A stretch of DNA of 40,038 bases from NCBI GenBank assembly GCA_003242085.1, contig QBML01000043.1:1-40038 (forward strand). The letters run 5' to 3'. The position numbers and the translations under genes were made by a program. Below the pieces are notes generated by a model, which did no database searches, had not been told where the DNA came from, and worked only from the letters and a program-made list of their open reading frames with translations. The DNA is from Pseudanabaena frigida (lineage in GTDB: Bacteria > Cyanobacteriota > Cyanobacteriia > Pseudanabaenales > Pseudanabaenaceae). Positions within the stretch are counted from its first letter, which is position 1. Each line of letters begins with the position of its first letter. Below are positions 1 to 40,038 of the stretch, piece by piece.

Positions 1-40
1 AGTTAGGTGTTCATATAGGTAGCTATGTGTATTTAAATAC

Positions 41-95
41 AAAAAACAAAAACGCGATCCGCCCGCTGCGCGGGCGGATCGCGTTTTTGTTTTTT
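41..95. repeat. Long perfect palindrome, GC-rich core
   Basis: A perfect inverted repeat with arms of about 26 bp around a TGC loop. The core arm is ACGCGATCCGCCCGC, and the outer part is A-rich on the left and T-rich on the right, so it could form an intrinsic terminator in either direction. It lies just past the 3' end of the leftward glyQ gene and probably ends that transcript. It belongs in style to the long intergenic palindromes found throughout this window, although its arm sequence is its own. Confidence 0.8.
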
Positions 96-121
96 TTGAT
101 TTTGCCAAAGTATTTGGGTGT

Positions 122-1036
122 TTATATCGGTACTGCTAACTCAGCACCTAAAGGAAATCCTAATGCTTCCCTTTGGCTGTAGTAGAGTTTGGCAACTTGA
201 CGAGCTAAATTGCGAATCCGCCCGATATAGCGCACTCGCTCAGTTACCGAGATTACACCTCTGGCATCTAGTAAGTTAAAAGAATGCGAACATTTCAAAA
301 CGTAATCGAAGGCTGGTAGTACTAGTTCAGACTTGAGTAAATTTTCTGCTTCCTTTTCATACTGCAAAAACAATTGGAACAACAAGTCAGAATCCTGTGG
401 CTTTCCACCAAAGTTACCGAAGTTATAGCCGCTATGTTCGACTTCGCCTTGGTGATGCACTTGACCATATTTGATGTCGCCCAACGTTGGGTGCGATCGC
501 CATACAATGTCATAAACCGAGTCTACCCCTTGCAAATACATCACTAGGCGTTCGAGACCATAGGTAATTTCCGCAGAAACGGGACGACAGTCCAATCCCC
601 CAACTTGTTGAAAATAAGTAAACTGAGTGACTTCCATTCCATCAAGCCAAACTTCCCAACCTACGCCCCAAGCGCCGAGTGTCGGTGATTCCCAATCATC
701 TTCAACAAAGCGCACATCATGATCGGCGGGATCGATACCTAAATGCTTAAGACTATTGAGATATAGATCCAGCACGTCATCGGGAGATGGCTTGAGAATC
801 ACCTGAAATTGATAGTAATGTTGTAAGCGATTGGGATTTTGTCCATAGCGTCCATCGGTAGGACGGCGACATGGCTCGACGTAGGCAACACTCCAAGGTT
901 CAGGGCCGATCGCTCTCAAGAAAGTATGCGGACTCATCGTGCCAGCCCCTTTCTCGATATCGTAAGGCTGAGCAATCAAACATCCGCGATCGCTCCAATA
1001 CTTTTGCAACGCCAAAATAACCGTCTGAAAATCCAT
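122..1036 (-). CDS. glyQ: Glycine--tRNA ligase alpha subunit
   Basis: Catalytic alpha subunit of the bacterial (alpha2-beta2) glycyl-tRNA synthetase, which charges tRNA-Gly in the cytoplasm together with GlyS. The 304-residue product has the full family length. It opens with [18 protein letters not shown] and contains the class II core stretches [38 protein letters not shown] and [15 protein letters not shown], which are hallmarks of GlyQ. The ATG start is the natural one. The glyS gene is not in this window; separate glyQ and glyS loci are usual in cyanobacteria. The gene reads leftwards into a strong palindrome. Identification is very secure. Confidence 0.97.
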
Positions 1037-1101
1037 GCTTTACGGGGCAATAACACTTTAGTTTTTTATCCTATCAGCAATCGCACTTTAAAATACTTAA
1101 C

Positions 1102-1136
1102 AAGAGATAGTTGGTGTTTTGCGCCGACTATCTCTT
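1102..1136. terminator. Hairpin upstream of glyQ
   Basis: Ten-base arms (AAGAGATAGT and its complement) close a loop of about 15 bases; the stem can extend inward through wobble pairs. It lies between the glyQ start and the larger palindrome at 1194-1248. It may be a terminator for rightward or leftward transcripts or a decayed copy of the local palindromic family. Confidence 0.45.
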
Positions 1137-1158
1137 ATTGTTGCAATTGCATTGATGA

Positions 1159-1270
1159 TTGCTATATAGCAATGAAAGTTTTGCTTAGGGCATAAAACCC
1201 AAATAAATAGAGGCGGTGCTTTGCACCGCCTCTATTTATTTGGGTTTTGATTTGTCCTAGCTATCTGTTA
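1159..1270. repeat. Family A palindromic element (core 1194-1248)
   Basis: The core is a perfect inverted repeat with 26-bp arms around a TTT loop. It starts AAAACCCAAATAAATAG and its centre reads GGTGC-TTT-GCACC. The left flank carries TATAGCAATGAAAGTTTTGC followed by TTAGGGCATAAAACCC. The right flank carries the corresponding TTTGTCCTAGC. Similar flanks recur at 5.9, 20.0 and 30.0 kb, so this is one copy of a dispersed element rather than a lone terminator. Confidence 0.8.
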
Positions 1271-1278
1271 AATAAAAA

Positions 1279-1413
1279 GTTGAGATTGCTGAAATATTTG
1301 GTTTTGAAAAACGCAACCGATATCAAATTCAAACTGATGATGGTCAACAATTTGGATACTGCACTGAACCAAAGTTAGGTTTTGCAGATGCTATTATGCG
1401 GCAATATTTGTAG
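1279..1413 (+). pseudogene. Fragment of a phospholipid scramblase-like protein
   Basis: An open stretch of 44 codons ending in TAG, with no usable start codon and a TAA immediately upstream in frame. Its translation includes EIFGFEKRNRYQIQTDDGQQ, then FGY-x-x-E and a final IMRQYL. The pattern G-F-E-x-x-N-x-Y-x-I-x-x-x-x-G-Q followed by Y/F and E recalls one segment of scramblase/LURP-one-type proteins, as I remember the family. The rest of the protein is absent on both sides. The left break lies against the palindromic element ending near 1270, so insertion or recombination there may have truncated the gene. The family call is tentative; the fragment nature is clear. Confidence 0.45.
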
Positions 1414-1452
1414 ATCTTTTATACGAAAGCTTCTTCATAGTAAGGAATTGCC

Positions 1453-2166
1453 TTGAATTTTCAGATTATCCGTTACGAAGATATAGACTCGACTAATAGT
1501 GAAGCTTGGCGATTAATCGATCGCCTTGAAGCATCATCAAAAACAGTAATTATTGCTAAGCATCAAACTAAAGGAAGAGGTCAACGCGGTAATAGTTGGC
1601 AGTCAGATTTAGGTGGACTATTTATGTCCGTGATTTTGCAGCCAAACATAGCAGCATCACAGGCAAATCAAATTACACTTTGGACGGCCTGGGGAATTGC
1701 CCAAGCCCTGAAAGAAACAGGTGCGAATGTCAAGATCAAGTGGCTGAATGACTTATTAATAGATCGCCGCAAATTAGGTGGAATTCTTACCGAAACGCGA
1801 ATCGAAGCAAACAAAATTTGTTTCGCTGTGGTGGGGATCGGCATCAATTGGACAAATGAAGTTCCTGAAGGGGCGATCGCACTAAGCGAATTACCTACAA
1901 CTTTGTCGAGTATGGATGAACTGATCGAGGTGGTGTTATCGGGTATTGAGCTAGGGCAGACACGCAGCGATCGTGAAGGTATCACAGGCATTTTGGCGGA
2001 ATATTTGGAGATGCTCAATAGTAAAAATGTGAGTAAAACGGTTAATGGGCGGGAACTTCAAGGTCAAATAATCGACATTAGACCAACAGGCGAACTGGTA
2101 GTAAGATGGGAAGGCAATTCTTCAGATGCAATCTATCAGCCTCAAAATTTTTCTGTCGGCTATTAG
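1453..2166 (+). CDS. birA: Biotin--[acetyl-CoA-carboxylase] ligase
   Basis: Biotin protein ligase, which activates biotin with ATP and attaches it to the biotin carboxyl carrier protein of acetyl-CoA carboxylase. The 237-residue product is the short, monofunctional form without an N-terminal DNA-binding domain. Visible motifs are the biotinyl-AMP binding loop KGRGQRGNSWQSDLGGLFMS (around residues 44-63), IKWLNDLLIDRRKLGGILTE and VVGIGINWTN, followed by a small C-terminal SH3-like domain. The start is TTG; no in-frame ATG fits the family N-terminus (MNFQIIRYEDIDSTN). The stop is 12 bases before the peptidase start, so the two probably share a transcript. Confidence 0.95.
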   Translation: MNFQIIRYEDIDSTNSEAWRLIDRLEASSKTVIIAKHQTKGRGQRGNSWQSDLGGLFMSVILQPNIAASQANQITLWTAWGIAQALKETGANVKIKWLNDLLIDRRKLGGILTETRIEANKICFAVVGIGINWTNEVPEGAIALSELPTTLSSMDELIEVVLSGIELGQTRSDREGITGILAEYLEMLNSKNVSKTVNGRELQGQIIDIRPTGELVVRWEGNSSDAIYQPQNFSVGY

Positions 2167-2177
2167 TAGACTTAAAT

Positions 2178-3218
2178 ATGCGTAAATCAACACTTTCGAC
2201 GATTACCTTAGCAACATTGCTCTGCTTCTCCACAAATAACTATGTCCTAGTTAGCTCAGCATATGCTGCTACCAAGTCAGCAATCTCACCTGATATCGCC
2301 GTATCGCAGCCATGCCCCCCAGCCGTCAAGGAGCAACCTGCGATCGCCCCTGCACCAACTGCTCCTATAAGCGCACCCACAAGTATCGAAATCAAAAGCG
2401 AAAACAATTTTAAGTCTGCTCCTGCTAATAATTCTGTAGGTATCTCTAGCAATAGCCGCGAACCAATCCAAGTCAATATCGAGACTACATCAAATTCATC
2501 ATCTAAAGCGGCAACAAGGCGATCGCAGCCCGTCGAAATAGTTCTAGAAAACCGCTCATCTGGTTGTCAAACCAAGGCTAGCGATCTCGCTGGGCGTAGC
2601 GCCAATCTTTGCGCTCCTGAAGTAGCTATTAATAAACAAAATTATTACCAAAATGGCAATGTTCTCTATGCAGCGGCTTCGGGCGATACTTCATTGCAAG
2701 TACGTCGCTTAACGCCAGAAGAAATTGCAGCAATGAGTTTGCCCAGCAATGGCGATAAGCAAATGCTATTCCCATTGCTCGTTCCTTCGACAATTAGTTC
2801 GCTATTTGGTAGTCGCGTACATCCAGTCACAGGTCAAGTGCGCTTTCACCAAGGTACAGACTTAGCTGCAGCAGAGGGTACACCTGTGGTTGCAGCTTTT
2901 AGTGGTCGCGTCGAAATTGCAGGATGGCTAGGTGGCTATGGCTTAATCGTAGTAATTTCTCACGGAGACACCCATGAGACTCGTTATGCTCACTTGTCTG
3001 AGGTGTTAGTCAAGTCTGGTCAAGAAGTCAAACAGGGAACGGTAATCGGTTTAGTTGGTAGTACAGGCTTGGCAACTGGTTCCCATCTACATTTCGAGAT
3101 TTGGAAAAAGATGCAAGAGGGACTTGTCGCGATCGATCCCACCCCACAGTTAATGTTGGCAATGGAGCAGTTGCAAAAATATCTCGCTCAATCACCTAAA
3201 TCATCAAATAAAGCCTAA
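2178..3218 (+). CDS. Secreted M23 family metallopeptidase
   Basis: Probable cell-wall peptidase of the LytM/M23 family acting in the periplasm on peptidoglycan cross-links, or an activator of amidases. I chose ATG 2178 because it gives a signal peptide: MRKST followed by a hydrophobic stretch ending near SSAYA. A frame-open upstream ATG at 2106 would overlap birA and spoil this. Residues about 30-200 are low-complexity, rich in Ser, Ala and Pro. The M23 domain spans about 205-320 with the zinc ligands in FHQGTDLA (near 224) and HLHFEIW (near 302), plus YAHLSE, so it looks catalytically complete. The stop codon lies inside the left arm of a terminator-like palindrome. Confidence 0.92.
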   Translation: MRKSTLSTITLATLLCFSTNNYVLVSSAYAATKSAISPDIAVSQPCPPAVKEQPAIAPAPTAPISAPTSIEIKSENNFKSAPANNSVGISSNSREPIQVNIETTSNSSSKAATRRSQPVEIVLENRSSGCQTKASDLAGRSANLCAPEVAINKQNYYQNGNVLYAAASGDTSLQVRRLTPEEIAAMSLPSNGDKQMLFPLLVPSTISSLFGSRVHPVTGQVRFHQGTDLAAAEGTPVVAAFSGRVEIAGWLGGYGLIVVISHGDTHETRYAHLSEVLVKSGQEVKQGTVIGLVGSTGLATGSHLHFEIWKKMQEGLVAIDPTPQLMLAMEQLQKYLAQSPKSSNKA

Positions 3219-3262
3219 GAAAGTAATCGAGTGCGTAGTGCTCGATTACTTTCTTAGGCTTT
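3210..3262. terminator. Terminator palindrome overlapping the M23 peptidase stop
   Basis: Perfect 22-bp arms (left arm begins AAAGCCTAAGAAAG) close a loop of nine bases. The left arm contains the last bases and TAA stop of the peptidase gene, and the right arm ends in CTTTT. A hairpin of this strength at the stop is best read as an intrinsic terminator. Confidence 0.8.
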
Positions 3263-3265
3263 TGC

Positions 3266-3305
3266 AAAAAATAGAGGTGGCGCTTTGCGCCACCTCTATT
3301 TTTTT
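3266..3305. repeat. Family A palindrome, second hairpin in tandem
   Basis: Arms of about 18 bp, AAAAAATAGAGGTGGCGC and its complement, flank a TTT loop giving the core GGCGC-TTT-GCGCC. The right side continues TTTTGGGTTTTGA, the conserved outer end of family A, but the matching left outer end is missing, perhaps lost where it abuts the hairpin at 3210-3262. Confidence 0.75.
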
Positions 3306-3381
3306 GGGTTTTGATGTGAGCGTATGGTGAGTGTTATATTGGCTAAAGCGACATTTTTATTGATACAAAGTTTAAAAAACC

Positions 3382-4455
3382 TTGATTGCAACTCCCATTA
3401 AACCAACTGTAACGACAAGACGACCTGTATTTCCTTTCACCGCCGTGATCGGACAGGAAGAGATGAAGCTCGCCCTGTTGCTCAACGTCATCGATCCTAA
3501 GATCGGTGGAGTGATGGTCATGGGCGATCGCGGTACGGGCAAATCCACCACCGTTCGCGCCCTTGCCGACCTCCTACCTGAAATCGAAGTTGTTGCAGAC
3601 GATCCCTTTAGCAGCCATCCTACCGACGGCGACTTGCAAAGCGAAGAAGTTCGCCGCCGTGTTGCCAATGGCGAAAACCTACCTGTTACCACCAAGCAAG
3701 TAATCATGGTGGATTTGCCACTCGGCGCGACCGAAGACCGTGTGTGCGGCACAATTGATATCGAAAAAGCTTTGTCTGAAGGTGTTAAAGCCTTTGAATT
3801 GGGATTACTAGCCAAAGCTAATCGCGGTATTCTCTATATTGATGAAGTCAATCTCCTCGACGATCACCTAGTCGATGTTTTGCTGGACTCCGCTGCTTCT
3901 GGATGGAACACGGTTGAACGCGAAGGGATTTCCATCCGTCACCCTGCCCGATTTGTCCTAGTTGGTTCTGGAAACCCTGAAGAAGGTGAATTGCGTCCTC
4001 AATTGCTCGATCGCTTTGGGATGTATGCTGAGATTCGTACAGTGCGAGAACCAGAATTACGCGTGCGTGTGGTTGAAGAGCGGACTAATTTTGATGGTAA
4101 TCCTCACGGATTTCTTAAAGACTATGCATCTCAACAGGAAGAATTGCAGGCTAAAATTGTGAGAGCGCAAACCCTTCTCAGTGAAGTGGATATTCCTCAA
4201 GATCTGCGATTGAATATCTCCAGAGTTTGCTCAGAACTGAATGTTGATGGGTTGCGAGGCGATATTGTAAGTAATCGTGCGGCAAGAGCGATCGCTGCTT
4301 TTGAGGGACGCAAAGAAGTAGAAGTAGATGATATCAAACGAGTGATCGGTCTATGTCTGCGTCACCGTCTCCGCAAAGATCCTTTGGAATCGATTGATAC
4401 TGGTTATAAGGTTCTTAAAACCTTTAACCAAGTATTTGGGATTGAAGAAGAATAG
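3382..4455 (+). CDS. chlI: Magnesium chelatase ATPase subunit I
   Basis: AAA+ subunit of magnesium chelatase, which with ChlD and ChlH inserts Mg2+ into protoporphyrin IX, the first committed step of chlorophyll synthesis. The 357-residue product has the family length. It shows the N-terminal RRPVFPFTAVIGQEEMKLAL, Walker A GDRGTGKST (near residue 47), Walker B ILYIDEVNLLDDH (near 149) and GSGNPEEGELRPQLLDRFGM with the arginine finger region. The start is TTG (MIATPIKPT); no in-frame ATG exists before the conserved core. It stands alone between terminators. Identification is secure. Confidence 0.97.
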   Translation: MIATPIKPTVTTRRPVFPFTAVIGQEEMKLALLLNVIDPKIGGVMVMGDRGTGKSTTVRALADLLPEIEVVADDPFSSHPTDGDLQSEEVRRRVANGENLPVTTKQVIMVDLPLGATEDRVCGTIDIEKALSEGVKAFELGLLAKANRGILYIDEVNLLDDHLVDVLLDSAASGWNTVEREGISIRHPARFVLVGSGNPEEGELRPQLLDRFGMYAEIRTVREPELRVRVVEERTNFDGNPHGFLKDYASQQEELQAKIVRAQTLLSEVDIPQDLRLNISRVCSELNVDGLRGDIVSNRAARAIAAFEGRKEVEVDDIKRVIGLCLRHRLRKDPLESIDTGYKVLKTFNQVFGIEEE

Positions 4456-4494
4456 AACTAAAAAGAGTGAAGCATTGCTTCACTCTTTTTAGTT
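4456..4494. terminator. Terminator immediately after chlI
   Basis: Perfect 18-bp arms (AACTAAAAAGAGTGAAGC and complement) with an ATT loop start at the very next base after the chlI stop. The right arm runs CACTCTTTTTAG, giving the U-rich tail of an intrinsic terminator. An ATTGCTATA end motif follows at about 4502, as around other palindromes here. Confidence 0.85.
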
Positions 4495-4584
4495 TAGTTT
4501 CATTGCTATAGCTATATATATCGCGTCAGTTAGTATCATTTCAAGTAATGATTAAGCTAAAAGTGATTATCTATTAACTTGCAC

Positions 4585-5187
4585 TTAATCATTAATCGCA
4601 CTCAGTAATACTTCTGCTAATGTCATATCTTCCATATCACTAAGAGTAATCGTATCAACAATATCGAAGTTTGCGCCGATACTCTGCAACTTATCATCTA
4701 GAGCTTTCAGAAAATCAGTCGCGCTTGGATCGGAACCAACTTGAATGAAGGAAATGGCAAGTTCGGCATCAAAATTTAACTTTCGCGTTGCTTCAATAAT
4801 TACTTCAAATACAGAACGGCGATCGTCAGGTTCTCCATCTGTAATCACTAAAATTGTTTCACCTGCTTTTGCCTGACCAGCCTTTTTACGTTGAAAGAAC
4901 TGATTGATTGCATCTTGCAAAACAGAAGTCAAGTTTGTACCACCCATCGGATCGTTTTCTTGGAAAATCTGTTCGACTTTTGCCGCCGAAACATTATCAA
5001 ATCGTTTGAATTTTCCTGAAAATAAATACACTGTAATTCCATCTGGATCTAGCTGATCGCATTTACGTGCAAGGGCTAGCGTAGATTCCTTAACAATTTC
5101 CCATCGACTTTTATTAGTGCCTCTGTCAGTATTTGACATGCTCCCACTTTTATCGATGATCAGCGTATAGTCGCGTTTGTCTAGCAT
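4585..5187 (-). CDS. VWA domain protein (TerY-like)
   Basis: A stand-alone von Willebrand factor A domain of 200 residues, without signal peptide or membrane segment. The metal-ion-dependent adhesion site is complete: DKSGSMS near residue 12, a Thr in GGTNLTSVL near 85, and TDGEPDD near 117. Such soluble VWA proteins resemble TerY and scaffold metal-dependent protein contacts; the partner cannot be named here. The start is an ATG with a strong upstream AAGGAG (5194-5199, minus strand). It lies 45 bases downstream of the aspartic protease gene on the same strand and is probably co-transcribed. Confidence 0.85.
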   Translation of the reverse strand: MLDKRDYTLIIDKSGSMSNTDRGTNKSRWEIVKESTLALARKCDQLDPDGITVYLFSGKFKRFDNVSAAKVEQIFQENDPMGGTNLTSVLQDAINQFFQRKKAGQAKAGETILVITDGEPDDRRSVFEVIIEATRKLNFDAELAISFIQVGSDPSATDFLKALDDKLQSIGANFDIVDTITLSDMEDMTLAEVLLSAIND

Positions 5188-5232
5188 ATCTAACTCCTTA
5201 TAATTAAGATTGTAGAATAGCTTAAACTATAT

Positions 5233-5853
5233 CTAAAAAAAATTCCGAGGAGATAACTCAATCTCTGATCGCCCAATCTTAACGTCAAAATGCCCAAAGA
5301 AATCATTGCCTAGCAAACCAATATCTGCTTTTTCAGCAATTGCAACAGGCATTATTTGGATCTTAAATGAACCTAATTCAACAGATCTTACTTCGCCAAC
5401 AGAAAATCGAACATTACTGCCATCAGCAATGTTAAAATCAGCATAGTTGTATGGCACGACGCTCAGAGATTTCGCCATTTCAGAAGTGATTAGCGTGCGA
5501 CTTGCGCCAGTATCAAAAATCATCTCATATGTACGTTCTCCATTAAAAACCACATCAACAGTTGGTATTTTGTTTATAAATCTCTTGATCCGAATTTTAA
5601 TCGTTCCATTCGGTTCAGACCTCACTTCAGAGGCTCTAGGAGGTTGAGCCCTTGGTTGAATTGTGTTGCTATCACTACTACTACATAGCTTGCTTAGATC
5701 AATCCGCCGTCCTTGCGAGTTAACCATAAAACATTCTGATGAATCTTGAGCGATCGCACTTTCCCGATCACTTGCCAAATTCAGGGTGAACATGCCTATG
5801 GTAATGACAGCACTTGACAATGCGGTATTGAGCACAATTTGGGATAGTTTCAT
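5233..5853 (-). CDS. Secreted retropepsin-like aspartic protease
   Basis: A 206-residue protein with an N-terminal hydrophobic signal-like segment (about residues 8-28) and one clan AA aspartic protease domain. The catalytic motif FDTGASRTLI lies near residue 115, followed by SVGEVRSVELGSFKI and GLLGNDFFGHFDVKI, which fits the bacterial single-domain retropepsin family that works as a homodimer. Residues 30-75 look like a linker. The substrate is unknown. It heads a two-gene leftward unit with the VWA gene. Confidence 0.85.
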   Translation of the reverse strand: MKLSQIVLNTALSSAVITIGMFTLNLASDRESAIAQDSSECFMVNSQGRRIDLSKLCSSSDSNTIQPRAQPPRASEVRSEPNGTIKIRIKRFINKIPTVDVVFNGERTYEMIFDTGASRTLITSEMAKSLSVVPYNYADFNIADGSNVRFSVGEVRSVELGSFKIQIMPVAIAEKADIGLLGNDFFGHFDVKIGRSEIELSPRNFF

Positions 5854-5945
5854 ACAAGTCCTCTACTTGGTCTAAATTCTTGTATTAGAGATTTTTGATT
5901 TAGCTGTATTTCATTATAGTGCTAGCCATTGTTGAGCTATGCAAA

Positions 5946-6014
5946 TATAACTAAAACCCAAAAGATGAGATGCGGCGCGAAGCGCCGCATCTCATCTTTT
6001 GGGTTTTAGTTATA
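5946..6014. repeat. Family A palindrome with 33-bp arms
   Basis: The longest perfect palindrome in the window: 33-bp arms around a GAA loop, running outward from core GCGGCGC-GAA-GCGCCGC through GATGAGAT and AAAACCCAAAA to TATAACT. A second palindrome with different arms begins ten bases later. Together they separate the GH94 gene stop from the protease gene start. Confidence 0.9.
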
Positions 6015-6024
6015 GCTTTTAATC

Positions 6025-6077
6025 AAAACCAAAAAGAGAATGGCGGCGCGAAGCGCCGCCATTCTCTTTTTGGTTTT
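6025..6077. repeat. Family A palindrome, tandem partner
   Basis: Perfect 25-bp arms around a GAA loop, core GGCGGCGC-GAA-GCGCCGCC, arm middle AAAGAGAAT, outer part AAAACCAAA. The loop core and outer ends match its neighbour at 5946-6014 but the middle of the arm does not. The right flank TCCCAAGCAAAGCTTG then ATTGCTATAGC is the conserved outer end also seen near 30.1 kb. Confidence 0.9.
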
Positions 6078-6123
6078 ACGTCCCAAGCAAAGCTTGTATT
6101 GCTATAGCAAAGAAAACACGATG

Positions 6124-8520
6124 CTACAGGTTAACAGCGATCGCGATTTCATCACCCTCATAGAGTGCTAGATCAATAAAGTTTCCTTCCACAACTTCAC
6201 CATTAACAATCATCTGCTTCACATCACTGTGATTAACTACTGTCAAAGAAAGAGTCTTGCCTCGGAACTTGCGCTGTGCTGTAAAGCCCGACCATTCGCT
6301 AGGAATTTTAGGATCGATAATCATACCTGTGAAAGTTGGTTGGAATCCTAAAATATGATCGAGTCCAATGCGTAACATCCACACCGCCGTTCCTGTGAGC
6401 CATGAATGGCTTGCCTGACCTTGGGTTTCATGATCGGGGCTAGTCACATATTCAGGATAAACGTACGGCTCTGTTTCAAAGCGATCGCATTTAGCATCGG
6501 TCGCCTGTGAGGAATTAATCGGCATCATCCGACGATAGATTTCCCAGCCAAATTCTGTATCGCCATTGAGCAGAGAAGCCAGCACAAACCATGAGGAAGC
6601 ATGATTAAAGACTGCACCGTTCTCTTTCTTCCCAGGGACACAACGACTGATTAAGCCAACCGTATCATCAATTTCGGTGAAAGATGGCGCGACAATCTGC
6701 ATTCCAAAGGGAGTCGCCAAATATTCACGACTGCTTGCCATCGCTTTGTCCGCTCGATCTTGAGGCGCGAGTTCCGAAATTACCGCCCATGATTGCGCGT
6801 TCAAAAATATTTTGCCCTGAGTTGCGGCGGCTACGCCGATGGGTTCGCCATTGTCACGGAAAGCGCGTAAATACCATTCTCCATCCCAACAGACATCATT
6901 AGTAACTTGGCGTAAATGCTCGTAGAACTTTTGGAATCTATCTAATGCTTCGAGATCGCCTTGTTGTTCGCAGACTTGCCATGATTTTTTCAGCACATAA
7001 CCTAAGAAAAAAGCGCCCCAAGTTGTTTCACCCTTGCCCTGTGAGCCAACATGATCGAGGGTATCATTCCAATCCCCTGTGAAAATGCGCGGCATTCCCC
7101 TCTCGCCTGTATTCGCGATCGCAAAGTCAAGCGCTCTCACTAAATGCTCGTAGACTGTACCTTCACTATCATCATGGTAGGGAACCACTTCTTCAAGAAT
7201 TGAGAAATCACCAGTTTCCTTAAGATATTCTACAATCCCAAAGGGAATCCACAGAGGTGTATCGGAGTGATTTGTGCGTTCGCCCGTATTCGTCAGCACA
7301 AAATAATTATGTAAAGTAGAACCATCCTTAAATTGGAAGTTCAGCGCTTTAATCAATCTGTCTCTTACTCGCGCGGGATCGACCATCACGACACCGAGAA
7401 TATCTTGGAAGCGATCGCGCATTCCCGTCCCAAACAGCAAACCGCCGTGATAGTAGCCCGAATTTCGCGCCATATCAAAAGTTACTGCTGCCTGATACTG
7501 ATTCCAGACATTAATCATCGCGTTAAATGCTTCGTCTGGGGTTTGAACCTGTACGCAGGAAAGACGATCGTCCCATTTCTGTTTTAGTTGCTCGAATTGG
7601 CGATCGACCACTTCTAGAATCTTGCCCCCCTTTACAAGGGGGGTAGGGGGGAGCTCTTTTGGAGCAATCTCCAAGGTCATCGCAAAATCCACAGAACCAT
7701 TCGCCGCCAAGCTAATCTTTGATTGTAAAGCCACTACAGGATCGCCTGCTGTGATTTCCGTGTTCTGCATCACCCCCGTTTCTATGGCAACAGGATTTGC
7801 TTCCGATCGCCATCTACCGATAAAAGTATCGAGACTGCTATCAAAGCCAGAAATCGGCAAACTTTGTGAGAAATAAATCTGATACTTCCAATCAATATTT
7901 GGTTGCTTAACGGAAACTCCCTTATTTAGTACCCAATAGCGGCGTGTAGCTACTAAAGCTTGTAACTCTCGATCGAAATGAATATCGGTAAAATGCTTAT
8001 CATTAGGTTGATTGATCTGATCGTTGAGGGCATTTCCCATCAACAATTCCAAGAAGGAATAAACTTCTAAATCTCGCGCCTGTCCTGAAAGTTCTGTTAA
8101 CTTCACCCGCCAAATTTCGGCATTAGTATCTGTAGGAACGAAGTAAGTGATTTCCCCACGAATGCCATTAATCTCGGTAGTAATCTTCGTGTAGCCTTGA
8201 CCGTGACGACATTCATAGAAGTCATATTTTAAATCGATGGTCGGAGCCCAACTCAGCGACCAATATTGCCCCGTTGCGGTATCTTTGACCATCACATAAC
8301 GCCCTGGACGATCCCAAGGTAGACAGTTATAGCGCATTCGACTGATGCGGTTATCGCGTGGCGAATCCAAAAAGCTAAAGCCTCCGCCTGTATGGGAAAT
8401 TAACCCTGCATATTGGCTGTTCCACATATAGTTAAACCAAGGGCGCGGAGTGCGCGGATTCGTAATCACAAATTCCCGATAATCTTCGGTGTAGTAGCCG
8501 TATTGGTTTGCGATCGCCAC
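6124..8520 (-). CDS. GH94 family glycoside phosphorylase
   Basis: A cytoplasmic glycoside phosphorylase of family GH94 (cellobiose/chitobiose phosphorylase type), which cleaves beta-glucosides with inorganic phosphate to give sugar 1-phosphate. The 798-residue chain has the family layout: an N-terminal beta-sandwich (YGYYTEDYREFVITNPRTPR, TGGGFSFLDSPRDNR), a linker, and an (alpha/alpha)6 barrel from about residue 325 with NQYQAAVTFDMARNSGYYHG, FGTGMRDRFQDILG and GDWNDTLDHVG near 480, whose Asp is the likely general acid. The start is GTG, supported by the family N-terminus. Residues about 288-300 (PPTPLVKGG) are encoded by an in-frame copy of a dispersed C-rich repeat. The exact substrate is not readable from sequence. 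Confidence 0.9.
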   Translation of the reverse strand: MAIANQYGYYTEDYREFVITNPRTPRPWFNYMWNSQYAGLISHTGGGFSFLDSPRDNRISRMRYNCLPWDRPGRYVMVKDTATGQYWSLSWAPTIDLKYDFYECRHGQGYTKITTEINGIRGEITYFVPTDTNAEIWRVKLTELSGQARDLEVYSFLELLMGNALNDQINQPNDKHFTDIHFDRELQALVATRRYWVLNKGVSVKQPNIDWKYQIYFSQSLPISGFDSSLDTFIGRWRSEANPVAIETGVMQNTEITAGDPVVALQSKISLAANGSVDFAMTLEIAPKELPPTPLVKGGKILEVVDRQFEQLKQKWDDRLSCVQVQTPDEAFNAMINVWNQYQAAVTFDMARNSGYYHGGLLFGTGMRDRFQDILGVVMVDPARVRDRLIKALNFQFKDGSTLHNYFVLTNTGERTNHSDTPLWIPFGIVEYLKETGDFSILEEVVPYHDDSEGTVYEHLVRALDFAIANTGERGMPRIFTGDWNDTLDHVGSQGKGETTWGAFFLGYVLKKSWQVCEQQGDLEALDRFQKFYEHLRQVTNDVCWDGEWYLRAFRDNGEPIGVAAATQGKIFLNAQSWAVISELAPQDRADKAMASSREYLATPFGMQIVAPSFTEIDDTVGLISRCVPGKKENGAVFNHASSWFVLASLLNGDTEFGWEIYRRMMPINSSQATDAKCDRFETEPYVYPEYVTSPDHETQGQASHSWLTGTAVWMLRIGLDHILGFQPTFTGMIIDPKIPSEWSGFTAQRKFRGKTLSLTVVNHSDVKQMIVNGEVVEGNFIDLALYEGDEIAIAVNL
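7625..7651. repeat. C-rich dispersed repeat inside the GH94 gene
   Basis: On the plus strand the sequence reads CCCCCCTTTACAAGGGGGG and then TAGGGGGGA, a short near-palindrome typical of repeats scattered between cyanobacterial genes. Here it is within a coding region and keeps frame, adding a PPTPLVKGG peptide to the linker ahead of the catalytic barrel. Confidence 0.6.
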
Positions 8521-8541
8521 AGTTTAAAGTATTCCTTCTTT

Positions 8542-8547
8542 GTATAA
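8542..8547 (+). promoter_or_regulatory. Possible -10 element for the endoU operon
   Basis: A consensus TATAAT lies in the short divergent region between the GH94 start (8520) and the EndoU gene. No good -35 hexamer is visible, so it may be a factor-assisted or extended type promoter. Assignment is by position and consensus only. Confidence 0.4.
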
Positions 8548-8640
8548 TAATCATGTTTTGTAGGCGCGTTGCGACAGCAAAACATAACTAGATTGCGACA
8601 TAGATTATCTCAACTTTTTAGAACAGCTTCAAACAAAACT

Positions 8641-9204
8641 ATGACAAATGCATTGATTTCTAAGTTAGTAGTTGGTTTTACTTCACTGGGTGCAATATTT
8701 AGTACTGTTTTTTTTAACCCACAAGCAACCAATCCTCAAGCTCAGATTACTTCATCAGTTTTCCAAAATCCCAACTACGCGACTATTGCCAAAGCACCTG
8801 TTGCCAAGCCGCTCACAATTAATCAAGTTCACATCTTTCAAGGAGAAATTAATCGCAAAGGTTTGGCAGTTGGCTATCATCATCGTCCTAATGGCAAGGA
8901 TAGTAACAATGCCAAAATGGTCAAACTGACTGGATTGCCTAATAGTCAGGGCGTTTATATTGGGCGTGTTGAAATTCGTAATCCTGCTAATGGTCAATGG
9001 GTTAGCAAGTTATCTAGTTCTACTTTTTTCCCCGATCGCTTTTCTCAGGCTCAAGTCTTGTCAGAGATTCAAGGTGCTTTTGCTTCGGCTAATAAAACTA
9101 AAGAGCCTTGGCAGGGTACTTCGCCCAGTGGTCTAAAAATTGAGGGATACTACAACAAAGCCACGAATACAATTACTACAGCTTATCCAATCTATCGCCG
9201 ATGA
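8641..9204 (+). CDS. Secreted EndoU-type nuclease
   Basis: A 187-residue protein with an N-terminal signal-like hydrophobic segment (residues 4-25) and a C-terminal bacterial EndoU domain (about 62-187), the RNA-cleaving fold found at the tips of contact-dependent toxins. Seen directly: VHIFQGEI (H64), VGYHHRPNGKDS (H80, H81), GVYIGRVEI, SSSTFFPDRFS, KIEGYYNKATNTITTAYPIY. This order of motifs fits the toxin-type EndoU family. ATG 8641 is chosen; a TTG at 8569 would add 24 Arg-rich residues and cannot be excluded. Its TGA overlaps the ATG of the next gene by four bases, the arrangement expected of a toxin and its immunity protein. No CdiA-like delivery region is attached, so it would be exported on its own. 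Confidence 0.8.
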   Translation: MTNALISKLVVGFTSLGAIFSTVFFNPQATNPQAQITSSVFQNPNYATIAKAPVAKPLTINQVHIFQGEINRKGLAVGYHHRPNGKDSNNAKMVKLTGLPNSQGVYIGRVEIRNPANGQWVSKLSSSTFFPDRFSQAQVLSEIQGAFASANKTKEPWQGTSPSGLKIEGYYNKATNTITTAYPIYRR

Positions 9205-9521
9205 TTAATATCCAATTTTACGAAGATGAGCAAGGCTATTTTAAGGCTGAGACTGATGCTCAATATCGATTGCTAGGTCAGTACTTGGAAACAGAAATTC
9301 AAGGGGTTGCTGAGGTTTGTCAAGATCTCTTAGAAACTATTAAAGAGCTTGAACAAGGCGATCGCACTCAAATAGAAGGGGTTGGTAATGGCTACGGTCT
9401 GAAGCTCACAACCGAAAGTGCGACTATCTGGAGCGAATTTACAGAAACTGAGTTAACGTTAGAAATTTCTCTAGCAGATTTCCAACAAGCTCTAGAAGGC
9501 TGCCTTAAGTTTTTGCAATAA
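9201..9521 (+). CDS. Small acidic protein, putative EndoU partner/immunity
   Basis: An acidic 106-residue protein, no signal peptide. It begins MINIQFYEDEQGYFKAETD and ends with LADFQQALEGCLKFLQ; the layout (short N-terminal strands, a helix rich in Glu and Leu around residues 33-52, then GNGYGLKLTTESATIWSEF) resembles the YacL/UPF0231 style of small proteins, though I cannot confirm membership. It starts inside the EndoU stop (ATGA overlap) and ends one base into the recF start (TAATG), so all three are translationally coupled. From position and acidity I infer that it binds the EndoU domain in the cytoplasm; no function is shown by the sequence itself. Confidence 0.75.
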   Translation: MINIQFYEDEQGYFKAETDAQYRLLGQYLETEIQGVAEVCQDLLETIKELEQGDRTQIEGVGNGYGLKLTTESATIWSEFTETELTLEISLADFQQALEGCLKFLQ

Positions 9522-10651
9522 TGTACCTTAAATCTCTCCACATTAAGCAGTTTCGCAACTATATCGATCAAGAAGTTATCTTCACAGATCCCAAAACAGT
9601 GATCGTTGGTAATAATGCTCAGGGAAAATCTAATTTACTCGAAGCGGTCTTGTTGTTGGCAACTTTGCGATCGCATCGTGTTAGTAAGGATCGCGACCTA
9701 GTGCGTAATGGTGAAGCGATCGCCGAGATTCAAGCGATCGCCCAAAGATCGAGAGCTCTTGAGAGCTATCCTGTGGAATTGGTGATGCGAATGCGCGCTA
9801 GTGGCAAACGCAGCTTGACTGTAAATAGTGTTACTCAAACAAGGCATCTAGATTTTTTGGGGAACTTGAATGCCGTAATATTTTCTAGCTTGGATTTAGA
9901 TTTGGTACGCGGCAGTCCTGAAAGTCGTCGCAATTGGTTAGATACGGTTTTAATTCAATTAGAACCAATTTATATTAATCTTTTGCAGCAGTATAACCAA
10001 GTCTTGCGGCAGCGCAATGCCTTTTTAAAATCAATCAAACAGGGACTAATTCAATACGATCCTCAACAAATGTCGCTTTGGGATGCTCAACTTGTGACAG
10101 CAGGAACGCGCTTGATTAGAAGGCGATCGCGACTATTGGATAGATTAACTCCGATTGCCAGACATTGGCATCAAGCGATTAGTGGCGGTTGTGAATACTT
10201 AGAAATAGCCTACGTTCCCAAGTTTGCTTTTGCGCCAACGGATAAAGTTGAAGATATTCACCAAGCTTTTTTCGAAGCTATTTTACAAAGAACAATTATT
10301 GAAAAACATCAAGGCACGAGTTTAGTTGGACCTCATCGTGATGAGGTCGCTCTAACAATTAATGCTACGCCTGCGCGGGAATATGGCTCTCAAGGGCAAC
10401 AGCGTACTTTGGTATTAGCACTTAAACTGGCTGAGCTAGAATTGCTCGAATCAGTGATTGGAGAACCGCCGTTATTGTTATTGGATGATGTGCTTGCAGA
10501 ACTAGACCTACAACGCCAAGATCATCTATTAAATGCAATTGGCGATCGCGTCCAAACAATTATTACTACAACTCACCTAGGCTCGTTTGATGCTCATTGG
10601 CTAAATTCTTCCCGAATTTTTCAAGTAGAAAATGGCAAAATCTCTTTTTAA
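9521..10651 (+). CDS. recF: DNA replication and repair protein RecF
   Basis: SMC-like ATPase that loads RecA at single-strand gaps with RecO and RecR. The 376-residue product is full length: MYLKSLHIKQFRNYIDQEV, Walker A VGNNAQGKSNLLEA (from about residue 29), LVRGSPESRRNWLDT, HRDEVALTINATPAREYGSQ, the ABC signature GSQGQQRTLVLALKLAELE and Walker B PLLLLDDVLAELD. The ATG shares a base with the stop of the preceding small gene, so recF depends on the endoU operon for translation and probably transcription. It is not next to dnaA, dnaN or gyrB here. Confidence 0.97.
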   Translation: MYLKSLHIKQFRNYIDQEVIFTDPKTVIVGNNAQGKSNLLEAVLLLATLRSHRVSKDRDLVRNGEAIAEIQAIAQRSRALESYPVELVMRMRASGKRSLTVNSVTQTRHLDFLGNLNAVIFSSLDLDLVRGSPESRRNWLDTVLIQLEPIYINLLQQYNQVLRQRNAFLKSIKQGLIQYDPQQMSLWDAQLVTAGTRLIRRRSRLLDRLTPIARHWHQAISGGCEYLEIAYVPKFAFAPTDKVEDIHQAFFEAILQRTIIEKHQGTSLVGPHRDEVALTINATPAREYGSQGQQRTLVLALKLAELELLESVIGEPPLLLLDDVLAELDLQRQDHLLNAIGDRVQTIITTTHLGSFDAHWLNSSRIFQVENGKISF

Positions 10652-10660
10652 AACATACAA

Positions 10661-10770
10661 TAAAACATACGAAATTATGTAGTGCCAAAATTGAGTAATA
10701 AAGCGTCACACTTAGCAAGACACTCTATTACTCAATTTTGGATCGCAAGACTTTAATTTTGTATGTTTTA
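10661..10770. terminator. Nested bidirectional terminator between recF and cyAbrB
   Basis: An inner perfect 16-bp inverted repeat, CCAAAATTGAGTAATA (10685-10700) with its complement at 10726-10741, sits inside an outer near-perfect 17-bp pair, TAAAACATACGAAATTA (10661-10677) and 10754-10770. The TAAAACATAC half is duplicated just upstream. It lies between convergent genes and probably ends both transcripts. Confidence 0.75.
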
Positions 10771-10774
10771 AATA

Positions 10775-11155
10775 TTATTCTTCATCATCTGCGCCAACTT
10801 GACGTAAATGAATGTGTTTGCGACCAAGGCGAATTTCTAACTCGTCGCCAGCCTGTAAACCCATAAGCTGTGTATATGCTGAGCCAATTAGTAGGTTACC
10901 ATTTTTCTGAACGCTGACTCTATAACTAGCACTACGTCCACCTTTTCCACTGCCTTTCGCTTCAAGCTCAACCCCATCAGCCGCCATTAGTGCATTATAA
11001 AACTTCATCAAGTTAACACGAGCTTGATTGTTTTTTGTAATGGTTGCATATCCGCAAGCTTTGGCTTTTTCTTCTTTAGATAGATGCTCTAGTTCTTTGA
11101 CTTTCTGTAATAATGCTTCGCCTGAGAGTTGAACTGGTTGTTTTACTTTAGCCAT
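10775..11155 (-). CDS. cyAbrB family transcriptional regulator
   Basis: A 126-residue member of the cyanobacterial AbrB-like family, whose members are abundant DNA-binding regulators of carbon/nitrogen balance and related genes. Visible are the family-specific N-terminal region LSGEALLQKVKELEHLSKEE with AKACGYATI, and the C-terminal AbrB-like part SYRVSVQKNGNLLIGSAYTQ followed by MGLQAGDELEIRLGRKHIHL. In cyanobacterial cyAbrB this DNA-binding fold is C-terminal, the reverse of Bacillus AbrB. I cannot decide between the cyAbrB1 and cyAbrB2 groups. It lies downstream of sbcC but 280 bases away, so it likely has its own promoter. Confidence 0.9.
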   Translation of the reverse strand: MAKVKQPVQLSGEALLQKVKELEHLSKEEKAKACGYATITKNNQARVNLMKFYNALMAADGVELEAKGSGKGGRSASYRVSVQKNGNLLIGSAYTQLMGLQAGDELEIRLGRKHIHLRQVGADDEE

Positions 11156-11319
11156 TTGTTTCTAACAGTTTTACAAATAATAGTTGCATTTTAGTATCTA
11201 AGATAATTGTACTATTCGTCAAACTTTTTAACTAAATCTACAATCTATTTATCTTTATTTTATTTTTAGGGCTAACTATCATCAATGGGTAATTACTTAT
11301 TGAGGTTGTCAACAAAAAA

Positions 11320-11376
11320 CAAACCCAAAAATTAGAGACGATACAAAGTAGCAAATCTAATTTTTGATTGGTTTTA
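11320..11376. repeat. Decayed family A palindrome
   Basis: An imperfect inverted repeat: AAACCCAAAAATTAGA on the left, TCTAATTTTTGATTGGTTT on the right, with unpaired bases in the stem and a CAAAG-containing centre. The outer AAACCCAAA end and arm layout match family A, so it looks like an old, mutated copy, in contrast to the perfect copies elsewhere. Confidence 0.5.
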
Positions 11377-11435
11377 TAAACCTAAGAATAAGGGGTTTAA
11401 TCCTATTGTCTATATTAATCATCTAAACTAGTTTG

Positions 11436-14400
11436 TCATCCAATTAATTGGACAGTTGAGCCTTCATCGCTTTTGGATACTTCGATGAGAGTGTTAAATG
11501 CTTCTTTTATTTGTGGCATGTGTGTAATTACCAGAATGCACTCAAAATCTGAGGCGATCGCATTAATCGCACTGACAAGGCGATCGCATCCTAATTGGTC
11601 TTGACTGCCAAATCCTTCGTCAATAATTAGTGTTTGTAAAGTGCTGCCTTTGCGCTGAGCGAGGACGCGGGAAAGAGCAAGGCGTACAGCGAAATTAATC
11701 CGAAAAGCTTCGCCGCCTGAATAGGTTTCGTAGGGTCTAGTACCTCTAGTATCGGCAATTTCAATGTCAAGGGTTTCGATGATCCGATCGCTTTTCTTAC
11801 CAGATTTTTGAGTGATAAATCGCACATTTAGTTGGCGATCGCTAAGTTGGGCAAGAATCTGATTGGCTTCAACTTCAATTTGAGGTAGAACATTTTCTAG
11901 CATTAATGCTTGAATGCCATTTTTACCAAAGGCTTGATGTAGTTCTGTGTGAATGCGTTGTCGATGACGGGCTAGTTCAATTTGAGCAAGAGTTTCTTGT
12001 TCGCGATGACGGCTTTGCTCGAGTTGTTGTTGCGATTGTTGAAGTCTACCAATCTGGGCTAACAAACTATCCATTTGCGATCGCCAATTTTGTAAGTTTT
12101 GTCTTAAAGAGTCAATTTCAGGCTGATAATTGCCATGTAAATGCTGGTATTGTTCTTGTAGTTGAGTGATTTTATCTGCGATCTCTTGTAGTTCTTGTTG
12201 GCGCTCTCTTTGCGTTTGTTGCAGATGCATAACTTGTTGCTGAAGTTCGGGATATTCCTGCTCAGCGCGTGCGAGTTCTTGATAACGCAATAGTGATGGT
12301 GTTAGTTCTTGTTTGTGAGTGCGGAGTTGTTGATGGCGATCGGGATCGTAGGCAAGTTGAGAAAGAGCGCGATCGCATTGTTCGAGTTCATGTTGCACTT
12401 CGAGATCGATCAGATTTTTGGCGAGGCGATCTTGTAATTGTTGAATTTTTGTTTGCAAATCAGGAATCTTTTGCGCGAAGTTATCGGCTTGACGCTGCGC
12501 ATTTTTGAGTTCCGATTGCTTTACCTCAGCCCAGCGCCAACGCTCGACATCGCCGCGAGCAAGGGCATGATTTTTCTCATCATAGGCGAATTTTTTAATA
12601 TTCCTATCGATCGATTCCACCTCTTCCCATGCTTCTCGGCAATAGTTTTGAGATTGTAGGCGATCGCGCAAATCTGCAATCTCAGCATCAATTTGTACCA
12701 GTCTTTGCTGTGCCTCAGCGATCGCCTTTAACCGCTCTTGCAAAGTGCCCTTGCGTTGAATCAAGTCGTTAAGCGGTGCGAGTTCCTTCATCAAACTGCG
12801 ATATTCTTCGCGTAGAACCTCTATTTCACAATTAGAAGCTGCTTGTTGTTCCTTAACCACCCAAATATCCGCTTGCAAATCGCGAGATTCCTGTTTGTGC
12901 TTTTTCTGTACTAGCTGCCAGTGGGCTGGATCGAGAGGGCGATCGCATAACGGACAAGGTGCATTTGGTACGGTTAACTGACGCATTTTTGCTTCTAGTT
13001 TATTAAAGGCAGCTTCGCTATCGGCAAGCCGTGTTTTTAAACGTTCTAAAAAATCGCGACGTTCTAATCCTTTTTCGTGAACTCGTTGCTGATAGACCTG
13101 TTTTTTTTGTAAGAGCACAATTTGCCGATCTAGTTCCTGAGCATTACTCTGCAATTGTTCGTGTTTCTGGACTTGTAAATATAGCTGTTCTCTTTTGGCG
13201 ATTAATTCATCTAGTTTGGCTGATAGTTTCGTTTGTTCGCGTTCTAATTGATGTTGTAAAACCTGATGGCGATGAATTAGCGGTGTGGATTGCCCATGCA
13301 GTCGATCGAATTCTTGCAGGATCGCTCTTGCCTGATGCAGTTGGGCGATCGCCGCTTCAATTTCCGAAGCCCGACCAAGTACCCCTTGTAAATCGCTTTC
13401 TTGCTGCAATAATGCCTCTAGCTGCGCTTGGTAATGCCTTAGCTGTCCTTTGAGGTCACTTTGCAAACTCGTAAGTTTATGGCTAAACTCTCCCCGCCGA
13501 TCGCTGAGTTGTTGATATTTTTGGAATTTGCGCTCTAGCTCTGCCTCTTGAGTGGACAGCAATTGATAGCGATCGTAATCTTGCACAATTTGCGATCGCT
13601 CTCGAAGATGGACTTCTAGTTGCTGCAATTGTTTTTGCTGACTGGTTAGCTGTCGTGACAATTGCGCTAAATTTGCTGCGAGCGAATTTTGCTGTTGTTG
13701 TTGCCAAGTTAATTGCTGGGTTAGGTTTTGATATTGTTTCTGCTGTTCTTCGACAACTTGTAATCTTTGCCGATCGCGACTTTCCCATGCTTGTAAATCG
13801 GTTAACTGCGATCGCAAAGACTCTAACTGCGGCGCGATCTCTTCTCCTGCAATGATTTGTTCGCGCAAATGCACCAGCATATTCTCTAAAACTGTTGATT
13901 CGGCTTTGCTATTTCGGGCAATATCTTTCGCTCGTTCGGCAAGCTCGTCATACTGCGACAATGACAACATATCGGCAAGAATCTGCTTGCGATCGCTCGG
14001 ACGCTTTAACATAAACTCATCAGCACGACCTTGACGCAAATATGCCGAATTGACAAAGGTTTCATAATCCATTTTTAGATGTGAAACGATTGTCTGCTGA
14101 GTCGATCGCACCTTTCGCTCGGTTAGAGATTTAAATTTTCCTTCACTCTGCACCTGAAATTCTAAAGAAGTAGAACTATTGCGCGATCGCGTCCGAATTA
14201 CTCGATAGACCTCCCCAGCCGCGATAAAAGTGAAGTCTACTTGAGTTTCTTTAGAACCAATATGAATTACATCATCTTCACTAGCAGCACGGCTTACTCC
14301 CCAAACTGCCCAAGTAATTGCCTCTAATAATGAAGACTTCCCAGCCCCATTTGCGCCACAAATACAAGCAACATGCAGCCCGCTAAAATCTAAGGCTAAT

Positions 14401-14447
14401 TGTTGATAGCTCAAGAAATTGTTTAATCTTAATTTCTGAGGGATCAT
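11436..14447 (-). CDS. sbcC: Exonuclease subunit SbcC (Rad50-like)
   Basis: Large SMC-type ATPase of the SbcCD (Mre11-Rad50-like) nuclease, which cuts DNA hairpins and blocked ends. The 1003-residue chain has Walker A CGANGAGKSSLLEAITW near residue 35, two long coiled-coil arms rich in Gln, Leu and Arg, a central zinc hook CPLC near 498 (the exact middle of the protein), the ABC signature ETYSGGEAFRINFAVRLALS near 907 and Walker B LIIDEGFGSQDQ near 940. The ATG start is good. sbcD is not in the window. Its presence is notable because hairpin-forming palindromes are so frequent here. Confidence 0.95.
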   Translation of the reverse strand: MIPQKLRLNNFLSYQQLALDFSGLHVACICGANGAGKSSLLEAITWAVWGVSRAASEDDVIHIGSKETQVDFTFIAAGEVYRVIRTRSRNSSTSLEFQVQSEGKFKSLTERKVRSTQQTIVSHLKMDYETFVNSAYLRQGRADEFMLKRPSDRKQILADMLSLSQYDELAERAKDIARNSKAESTVLENMLVHLREQIIAGEEIAPQLESLRSQLTDLQAWESRDRQRLQVVEEQQKQYQNLTQQLTWQQQQQNSLAANLAQLSRQLTSQQKQLQQLEVHLRERSQIVQDYDRYQLLSTQEAELERKFQKYQQLSDRRGEFSHKLTSLQSDLKGQLRHYQAQLEALLQQESDLQGVLGRASEIEAAIAQLHQARAILQEFDRLHGQSTPLIHRHQVLQHQLEREQTKLSAKLDELIAKREQLYLQVQKHEQLQSNAQELDRQIVLLQKKQVYQQRVHEKGLERRDFLERLKTRLADSEAAFNKLEAKMRQLTVPNAPCPLCDRPLDPAHWQLVQKKHKQESRDLQADIWVVKEQQAASNCEIEVLREEYRSLMKELAPLNDLIQRKGTLQERLKAIAEAQQRLVQIDAEIADLRDRLQSQNYCREAWEEVESIDRNIKKFAYDEKNHALARGDVERWRWAEVKQSELKNAQRQADNFAQKIPDLQTKIQQLQDRLAKNLIDLEVQHELEQCDRALSQLAYDPDRHQQLRTHKQELTPSLLRYQELARAEQEYPELQQQVMHLQQTQRERQQELQEIADKITQLQEQYQHLHGNYQPEIDSLRQNLQNWRSQMDSLLAQIGRLQQSQQQLEQSRHREQETLAQIELARHRQRIHTELHQAFGKNGIQALMLENVLPQIEVEANQILAQLSDRQLNVRFITQKSGKKSDRIIETLDIEIADTRGTRPYETYSGGEAFRINFAVRLALSRVLAQRKGSTLQTLIIDEGFGSQDQLGCDRLVSAINAIASDFECILVITHMPQIKEAFNTLIEVSKSDEGSTVQLIG

Positions 14448-14573
14448 TTTAGTTTGTAAGAATCTTTCCTATGCAGTTATACTAATTGTTATCTAATTAA
14501 CATAAAAACGTATTGATTAACAATAGTTTAGCCCCTAAAGGGCGCGGCATAAACAACAAGAGCCGAGGGAGTT

Positions 14574-14945
14574 ATGGAAATATGGGAAGAAATTAGCCGC
14601 CAAAGAGTAAAGTACATCGTCGATAGCTATCAGTTAGATGGTTATGATGATGAGTTTTTTTATGAGTATTTAGAAGATTTATTACAAGCCTATGCACCTC
14701 CACAAATCGAATTAGCGCTTGTTGAAATTTTGATCGAGAGTTGGCGAGTTACGCCACTCATTCGCGGTGTTGCATTTTTAGAGCGATCGCATGAACTTTT
14801 GAAAGCTTGGGAAACCAAGATAATCAGCCCAAATATTTCCCCAACACATTTCCGTCTAATTACAGGTTTAGATCCAACACCAGTATTTGGAATTGAAGTT
14901 AATATACAATCCCATAAAAGTATATTTTCTAATGCCAGTCATTGA
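14574..14945 (+). CDS. Small acidic cyanobacterial protein, unknown function
   Basis: A 123-residue protein I do not recognise. It is predicted to be mostly helical and acidic, with no signal peptide or membrane segment. Recognisable stretches are MEIWEEISRQRVKYIVDSYQ, YEYLEDLLQAYAPPQIELAL and TPLIRGVAFLERSHELLKAW, which look like a compact helical domain. The last 20 residues are more variable. The ATG is preceded by GAGGGAGTT, a good ribosome binding site, and the gene is followed by a hairpin with a T-rich tail, so it is probably a single-gene transcript divergent from sbcC. Confidence 0.7.
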   Translation: MEIWEEISRQRVKYIVDSYQLDGYDDEFFYEYLEDLLQAYAPPQIELALVEILIESWRVTPLIRGVAFLERSHELLKAWETKIISPNISPTHFRLITGLDPTPVFGIEVNIQSHKSIFSNASH

Positions 14946-14991
14946 TTAAAAATTAGGATTGATTAAATCTTAGTTAAGAGGATTAACACTT

Positions 14992-15038
14992 AAAACAAAA
15001 TAGAAAAAATACTTTGTACTTTATTTCTATTTTGTTTT
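14992..15038. terminator. Terminator of the 123-residue gene
   Basis: Perfect 15-bp arms, AAAACAAAATAGAAA and its complement, around a 17-base loop that contains ACTTTGTACT. The right arm ends in TTTTGTTTTTT. The hairpin lies about 46 bases after the stop of the small protein gene. Confidence 0.75.
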
Positions 15039-15186
15039 TTAGATTTATGGCTATTACTGCTACATAAATATTTCGTGTTCGAGTGAATATAAAATTACGT
15101 GGAAATAAACTTTTTAATATCAACAGACGATATTATAGGGAAATTCAATGTATTTAATTCAATTATTAGCACGCATATCAATTTCC

Positions 15187-15236
15187 ACAGAAAAAGAAGT
15201 TTTTATTACTTCTTTTTCTGTTACTTCTTTTTCTGT
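15187..15236. repeat. Hairpin with duplicated 3' arm
   Basis: The left arm ACAGAAAAAGAAGT (15187-15200) has two perfect complements, ACTTCTTTTTCTGT at 15208-15221 and again at 15223-15236. Only one can pair at a time, so two alternative stems exist. It lies in a 518-base gap ahead of the hybrid kinase gene; the rest of the gap (15240-15463) is AT-rich with a TATAGCAAT-like motif near 15280 and no gene that I can see. Confidence 0.6.
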
Positions 15237-15463
15237 ATTTTTGTAATCTTAGCAAAATCGCTATAAAATTATTCTAGTGTCATAGCAATTCTAAATTAAT
15301 CGTAAGATATTCAATCTGATACCAAGGGACTTAAGCCTCTTGCCTTTCCTTCAAGTGATTTAGGATTTCTGTAATAAACTATCAAAGCTGTCAATCTTAA
15401 TCCTAGATATCGAGTTTATTTTTTGCCCGTAAGCTAGATTTTATAAAGGGCGATGGGTATTTT

Positions 15464-18400
15464 ATGAATCTTTCTTTACTAATTTCAAGATTTCTTCATA
15501 AATTTTCAATAGGTAAATTTACCTTCAAATTTTTATTCACTTTATTATTATTCTCGACCTTGGGGTATTTGGGGAATTATTTTCGGCTACCACTATTTTT
15601 TGGGATTGAATTTTTATTTGGCAGTATCTTTTCGTTGATTGCAACCAATCTTTATGGAACAAAGATAGGGCTTATAGTTTCAGCGATCGCTAGTATTCAT
15701 ACTTATGTTTTATGGGGACAGCCGTATGCAGCAGTTCTGTTGATCTTAGAAACTCTTTGGGTGGGAATTGGACTACATCAAGGAATCAAAGACAATCGAT
15801 CGCGAAATATGGTCTTATTAGTGTTGTCCTATTGGATGTGTTTGGGAGCACCTCTATGTTTTGCATCTTATTACTTCATTCTTGAATTTGGAATTAATTC
15901 AACTGTTTTAGTGATTCTTAAGCAAGTAATTAATGGCTCACTTAACGCTCTGATCGCAAATTTATGTATTAATTCTTTACCCTTACGGCAATGGTTTCAG
16001 CTAGGACAAAGAGATCGCTATAAATATACTATTCAGCAGGTTCTTTTTAACTTACTAATAGCATTTGTATTTCTTCCCGTACTAATTATTGCTGTATTGA
16101 TAGGTCATCAATTTCTATATGACATTGAAAATGGAATCAACACTCAGTTGCGTTCGAGTACGGTCAATATGGCTGTAGATTTGAAAGTTTGGCATCGCCA
16201 AAATTTAACTACTTTAAAAGAATTAGCTGCTTTAGCCTCTGATGATAAAAACTGGGAGAGTTTACAATTTGCTACTACAGCTCTAGGTAAAGTCTCTCAG
16301 TCGCTCCTAAATGTCTACACGACTGACGCTCAGGGAAATATTTTATCAGCATTTCCTAGTATCTCTAATTCAGATAGAGCCAGTCTCAGTACATACATTG
16401 TCAATGAAAGTATCTTTCAAAATGTTCGTTCTACCTTAAGTATTTCGTTCAGTGATATTCACAATGATGGGATGACATCCAATTCACATATTGATATTGC
16501 AGTACCAATCTTCAAGGAAAATCGTTTTAATGGCATCGTTATTGCTTCGCTAGATATATCTAAGATAAATTACTCTCTGGTAGAAGCCTCGAAAACATGG
16601 AATGTTGAATTCTTTTTAGTCGATCGGCATAAAAAAATTATCTCTGGTGCCTCTTCCCGTGAGTTACAGGGACAGAATTTTGATTTACTGGGTGGAGAAA
16701 TCCGCGCTTTTAAACCAGATCAGATCCAATGGTTTCCCCAGATCAAAGGTGCATCATTAATGACCAGATGGCGTAAATCTTACTATATCCAGAAAGCGAA
16801 GATTGACGATCAAAACCCTTGGACTCTAGTTACTCGATTGTCGCCAGTTCCTTACATTGATGCGCTCGAAAAGCTATATACATATATACTCACAGTCGTA
16901 CTAGCGATTGTTTTGTTAGCAATAATGGTGGCGAATTTACTTAGTCGCCGATTTGTAAAGCCGATCGCAAAGCTCATGAAGCTTACCAGTGCTCTGCAGC
17001 AAAATCTTTCAGGTGAGTCAGACTTTACTTGGGAATCAAAAAGTTTTGAAGAAATTGACACTCTTGGTTATAACTTTCAAGCGATGGCGATCGCTTTACG
17101 AGAAAGGTTTCAAGAAATCAAACAAGCTAATCTCAATCTAGAAGAAAGGGTAAAACAGCGCACCGCAGAGCTTCTCAAAAGCGAGCTGAGATTAGAAAAG
17201 ATTACTGATGCAGTACCGAGTGCCGTATATCAGTTTCGTCGAGATTTTGATGGTAATTACTCGACGACATTTATCAGTCGTGGCGCTAATGATATATATG
17301 AATTTACACCAGAACAAATATATCAAGATGTTGGTAGGATTCTCGATCTAACCTTGCCAGAAGATTATCAAGTTTTTTTTCAATCAGTTGATTACTCAGC
17401 CCAAACATTAACAGCTTGGATATTAAAGTATCGGATTAAGACTCCAAGTGGCAAGATCAAGTGGATATCTGGTCAAGCACAACCAGTACTTCAAGAGGAT
17501 GGTAGTATCGTCTGGAATGGAGTTATTACTGACATTAGCGATCTTAAGCAAACAGAACTCGCATTACAGAAAAGCGAAGAAAGATGGCAATTGGCAGTTC
17601 AAGCTGCTGATGATGGCATTTGGGACTGGGATCTAGAAACAGGTATAGTATTCCGTTCTGATCGTTGGTACACAATGTTGGGTCGCGATCCCGATGTTGA
17701 TAACGAACAACCAATTGACTGGTTAGATCTGATCCACCCTGACGATCGCGATCGTGTTGTACAGCAACAGGAAAAATATTTAGCTCGTGAAATTTCCCGT
17801 TGTGTTGTGGAATATAGAATGCGCTGCATAGATGGAAGTTATAAATGGATACTAACTCAGTCTCAGGCATTATGGAATGAACATGATAAATCTATTCGTA
17901 TGGTTGGTACGAATACGGATATTAGCGATCGCAAATTAGCGATCGCGACCTTAGAAAAACGAGAAAGCTATCTAGCAATGCTCGTCAATATGCAAAGCCA
18001 TCTAATTGCCGAAAGTGGTGGCAATCAAGACTATGTCAATATCCTCGAAATACTTGGCGTAGTCTCTGACTTCTCAAGTATTAAAATTTTTACTTGCAAT
18101 CAATCTCTAGAAAGCATTTCTGAGATTAAGGTCTATTGCGCTTGGTATTCTGAAGGAATGCGCGAACCTAAAAAATCAGAGCAGGTTGAGTTTTTACAAA
18201 ATATTATCGATTTAAATTGGTTGCCAAGACTCGCTCAGGGTGAGGTTATTAATGAGTCATTATCGACAATTCCAGAGATGGAAAAATCTATTTTGGCATC
18301 TAAGGATCTCTCTTCGATTTTAGTGATGCCAATTATGGTTAATGGTCTGTTTTGGGGCTTTATGAGTTTCCATGACTATCTTAACGATCACTTACGAGAT

Positions 18401-20068
18401 TCTATCGAAATAAGCCTTTTAACTATTTCTACTTCTTCGTTAGCAATGCATTTAGAGCGTCAATTAGCCAAGATAGAAATGTTACATGCAATGGAATCAG
18501 CCCAAGCCGCTAATCGTGCCAAGAGTGAATTTCTCGCCACAATGAGTCATGAGATTCGTACTCCTATGAATGCAGTAATTGGCTTTACAAGCTTGCTGTT
18601 AGACACCTCTCTTGATGCTGAACAACAAGAATTTACTGAAATAATTAGGTCAAGCAGTAATAATTTACTCACAATTATTAATGATATTCTTGACTTCTCA
18701 AAAATTGAATCAGGGCAATTTATCATAGATATGCAGCCGTTGGATTTACGGCATTGTATTGAAGAATGTATCGATCTTTTTGCTTCTAAATTATCAGTAA
18801 TTGAGCTGTCTTATTGCATAGATTTTGATGTGCCCGAATGGATCGTGAGCGATATTACCCGCTTGCGACAGATATTAGTCAATTTATTTAGTAATGCAAT
18901 TAAGTTTACATCTAATGGTGAAGTGACTTTGCGAGTATCTGTCCGAGAAATTAATAACTATTATCAAGAATATAAATTATTGTTTACTGTTAAAGACACA
19001 GGTATTGGTATTCCCAAAGATCGCTACGATCGCTTATTTAAGCCCTTTAGTCAAGTCGATTCTTCTACTACTCGTCAGTATGGTGGGACGGGTTTAGGGC
19101 TAGCGATCGCCGATCGCTTGTCACAGCTTTTGGGGGGAGAAATATCTGTTGATAGTGAAGTAGGAATTGGTTCTACTTTCTCTTTTACGATTTCTGCGCT
19201 TTTAGCCGAACCCGAAATAGTTCAGCAAGAATGGGAACATAGTTTTGTCGGTCTACGCATATTAATCCTTGAAGATAATGATATTAATCGCGAGGGATTA
19301 ACTATATTTGTTCAAAAGTTAAAAATGGAGGTTGCAGCAACGAGTTCTAGTCAACAAGCGATCGACTGGCTGAATGAAGGTCAAAAATTCGATTTTGCAA
19401 TTGTTGATTATTTAATCCCTGTAGTAGAAATATCCGAAATTAACGGTAGCTATGGAAATATTGGTGAATTACTTCGGATGTACTCAAGTTCTCTACCGAT
19501 AATTTTTCTGACAGGGCTAAATAAAAGTACTCACATTATTGATGATTTCCTTACGATCTATCTCAACAAGCCGACTAAGCGCTCTCAGATATACAGTGCT
19601 CTCCAAAAACTTCATAGCACTCACGACCAAATTGAAGCGCCTCCTAAATTGAGGGATTCTTCATATTTTGATGAAAATTTTGCAGTTAAATTTCCTCTGA
19701 AAATTTTGCTAGCTGAAGACAATATAGTCAATCAAAAAGTTGCAATTCGATTTCTTAATCGCCTAGGCTATGAAGTCGATGCCGTTGTTAATGGCTTAGA
19801 AGTAATTAATTTACTCTACACTAAAACCTATGATGTGATTCTCATGGATGTGCATATGCCAGAGATGGATGGATTAGTTACAACTCAGAGAATTATTCAA
19901 GAATTTACAAACAAACCTTGGATTATTGCTTTAACAGCTAATGCTCTACAAGGCGATCGCGAGATTTGCCTACAGGCTGGGATGCAAGATTATATAAGCA
20001 AACCTATTCAGATTCAAAATTTAACTCAAGCGTTAGAAAGAGCATATAGCAATGTCAGTTTTGCTTAG
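15464..20068 (+). CDS. Membrane hybrid sensor histidine kinase
   Basis: A 1534-residue sensor. In order: six to eight N-terminal membrane segments (about 18-225), an extracytoplasmic Cache-like sensor (about 235-465), a membrane segment (about 470-493) and HAMP, PAS (about 575-695), PAS_3-type PAS (about 705-830), GAF (about 835-1005), HisKA with MSHEIRTPMNAVIGF (His 1029), HATPase_c with KDTGIGIP and GGTGLGLAIA (near 1207), and two receiver domains. Receiver 1 has LILEDNDINR and Asp 1315 in FAIVDYLIP; receiver 2 has LLAEDNIVNQKV and Asp 1462 in VILMDVHMPEMDG. All key residues are present in both. No DNA-binding partner is adjacent. The ligand is unknown. A family A palindrome follows the stop. 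Confidence 0.93.
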   Translation: MNLSLLISRFLHKFSIGKFTFKFLFTLLLFSTLGYLGNYFRLPLFFGIEFLFGSIFSLIATNLYGTKIGLIVSAIASIHTYVLWGQPYAAVLLILETLWVGIGLHQGIKDNRSRNMVLLVLSYWMCLGAPLCFASYYFILEFGINSTVLVILKQVINGSLNALIANLCINSLPLRQWFQLGQRDRYKYTIQQVLFNLLIAFVFLPVLIIAVLIGHQFLYDIENGINTQLRSSTVNMAVDLKVWHRQNLTTLKELAALASDDKNWESLQFATTALGKVSQSLLNVYTTDAQGNILSAFPSISNSDRASLSTYIVNESIFQNVRSTLSISFSDIHNDGMTSNSHIDIAVPIFKENRFNGIVIASLDISKINYSLVEASKTWNVEFFLVDRHKKIISGASSRELQGQNFDLLGGEIRAFKPDQIQWFPQIKGASLMTRWRKSYYIQKAKIDDQNPWTLVTRLSPVPYIDALEKLYTYILTVVLAIVLLAIMVANLLSRRFVKPIAKLMKLTSALQQNLSGESDFTWESKSFEEIDTLGYNFQAMAIALRERFQEIKQANLNLEERVKQRTAELLKSELRLEKITDAVPSAVYQFRRDFDGNYSTTFISRGANDIYEFTPEQIYQDVGRILDLTLPEDYQVFFQSVDYSAQTLTAWILKYRIKTPSGKIKWISGQAQPVLQEDGSIVWNGVITDISDLKQTELALQKSEERWQLAVQAADDGIWDWDLETGIVFRSDRWYTMLGRDPDVDNEQPIDWLDLIHPDDRDRVVQQQEKYLAREISRCVVEYRMRCIDGSYKWILTQSQALWNEHDKSIRMVGTNTDISDRKLAIATLEKRESYLAMLVNMQSHLIAESGGNQDYVNILEILGVVSDFSSIKIFTCNQSLESISEIKVYCAWYSEGMREPKKSEQVEFLQNIIDLNWLPRLAQGEVINESLSTIPEMEKSILASKDLSSILVMPIMVNGLFWGFMSFHDYLNDHLRDSIEISLLTISTSSLAMHLERQLAKIEMLHAMESAQAANRAKSEFLATMSHEIRTPMNAVIGFTSLLLDTSLDAEQQEFTEIIRSSSNNLLTIINDILDFSKIESGQFIIDMQPLDLRHCIEECIDLFASKLSVIELSYCIDFDVPEWIVSDITRLRQILVNLFSNAIKFTSNGEVTLRVSVREINNYYQEYKLLFTVKDTGIGIPKDRYDRLFKPFSQVDSSTTRQYGGTGLGLAIADRLSQLLGGEISVDSEVGIGSTFSFTISALLAEPEIVQQEWEHSFVGLRILILEDNDINREGLTIFVQKLKMEVAATSSSQQAIDWLNEGQKFDFAIVDYLIPVVEISEINGSYGNIGELLRMYSSSLPIIFLTGLNKSTHIIDDFLTIYLNKPTKRSQIYSALQKLHSTHDQIEAPPKLRDSSYFDENFAVKFPLKILLAEDNIVNQKVAIRFLNRLGYEVDAVVNGLEVINLLYTKTYDVILMDVHMPEMDGLVTTQRIIQEFTNKPWIIALTANALQGDREICLQAGMQDYISKPIQIQNLTQALERAYSNVSFA

Positions 20069-20138
20069 GACATAAAAAAGATGGATGGCGGCGCTTTGCG
20101 CCGCCATCCATCTTTTGGGTTCTAGCGTTGCTATACCA
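20041..20138. repeat. Family A palindromic element (core 20076-20116)
   Basis: The core has perfect 20-base-class arms, AAAAGATGGATGGCGGCGC and its complement, around a TTT loop. The left flank is TATAGCAATGTCAGTTTTGC then TTAGGACATAAAA, nearly the same as at 1161-1197, and the right flank ends GTTGCTATACC. The left flank lies inside the 3' end of the kinase gene, so its last codons (including the TATAGCAAT stretch) are encoded by the element. Confidence 0.8.
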
Positions 20139-20140
20139 GC

Positions 20141-20162
20141 CCTAACTGGCTGAGCGAAGCGA
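20141..20162. repeat. Family C short repeat
   Basis: TGGCTGAGCGAAGCGATTC is the reverse-orientation form of the CTTCGCTCAGCC repeat that recurs between genes at 23.1, 31.6, 33.6 and 36.8 kb. It follows directly after the family A element. Confidence 0.55.
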
Positions 20163-20192
20163 TTCATTAAGCTTGCTGAATTGTCAAAGTTC

Positions 20193-20525
20193 TTACTTAC
20201 TACATTTAGAGATTGCCCAGCTTAAATAGTCCCGATCTGCCGCGAGCGCTGGTATAGCAATAATTTCTGGAGTTTCGTAAGGGTGAAGCGATCGCAGTCT
20301 AGTTGCTAATGCGTCATAGTTTGTTTGGAGGGTTTTGATTAAGAGCAAATGTTCTGTATCTTGACAAATTTCTTCTTTCCAGATGTAAGTAGAAGTCATG
20401 CTAGACATTACTTGTACGCAAGCAGCAAGTTCTTCTTCGACTAGTATTTTGGCTATCCCATTTGCCCGCTCTAGATCGGGCATGGTGGTCATAATCACGA
20501 TTAAGGTCGGTTCAGGATTTGTCAT
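20193..20525 (-). CDS. cutA: Divalent-cation tolerance protein CutA
   Basis: A small trimeric ferredoxin-like protein (110 residues) of the CutA1 family, found in nearly all life. In bacteria it was linked to copper tolerance, but the molecular role is unsettled. Family motifs are LIVIMTTMPDLERANGIAK, VEEELAACVQVMSSMTSTY, WKEEICQDTEHLLLIKT and HPYETPEIIAIP. The ATG start is standard. It lies downstream of thf1 on the same strand but is separated from it by a strong palindrome, so it may be transcribed separately. Confidence 0.95.
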   Translation of the reverse strand: MTNPEPTLIVIMTTMPDLERANGIAKILVEEELAACVQVMSSMTSTYIWKEEICQDTEHLLLIKTLQTNYDALATRLRSLHPYETPEIIAIPALAADRDYLSWAISKCSK

Positions 20526-20539
20526 GACTAAATTATAGC

Positions 20540-20594
20540 TAAACCGAAAAGAGTAGAGGGGGCGCGAAGCGCCCCCTCTACTCTTTTCGGTTTA
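20540..20594. terminator. Family A palindrome overlapping the thf1 stop
   Basis: Perfect 26-bp arms around a GAA loop: outer AAACCGAAAAGAGTAGAG, core GGGGCGC-GAA-GCGCCCC. It ends exactly on the stop codon of the leftward thf1 gene (20592-20594) and fills the gap to the cutA start, so it should terminate thf1 transcripts. Confidence 0.85.
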
Positions 20595-21308
20595 TGGAGT
20601 CTTTGGAGTATCACTTGTGGATTCAGTAGCCGTACTTGTTGATGCGGCTTCTTTTTGAGCGCGTTTTTTACGTTCGGCTTCCACCATGTCTGCAATCATC
20701 TGACGTGCTTGCTCGATCTTTTCAAGATTTGAGCGATATAAATCAATATCTTTAAGCAAGCGATCGCTACCAAATTTTAGTAAATCGCCCACCACCTTGA
20801 GTATCGCTTCGCGCTTAGTGTTGTCTGCGATTGTATCTGGATCGCAGATTTCTAACAATGCATAAAGACCAACACCCAACAAACGGCTGTATTTAAAATT
20901 GCTTTTGTTAGCGATCTCGTGTAACTGACCAGATAGAGGATCGAGATTAATCCCAGAATTTAGGTCGGTCAATAAAGTTTTGACTTCACTAGGCGATCTG
21001 GTAGCAATATCAATCAGAGTCGTCGCATCTTGGCGTACACGATCGGAATCAAACTGGAGCGCCGAACATAAGGCATGAAATACCGCAAAGCGATCGGTTT
21101 CAGGCTTGTAACCAACTGTAAAGCGATCGAAGGTAGTGACAAACCCTAGAGCAAAAATTGAGTCATAAACAAATGTTTGATTGACTTTCAGTAAATGGAT
21201 TTCCACCAAAAGCTCATCTACAACCCGTCGATAGACCTGATTGACTGGCTTGGGGAAAGCTAAATAAAAATCTTTTTTGGTATCAGAAACAGTACGGACA
21301 GTATTCAC
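20592..21308 (-). CDS. thf1: Photosystem II biogenesis protein Psp29 (Thf1)
   Basis: Thf1/Psb29, conserved in all oxygenic phototrophs, needed for normal photosystem II assembly and repair and for thylakoid FtsH protease levels. The product shows NTVRTVSDTKKDFYLAFPKP, VYRRVVDELLVEIHLLKVN and FALGFVTTFDRFTVGYKP, which are strong family signatures, and ends with a charged coiled-coil tail (YRSNLEKIEQARQMIADMVE) and a Ser/Thr-rich tip. I place the start at the GTG 21308 (MNTVRTVSDT) because it matches the usual N-terminus; a TTG at 21317 in the same frame adds three residues. Its stop coincides with a palindrome end. Confidence 0.93.
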   Translation of the reverse strand: MNTVRTVSDTKKDFYLAFPKPVNQVYRRVVDELLVEIHLLKVNQTFVYDSIFALGFVTTFDRFTVGYKPETDRFAVFHALCSALQFDSDRVRQDATTLIDIATRSPSEVKTLLTDLNSGINLDPLSGQLHEIANKSNFKYSRLLGVGLYALLEICDPDTIADNTKREAILKVVGDLLKFGSDRLLKDIDLYRSNLEKIEQARQMIADMVEAERKKRAQKEAASTSTATESTSDTPKTP

Positions 21309-21420
21309 AGTCAACAAAACCTAACGACAAGATTATGCAAATAATCATCGCACAGATAGCCATAGCATCAGTCTATCGCTGTAGATAAATTAGGACTTAC
21401 AGCGCTTTGCTCTCAACCCC

Positions 21421-21481
21421 CAACCAAGAAAAATTTTAAAAGTATTGCTTTGCAACGCTTTTAAAATTTTTCTTGTGGTTT
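21421..21481. repeat. Family B palindromic element
   Basis: AACCAAGAAAAATTTTAAAAG on the left, TTTTAAAATTTTTCTTGTGGTT on the right, centre ATTGC-TTT-GCAAC, with two mismatches. The left flank TTACAGCGCTTTGC also precedes or follows the other family B copies (27.4 and 38.0 kb). It sits between the divergent thf1 and AMP-binding genes. The remaining gap bases show no gene. Confidence 0.75.
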
Positions 21482-21601
21482 GCTAGATCGATAAATTGCT
21501 GTAGGTCTTAAGTACCAGAAGTAGGGACAATTCGTAAATTATATTAAAATGTGTGGTGGCGTAAAGAGCCACTACGCATTCCTTAGTAGGTAAATCCAGT
21601 C

Positions 21602-23092
21602 ATGAACTTAGCTCGGCTAATTTCCGAAACCGCAGCAAAATATGCTGAAAAGCCAGCAATCATTTTTGAAGGAAAAATTTGGACTTATCGAGATTTCGAT
21701 CGCCAAGTGCGTCTTTACGCAGTGGCACTCGATCGCTTAGGCATCAAAAAAGGCGATCGCGTGGCTGTACAACTGCCAAAATGTATAGAATTTTTATTTT
21801 TTCATTTTGCAATTCTCTCCATTGGGGCGATCTCCCTCCCTCTAAATCCTGACTATCGATCTGAAGAGATCGTCTATTTCCTAACTGATTCAGGAAGTTC
21901 GCTATTTATCACAACTAGCGATCGCTTGACCAAAGTCCAATCCGCAATTAAACATTTATCAAAATTGCAAGTTCTACTTCAGGAAGAATTTTTCCCGCAG
22001 AACGAAGGAGATATTAACTACTCATCGGGTGGTGATGAGATTGCGATGATTTGCTATACATCAGGTACGACAGGACGCTCTAAGGGAGCCTTAATTTCCC
22101 ATCGCAATCTCATCGCTAATGCCAAGGCTTTACATAAAGCATGGGAATGGAGCGATCGCGATATTTTGCTACATGTCTTGCCGTTATTTCACGTACATGG
22201 TTTAAATGTTGCGGCTCTAGGTTGTCTCTACGCAGGTGCAACTGCGATCGTGTTTGAAAAATTTGAGCCTCGCCGAGTATGGAGAACCCTCGAAGCCGAG
22301 AAATGCACTTTATTAATGGGAGTTCCCACTATCTACCAGAGGCTGATTAATGAATGGGAGAAGCTAGATCGTAAGCCAGATTTAAGTAATATGCGCGTAT
22401 TTATCTCTGGCTCAGCTCCTCTAAGCGATCGCCAGTTCTATTACTTTGAAGATTTTACTGGGTTTCGGCTTCTCGAACGCTATGGCATGACAGAAACAGG
22501 CATGAATGCTTCTAATCGTATTACTCCCGAACATCGGAAGGCAAAAAGTGTGGGCTTTCCATTAGAAGGTATAGAAATTCGTATAGTTAATCGTGATGGT
22601 CTGGATGTCAAAGTCTCGGAAGTTGGCGAGGTCTTGATTCGTGGCGAAAACGTCTTTCAAGGATATTGGGGAATGCCCGAAAAAACAAAAGAATCCTTTG
22701 TGGACGGATGGTTTCGTACGGGTGACTTAGGATTTCAAGATATTGATGACGATCGCCGATTATATTTAGTTGGTCGCGCTAAAGAGTTAATTATTACAGG
22801 CGGATTTAATGTCTATCCGAAAGAAATTGAAAATATTTTGGAAAGCCATGAAGCAATTAAGGAGTCAGCCGTAATTGGTTTGCCAGATGAAGATTTTGGG
22901 GAAAAAGTGGTGGCAGCGATCGCGCTTAAGGATGAAGCAAACATTACGACTGAGTTACTAATTGAACATTGTAAAAGCCGTCTTGCGGCTTATAAATGCC
23001 CTAAGCAGATATTTTTTGTATCCGAACTGCCTCGCAATGCGATGGGAAAAATCCAGAAAAATATTTTAGTCCAGAAACTAGTGGAGATGTAA
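21602..23092 (+). CDS. Acyl-CoA synthetase, ACSF3/malonyl-CoA ligase-like
   Basis: A 496-residue class I adenylate-forming enzyme that should activate a carboxylic acid with ATP and join it to CoA. Core motifs: ICYTSGTTGRSKGALISHRN (near residue 156), LPLFHVHGLNVA, FISGSAPLSDRQFYYFED, ERYGMTETGMNASN, WFRTGDLGF, GRAKELIITGGFNVYPKEIE (near 398) and the C-terminal catalytic Lys in AMGKIQKN (near 484). The ERYGMTETGM-x-x-SN form and short length fit the MatB/ACSF3 group (malonate or methylmalonate) better than long-chain fatty acid ligases, but substrate is uncertain. No fatty acid or polyketide gene is adjacent. Confidence 0.88.
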   Translation: MNLARLISETAAKYAEKPAIIFEGKIWTYRDFDRQVRLYAVALDRLGIKKGDRVAVQLPKCIEFLFFHFAILSIGAISLPLNPDYRSEEIVYFLTDSGSSLFITTSDRLTKVQSAIKHLSKLQVLLQEEFFPQNEGDINYSSGGDEIAMICYTSGTTGRSKGALISHRNLIANAKALHKAWEWSDRDILLHVLPLFHVHGLNVAALGCLYAGATAIVFEKFEPRRVWRTLEAEKCTLLMGVPTIYQRLINEWEKLDRKPDLSNMRVFISGSAPLSDRQFYYFEDFTGFRLLERYGMTETGMNASNRITPEHRKAKSVGFPLEGIEIRIVNRDGLDVKVSEVGEVLIRGENVFQGYWGMPEKTKESFVDGWFRTGDLGFQDIDDDRRLYLVGRAKELIITGGFNVYPKEIENILESHEAIKESAVIGLPDEDFGEKVVAAIALKDEANITTELLIEHCKSRLAAYKCPKQIFFVSELPRNAMGKIQKNILVQKLVEM

Positions 23093-23093
23093 G

Positions 23094-23192
23094 CTTCGGC
23101 TTCCCTCAGCCAGGGTATTAGATGTCTGATGTGGGATAGGGCTTCGAAACTTCGACAAGCTCAGTGCATCGCTTCGCTCAGCTTACTTGGTG
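23094..23192. repeat. Family C repeat cluster
   Basis: Three imperfect copies of a GCTTCGGCTTCGCTCAGC-type repeat fill the gap between two convergent genes: AGCTTCGGCTTCCCTCAGCC, GGCTTCGAAACTTCGACAAG with CTCAG, and CATCGCTTCGCTCAGCTTAC. They are close to tandem. No terminator hairpin of the long palindrome type is visible here. Confidence 0.65.
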
Positions 23193-23195
23193 AAG

Positions 23196-24974
23196 CTAGT
23201 TTTTACGGCTATCTTGCCAAGCATTGCCAATACCCTGTACTACGCCGCGCCCAATTAATCCAATACCGCGCCCAATTACATTGGTGAGTACGTACACAAA
23301 TCCACTGCCAAGAAAGGCGATCGCTGATTTTAGTCGTGGTGCGATCGCATCTTGCAACTCTAAAACCAACGTTACCGCAAGCTGAACGCCTTCTAGCTGC
23401 TGTAGTTCCTGATTGCGCGGTGCGTAGATACTTATTCTCTTGATTCCAGGATTGGCAAGAGTGAGCAATAGATGGCGACTTTCAAAAATTAACTGTGGGT
23501 CGGTAATATATTTTTCTAAGCGATATTTCCAAGATAAGTCATTACGAAATCGCTCAACTTCACGAGTGGCGAGTAGATTATATCGGTAAAACTTTTGCTT
23601 GATTTCTTCAATATTAGCGAAATGATTTAAAAGTGGTTGGATGACTCCATTGGCAATTTGAATAATTAAATTATCCAAAATTAATTCCGCTCTCTGCATA
23701 GCTTCAGGAGAGCCTATTGCTACACTTGAGTTATTAATTATCAACTCTGACTCAAACAATAAATGCGATAGTAAGTTATCAATTTGAGGGATTTTATCTA
23801 AAAATTCTGTCTGTACGATCGCGATATCTTCAAGTAATACATCAACAACATTAACTTCATGATTGCTATTAAATGTATAACTCAAAGTGTAATATTTACC
23901 AAAAAAATTGATTACAGTTTCTTGCCAAATATTTTTTAAAATATTGGGTATTCTTGCTTCTAATTGCGATGGTTGAACTTCTGACAAGCGGAGTTCAGTA
24001 ATGCTTTGCTCCACTTGCCGCAAAATGACATAAAGAAGTTCGCGTTTTTTCTCATCCTTTAAAATATCAATCTCTAAGGGTGTTTTGCTTAGATTTGATA
24101 AACTCGCTTGCAACTTTGCAACTGTTGTATCCCATAAGCTAGATTGAATTTCAAGAATATTTGGTTTATTAATTTGGCAATCGCTTATCTCAACAGTTGA
24201 ATTAACAACCGCCATTGAAATATTAGGAGTCGTCTTCGATGGCAGAACTCGCGCTCTTTCGTTAGTTGCCCATAGCTGATTTATCAACCATCGAGCGGCT
24301 TTCAGTTCCCTAATTTGTCCAGCTAAAACTATTTTGGTAAGGCGATCGCTGAGATGCGATCGATCTGAGTTATTTAAATTTTTTTGAACCTCGTCGAGCA
24401 TATTATCAATACGCCGTAGTCCAGACAAATAAAAGTTGTGCTTCAAGATCGCCACAACGCTTACAGGCTCATCTGGTAGATCGGTGATTGTCCGATCGGG
24501 CTGATTGACTTCTAATGTATGGATATCTCCTAAGTAAGGATTTCCTGAAGCAGTTTGACGAATTGCCCTGATTAATTCTTCAGGATTAGTTCCTTTCAGA
24601 CAAAAGCCATCAATACCGTTACGCAATGCAGTTTCTACTAATTCTGAAGATTGTAGAGAACTTAATAACAGAATTGGCAAGTCGGGATATTGAGATTTTA
24701 ATTCTTGGCAAAGATCTAGCCCCGATAAATACTTAGATTTGCCTGATTTTGAATTCATTGCTCCTAATTGGAGATCGAGAATTACTAGATCGACATCAGG
24801 TTTATTAAGAGCTTCCTCCCCAGTGGTTCCTTGTAAAAATGCTAGAGCCTCTTCTGCATTATCCGCTTCACCAACTATTTCCAAATCGGAAAATTGGACT
24901 AGCCAAGATCGCATTCCCATCCGAAAGATGCGATCGCCATCAATTAATAGTAATTTATATAATTCATCATTCAT
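23196..24974 (-). CDS. Response regulator with DUF3685 (Ycf55-like)
   Basis: A 592-residue protein with an N-terminal receiver domain (residues 1-130) and a long cyanobacterial DUF3685 region related to plastid Ycf55. The receiver has LLLIDGDRIFRMGMRSWL, the phospho-acceptor Asp in LVILDLQLG, LLLSSLQS and the Lys in FCLKGTNPEE, so phosphorylation is plausible. There is no DNA-binding domain. The C-terminus has weakly hydrophobic segments rich in Gly (AIAFLGSGFVYVLTNVIGRG), suggesting membrane association. Function is unknown; the conservation with red-algal plastids suggests a photosynthesis-related output. The family is known from cyanobacteria; the placement here is based on length and architecture. 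Confidence 0.82.
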   Translation of the reverse strand: MNDELYKLLLIDGDRIFRMGMRSWLVQFSDLEIVGEADNAEEALAFLQGTTGEEALNKPDVDLVILDLQLGAMNSKSGKSKYLSGLDLCQELKSQYPDLPILLLSSLQSSELVETALRNGIDGFCLKGTNPEELIRAIRQTASGNPYLGDIHTLEVNQPDRTITDLPDEPVSVVAILKHNFYLSGLRRIDNMLDEVQKNLNNSDRSHLSDRLTKIVLAGQIRELKAARWLINQLWATNERARVLPSKTTPNISMAVVNSTVEISDCQINKPNILEIQSSLWDTTVAKLQASLSNLSKTPLEIDILKDEKKRELLYVILRQVEQSITELRLSEVQPSQLEARIPNILKNIWQETVINFFGKYYTLSYTFNSNHEVNVVDVLLEDIAIVQTEFLDKIPQIDNLLSHLLFESELIINNSSVAIGSPEAMQRAELILDNLIIQIANGVIQPLLNHFANIEEIKQKFYRYNLLATREVERFRNDLSWKYRLEKYITDPQLIFESRHLLLTLANPGIKRISIYAPRNQELQQLEGVQLAVTLVLELQDAIAPRLKSAIAFLGSGFVYVLTNVIGRGIGLIGRGVVQGIGNAWQDSRKN

Positions 24975-25063
24975 TTGGGAATTAGCTAGACGATTTTAAA
25001 AAGTATCTTTTACTATACAGATTATAAATAAATAAATTACTTAGATATCTAATGCCTATTCTA

Positions 25064-26122
25064 TTAAATAATTATTGGACTGAATAAAGAAATCTGTTCA
25101 GGATATCTTAACTGTCGTAAACGTCTGCAAATTCCAATGGATTGATAATCTTGAATATCTAAAATTATTTTTCTAGCGATCGCTTCAGCAAAATTAACTG
25201 GAACTGCATTACCTACCATCTTATAACCATCATTAATATTAGAATATTTAAAAATAAACTCATCAGGAAAAGTCTGAATCCTAGCGCATTCTCTAACAGA
25301 TAATCTACGATAAGGTTTAGGGGAATTTGGGTCGAATATCCTTTTATCTTTCTCAACAAAGATCATTTTATTTGCTTGAGGATGAATTGGGGCGTGTCTC
25401 CCTCCAGCTTGAATTGTAAAAGATGGCTCATCCCAATTGCGTACTCGATTTCGAGACATATAAATACTAGAAAAACTACTGTCTAAATATTCATGATTAG
25501 GAATTGTAGATATAGTTTGATTTGATTTTGTAATAGCAATAGGTTCTACTAAACTTAAATCATAGATGGCATCTTTAAGAGTAGGAATTTTGCCACTGTC
25601 TTGGGGAAATTCAAAAATTCCTCCAATATCTTGGCGATAGCCAACAATAATTACCCTTTTGCGATCTTGAGGTACGTTGAAATTTACCGCATTTAAAAGC
25701 TTATAAGCTATTTCGTAACCAGATTCTTTGAACATAGCTAAAATATTTGCGAAAGCATGGCTATGCCTTTCAGATAGAATTCCACTTACATTCTCAGCAA
25801 CAAAAAAAAGCGGTTTTTTATCTTGTACGATTCTTATATATTCATAAAATAGTTTTCCCCTTGCATCATTAATACCTCTACCTGCACCAGCCTCACTCCA
25901 ACTTTGACAAGGTGGCCCCCCAATGATGCCAATACAATCTGGTATTTCTGAAGATTTAATACTTCTAATATCTCTTTTGTCTAAATTAATATTTGTATGG
26001 TTAAATTCATAGGTATCCCAAATCGATTTGTCATATTCATTGGCAAAAATAATGTTGAATCCTGCCTTCTGAAAGCCAAGATCTAGTCCACCACACCCTG
26101 AAAATAGCGATACAATATTCAT
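25064..26122 (-). CDS. DNA (cytosine-5) methyltransferase, HaeIII-like (GGCC)
   Basis: A 352-residue C5-cytosine methyltransferase. Motif I is LFSGCGGLDLGFQKAGF; motif IV IIGGPPCQSWSEAGAGRG carries the catalytic Cys 72; motif VI is FFVAENVSGIL; motif VIII PQDRKRVIIVGYR; motifs IX-X are RRLSVRECARIQTFPDEF and NDGYKMVGNAVPVN. The variable region includes NHEYLDSSFSSIYMSRNRVR and AGGRHAPIHPQA. These match M.HaeIII as I remember it across the target recognition region, so GGCC methylation is predicted. It follows the nuclease gene by eight bases. The gene is AT-rich and has only one GCGATCGC octamer, unlike its neighbours. Confidence 0.93.
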   Translation of the reverse strand: MNIVSLFSGCGGLDLGFQKAGFNIIFANEYDKSIWDTYEFNHTNINLDKRDIRSIKSSEIPDCIGIIGGPPCQSWSEAGAGRGINDARGKLFYEYIRIVQDKKPLFFVAENVSGILSERHSHAFANILAMFKESGYEIAYKLLNAVNFNVPQDRKRVIIVGYRQDIGGIFEFPQDSGKIPTLKDAIYDLSLVEPIAITKSNQTISTIPNHEYLDSSFSSIYMSRNRVRNWDEPSFTIQAGGRHAPIHPQANKMIFVEKDKRIFDPNSPKPYRRLSVRECARIQTFPDEFIFKYSNINDGYKMVGNAVPVNFAEAIARKIILDIQDYQSIGICRRLRQLRYPEQISLFSPIII

Positions 26123-26130
26123 AGTAAAAT

Positions 26131-26991
26131 CTATCTCTTATATATAATGATTTTTGAGTTTAATAGCTTAACTGGGTTATTAGGAGATTTAATCTGAATA
26201 TCTTTAATCTCCAAATTTTTGTTACTTGAAAGATTTTCTAATTCCTGTCTAATTCCTTTGGGAAAAGACATATATTTACTTTCTTGCATTACCACAATCA
26301 TCAGAAAGTCATCGTTTTCATCATAATCAATGTCCATGTAGTCATAAATATTGATTGGGTTCTCTATTCCCCACATTCCTCTGACTCTAAGGTAAGTTAT
26401 TCCAAGAGGATCGACCTTGTTAACCCTTGCTAGTTCGTTAGTCTCAGCAAACTCAATTCCTAAAATTTGATTAATACCATCGCAGATACCACTTCTAATT
26501 CTTTCATAAACTTGTTTTTCTGCTGCAAAGCAATCTCCATATACGAACCATAGTACTTTTAGTCGGTTTTGTGACTTTGGAACTACTCCGACAGCATAAA
26601 TAATATCTTTGACATTCCACGAATCTTCACAATTACGGCAAGCATTTGTAATCATCGGATCTATAGCGAATAGTTTGGATTTTGGATATGAACTATTTAG
26701 GGCAATACCTGCTTTTAATGATTCAATTTTTTTCACTTCTATAGCGTCACCATTCTTTAAAATTAAGTCTGGAGGATTATTAGAGTTGCCTTCATAGGAG
26801 AAGAATTTTGGATAAATATTTATTCCTTTATCTTTTAAATCTAATCCAAAAGAATTACAAAAAGCATCTTTAATAAAAAGCTCTAAACTATCACCAACAG
26901 CATTAATCTTATTCCTACTTCGAAAATAATTAACCAAATCTAATTCGTTATTATTTACAATGTTGATAATTGCTTTTAATAAATTAGTCAT
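26131..26991 (-). CDS. Type II restriction endonuclease, NgoPII-like
   Basis: A 286-residue nuclease that should cut unmethylated GGCC as partner of the adjacent methyltransferase. It opens MTNLLKAIINIVNNNELDLV and has the family-like RNKINAVGDSLELFIKDAF. The probable PD-(D/E)XK centre is PPDLILKNGDAIEVKKIES, with Asp and EVK in the right order. A cluster NACRNCEDSW could bind a metal or structure a loop. The gene is very AT-rich without HIP1 octamers, a sign of transfer. It comes first in the pair, only 38 bases from the divergent ycf20 start. Family assignment is from remembered sequence style plus the M.HaeIII-like neighbour. Confidence 0.85.
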   Translation of the reverse strand: MTNLLKAIINIVNNNELDLVNYFRSRNKINAVGDSLELFIKDAFCNSFGLDLKDKGINIYPKFFSYEGNSNNPPDLILKNGDAIEVKKIESLKAGIALNSSYPKSKLFAIDPMITNACRNCEDSWNVKDIIYAVGVVPKSQNRLKVLWFVYGDCFAAEKQVYERIRSGICDGINQILGIEFAETNELARVNKVDPLGITYLRVRGMWGIENPINIYDYMDIDYDENDDFLMIVVMQESKYMSFPKGIRQELENLSSNKNLEIKDIQIKSPNNPVKLLNSKIIIYKR

Positions 26992-27029
26992 TTCTTAGAA
27001 ATTTTTAAATTATATTTTAAGAGATTTTT

Positions 27030-27383
27030 ATGCAAAATACTCGTCTCAGTAATATTGTGAATGTTAGCATTAGACAATTATCTCAATGGTCGCGCAACCC
27101 TTGGCGGCGAGTATCTTTGATATTGATTAGCTTACTAGGGGGATTTTTTTTCGCATCTGTTCTTTCTACGGCTTCAGGTGCTAAATCCGAGCAAGATATT
27201 GTTATTGCCGCAATTACTCTTTTCGTAGTTGAGATGATTAACCGTTTTGTTTATGGTTCCAGAAGGTTAACTCTTGCTGATGGTAGCCTAGCACCAAGAC
27301 TATTGACCACAGAAATGTTAAATTCCTTTAAATTAGGTACAACTTACGGGCTATTTCTAGAAGCATTTAAACTAGGCTCTTAA
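27030..27383 (+). CDS. ycf20: Ycf20-like protein (DUF565)
   Basis: A 117-residue membrane protein of the Ycf20/DUF565 family shared by cyanobacteria, algal plastids and plants; in algae and plants homologues affect non-photochemical quenching. It has two hydrophobic segments, LILISLLGGFFFASVL (about 30-46) and IVIAAITLFVVEMINRF (about 56-74), then the conserved RLTLADGSLAPRLLTTEML and a C-terminal LGTTYGLFLEAFKLG. The ATG has AAGAGA nearby upstream. It is divergent from the restriction genes and is followed by a family B palindrome. Confidence 0.85.
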   Translation: MQNTRLSNIVNVSIRQLSQWSRNPWRRVSLILISLLGGFFFASVLSTASGAKSEQDIVIAAITLFVVEMINRFVYGSRRLTLADGSLAPRLLTTEMLNSFKLGTTYGLFLEAFKLGS

Positions 27384-27411
27384 TTGTAGCGCTTTGCACT
27401 TTCTCAAAATC

Positions 27412-27462
27412 CAAGAAATTTTTTAAAAGTGTTGCTTTGCAACACTTTTAAAAAATTTCTTG
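27412..27462. repeat. Family B palindrome after ycf20
   Basis: Perfect 24-bp arms around a TTT loop: CAAGAAATTTTTTAAAAG outside, core GTGTTGC-TTT-GCAACAC. The left flank GTAGCGCTTTGC corresponds to TACAGCGCTTTGC at the other family B copies. It probably terminates ycf20. Confidence 0.85.
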
Positions 27463-27518
27463 TACTGCATAAAGATGAAACTGGCTGTAATAAAAAGCGC
27501 TTTACGAGCTTTATTGAT

Positions 27519-28121
27519 TTAATTACGGCGCTGTGTAACTTGATCGGCGTAATCAGAAATACGATCGGGCATAGAAGCACCTGTCAAAATGACATTTACC
27601 TTAGGCGATCGCATTTCTAGTGCCTCTAGCAATTCTTCTTCAGTAATTAGCGATCGCATAACCAGTAAATTTGCTTCATCAAGGACGACTAAACCTGCAT
27701 GAGCTGACTTGATCGCGACTTTAGCAAAGTCCCATAGCTCTAATATTGCCGATTTCTCAACATCGGTCAGCTCAATGTCATTTTTGGAAAGATCTCGCTG
27801 TGCATCACAGCGTAGCCATTCAAGATTCTCAACAAGCCGACGTGGATTGCTCAAGCCTTGATTAATCCCTGTTTGAAAAAATTGAATTAGTAATACTTGC
27901 GTGCCCTGACCTGCAACGCGCAATGCCTGAGCAATAATATCGGCGTAGAGATTCCGATGGGGCGCGATAAAAACCTGAACATTGCCTTTAATTGGGGTCA
28001 CGAGAGATGAGGTTTTGGGCGAATTAGGATCTGTCGGGTTATTCTTGGGCAGATTAGTCTGATTGTGATTAGCCTTTGTCTGATGCGTCTTAATCTGAGC
28101 CGTCTTAATTTGAGCCACCAT
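27519..28121 (-). CDS. CobA/BtuR-like P-loop family protein lacking Walker A
   Basis: A protein of about 200 residues with the fold signature of cob(I)alamin adenosyltransferases of the BtuR/CobA type: VLLIQFFQTGINQG, ENLEWLRCDAQRDL, a Walker B-like AGLVVLDEANLLVMRSLITE and NVILTGASMPDRISDYADQV. However, where family enzymes carry a GxGKGKTT phosphate-binding loop, this one reads VFIAPHRNLYADIIAQALRV, so ATP binding in the usual way is doubtful. The first 50 residues are low-complexity with AQIKTAQIKTHQTK repeats. I place the start at ATG 28121; a GTG at 28148 adds nine residues. It may be a regulatory or repurposed paralogue. Confidence 0.75.
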   Translation of the reverse strand: MVAQIKTAQIKTHQTKANHNQTNLPKNNPTDPNSPKTSSLVTPIKGNVQVFIAPHRNLYADIIAQALRVAGQGTQVLLIQFFQTGINQGLSNPRRLVENLEWLRCDAQRDLSKNDIELTDVEKSAILELWDFAKVAIKSAHAGLVVLDEANLLVMRSLITEEELLEALEMRSPKVNVILTGASMPDRISDYADQVTQRRN

Positions 28122-28303
28122 AAACAAATCTAGTGTTTTAATTTGCACTACGCATCATAGCAGACACTAGATGTAGAAAAAGTTTGTAAAGCTTACTTTA
28201 TTATTTCTTATTGGCCGATCTATTAAAATAAATAGATAAAATACACAGCCGTATGTCTCAGTTGTATTTATAACGCATCAGGCGATCGCATTACCTGAAA
28301 TTT

Positions 28304-28525
28304 ATGGTTACTACTCCTATCCCTTCCCCATCAGCAACGACAGTAGTACCTACCAGTAATTAATTATTGTCAAATATTAGCTGGCAATCCTATCAAGCCA
28401 TACTTCCTGATAGGGGCGATCGCCGTTTGGTACGTTTAAATTACGATCTCGGTGTTTTAGAAATCGGGATAGCACTAGCATTGTCCGTGCTGTACGGAAA
28501 TGGCTCAAGGAAAGAAGTTAAATAA
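28304..28525 (+). pseudogene. Uma2 family endonuclease remnant
   Basis: Reading from ATG 28304 gives MVTTPIPSPSATTVVPTSN, then an in-frame TAA at 28361, then in the same frame NISWQSYQAILPDRGDRRLV and RLNYDLGVLEI, a clear match in style to the N-terminus of cyanobacterial Uma2 (DUF820) proteins. After VLEI the family pattern stops and a short unrelated tail runs to TAA at 28523. The nuclease core is missing, so this is a dead gene with a nonsense codon and a 3' deletion. The rest of this 450-base gap ahead of argH has no other gene I can see. Confidence 0.6.
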
Positions 28526-28600
28526 TGAACCTATGACAAAAAGGCGCAAAACCGCCTGTCAAAAAGTAAACTAAATCTTCAAGTACTACAGTTTTTTTGT

Positions 28601-29992
28601 ATGAGCCAGCCAACAGCCCCCCAACCTTGGAGTCAGCGTTTCGAGACAGCGCTACATCCTGCGATCGCCAGATTTAATGCCAGCATTAGTTTTGACATTA
28701 ATTTAATTGAATATGACATTACTGGATCGCAAGCACACTCGCGGATGTTAGCGAAAGTGGGGATTATTAGTGCCGAAGAAGGGGAACTGCTGGTTAGTGG
28801 GTTAGAGCAAGTCCGCCAAGAATATCGCTCTGGCAATTTCAACCCAGGGGTTGATGCTGAAGATGTGCATTTTGCAGTAGAACGTCGCCTGACAGAGTTG
28901 ATTGGTGATGTCGGTAAAAAAGTACATACAGCGCGATCGCGCAATGACCAAGTCGCCACCGATGTCCGTTTGTACTTGCGCGACCAGATTCGCAAAATCC
29001 AGACTGACATTAGAACTTGGCAGCAAACTTTGGTTAATAAAGCCGAGCAGTATGTCGAAACTTTCATCCCAGGTTATACGCATTTGCAACGCGCTCAGCC
29101 AATTAGCCTTGCCCATCATCTTCTTGCTTATTTTGAGATGGCACAGCGCGACTGGACAAGACTTGATGAAATTTATCAAAGAGTGAATGTTTGTCCTCTT
29201 GGTTCGGGAGCTTTAGCAGGTACACCCCACCCAATCGATCGCCATTACACCGCCGAACTTTTAGAATTTGGTTCTGTGGGACGCAATAGCCTTGATGGTG
29301 TATCTGATCGCGACTTTGCGGTAGAGTTTCTCTGCGCTGCAAGTTTGATCATGGTGCATCTCAGTCGATTGTCTGAAGAGGTAATTTTATGGTCATCGCA
29401 GGAATTTAGTTTTGTAAAACTAAGCGATCGCGTCAGCACAGGTTCGAGCATCATGCCCCAAAAGAAAAATCCTGATGTTCCCGAATTAGTTCGTGGTAAA
29501 ACTGGGCGTGTATTTGGACATCTGCAAGGGTTGCTAACAATTATCAAAGGCTTACCTCTGGCTTACAACAAGGATATGCAAGAGGATAAGGAAGGCATTT
29601 TTGATGCAGTGGTCACGGTTCGAGCCTGCTTAGAAGCGATGACAATTTTGATCGATGAAGGCATTGAATTTCAGCCTAAACGTCTAGCGGAAGCAGTTGC
29701 TGAGGACTTCTCTAATGCCACTGATGTAGCCGATTATCTTGCTGCTAAGGGTGTTCCTTTCCGTGAAGCCTATCAACTGGTTGGGAAGTTAGTTAAGACT
29801 TGCACCAGTGAAGGGATTTTGCTGAAGGATCTATCGGTTGAGCGTTGGAAAACTTTCCATCCCCAGTTGGAAGCAGATATCGTACAGGCGATCGCCCCCG
29901 CACAGGTAGTCAAGGTTCGGAATAGTTATGGCGGCACTGGCTTTGAACAGGTCAGAATCCAATTGGAAGCAGCAAAAAAACTAATTGCTTAA
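28601..29992 (+). CDS. argH: Argininosuccinate lyase
   Basis: Last enzyme of arginine synthesis, splitting argininosuccinate into arginine and fumarate; a cytoplasmic homotetramer. The 463-residue product is full length with [40 protein letters not shown], the family signature [20 protein letters not shown] (near residue 281) and [20 protein letters not shown]. The ATG start fits the family N-terminus ([12 protein letters not shown]). It stands alone and is followed by a family A palindrome. Confidence 0.97.
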
Positions 29993-30000
29993 ATCTCTCA

Positions 30001-30119
30001 CTCCTATCGCAATGCAAGAGATAGCTAGGACAAATAAATAGAGACGGCGCAAAGCGTCGTCTCTATTTATTTGGGTTTCATGTTCTAAGAAAAGCTTGTA
30101 TTGCTATAGCTCTTCTCGG
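30001..30119. repeat. Family A palindromic element (core 30031-30073)
   Basis: Arms CAAATAAATAGAGACGGCGC around an AAA loop, with one G-T wobble position in the stem, continuing right to TTTGGGTTT. The left flank has ATCGCAATG and CTAGGACA; the right flank TTCTAAGAAAAGCTTGTATT then GCTATAGC matches that at 6081-6110. The remaining bases to the next gene (30120-30358) contain a small CCATGC/GCATGG hairpin near 30272-30294 and no gene. Confidence 0.75.
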
Positions 30120-30358
30120 TAATATCTTTGTTTAGCTATTATGGGCGGTAGAGTAATTTGGCTTCAGATCTGCTCAGCCGTCGGATTCATTTGCGTTTCT
30201 AAAGGCAGATTGTTTTTGCTGTACGGACTAAAGTAAACTTTTGTTAAGGTTATTTTGACTTCTGGAATTTATGCCATGCGCTGTAAGGTGCATGGCTGGG
30301 AAAGTCGTTAAACTAATCCTAATATATAAAACTTTTTTAGTATCCAAAAGGTGAGTCA

Positions 30359-30802
30359 ATGTCAGTGCCTAAAGCATCGGGTTTTGGTCAAGTTTCAGGT
30401 CAGCCCAAGAAAAAGAAGAAAGCACCAAACAAGCGTGAGGTGGCTGCAAGTAAATATGATGAAATGAAGGATAAGGGTTTACCTGAATTCAACATTTTTA
30501 TCCGCATCAAGGGGAAAGAATGGGTTCCTGCGGGTTCGATGGCAGTGGAACGCAGCAATCAAATTAGTCGGGCAATTTTCCAACAGGAAGCGGAGTTATT
30601 GAAGGGCGCAATCCGTTTGTATCCTATCTTGCGGAAGTTCAAAGACAATTTAGAATATGGCTATCGTCTGAAAGAGTTTCCCGATGAGGAAGTTACGGTT
30701 GCAGTTATGCCTGAGCCAACTATTGGCGATAAGGTGAAGTACGCTTTCACTAGGGCTAAGGAATATTTCAATAGCGTAACTAAAAAAAAGGAATCTAAAT
30801 AG
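30359..30802 (+). CDS. HHL1-like protein
   Basis: A 147-residue soluble protein resembling the cyanobacterial relatives of plant HHL1 (HYPERSENSITIVE TO HIGH LIGHT 1), which helps photosystem II repair under strong light. The N-terminus is Lys-rich (QPKKKKKAPNKREVAASKYD). The conserved part is LPEFNIFIRIKGKEWVPAGS, then RSNQISRAIFQQEAELLKGA and NLEYGYRLKEFPDEEVTVAV. No membrane segment is visible. The ATG has AAAGGTGAG upstream. Assignment is from remembered family style; the role in cyanobacteria is not settled. Confidence 0.7.
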   Translation: MSVPKASGFGQVSGQPKKKKKAPNKREVAASKYDEMKDKGLPEFNIFIRIKGKEWVPAGSMAVERSNQISRAIFQQEAELLKGAIRLYPILRKFKDNLEYGYRLKEFPDEEVTVAVMPEPTIGDKVKYAFTRAKEYFNSVTKKKESK

Positions 30803-30837
30803 ATAAGTAATTAAACATAAGAAAACTTAAAGAGCAA

Positions 30838-30913
30838 AGGTTGAGATCCCTGACTTATTTGGGAACTATCAAATCCATTTTGATTCGGTGCCAAAAATCG
30901 GGGATTTCAACCT
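30838..30913. terminator. Inverted repeat after the HHL1-like gene
   Basis: AGGTTGAGATCCC at 30838-30850 is complementary, with one mismatch, to GGGATTTCAACCT at 30901-30913, enclosing about 50 bases. It lies 36 bases beyond the stop. It could be a terminator or the ends of a tiny non-coding element. Confidence 0.45.
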
Positions 30914-30996
30914 CAGTGTTGACTGATAACCATGCTTTACGGTGATTTGAGTGCTATTATCTAAGGATTTCCCAATGTTCTCTTACTTCTATTTGG

Positions 30997-31617
30997 TCAT
31001 ACAACCTGAAAAATCACAGAGAGATTATTTGCTGGCATTGCTTGCACCTTCGGCATTGCTAAATTGTTTTTAGCAGCGATCGCAACTACATCTTCTAGAT
31101 CGCGAACTCCCCACTCAGGATTTTGATAGCGCAAACTCGCATCAAAATCGGCATTGCTATCGCTGGTATGCTTTCCATTTTGTTTGAACGGGCCATAAAG
31201 ATATAAGATCCCGCCAACTGGCAATAGATTCTTCGCCCCCGTCATTAACCCTAAACAGGCAGCCCAAGGCGAAATATGAATCATATTGATATTTACGATC
31301 GCCTGAATTGATTGATTCTGCGAAGGAAAGCGATCGCTCCATTCTGGGTTGGTAACATCGATAACTAAAGGTTCAGATAAGTTGTCCGATGGATAATGTT
31401 CCTGCCAAGCGGTAATACTAGCGATCGCTAATGGATTTGGATCGGATGGAATCCATTTACGTGGTTGTAAACTTGGTGCAAAAAAGACTGCATGTTCACC
31501 AGTTCCACTGGCAATTTCTAGAACAGTCCCTTCAGGGGGCAAAACCTGTAAAAGTACATCTAAAATGACATCGCGATTTCGCAAAGTTGCGGGGGCGTAC
31601 TGACGGATATCTTGCAT
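30997..31617 (-). CDS. DUF938 SAM-dependent methyltransferase
   Basis: A 206-residue class I methyltransferase of the DUF938 family. The SAM-binding glycine motif is VLEIASGTGEHAVFFAPSL (from about residue 32), preceded by the family start YAPATLRNRDVILDVLLQVL and followed by WIPSDPNPLAIASI, INMIHISPWAACLGLM and LLPVGGILYLYGPFKQNG. The natural substrate of this family is unknown. It is the last gene of a leftward series, separated from the TPR gene by 100 bases containing two family C repeats. Confidence 0.9.
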   Translation of the reverse strand: MQDIRQYAPATLRNRDVILDVLLQVLPPEGTVLEIASGTGEHAVFFAPSLQPRKWIPSDPNPLAIASITAWQEHYPSDNLSEPLVIDVTNPEWSDRFPSQNQSIQAIVNINMIHISPWAACLGLMTGAKNLLPVGGILYLYGPFKQNGKHTSDSNADFDASLRYQNPEWGVRDLEDVVAIAAKNNLAMPKVQAMPANNLSVIFQVV

Positions 31618-31636
31618 ATATAAATCCTAAATTAGT

Positions 31637-31700
31637 GATGGCTTCGGCTCCGCTCAGCCAACGTAGAGAATGTGATGGATGGCTTCGGCTTCGCTCAGTC
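31637..31700. repeat. Two family C repeats in direct orientation
   Basis: GATGGCTTCGGCTCCGCTCA (from 31637) and GATGGCTTCGGCTTCGCTCA (from 31677) are direct repeats 40 bases apart with a single difference. They lie between the TPR gene stop and the DUF938 gene start. Confidence 0.65.
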
Positions 31701-31717
31701 ACCATGAAAATTGCTAA

Positions 31718-33607
31718 CTAACCTTGTCGATAGCGATCGATTAGATTTGGGAGATGGTCAAATCCATCAACACCAATTTGAGCGATGAATTGAGATCGCT
31801 GCTGTTGCAGTAGATTTAAGAAATTTTCTGCACCTAGCTTGCCCTGCAAAATAACGACCAAAGCCGCAGATTGTTGCCATGCTTTACTATGGCGCTGATC
31901 GAGAAGATACATTCCCAAACAAGCATGATGAGTCGCAGTTTCTAGTTGGTTAAGCTGATAGTAAGCTTCACCAAGATAAGCATAGCTGAGGGCTTGTAAA
32001 TCGCGATCGCCGATTTGTTGAGCTAAAGATAAGCCTTTTTCTAGGGCAATCTGCGCTTGGTGTGGCTGCTCGATCGCGACATAGGCAGTTCCTAAACCAG
32101 CCCAACAAAGCGCCTGATTTTGCAAATCGTTGAGTTTCTCTGATAGTTTTTGCCCACGTTCCAAATGACTAATTGGCGATTCTAGTTCCTCTGGAGTTAC
32201 AGATTCTTGGTGTCGCGCGATCATCACTTCGCTATAGCCCAAGTTAGCCAGAGCATTAGCTTCACCTTGGCGATCTCCATTCTGTCGCGCCAAGATCACT
32301 GCTCTTTGAGCAGAGGATTCACTCATACTAAAGTCTTTTTGATGTAGGCTAATTCGACTGAGATGATTGAGATTAGCAATTTCACAGCGTTGATCGCCCA
32401 CCTCACGGGCAAGACTTAAAGCTTCTTGATGCAAGGCGATCGCTTGTTTATGATGTCCCATCCAAGCTTGGGAATAACCTAACACCGTCAAAATTCGTGC
32501 TTTCTCTTGAGTGTTTTCTGATTCCTTAAGTGGCTGATCGAGGTAGTTAATAGTCTCGCGAAAACTCTCCCCTGAAAAGGATGCGAATACACCTCCATAG
32601 AGGGGAAAGTTCTCACGTTGAGCAAAAGTCCGTAGAGTCTGTAAACTAATCCGAAAACAGATTTTCGCGAGATATTGGCGATCGCGATCAGATAATTGTT
32701 GGGCTTTTTGGAATCCACTGCTGAGTTCACCCCAGATCATGGCAAATGCCACAAAGGTGACACCTGTCATATGCAGCCCCGCTCTAGCATCATAGGGTTG
32801 TTGATCGAACCATCGCACTAATCCATTTTGTAAATATCGCAATAGAATTGAAAGCTCTACCCAAGCACTCAGATCGATACTTCTTTGGGCTTGCGCGATC
32901 GCTGCTGCTGATTGATTGAGAGCTTGCCCTGCAAATAGCTCTTTTGGTAAAGGACTACTAATCTGTTGCGCCCAACTATGCCACGGGCCAGCAACTTTAG
33001 AGCGCTCAAATCCTACTTGTCGCTGTGGTTCGTATAGCCAACTTACGAGGGAACCTTCTAATAGGTCAAAGGATGCCAAGCCACGAGTTAATCCACTTGC
33101 AAACTGGCGAAGTTCAAAAGCTGTGGAATCATCGGGCAGAGTTTCAGCTGTCTTTTGGCATAATTGGGCTAATAGTTGAATGTGTTGGCGTTCAAAAACT
33201 GGCGTATGGTTGGGGTCAAGAACTTGAATTAAAGTCAATAGACGATCTTGAGTTTCGGCATTGAGAATTGTTTGTAAACCTCTAGTGCAAGTATCCTGAA
33301 CTTGATAGTTGTTTTGCCACTGTTCCCATGCATCTTTAAGGATTTTCATGGCACGGAGATTTTGAGTTGCCTTTGCCTGTTTTACCACGTCGGTTTGGGC
33401 ATCAAAGTTTGACTGAAGCGCGTTAGCATGTTCTTCTAAAGCACGTTCAAATATTTCCCCTGTTCCCGCTTCTAAACTCTCGCTGAGAATGCGATAGACA
33501 TGTTCCTTTGATAGCAATTTGCCATTATTTATGTTGATAATTATCCGCTCAACAAAAATAAGATACCGTTCGCGTGTTGTTAAAGGTTTGCTTTCTGAAT
33601 CCGACAT
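31718..33607 (-). CDS. TPR repeat protein
   Basis: A 629-residue soluble protein. The first 350 residues form a helical region that I cannot assign. From about residue 370 to 600 there are at least five tetratricopeptide repeats, for example ARILTVLGYSQAWMGHHKQA, CEIANLNHLSRISLHQKDFS, GEANALANLGYSEVMIARHQ, NQALCWAGLGTAYVAIEQPH and LQALSYAYLGEAYYQLNQLE. TPRs bind other proteins. It lies 73 bases downstream of a Ser/Thr kinase gene on the same strand, so it may be a partner or substrate of that kinase; this is inference from position. Confidence 0.8.
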   Translation of the reverse strand: MSDSESKPLTTRERYLIFVERIIININNGKLLSKEHVYRILSESLEAGTGEIFERALEEHANALQSNFDAQTDVVKQAKATQNLRAMKILKDAWEQWQNNYQVQDTCTRGLQTILNAETQDRLLTLIQVLDPNHTPVFERQHIQLLAQLCQKTAETLPDDSTAFELRQFASGLTRGLASFDLLEGSLVSWLYEPQRQVGFERSKVAGPWHSWAQQISSPLPKELFAGQALNQSAAAIAQAQRSIDLSAWVELSILLRYLQNGLVRWFDQQPYDARAGLHMTGVTFVAFAMIWGELSSGFQKAQQLSDRDRQYLAKICFRISLQTLRTFAQRENFPLYGGVFASFSGESFRETINYLDQPLKESENTQEKARILTVLGYSQAWMGHHKQAIALHQEALSLAREVGDQRCEIANLNHLSRISLHQKDFSMSESSAQRAVILARQNGDRQGEANALANLGYSEVMIARHQESVTPEELESPISHLERGQKLSEKLNDLQNQALCWAGLGTAYVAIEQPHQAQIALEKGLSLAQQIGDRDLQALSYAYLGEAYYQLNQLETATHHACLGMYLLDQRHSKAWQQSAALVVILQGKLGAENFLNLLQQQRSQFIAQIGVDGFDHLPNLIDRYRQG

Positions 33608-33648
33608 ATCAGTTTAATTAGTTTTTAATATCGCCAGTATACTTGACA

Positions 33649-33668
33649 GGGCTTCGACTTCGCTCAGC
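33649..33668. repeat. Family C short repeat
   Basis: GGGCTTCGACTTCGCTCAGC in the 73-base gap between the kinase stop and the TPR gene start, identical in its centre to the copy at 36848-36866. Confidence 0.6.
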
Positions 33669-33680
33669 AAGCAATCCAAA

Positions 33681-35090
33681 TCAATGTCGCGATCGCCATG
33701 TTTCTAAAAAGTCATTAATTTCTTGCAGTAACCATTCTTTTTCAACCCGACTCAAACCATCGCCAAATTTATGAGAATAAACTCCTTGATTGAGACATAA
33801 CCGCATCACAGGCTGATTGTTCACCTCGTAAGAACTCTTCATCTCAACTTGTCGTAAATCTTTGGTTTTGCCGTTTACTTGACGGTTCACTCCTAAAATA
33901 TCCCAATCAATCCGAAAAGTGCGATCGCCAATTACTAAACGAACTTTGCCGAAAACAATTGATAAACTTGTATAAGCAATCCCAATTCCAACCACCCAAA
34001 ATGGAATCGAGAACAGGGCGAAAAATCCAGCCCTGAATGCTAGTGATGTCCAAAACAGTAGAAATCCATTCCAAAAAATTGCAAAAAGGAGTAAGCTTAC
34101 TCCTTCGCCACGCCATCCCGCAGGTGGAATATCAATTTCTAGAGCGACATCAGTTTTTTTGAGTTCAATTCGACTGCCTAAAGGCTTGGTAAAAGGATAT
34201 CTGGCAATTGGGGGATCGCCTGTTTGACTATTCAAGCGATTGGCTTCAAGCGCCATAATCCGACTTTCGAGTGATGGCATTTTGTCATTCTGTAAAACTT
34301 TTAGAGATTGACTGGCACTGCTGAAGCGATCTTCGAGCGCTGGCTCGATCATTTTTTCCAGCCAATCAGCAAAACTAGGTGAGACAGACACCGAATCTCG
34401 AAAGCTAATCTTGAATCTAATTTCAGGTAAATCGGTTGGCGATCGCCCCGTTAACAAAAATAAAATTGTCGCCCCTAGCGCATATAAATCGGTTGCGGGA
34501 ACGGATCTACCTCGATATTGTTCGGGAGGCATATAGCCATAAGTGCCGACAAAAGTACTACCGCCGACTTGGGTGCTGCGATAGGTGTCTTGAACTGCGC
34601 CAAAATCAACCAGTGCAATTTTGCGGTTCGGTTGCAGAATAATGTTTTGGGGCTTGATGTCGCGATGAATGACTGGTGGTTTGAGTTCGTGTAGATAAAT
34701 CAACACATTTAGAACTTGCTCGGCAATTTCTTTGATATCTGCTTCACTGCCATGCCAACCGTTAGCAATTTCCTGCGCGAGCGATCGCCCTTCTACTAAC
34801 TGCTGCACGATATAAAAGTCGCGATCGCGATCGCGATCGATTTGAAAATAGTCCAGATAACGTGGAATCGCAGGATGATTGAGTTGCGCCAGAACCTTAG
34901 CTTCACGCTCAAATAATTCTAGTGTTTTCCATTCATTTATGCGTCGAAAAGATAAAGCTTTAAGAGCAACGCGATCACTTGATTGCAGATCCTCAGCAGC
35001 ATAGGTAGTCCCAATGCCCCCTTGTCCAAGAACACTAACAATGCGGTATCGTCCTCGAACAATTTCTCCGATTTCATGCAGTTCTAGCAC
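33681..35090 (-). CDS. Membrane Ser/Thr protein kinase
   Basis: A 469-residue Hanks-type kinase. The kinase domain (about residues 12-260) has LGQGGIGTTYAAEDL, the Lys in RVALKALSF, HRDIKPQNIIL (near 142), VDFGAVQDT and GTYGYMPPEQYRGR with ATDLYALGATILFLLTG, so it should be active. A linker follows, then two membrane segments (about 330-378, LLLFAIFWNGFLLFW and FSIPFWVVGIGIAYTSLSIV) and a cytoplasmic tail of about 90 residues. The start is GTG (MLELHEIGEIVRGRYRI). It lies between the MocR regulator upstream and the TPR gene downstream. Confidence 0.93.
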   Translation of the reverse strand: MLELHEIGEIVRGRYRIVSVLGQGGIGTTYAAEDLQSSDRVALKALSFRRINEWKTLELFEREAKVLAQLNHPAIPRYLDYFQIDRDRDRDFYIVQQLVEGRSLAQEIANGWHGSEADIKEIAEQVLNVLIYLHELKPPVIHRDIKPQNIILQPNRKIALVDFGAVQDTYRSTQVGGSTFVGTYGYMPPEQYRGRSVPATDLYALGATILFLLTGRSPTDLPEIRFKISFRDSVSVSPSFADWLEKMIEPALEDRFSSASQSLKVLQNDKMPSLESRIMALEANRLNSQTGDPPIARYPFTKPLGSRIELKKTDVALEIDIPPAGWRGEGVSLLLFAIFWNGFLLFWTSLAFRAGFFALFSIPFWVVGIGIAYTSLSIVFGKVRLVIGDRTFRIDWDILGVNRQVNGKTKDLRQVEMKSSYEVNNQPVMRLCLNQGVYSHKFGDGLSRVEKEWLLQEINDFLETWRSRH

Positions 35091-35162
35091 CGACTTTTTC
35101 CCATCATTGCTATGCTTAATGTCCCTATTCTATCGCTAGGACGGCTAGTGAGACCCAAGAAA

Positions 35163-36617
35163 TTAGACATTCTGAAGATTTTGTTTGAGGATATTTCCTA
35201 ATATTGCAATGCCGCGATCGATATCTTCTAGGGATTGTGAGAAATTGAGACGAAATGCTGGATAGCCTTGACCATCTGGGAAAAACAGTTTACCGCGACC
35301 AATTAGAACCTTTTGCGCTGCCGCTTGCTGACCGATTAATTGCATTGGTGTGCTATTCGGAAGCTGCACCCAGATAAATAGACCACCTTGAGGAACAGTC
35401 CACCGCACCGAAGCTGGGAAATGTTGCTCCATTGCTTGCAGCATCCGATCGTGCCGCTGGTGATTGATGGCACGAAGATGATTGAGATGACGGCGATAAT
35501 GTCCCGAAGCAATATATTCGCTAGCGATCGCCTGAGTTACCGTCGATACATGCAAATCATGCAGTAGTTTAATCTCGACTAGATCTTGATAATGCTTGCC
35601 AGTTGACACCATATAGCCTAATCGCAGACCTGGCATTAGCGTTTTGGAGAAAGTGCCAATGTAAGTTACTAAATCGCTCCGATCTAAAACCTTGAGCGGT
35701 GGTGGTGCTGGCTCAAAGTTCAATCCTTCATAGGCGTTATCTTCCAAAATTGGACAGTTGTATTTCTCCGCTAGAGATATTAACTCACGACGATGGGATT
35801 GAGATGTCGTGATTCCTGTAGGATTATGCAGAGTACTAACTGTGTAGATTAATTTCGGTTGGTGACTGCGGAGATACTGGCTGAGCAATTCCAGATTCAT
35901 ACCATCCTTCTGCATGGGAATACCAATAGTTCTAATTCCCATTTTTTCGAGAATCGCGATCGCTCCGTGATATGTTGGACTCTCCAAAATCACCCAATCT
36001 CCTGCTTGGAGATAGTACTGAAATGCTAGTGATAATGCTTGTTTTGAGCCATTAGTGATAATCAGATTGTCTGCTGATACTTCCAACCCTAGCTTCCAAG
36101 CGAGCATTTGCGCTAGTTGCTTACGAAGCGTAAATTGACCTTGCGGCGCGTCATAACTAAATAGTACATCTGCCATCTGACTCATCGCTCTTCGGGCAAT
36201 TTTGGCGAGATCTTCTAGCCCTGATGGACGGGGAAATCCAGAAGTAAAGTCGATCACGTCTGGGTCTGACTGAGCTTGTAGAGAACTCATATATTGATCG
36301 AAAAAGGACTCTCCCCATTTACTGGAGATTACTACTTCTTGCTCTGGCTCTAACGTAGAGCTACGTTCTGGCGAGGGCACAAAATTGTTAACAAAGTATC
36401 CAGCACCTTGTTTCGCAGAAACCAAACCATCTGCTTCTAGAACGCTATAGGCTTCGATTACTGTCAGTTTATTTACCTGTACACTTTCAGCAAGGGAGCG
36501 AATCGAAGGCAACTGCTCGCCAGGTTGTAGCGATCCTGATGTAATCAAATGACTAATGCGATCGCGAATTTGTAGATAGATCGGCTCTTGAGCTGCTCGA
36601 TTTAAGGGGATTCTCAT
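35163..36617 (-). CDS. MocR-type GntR/aminotransferase regulator
   Basis: A 484-residue fusion of a GntR winged-helix domain (about 1-75: IYLQIRDRISHLITSGSLQP, LPSIRSLAESVQVNKLTVIE) and a fold-type I aminotransferase domain (about 110-480). The PLP lysine is in IGTFSKTLMPGLRLGYM near residue 323; TNGSKQALSLAFQYYLQAGD, PTYHGAIAILEK, STLHNPTGITTS and EDNAYEGLNFEP are also typical. MocR proteins sense PLP or an amino compound and regulate a nearby gene; a subset act as aminotransferases. The neighbour on the other side is a small unknown gene. The start is ATG. Confidence 0.92.
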   Translation of the reverse strand: MRIPLNRAAQEPIYLQIRDRISHLITSGSLQPGEQLPSIRSLAESVQVNKLTVIEAYSVLEADGLVSAKQGAGYFVNNFVPSPERSSTLEPEQEVVISSKWGESFFDQYMSSLQAQSDPDVIDFTSGFPRPSGLEDLAKIARRAMSQMADVLFSYDAPQGQFTLRKQLAQMLAWKLGLEVSADNLIITNGSKQALSLAFQYYLQAGDWVILESPTYHGAIAILEKMGIRTIGIPMQKDGMNLELLSQYLRSHQPKLIYTVSTLHNPTGITTSQSHRRELISLAEKYNCPILEDNAYEGLNFEPAPPPLKVLDRSDLVTYIGTFSKTLMPGLRLGYMVSTGKHYQDLVEIKLLHDLHVSTVTQAIASEYIASGHYRRHLNHLRAINHQRHDRMLQAMEQHFPASVRWTVPQGGLFIWVQLPNSTPMQLIGQQAAAQKVLIGRGKLFFPDGQGYPAFRLNFSQSLEDIDRGIAILGNILKQNLQNV

Positions 36618-36786
36618 AGGGCAAGCACCACTGAGATAGTGAGAGCAGTATATCGCGATCGCTCATCAACTTACCTAGTACAGTTTTCTTAAGTTTTACT
36701 AGAACAGTTAAATATTTCTACAACTGTACTAGCAAAAGTAATCAAATCTGTACCTTCTTAAATTTCTAACCAAAAGATAAAAATAA

Positions 36787-36928
36787 TATAGCAATCCGAA
36801 ATGATTTGAATTTTAGATAAGGCTTCGACTTCTCTTCGAGAAGTTAAGGGCTTCGACTTCGCTCAGCCATCAGTTTACTTTGGCAGAGCGAAGTCGAAGC
36901 CTCTCATATCTCATTTAGTATTGCTATA
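36787..36928. repeat. Composite family C element with ATTGCTATA ends
   Basis: The stretch is bounded by TATAGCAAT (36787-36795) and ATTGCTATA (36920-36928). Inside, GCTTCGACTTCGCTC (36850-36864) has its exact complement at 36886-36900, and a third, partial copy (GGCTTCGACTTCTCTTCGAG) begins at 36821. It could fold as one large hairpin. It lies in the 347-base gap between the MocR gene and the 75-residue gene; the rest of the gap holds TA-rich bases and no gene. Confidence 0.7.
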
Positions 36929-36964
36929 AATATCAACTGTTCGCAATTAATTGGTAGAGACATC

Positions 36965-37192
36965 ATGCGAATCTCCTTTATTTCAAATAATTTTTGGGAT
37001 GCTCTTGTTAAGGCGTTCCAAAATTTAGCTCAAACAACTTTTAATCAAAGTGACGAAGTTAGAGTTTGGCAAAAAACAGACCGATTTGGAAATGCTTACT
37101 GGTGCGTTTACGATCCCAAGACTGGACGTTCCGCTCACTTTGGCTCCGAAGTGGAAGTAATGAGTTGGATTGAAACTCACTATTACTTCTAA
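36965..37192 (+). CDS. Small conserved-looking protein, unknown
   Basis: A 75-residue protein that I do not recognise. The second half, EVRVWQKTDRFGNAYWCVYD followed by PKTGRSAHFGSEVEVMSWIE, looks like a small beta-hairpin plus helix with many aromatic residues, similar in feel to other small cyanobacterial proteins. No signal peptide. The ATG start is acceptable, without a clear ribosome binding site. It precedes the glutathione transferase gene by 98 bases. Confidence 0.65.
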   Translation: MRISFISNNFWDALVKAFQNLAQTTFNQSDEVRVWQKTDRFGNAYWCVYDPKTGRSAHFGSEVEVMSWIETHYYF

Positions 37193-37290
37193 GGCGTGAC
37201 AGATTGTAATTGCTAGCAACAAATTACAATCTGCCATGGGTCTTTAGCGATCGCATTAGAATAGAGGGGAATCTTACGAGTCATAAATCA

Positions 37291-37989
37291 ATGATTGAGC
37301 TCTACTATTGGCCCACCCCAAACGGTCATAAAGTTACTATCTTTTTGGAAGAAGCAGAACTAGAGTACGAAATTCTCCCCATCGATATTCGGGTTGGCGA
37401 TCAATTCAAGCCAGAATTTCTCAAGATATCACCTAACAACCGAATGCCCGCGATCGTCGATCGCCATCCAGTAGATGCAGGATCGGCGATATCCGTATTT
37501 GAATCTGGCGCAATTTTGCAATATCTTGCGGAAAAAACAGGAAAGTTTTTGCCAGCTAATTTGCGCGATCGCATAGCTGTAATGGAATGGCTATTCTGGC
37601 AAATGGGTGGCTTAGGACCAATGGCAGGACAAAACCATCACTTTTCTCAATATGCACCCGAAAAAATTCCCTACGCGATCGATCGCTATGTTAAAGAAAC
37701 TAATCGCCTCTATGGAGTTTTAAACCGTCAACTTGAAGGAAAAGATTACATCGTCGGTGCGTACTCAATCGCAGATATGGCTACCTATCCGTGGGTAATG
37801 CTTCATAAACATCAACAGCAAAATATCGAAGACTTTCCGAATATTCAAGCTTGGCTAAAGAGAATCGGCGATCGCCCTGCGGTAATTCGTGCCTATGAGC
37901 AAGCTAAACCCTTTGCAAATCTGCCGACGATTACGGAAGAGAGCAAAAAAATTCTCTTTGGTCAAACTGCGGCAAATTTACAAAAATAG
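37291..37989 (+). CDS. YfcG-like (nu-class) glutathione S-transferase
   Basis: A 232-residue glutathione transferase of the YfcG/nu class, which in E. coli acts as a glutathione-dependent disulfide-bond reductase. The thioredoxin-like half has YYWPTPNGHKVTIFLEEAEL, ISPNNRMPAIVDRHP and FESGAILQYLAEKTGKFL; the helical half has WLFWQMGGLGPMAGQNHHFS and SIADMATYPWVMLHKHQ. Thr and Asn in PTPNGHK are the known nu-class catalytic positions. ATG 37291 matches the family start; an open frame extending 27 codons upstream is not needed. A family B palindrome follows the stop. Confidence 0.95.
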   Translation: MIELYYWPTPNGHKVTIFLEEAELEYEILPIDIRVGDQFKPEFLKISPNNRMPAIVDRHPVDAGSAISVFESGAILQYLAEKTGKFLPANLRDRIAVMEWLFWQMGGLGPMAGQNHHFSQYAPEKIPYAIDRYVKETNRLYGVLNRQLEGKDYIVGAYSIADMATYPWVMLHKHQQQNIEDFPNIQAWLKRIGDRPAVIRAYEQAKPFANLPTITEESKKILFGQTAANLQK

Positions 37990-38000
37990 AGTTGCAATTA

Positions 38001-38063
38001 CCAAACCAAGAAAAATTTTGAAAGCGTGGCGAAGCCACGCTTTCAAAATTTTTCTTGGTTTGG
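38001..38063. terminator. Family B palindrome after the glutathione transferase
   Basis: Perfect 30-bp arms around a GAA loop: outer CCAAACCAAGAAAAATTTTG, core AAGCGTGGC-GAA-GCCACGCTT. It starts 12 bases after the stop. The right flank GGGCGCAAAGCGCTGTAA is the reverse form of the flank at other family B copies. It also lies beyond the stop of the convergent gene at 38087 and can serve both directions. Confidence 0.9.
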
Positions 38064-38086
38064 GTTTGGGCGCAAAGCGCTGTAAA

Positions 38087-39109
38087 TCACAAGTTTTGCA
38101 TATCAAGTTTTAAGAATCGATCTACTGCTTGATACATCCAATAGAGAGGCATCTTTGGATCGGAACTAGTTTTCTGAAATCCTAATGCTCCTGCTAACGC
38201 TGCATAATTAGGATGAATAATTAACGTATACATATCCCAGAGATTTGGAAAATCTTGCTGCATTCTTTGGAGAGTTTGTTGAGAATCGAGCAGCAAACTA
38301 GGTTGAGAGGCTTGACGATATTCACTATCAATTACCCAACTCCGCACAAAAATAGACCGACAAGTTTCATCCCCAGCCAAAGCAATTTGAAATGGATCGA
38401 TGTCAGCAACTTGACTCAGATGCAGCCCTCGACTGGGAGGTTCAAAAAACTTTATTTCAGACTCGCGTTTAGTGGGATAGAAAGCATAAAACCCAACAGG
38501 ATTCTGATTGTCGCTACGACGTAATACCCGCAAACCAGTTGCATATTGACTAGCCCAATCGCGGAGAATATTGGCAATGCGATAGGTGACCGCATCATTA
38601 TTGCGATTGAGCCAGTTGTAGTTGCTAGCTAACAAATTCGCGATCGGAATCGCATCACTACGCGGATCGAAGGCATCGATCGCAAAACCAACATTGCTCT
38701 CTGAACTATCACCCTTGAGCAAATCTGGCAAAGCTTGAATTTTGATCTGGGTGCAGTTGCCATCAAACTGCTTTTGGATTAACCCCAAATCGACTAACTT
38801 GTTGAGCATCATCCCCGCCGAGCGATCGCCCCCACGATCTTTGTCGCTATAAAACACATCTGCGGCTTCCAGACAACTACATTCCACCCATCCTTGCGGA
38901 AAGGATAACTCTGTCATCGGTGGTTTTGGAAGTGCCTTGCGAGATTGGCAATCTTTCAAAAATAAATAGAGCGCCAGTCGCACAAAACAATCAGCTCTGC
39001 GCCTTGTCATTCCTATGCGTCGTAGCAATAAGTCTACATAATAATTTTGTAGTGTGTGTGGAAGCCATTGCTCAAGGGCTTCAGGACGAAATGCTGGCAA
39101 ACTTGACAT
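38087..39109 (-). CDS. Cyanobacterial protein, possible winged helix plus GNAT-like region
   Basis: A 340-residue protein not recognised by name. The first 135 residues (LLLRRIGMTRRRADCFVRLA, FPQGWVECSCLEAADVFYSD, AGMMLNKLVDLGLIQKQFDG) look like a helix-turn-helix or winged-helix module. The second part, with RNNDAVTYRIANILRDWASQ, NPVGFYAFYPTKRESEIKFF, IFVRSWVIDSEYRQASQPSL and LIIHPNYAALAGALGFQKTS, has the rhythm of an acyltransferase-like (GNAT) fold, including a HPNYAALAGALGF stretch resembling its C-terminal motif. Both calls are inference. It is seven bases downstream of the vanW gene and surely co-transcribed. Confidence 0.7.
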   Translation of the reverse strand: MSSLPAFRPEALEQWLPHTLQNYYVDLLLRRIGMTRRRADCFVRLALYLFLKDCQSRKALPKPPMTELSFPQGWVECSCLEAADVFYSDKDRGGDRSAGMMLNKLVDLGLIQKQFDGNCTQIKIQALPDLLKGDSSESNVGFAIDAFDPRSDAIPIANLLASNYNWLNRNNDAVTYRIANILRDWASQYATGLRVLRRSDNQNPVGFYAFYPTKRESEIKFFEPPSRGLHLSQVADIDPFQIALAGDETCRSIFVRSWVIDSEYRQASQPSLLLDSQQTLQRMQQDFPNLWDMYTLIIHPNYAALAGALGFQKTSSDPKMPLYWMYQAVDRFLKLDMQNL

Positions 39110-39116
39110 GTTAATT

Positions 39117-39920
39117 TTAATTGTGAAGATCTGAAAGCGAATATTTGACCTCTGAAAAATTCTTGATCACCAACTCTTCTGTCACAAGGTTTCCAGTGCA
39201 TTTATCAAATATATTTCTCCAAATCTCATTTTTGCGATAATTCTTACCATTTTGCTGCAAAAATTGATGTTTTTTTTCTGTAATGTGATAGGAGTAGTTC
39301 CATTCTTGATCGGTATAAATAGCTCCTTGTAAATAATCTTCTGTTAACCATACTCTAAATTGAAACATGCGATCGGTGGGATTATAAAAGCGTAAACCTA
39401 CATAGTTGTAAAACACGCTTGCACCACTACCAAATGGTAATACTCGCCGATCATCTGGAAATGGATCGAAGCTATGATGATGACGTTCGGCAATTTCTAA
39501 AGGGCTATGCAGAACCATCCAATAAAGAAGATTTGCTAATTGACATAGCCCTCCTCCAACTCCAGTTTTAACTTCCCCTCGTGATAATTGAAGTCCCTCA
39601 ACATATCCTTTCTCAGATGTGGTTTTTCCTAGCAATTTCCAAAAAGAAAAGGTCTCGTTAGGGTTGATTAAAACTCCATCAATTGCTTGTCGAGCAATTT
39701 GAAGATTTATTACTTTGCCTTCTTGTAAGGATGGATCTGAAGCTCCTAGTTTTCTACGGAGAAGAGATTTATGCGCTTTGCACTTATAGGGAAGATTATT
39801 TATCGATTTATCACGGGCAAACTTTTTGGTGCTTAACAAGTCTGATAAATGACGAGCGATCCGCTTTTGACGGACACGAAGATAATATAAACTCGGATGA
39901 ATTTGCGATAGTCTCATCAT
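39117..39920 (-). CDS. VanW family protein
   Basis: A 267-residue VanW family protein. The conserved part spans about residues 75-210: LQIARQAIDGVLINPNETFS, FWKLLGKTTSEKGYVEGLQL, TGVGGGLCQLANLLYWMVLH and HHHSFDPFPDDRRVLPFGSG. VanW occurs in some vancomycin-resistance clusters but its role is unknown, and most relatives have nothing to do with vancomycin. The N-terminus is basic, without a signal peptide. I start it at ATG 39920, preceded by AGGAGATTG; a TTG one codon earlier is also in frame. The remaining bases to the window end (39921-40038) hold the upstream region and no gene. Confidence 0.92.
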   Translation of the reverse strand: MMRLSQIHPSLYYLRVRQKRIARHLSDLLSTKKFARDKSINNLPYKCKAHKSLLRRKLGASDPSLQEGKVINLQIARQAIDGVLINPNETFSFWKLLGKTTSEKGYVEGLQLSRGEVKTGVGGGLCQLANLLYWMVLHSPLEIAERHHHSFDPFPDDRRVLPFGSGASVFYNYVGLRFYNPTDRMFQFRVWLTEDYLQGAIYTDQEWNYSYHITEKKHQFLQQNGKNYRKNEIWRNIFDKCTGNLVTEELVIKNFSEVKYSLSDLHN

Positions 39921-40038
39921 CAATCTCCTGCTTATTATTGTGTAGCCTACCTAGGGTATAAAAATTTGTTGTGGTACAGGGATTGTAATTTAATAATCAT
40001 TTCTAGATCTGATGAGACTGGATGGGATGAATTGAGAT

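What the first reader, a model, noticed from the sequence alone, without database searches (positions are those of the whole stretch)
25064..26991. GGCC restriction-modification pair and strong lack of GGCC in the window
The methyltransferase matches M.HaeIII-type motifs and the nuclease the NgoPII type, so GGCC is the predicted site. By eye I found GGCC only about seven times in 40 kb (near 903, 1686, 25914, 28211, 31191, 32986, 37310); a rough random expectation at this base composition would be many tens. Such avoidance suggests long exposure to a GGCC-cutting system, not a recent arrival.
Basis: partly seen in the sequence, partly recalled or inferred. Interest (0 to 1): 0.6.

Follow-up and report, generated by a model that had tools for sequence, protein, structure and literature searches.

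The report
Restriction-site avoidance reaching protein sequences
A real GGCC restriction-modification gene pair sits in a cyanobacterial genus (Pseudanabaena) that has purged GGCC and three similar DNA sites so strongly that amino-acid pairs which would spell those sites are rare in its proteins and were not found at all in one family of its viruses.

Summary
In detail: the window has 7 GGCC against about 75 expected, beside an intact M.HaeIII-like methyltransferase and an NgoPII-family nuclease. The inference is partly right. All 26 sampled genomes of the genus (Pseudanabaena, inferred) lack GGCC, though the methyltransferase is in 11 and the nuclease in 4, so the avoidance does not date this pair; shared neighbours and divergence suggest that the pair is old.

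The avoidance reaches proteins. Trp-Pro always spells GGCC, Gly-Pro GGNCC, Pro-Gly CCNGG; these are the three most depleted of 399 dipeptides relative to other cyanobacteria. Five of the window's seven GGCC lie in Gly-Pro or Trp-Pro. A sister genus that keeps CCNGG keeps Pro-Gly. In 100 kb of Pseudanabaena phage PA-SR01 there is no GGCC, CCGG, GGNCC, CCNGG or GATC, and no Gly-Pro, Pro-Gly or Trp-Pro (69, 69, 10.6 expected). Nine other phages of the genus do not avoid GGCC. Selection by Type II restriction is the best explanation. Ten paper searches listed no report of the dipeptide effect.

The parts
25064..26122 (-). C5-cytosine methyltransferase of M.HaeIII type (352 aa), predicted to protect GGCC
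   Evidence: PF00145 321 bits; 57% identity to M.HaeIII across the target-recognition region
26131..26991 (-). NgoPII-family restriction endonuclease (286 aa), predicted to cut GGCC; P74, D75, E85, K87 read as a PD-(D/E)XK site (motif assignment recalled)
   Evidence: PF09521 368 bits; PADLOC Type II REase; P74, D75 and K87 kept in 79 of 80 homologues, E85 in 80 of 80
26992..27029 (.). 38-bp gap between the divergent starts of the nuclease gene and the DUF565 gene
   Evidence: ORF coordinates
23196..24974 (-). flanking gene: response-regulator domain plus DUF3685 (592 aa)
   Evidence: PF12452 282 bits, PF00072 56 bits
27030..27383 (+). flanking gene: DUF565 protein (117 aa)
   Evidence: PF04483 70 bits. 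In four relatives without the NgoPII-type pair it starts 51-60 bp from the DUF3685 gene
904..907 (.). GGCC site in a Gly-Pro codon pair
1686..1689 (.). GGCC site in a Thr-Ala codon pair (not forced by the protein)
25914..25917 (.). GGCC site in the only Gly-Pro codon pair of the methyltransferase gene, in its GGPPCQ motif
28213..28216 (.). GGCC site outside the ORFs called
31191..31194 (.). GGCC site in a Gly-Pro codon pair
32986..32989 (.). GGCC site in a Gly-Pro codon pair
37310..37313 (.). GGCC site in a Trp-Pro codon pair (always spells GGCC)

Best explanation
The window holds an ordinary Type II restriction-modification pair for GGCC. It is one of a changing set of Type II systems, of partly overlapping specificity (GGCC, CCGG, GGNCC and probably CCNGG), that Pseudanabaena and its relatives have carried for a long time. 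Repeated exposure to these nucleases (cutting of a cell's own unprotected sites when a methyltransferase is lost or lags, and preferential survival of incoming DNA and phages without sites; both steps inferred) has removed the sites from chromosomes. Sites that synonymous codons can remove are down to 2-4% of expectation. Where the amino-acid sequence itself forces a site (Trp-Pro for GGCC, Gly-Pro for GGNCC, Pro-Gly for CCNGG), the protein has changed: these dipeptides are down to 18-36% of expectation in the hosts and to zero in the stretches read of the PA-SR01 phage family. Shown: gene identities, site counts, dipeptide counts and their joint variation across taxa. Inferred: that cleavage is the selecting agent.
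For: Pair. Genus-wide loss: GGCC O/E 0.18 or less and CCGG 0.19 or less in 26 of 26 genus members; pooled CCGG 0.04, GGCC 0.07, GGNCC 0.13, CCNGG 0.16. Enzyme-like sharpness: GGTGCC 0.06, GGCACC 0.11, GGTACC 0.04 and GGCGCC 0.005, but GGAACC 0.90 and GGTTCC 0.84. Not forced by the protein: GGCC 84/2191, GGWCC 14/549, CCGG 34/1681, CCWGG 20/874 (25 of 26 genus members). Dipeptides: WP 37/201, GP 250/942, PG 337/941 in the genus against 60/118, 288/534, 483/532 in 17 control cyanobacteria; ranks 1-3 of 399. Differential predictions: sister genus g2 avoids GGCC (0.07) and GGWCC (0.22) but not CCWGG (1.54), and has WP 1/15, GP 25/81 but PG 84/81; G055 likewise, PG 34/38. In 60 NgoPII-type loci outside the family, GP is 0.29 where GGCC and GGWCC are both low (15 loci), 0.68 where only GGCC is low (9 loci) and 0.67 where GGCC is 0.4 or more (14 loci); WP is 0.17, 0.16 and 0.60. 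Homologous positions: WP kept 0 of 10; GP kept 16 of 59 against 16 of 22 in reverse; PG 27 of 106 against 27 of 33. Phages: PA-SR01 (100 of 137 kb) 0 of 69 GP, 0 of 69 PG, 0 of 10.6 WP, PP 47 of 39; Pam2 (50 of 143 kb) the same; 24 of 24 close loci tested have none.
Against: Nine other phages isolated on Pseudanabaena (Pan1-5, Pam1, Pam3-5; 30-37 kb of each) do not avoid GGCC (O/E 0.67-1.25), so either they are protected otherwise or their hosts did not restrict GGCC at the time; some of them do avoid GGWCC (Pan2 0.01, Pan3 0.05, Pam1 0.15) or CCWGG (Pan3 0.08, Pam1 0.27, Pan4 0.30), the last three with PG at 0.36-0.52. Most genus members lack a recognised GGCC or CCGG nuclease: NgoPII-type in 4 of 26, HaeIII-type in 1, HpaII-type in 5 including a fragment. 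No CCNGG nuclease was identified (the EcoRII-C model rang nowhere, controls included, so this is uninformative). Some low-count rows go against the trend: G056 has WP 1/7.3 with GGCC 1.05, G003 and G008 have WP 0.60 with low GGCC. G032, an avoider of GGCC and GGWCC, has GP 10/13 and PG 13/13 (only 3,721 codon pairs). Six genomes that avoid GGWCC but keep GGCC have GP 98/220, not far below the controls. Control cyanobacteria also have WP and GP as their two lowest dipeptides (0.51, 0.54). PP also shows an asymmetry at homologous positions (11 of 63 against 11 of 23). No methylation or cleavage was measured.
Confidence: 0.82

Rival explanations
1. The window's own pair, resident for long, is by itself the cause of the GGCC avoidance.
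For: Pair intact; shares neighbours in three species; across phyla NgoPII-type loci tend to lack GGCC.
Against: 15 of 26 genus members without an M.HaeIII-like protein avoid GGCC equally. CCGG, GGWCC and CCWGG, which this pair is not expected to cut, are avoided as strongly.
Confidence: 0.05
2. The sites were lost by mutation: deamination of 5-methylcytosine in GGmCC and CmCGG to T, without selection by cutting.
For: The window's methyltransferase is a C5 type, and such bases are mutation-prone (recalled).
Against: GGCC is equally depleted in the frame where deamination would change the amino acid (xxG|GCC, 53 of 1197) and where it would be silent (GGC|C, 68 of 969) (that the internal C is methylated is recalled). 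In the PA-SR01 phages GATC, usually methylated at A rather than C (recalled), is absent too. Complete absence in a phage described as lytic (abstract start) is hard to reach by deamination.
Confidence: 0.06
3. Gly-Pro, Pro-Gly and Trp-Pro are avoided for a protein or translation reason (for instance slow peptide-bond formation at proline), and the DNA motif loss follows from that.
For: Control cyanobacteria also have WP and GP as their lowest dipeptides.
Against: PP is normal (607/648); motif loss is stronger at sites not forced by these dipeptides (0.02-0.04) than at the dipeptides. Sister genus g2 and G055 lose WP and GP but keep PG, as their CCWGG content predicts. In PA-SR01 no other dipeptide with expectation above 3 is missing.
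Confidence: 0.03
4. The lineage avoids G+C-rich palindromes or hairpins in general for structural or replication reasons, without restriction.
For: Many six-base palindromes are also rare in the genus and, less strongly, in other cyanobacteria. GG-N(k)-CC avoidance fades with spacer length.
Against: GCGC (0.90) and CGCG (1.06) are near expectation and GATC is enriched (1.78). Of the nine GGNNCC words without an inner site, the GGYRCC subset and GGATCC are at 0.005-0.11, the others at 0.69-0.90. Different cyanobacteria avoid different sets, e.g. CGCG and GCWGC in G050.
Confidence: 0.04

Closest known systems
HaeIII / NgoPII Type II restriction-modification systems (GGCC)
   Same: Methyltransferase 57% identical to M.HaeIII; nuclease over the Pfam RE_NgoPII cut-off by more than 340 bits; adjacent and on the same strand.
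   Different: M is HaeIII-like but R is NgoPII-like, not HaeIII-like; the pairing is common (M-like partner within 300 bp on the same strand in 72 of the 75 loci where both were found, 80 loci examined).
Restriction-site avoidance in prokaryotes and their viruses (2015 PMC4687349: start of abstract in a listing and a term search without hits; 2018 PMC6286503: start of abstract and passages)
   Same: Under-representation of Type II sites in hosts and phages.
   Different: Here it spans a genus irrespective of which system is present, and changes protein sequences. The 2018 paper's main text has no occurrence of 'amino acid', 'synonymous' or 'codon'; the 2015 paper none of 'amino acid'.
Cyanobacterial solitary methyltransferases and site counts (Elhai 2015, PMC4390886; section 2.5.3 and passages seen)
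   Same: Reports under-representation of rCCGGy in most strains with DmtD and of GrCGyC with its methyltransferase, with or without the nuclease.
   Different: The passages seen do not treat GGCC, GGNCC or CCNGG avoidance in Pseudanabaena, nor dipeptides.
Pseudanabaena phages PA-SR01 (PMC7431792, passages) and Pam1-5 (PMC9382816, passages)
   Same: The phages analysed here; a figure legend of the second paper names an alignment of Pam2 with PA-SR01.
   Different: 'Restriction' and 'palindrom' do not occur in either main text.

Membership tests
Type II (orthodox) restriction-modification system for GGCC | C5 methyltransferase with the family's conserved motifs | tested here: met
   PF00145 321 bits, TIGR00675 283 bits against a cut-off of 100.65
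Type II (orthodox) restriction-modification system for GGCC | Target-recognition region related to M.HaeIII | tested here: met
   57% identity over 317 aligned residues; above the 55% same-target rule quoted in PMC10359461 (passage)
Type II (orthodox) restriction-modification system for GGCC | Separate nuclease gene of a GGCC-cutting family | tested here: met
   RE_NgoPII 368 bits, full profile length. That NgoPII cuts GGCC is recalled
Type II (orthodox) restriction-modification system for GGCC | Nuclease catalytic residues intact | tested here: met
   P74, D75 and K87 conserved in 79 of 80 homologues, E85 in 80 of 80; their catalytic role is inferred, no structure run
Type II (orthodox) restriction-modification system for GGCC | GGCC methylation and cleavage by the products | not testable with these tools
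   needs methylation reads or enzyme assays
Restriction-site avoidance | Site rarer than the base composition predicts | tested here: met
Restriction-site avoidance | Specific to enzyme sites rather than to palindromes at large | tested here: met
   (GCGC, CGCG, GATC, GGAACC and GGTTCC not avoided)
Restriction-site avoidance | Avoidance tracks a system now present in the same genome | tested here: not met
   within the genus it does not track the pair; across phyla loci with the pair have low GGCC
M.HaeIII / R.HaeIII pair (as opposed to NgoPII type) | Nuclease of the RE_HaeIII family | tested here: not met
   the window nuclease matched only RE_NgoPII; no RE_HaeIII match in this genome

The most novel reading that the evidence does not exclude
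Type II restriction edits proteomes: in Pseudanabaena, in unrelated taxa with the same avoided sites and, completely in all stretches read, in the PA-SR01 phage family, dipeptides whose every codon combination spells a restriction site (Trp-Pro, Gly-Pro, Pro-Gly) are selected against at the protein level, so that protein sequences carry a readable record of past restriction pressure even where the enzymes are gone.
Probability: 0.81. Interest if true: 0.85.

Novelty: new variant of a known kind. Interest (0 to 1): 0.76.

Why it matters
Restriction-site avoidance is, as far as I know, usually treated as a synonymous, DNA-level effect. Here it is strong enough to change amino acids in many proteins, and in one phage family no Gly-Pro or Pro-Gly was found in 100 kb of genome, showing a protein-level cost that phages pay for escaping nucleases. 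It gives a simple, falsifiable rule (which dipeptides fall when which sites are avoided) that can be tested in all sequenced genomes, may help to infer which restriction enzymes a phage's hosts carry, and warns that protein statistics can be shaped by DNA defence.

Tried and rejected
Tried: finding an N6/N4-type methyltransferase that might protect GGCC genus-wide (PF01555, own genome only): one sub-threshold match, not pursued. EcoRII-C model for a CCNGG nuclease: rang nowhere, controls included, uninformative. Structure prediction and fold search: not run. Literature: ten searches; some searches were aimed at protein-level effects of site avoidance. Their listings (20 of 20,949; 12 of 13; 5 of 5; 0; 10 of 5,751 papers) showed none; the library is open-access PMC only, and two of the lists were capped far short.

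Considered and rejected: that the pair alone explains the avoidance (15 of 26 genus members lack an M.HaeIII-like protein); deamination; translation effects; general palindrome avoidance (see rivals). My note that Pan and Pam phages 'do not avoid' holds for GGCC; several avoid GGWCC or CCWGG.

Limits and rows dropped: about 8-140 kb per genome was sampled, not whole genomes. Of 138 stretches fetched, nine that read wholly N were dropped (two of G005, two of G009, one each of G013, G030, G031, both of G036), which removes G036. G009 and G036 are missing (rows) and 67 for size. ORFs were called mechanically. The 17 control genomes were picked by me from the other genomes, leaving out other GGCC avoiders and some extremes of base composition; the correlations over 56 genomes (WP with GGCC 0.66; PG with CCGG/CCWGG 0.77) do not depend on that choice but are not corrected for phylogeny. 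Of 29 capsid-gene loci 10 were tested; some share a contig with terminase loci. Of 15 distant terminase loci (L276-L290) the nine over 10 kb were tested: one (L288) is like PA-SR01, one (L286) partly so, seven are not. Searches covered 38 genomes, 23 of them of the genus.
Full report
OBSERVATION. GGCC occurs 7 times in the 40,038-base window against 75-82 expected. The methyltransferase (352 aa, 25064-26122 minus) aligns with M.HaeIII over residues 1-319, including the target-recognition region, with 181 of 317 residues identical. The nuclease (286 aa, 26131-26991 minus) matches Pfam RE_NgoPII over the full profile with 368 bits; no PDB chain matched it. P74, D75 and K87 are conserved in 79 of 80 homologues and E85 in 80 of 80. 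Of 80 nuclease loci from genome contigs, 75 also had a C5 methyltransferase hit, and in 72 of these it lay within 300 bp on the same strand. This is an ordinary Type II system for GGCC; that NgoPII cuts GGCC is recalled.

AVOIDANCE DOES NOT TRACK THE PAIR IN THE GENUS. The window is a whole contig of a 5.39-Mb genome. One genus member, G017, has its nuclease on a contig of 70,800 bases, as has Pseudanabaena mucicola FACHB-723, so the genus is taken to be Pseudanabaena. The methyltransferase is found at E <= 1e-60 in 11 of 26 genus members, the NgoPII-type nuclease in 4 of 26. GGCC observed/expected is 0.18 or less in all 26 (8-140 kb each). At sites not forced by the dipeptides described below it is 18/546 in the four with the nuclease and 43/1161 in the fifteen without the methyltransferase. 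In the same family outside the genus, five of nine genomes are also at 0.18 or less (G026, G027, G032, G033, G034), only one of them (G032) with the pair. In 22 genomes of other families GGCC lies between 0.5 and 1.0 in 18; the exceptions are G049 0.22, G050 0.39, G051 0.32 and G055, which has the pair, 0.09. Across phyla, 61 nuclease-bearing loci of at least 8 kb have a median GGCC O/E of 0.20 against 0.74 for CCGG, so the pair and the avoidance do go together at large scale.

AGE OF THE PAIR. In G002, G020 and G021 the DUF3685 and DUF565 genes lie head to head 51 bp apart, in G013 60 bp apart, without the pair between them; in the window the pair sits between them. G022 keeps DUF3685 next to M and G017 keeps DUF565 next to R. 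The shared site and the divergence (M 84-87% identity, R 76-77%, DUF565 74-75%, DUF3685 64-71% to G022 and G017) fit old residence with losses elsewhere. Repeated transfer with flanking DNA is not excluded. In the other 18 of the 23 genus members covered by these two searches the two flanking genes were found on different contigs or far apart.

FOUR SITES, NOT ONE. Pooled over the genus, CCGG is at 0.04, GGCC 0.07, GGNCC 0.13 and CCNGG 0.16 of a first-order Markov expectation: the two lowest of 256 patterns at spacer 0 and the two lowest of 256 at spacer 1. Within GGNNCC the pattern is enzyme-like: GGTACC, GGCGCC, GGTGCC and GGCACC are at 0.005-0.11, whereas GGAACC, GGTTCC and GGCTCC are at 0.84-0.90 and GGAGCC at 0.69. 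The genome itself encodes a fused methyltransferase-nuclease of HpaII type, predicted for CCGG (PF09561 340 bits), and an Eco47II-type gene, predicted for GGNCC, with one stop in frame; these target assignments are recalled. Nuclease families are patchy: HpaII-type in 5 of 26 genus members (one a fragment), Eco47II-type in 6 of 26, HaeIII-type in 1. Turnover of enzymes with constancy of the avoided set is the pattern.

THE PROTEOME IS AFFECTED. Three dipeptides cannot be encoded without a site: Trp-Pro (TGGCCN) always holds GGCC, Gly-Pro (GGNCCN) always GGNCC, Pro-Gly (CCNGGN) always CCNGG. I counted the first because it was predicted; the other two emerged as the next lowest and were then explained. 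Relative to 17 control cyanobacteria they are the three most depleted of 399 dipeptides: WP 37 of 201 expected, GP 250 of 942, PG 337 of 941 in the genus; controls 60 of 118, 288 of 534, 483 of 532. Pro-Pro (607/648) and Gly-Gly (1457/1367) are normal. In the window, five of the seven GGCC sites lie in Gly-Pro or Trp-Pro, one of them in the only Gly-Pro of the methyltransferase, in its GGPPCQ motif. Escapable sites are at 0.02-0.04.

DIFFERENTIAL TESTS. The sister genus g2 (G026, G033) avoids GGCC and GGWCC but not CCWGG (1.54): it lacks WP (1/15) and GP (25/81) and has normal PG (84/81). G055, of another family, behaves likewise (PG 34/38). Against the rule, the small sample of G032 avoids GGCC and GGWCC and has GP 10/13. 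In 60 nuclease-bearing loci outside the family, GP is low (62/214) where GGCC and GGWCC are both avoided and about as in non-avoiding loci (76/111; 116/173 where GGCC is 0.4 or more) where only GGCC is, while WP is low in both (7/42 and 3/18; 18/30 in non-avoiding loci). Over 56 genomes, WP correlates with GGCC at 0.66 and PG with CCGG/CCWGG at 0.77, not corrected for phylogeny. At homologous positions of 105 aligned protein pairs, WP of other cyanobacteria is kept in 0 of 10 cases, GP in 16 of 59 (reverse 16 of 22), PG in 27 of 106 (reverse 27 of 33); FP and YP show no such asymmetry, PP does (11/63 against 11/23).

PHAGES. In 100 of the 137 kb of Pseudanabaena phage PA-SR01 there is no GGCC (159 expected), CCGG (101), GGWCC (71), CCWGG (94) or GATC (253), and of the 400 dipeptides exactly three with an expectation above 3 are missing: PG (69), GP (69) and WP (10.6). 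The absence of GP and PG follows logically from the absence of GGNCC and CCNGG; the point is that the proteins were changed to allow it, while Pro-Pro and Gly-Gly are normal. Pam2 (50 of 143 kb) shows the same, as do all 14 terminase loci of at least 79% identity and all 10 capsid loci tested of 29. Of nine distant terminase loci tested, L288 (25% identity) has GGCC 0/57, CCGG 0/41, GP 0/14, PG 1/14; L286 is partly alike (GGCC 14/24, CCGG 1/13, GGWCC 0/8, CCWGG 0/12; GP 0/8.5, PG 1/8.5); L282 and L284 have little GGWCC (1/16, 1/20) and GP 1/16 and 1/17 although they keep GGCC; the other five show no broad avoidance. Against this, Pan1-5, Pam1 and Pam3-5 do not avoid GGCC (0.67-1.25), nor do three of four control cyanophages. 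Several of the nine avoid GGWCC or CCWGG, and Pan3, Pan4 and Pam1, with CCWGG at 0.08-0.30, have PG at 0.36-0.52. The fourth control, PaV-LD of Planktothrix, avoids GGCC (0.11) and GGWCC (0/74) and has GP 6/44 with PG 28/44.

MECHANISM. Site loss at 25- to 50-fold, sharp enzyme-like specificities, loss also where deamination would alter the protein, and total absence in the stretches read of a phage family point to selection by Type II cutting. How hosts are selected (self-cutting after loss or dilution of a methyltransferase; filtering of incoming DNA) is inferred. No cleavage or methylation was measured.

NOVELTY. Site avoidance is well known (PMC6286503, passages; PMC4687349, start of abstract; PMC4390886, section 2.5.3 and passages). 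A protein-level consequence was not in the listings of ten searches of an open-access library (the aimed ones; two of these lists were heavily capped). One discussion passage (PMC10359461) notes that 6-mers are freer to change synonymously, which is close in spirit.

Noticed in passing
L012:553-1506(+), L017:2539-3420(-), L013:2001-2873(-), L015:1218-2102(-): Beside the M.HaeIII-like gene of four genus members (G003, G006, G009, G010) lies a protein of about 293-317 aa. Two of the four were scanned: no Pfam match over its cut-off, no PADLOC or NCBIfam match; one was searched in the PDB, without a match. It may be a new GGCC nuclease family.
   Followed up: partly
G000 contig C5:210613-212670 (L005:106-2166, minus): Fused C5 methyltransferase and HpaII-type nuclease in one 686-aa protein, predicted for CCGG; 80% identical relative in G011.
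   Followed up: partly
G000 contig C9:48065-49988 and 71558-73481: C5 methyltransferase gene with an Eco47II-type nuclease gene carrying one in-frame stop, in two copies with the same encoded proteins about 23.5 kb apart; true repeat or assembly effect not resolved.
   Followed up: no
L247, L260, L261 and L262-L275: PA-SR01-type phages have no GATC in the stretches read although their host genus is enriched in GATC; many six-base palindromes are missing too.
   Followed up: partly
G028, G029, G043, G053 samples: Several other cyanobacteria avoid GGWCC almost completely (O/E 0.00-0.02) while keeping more GGCC (0.31-1.17).
   Followed up: no
G050 sample (L140): CGCG O/E 0.03 and GCWGC 0.08, a different avoided set in another cyanobacterial family.
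   Followed up: no
genus proteins: Trp-Gln is over-represented (456 of 237 expected; 162 of 118 in controls) and was the commonest replacement of Trp-Pro (4 of 10).
   Followed up: no
G000 contig C33 (L006:1474-3663): C5 methyltransferase followed by an ORF that looks like a GHKL-type ATPase (by eye); the methyltransferase matches a PADLOC DrmMII model.
   Followed up: no
L261:2064-3905: A Pam2 gene close to the terminase gene carries a toxin-like product name that looks like a misannotation in a cyanophage.
   Followed up: no
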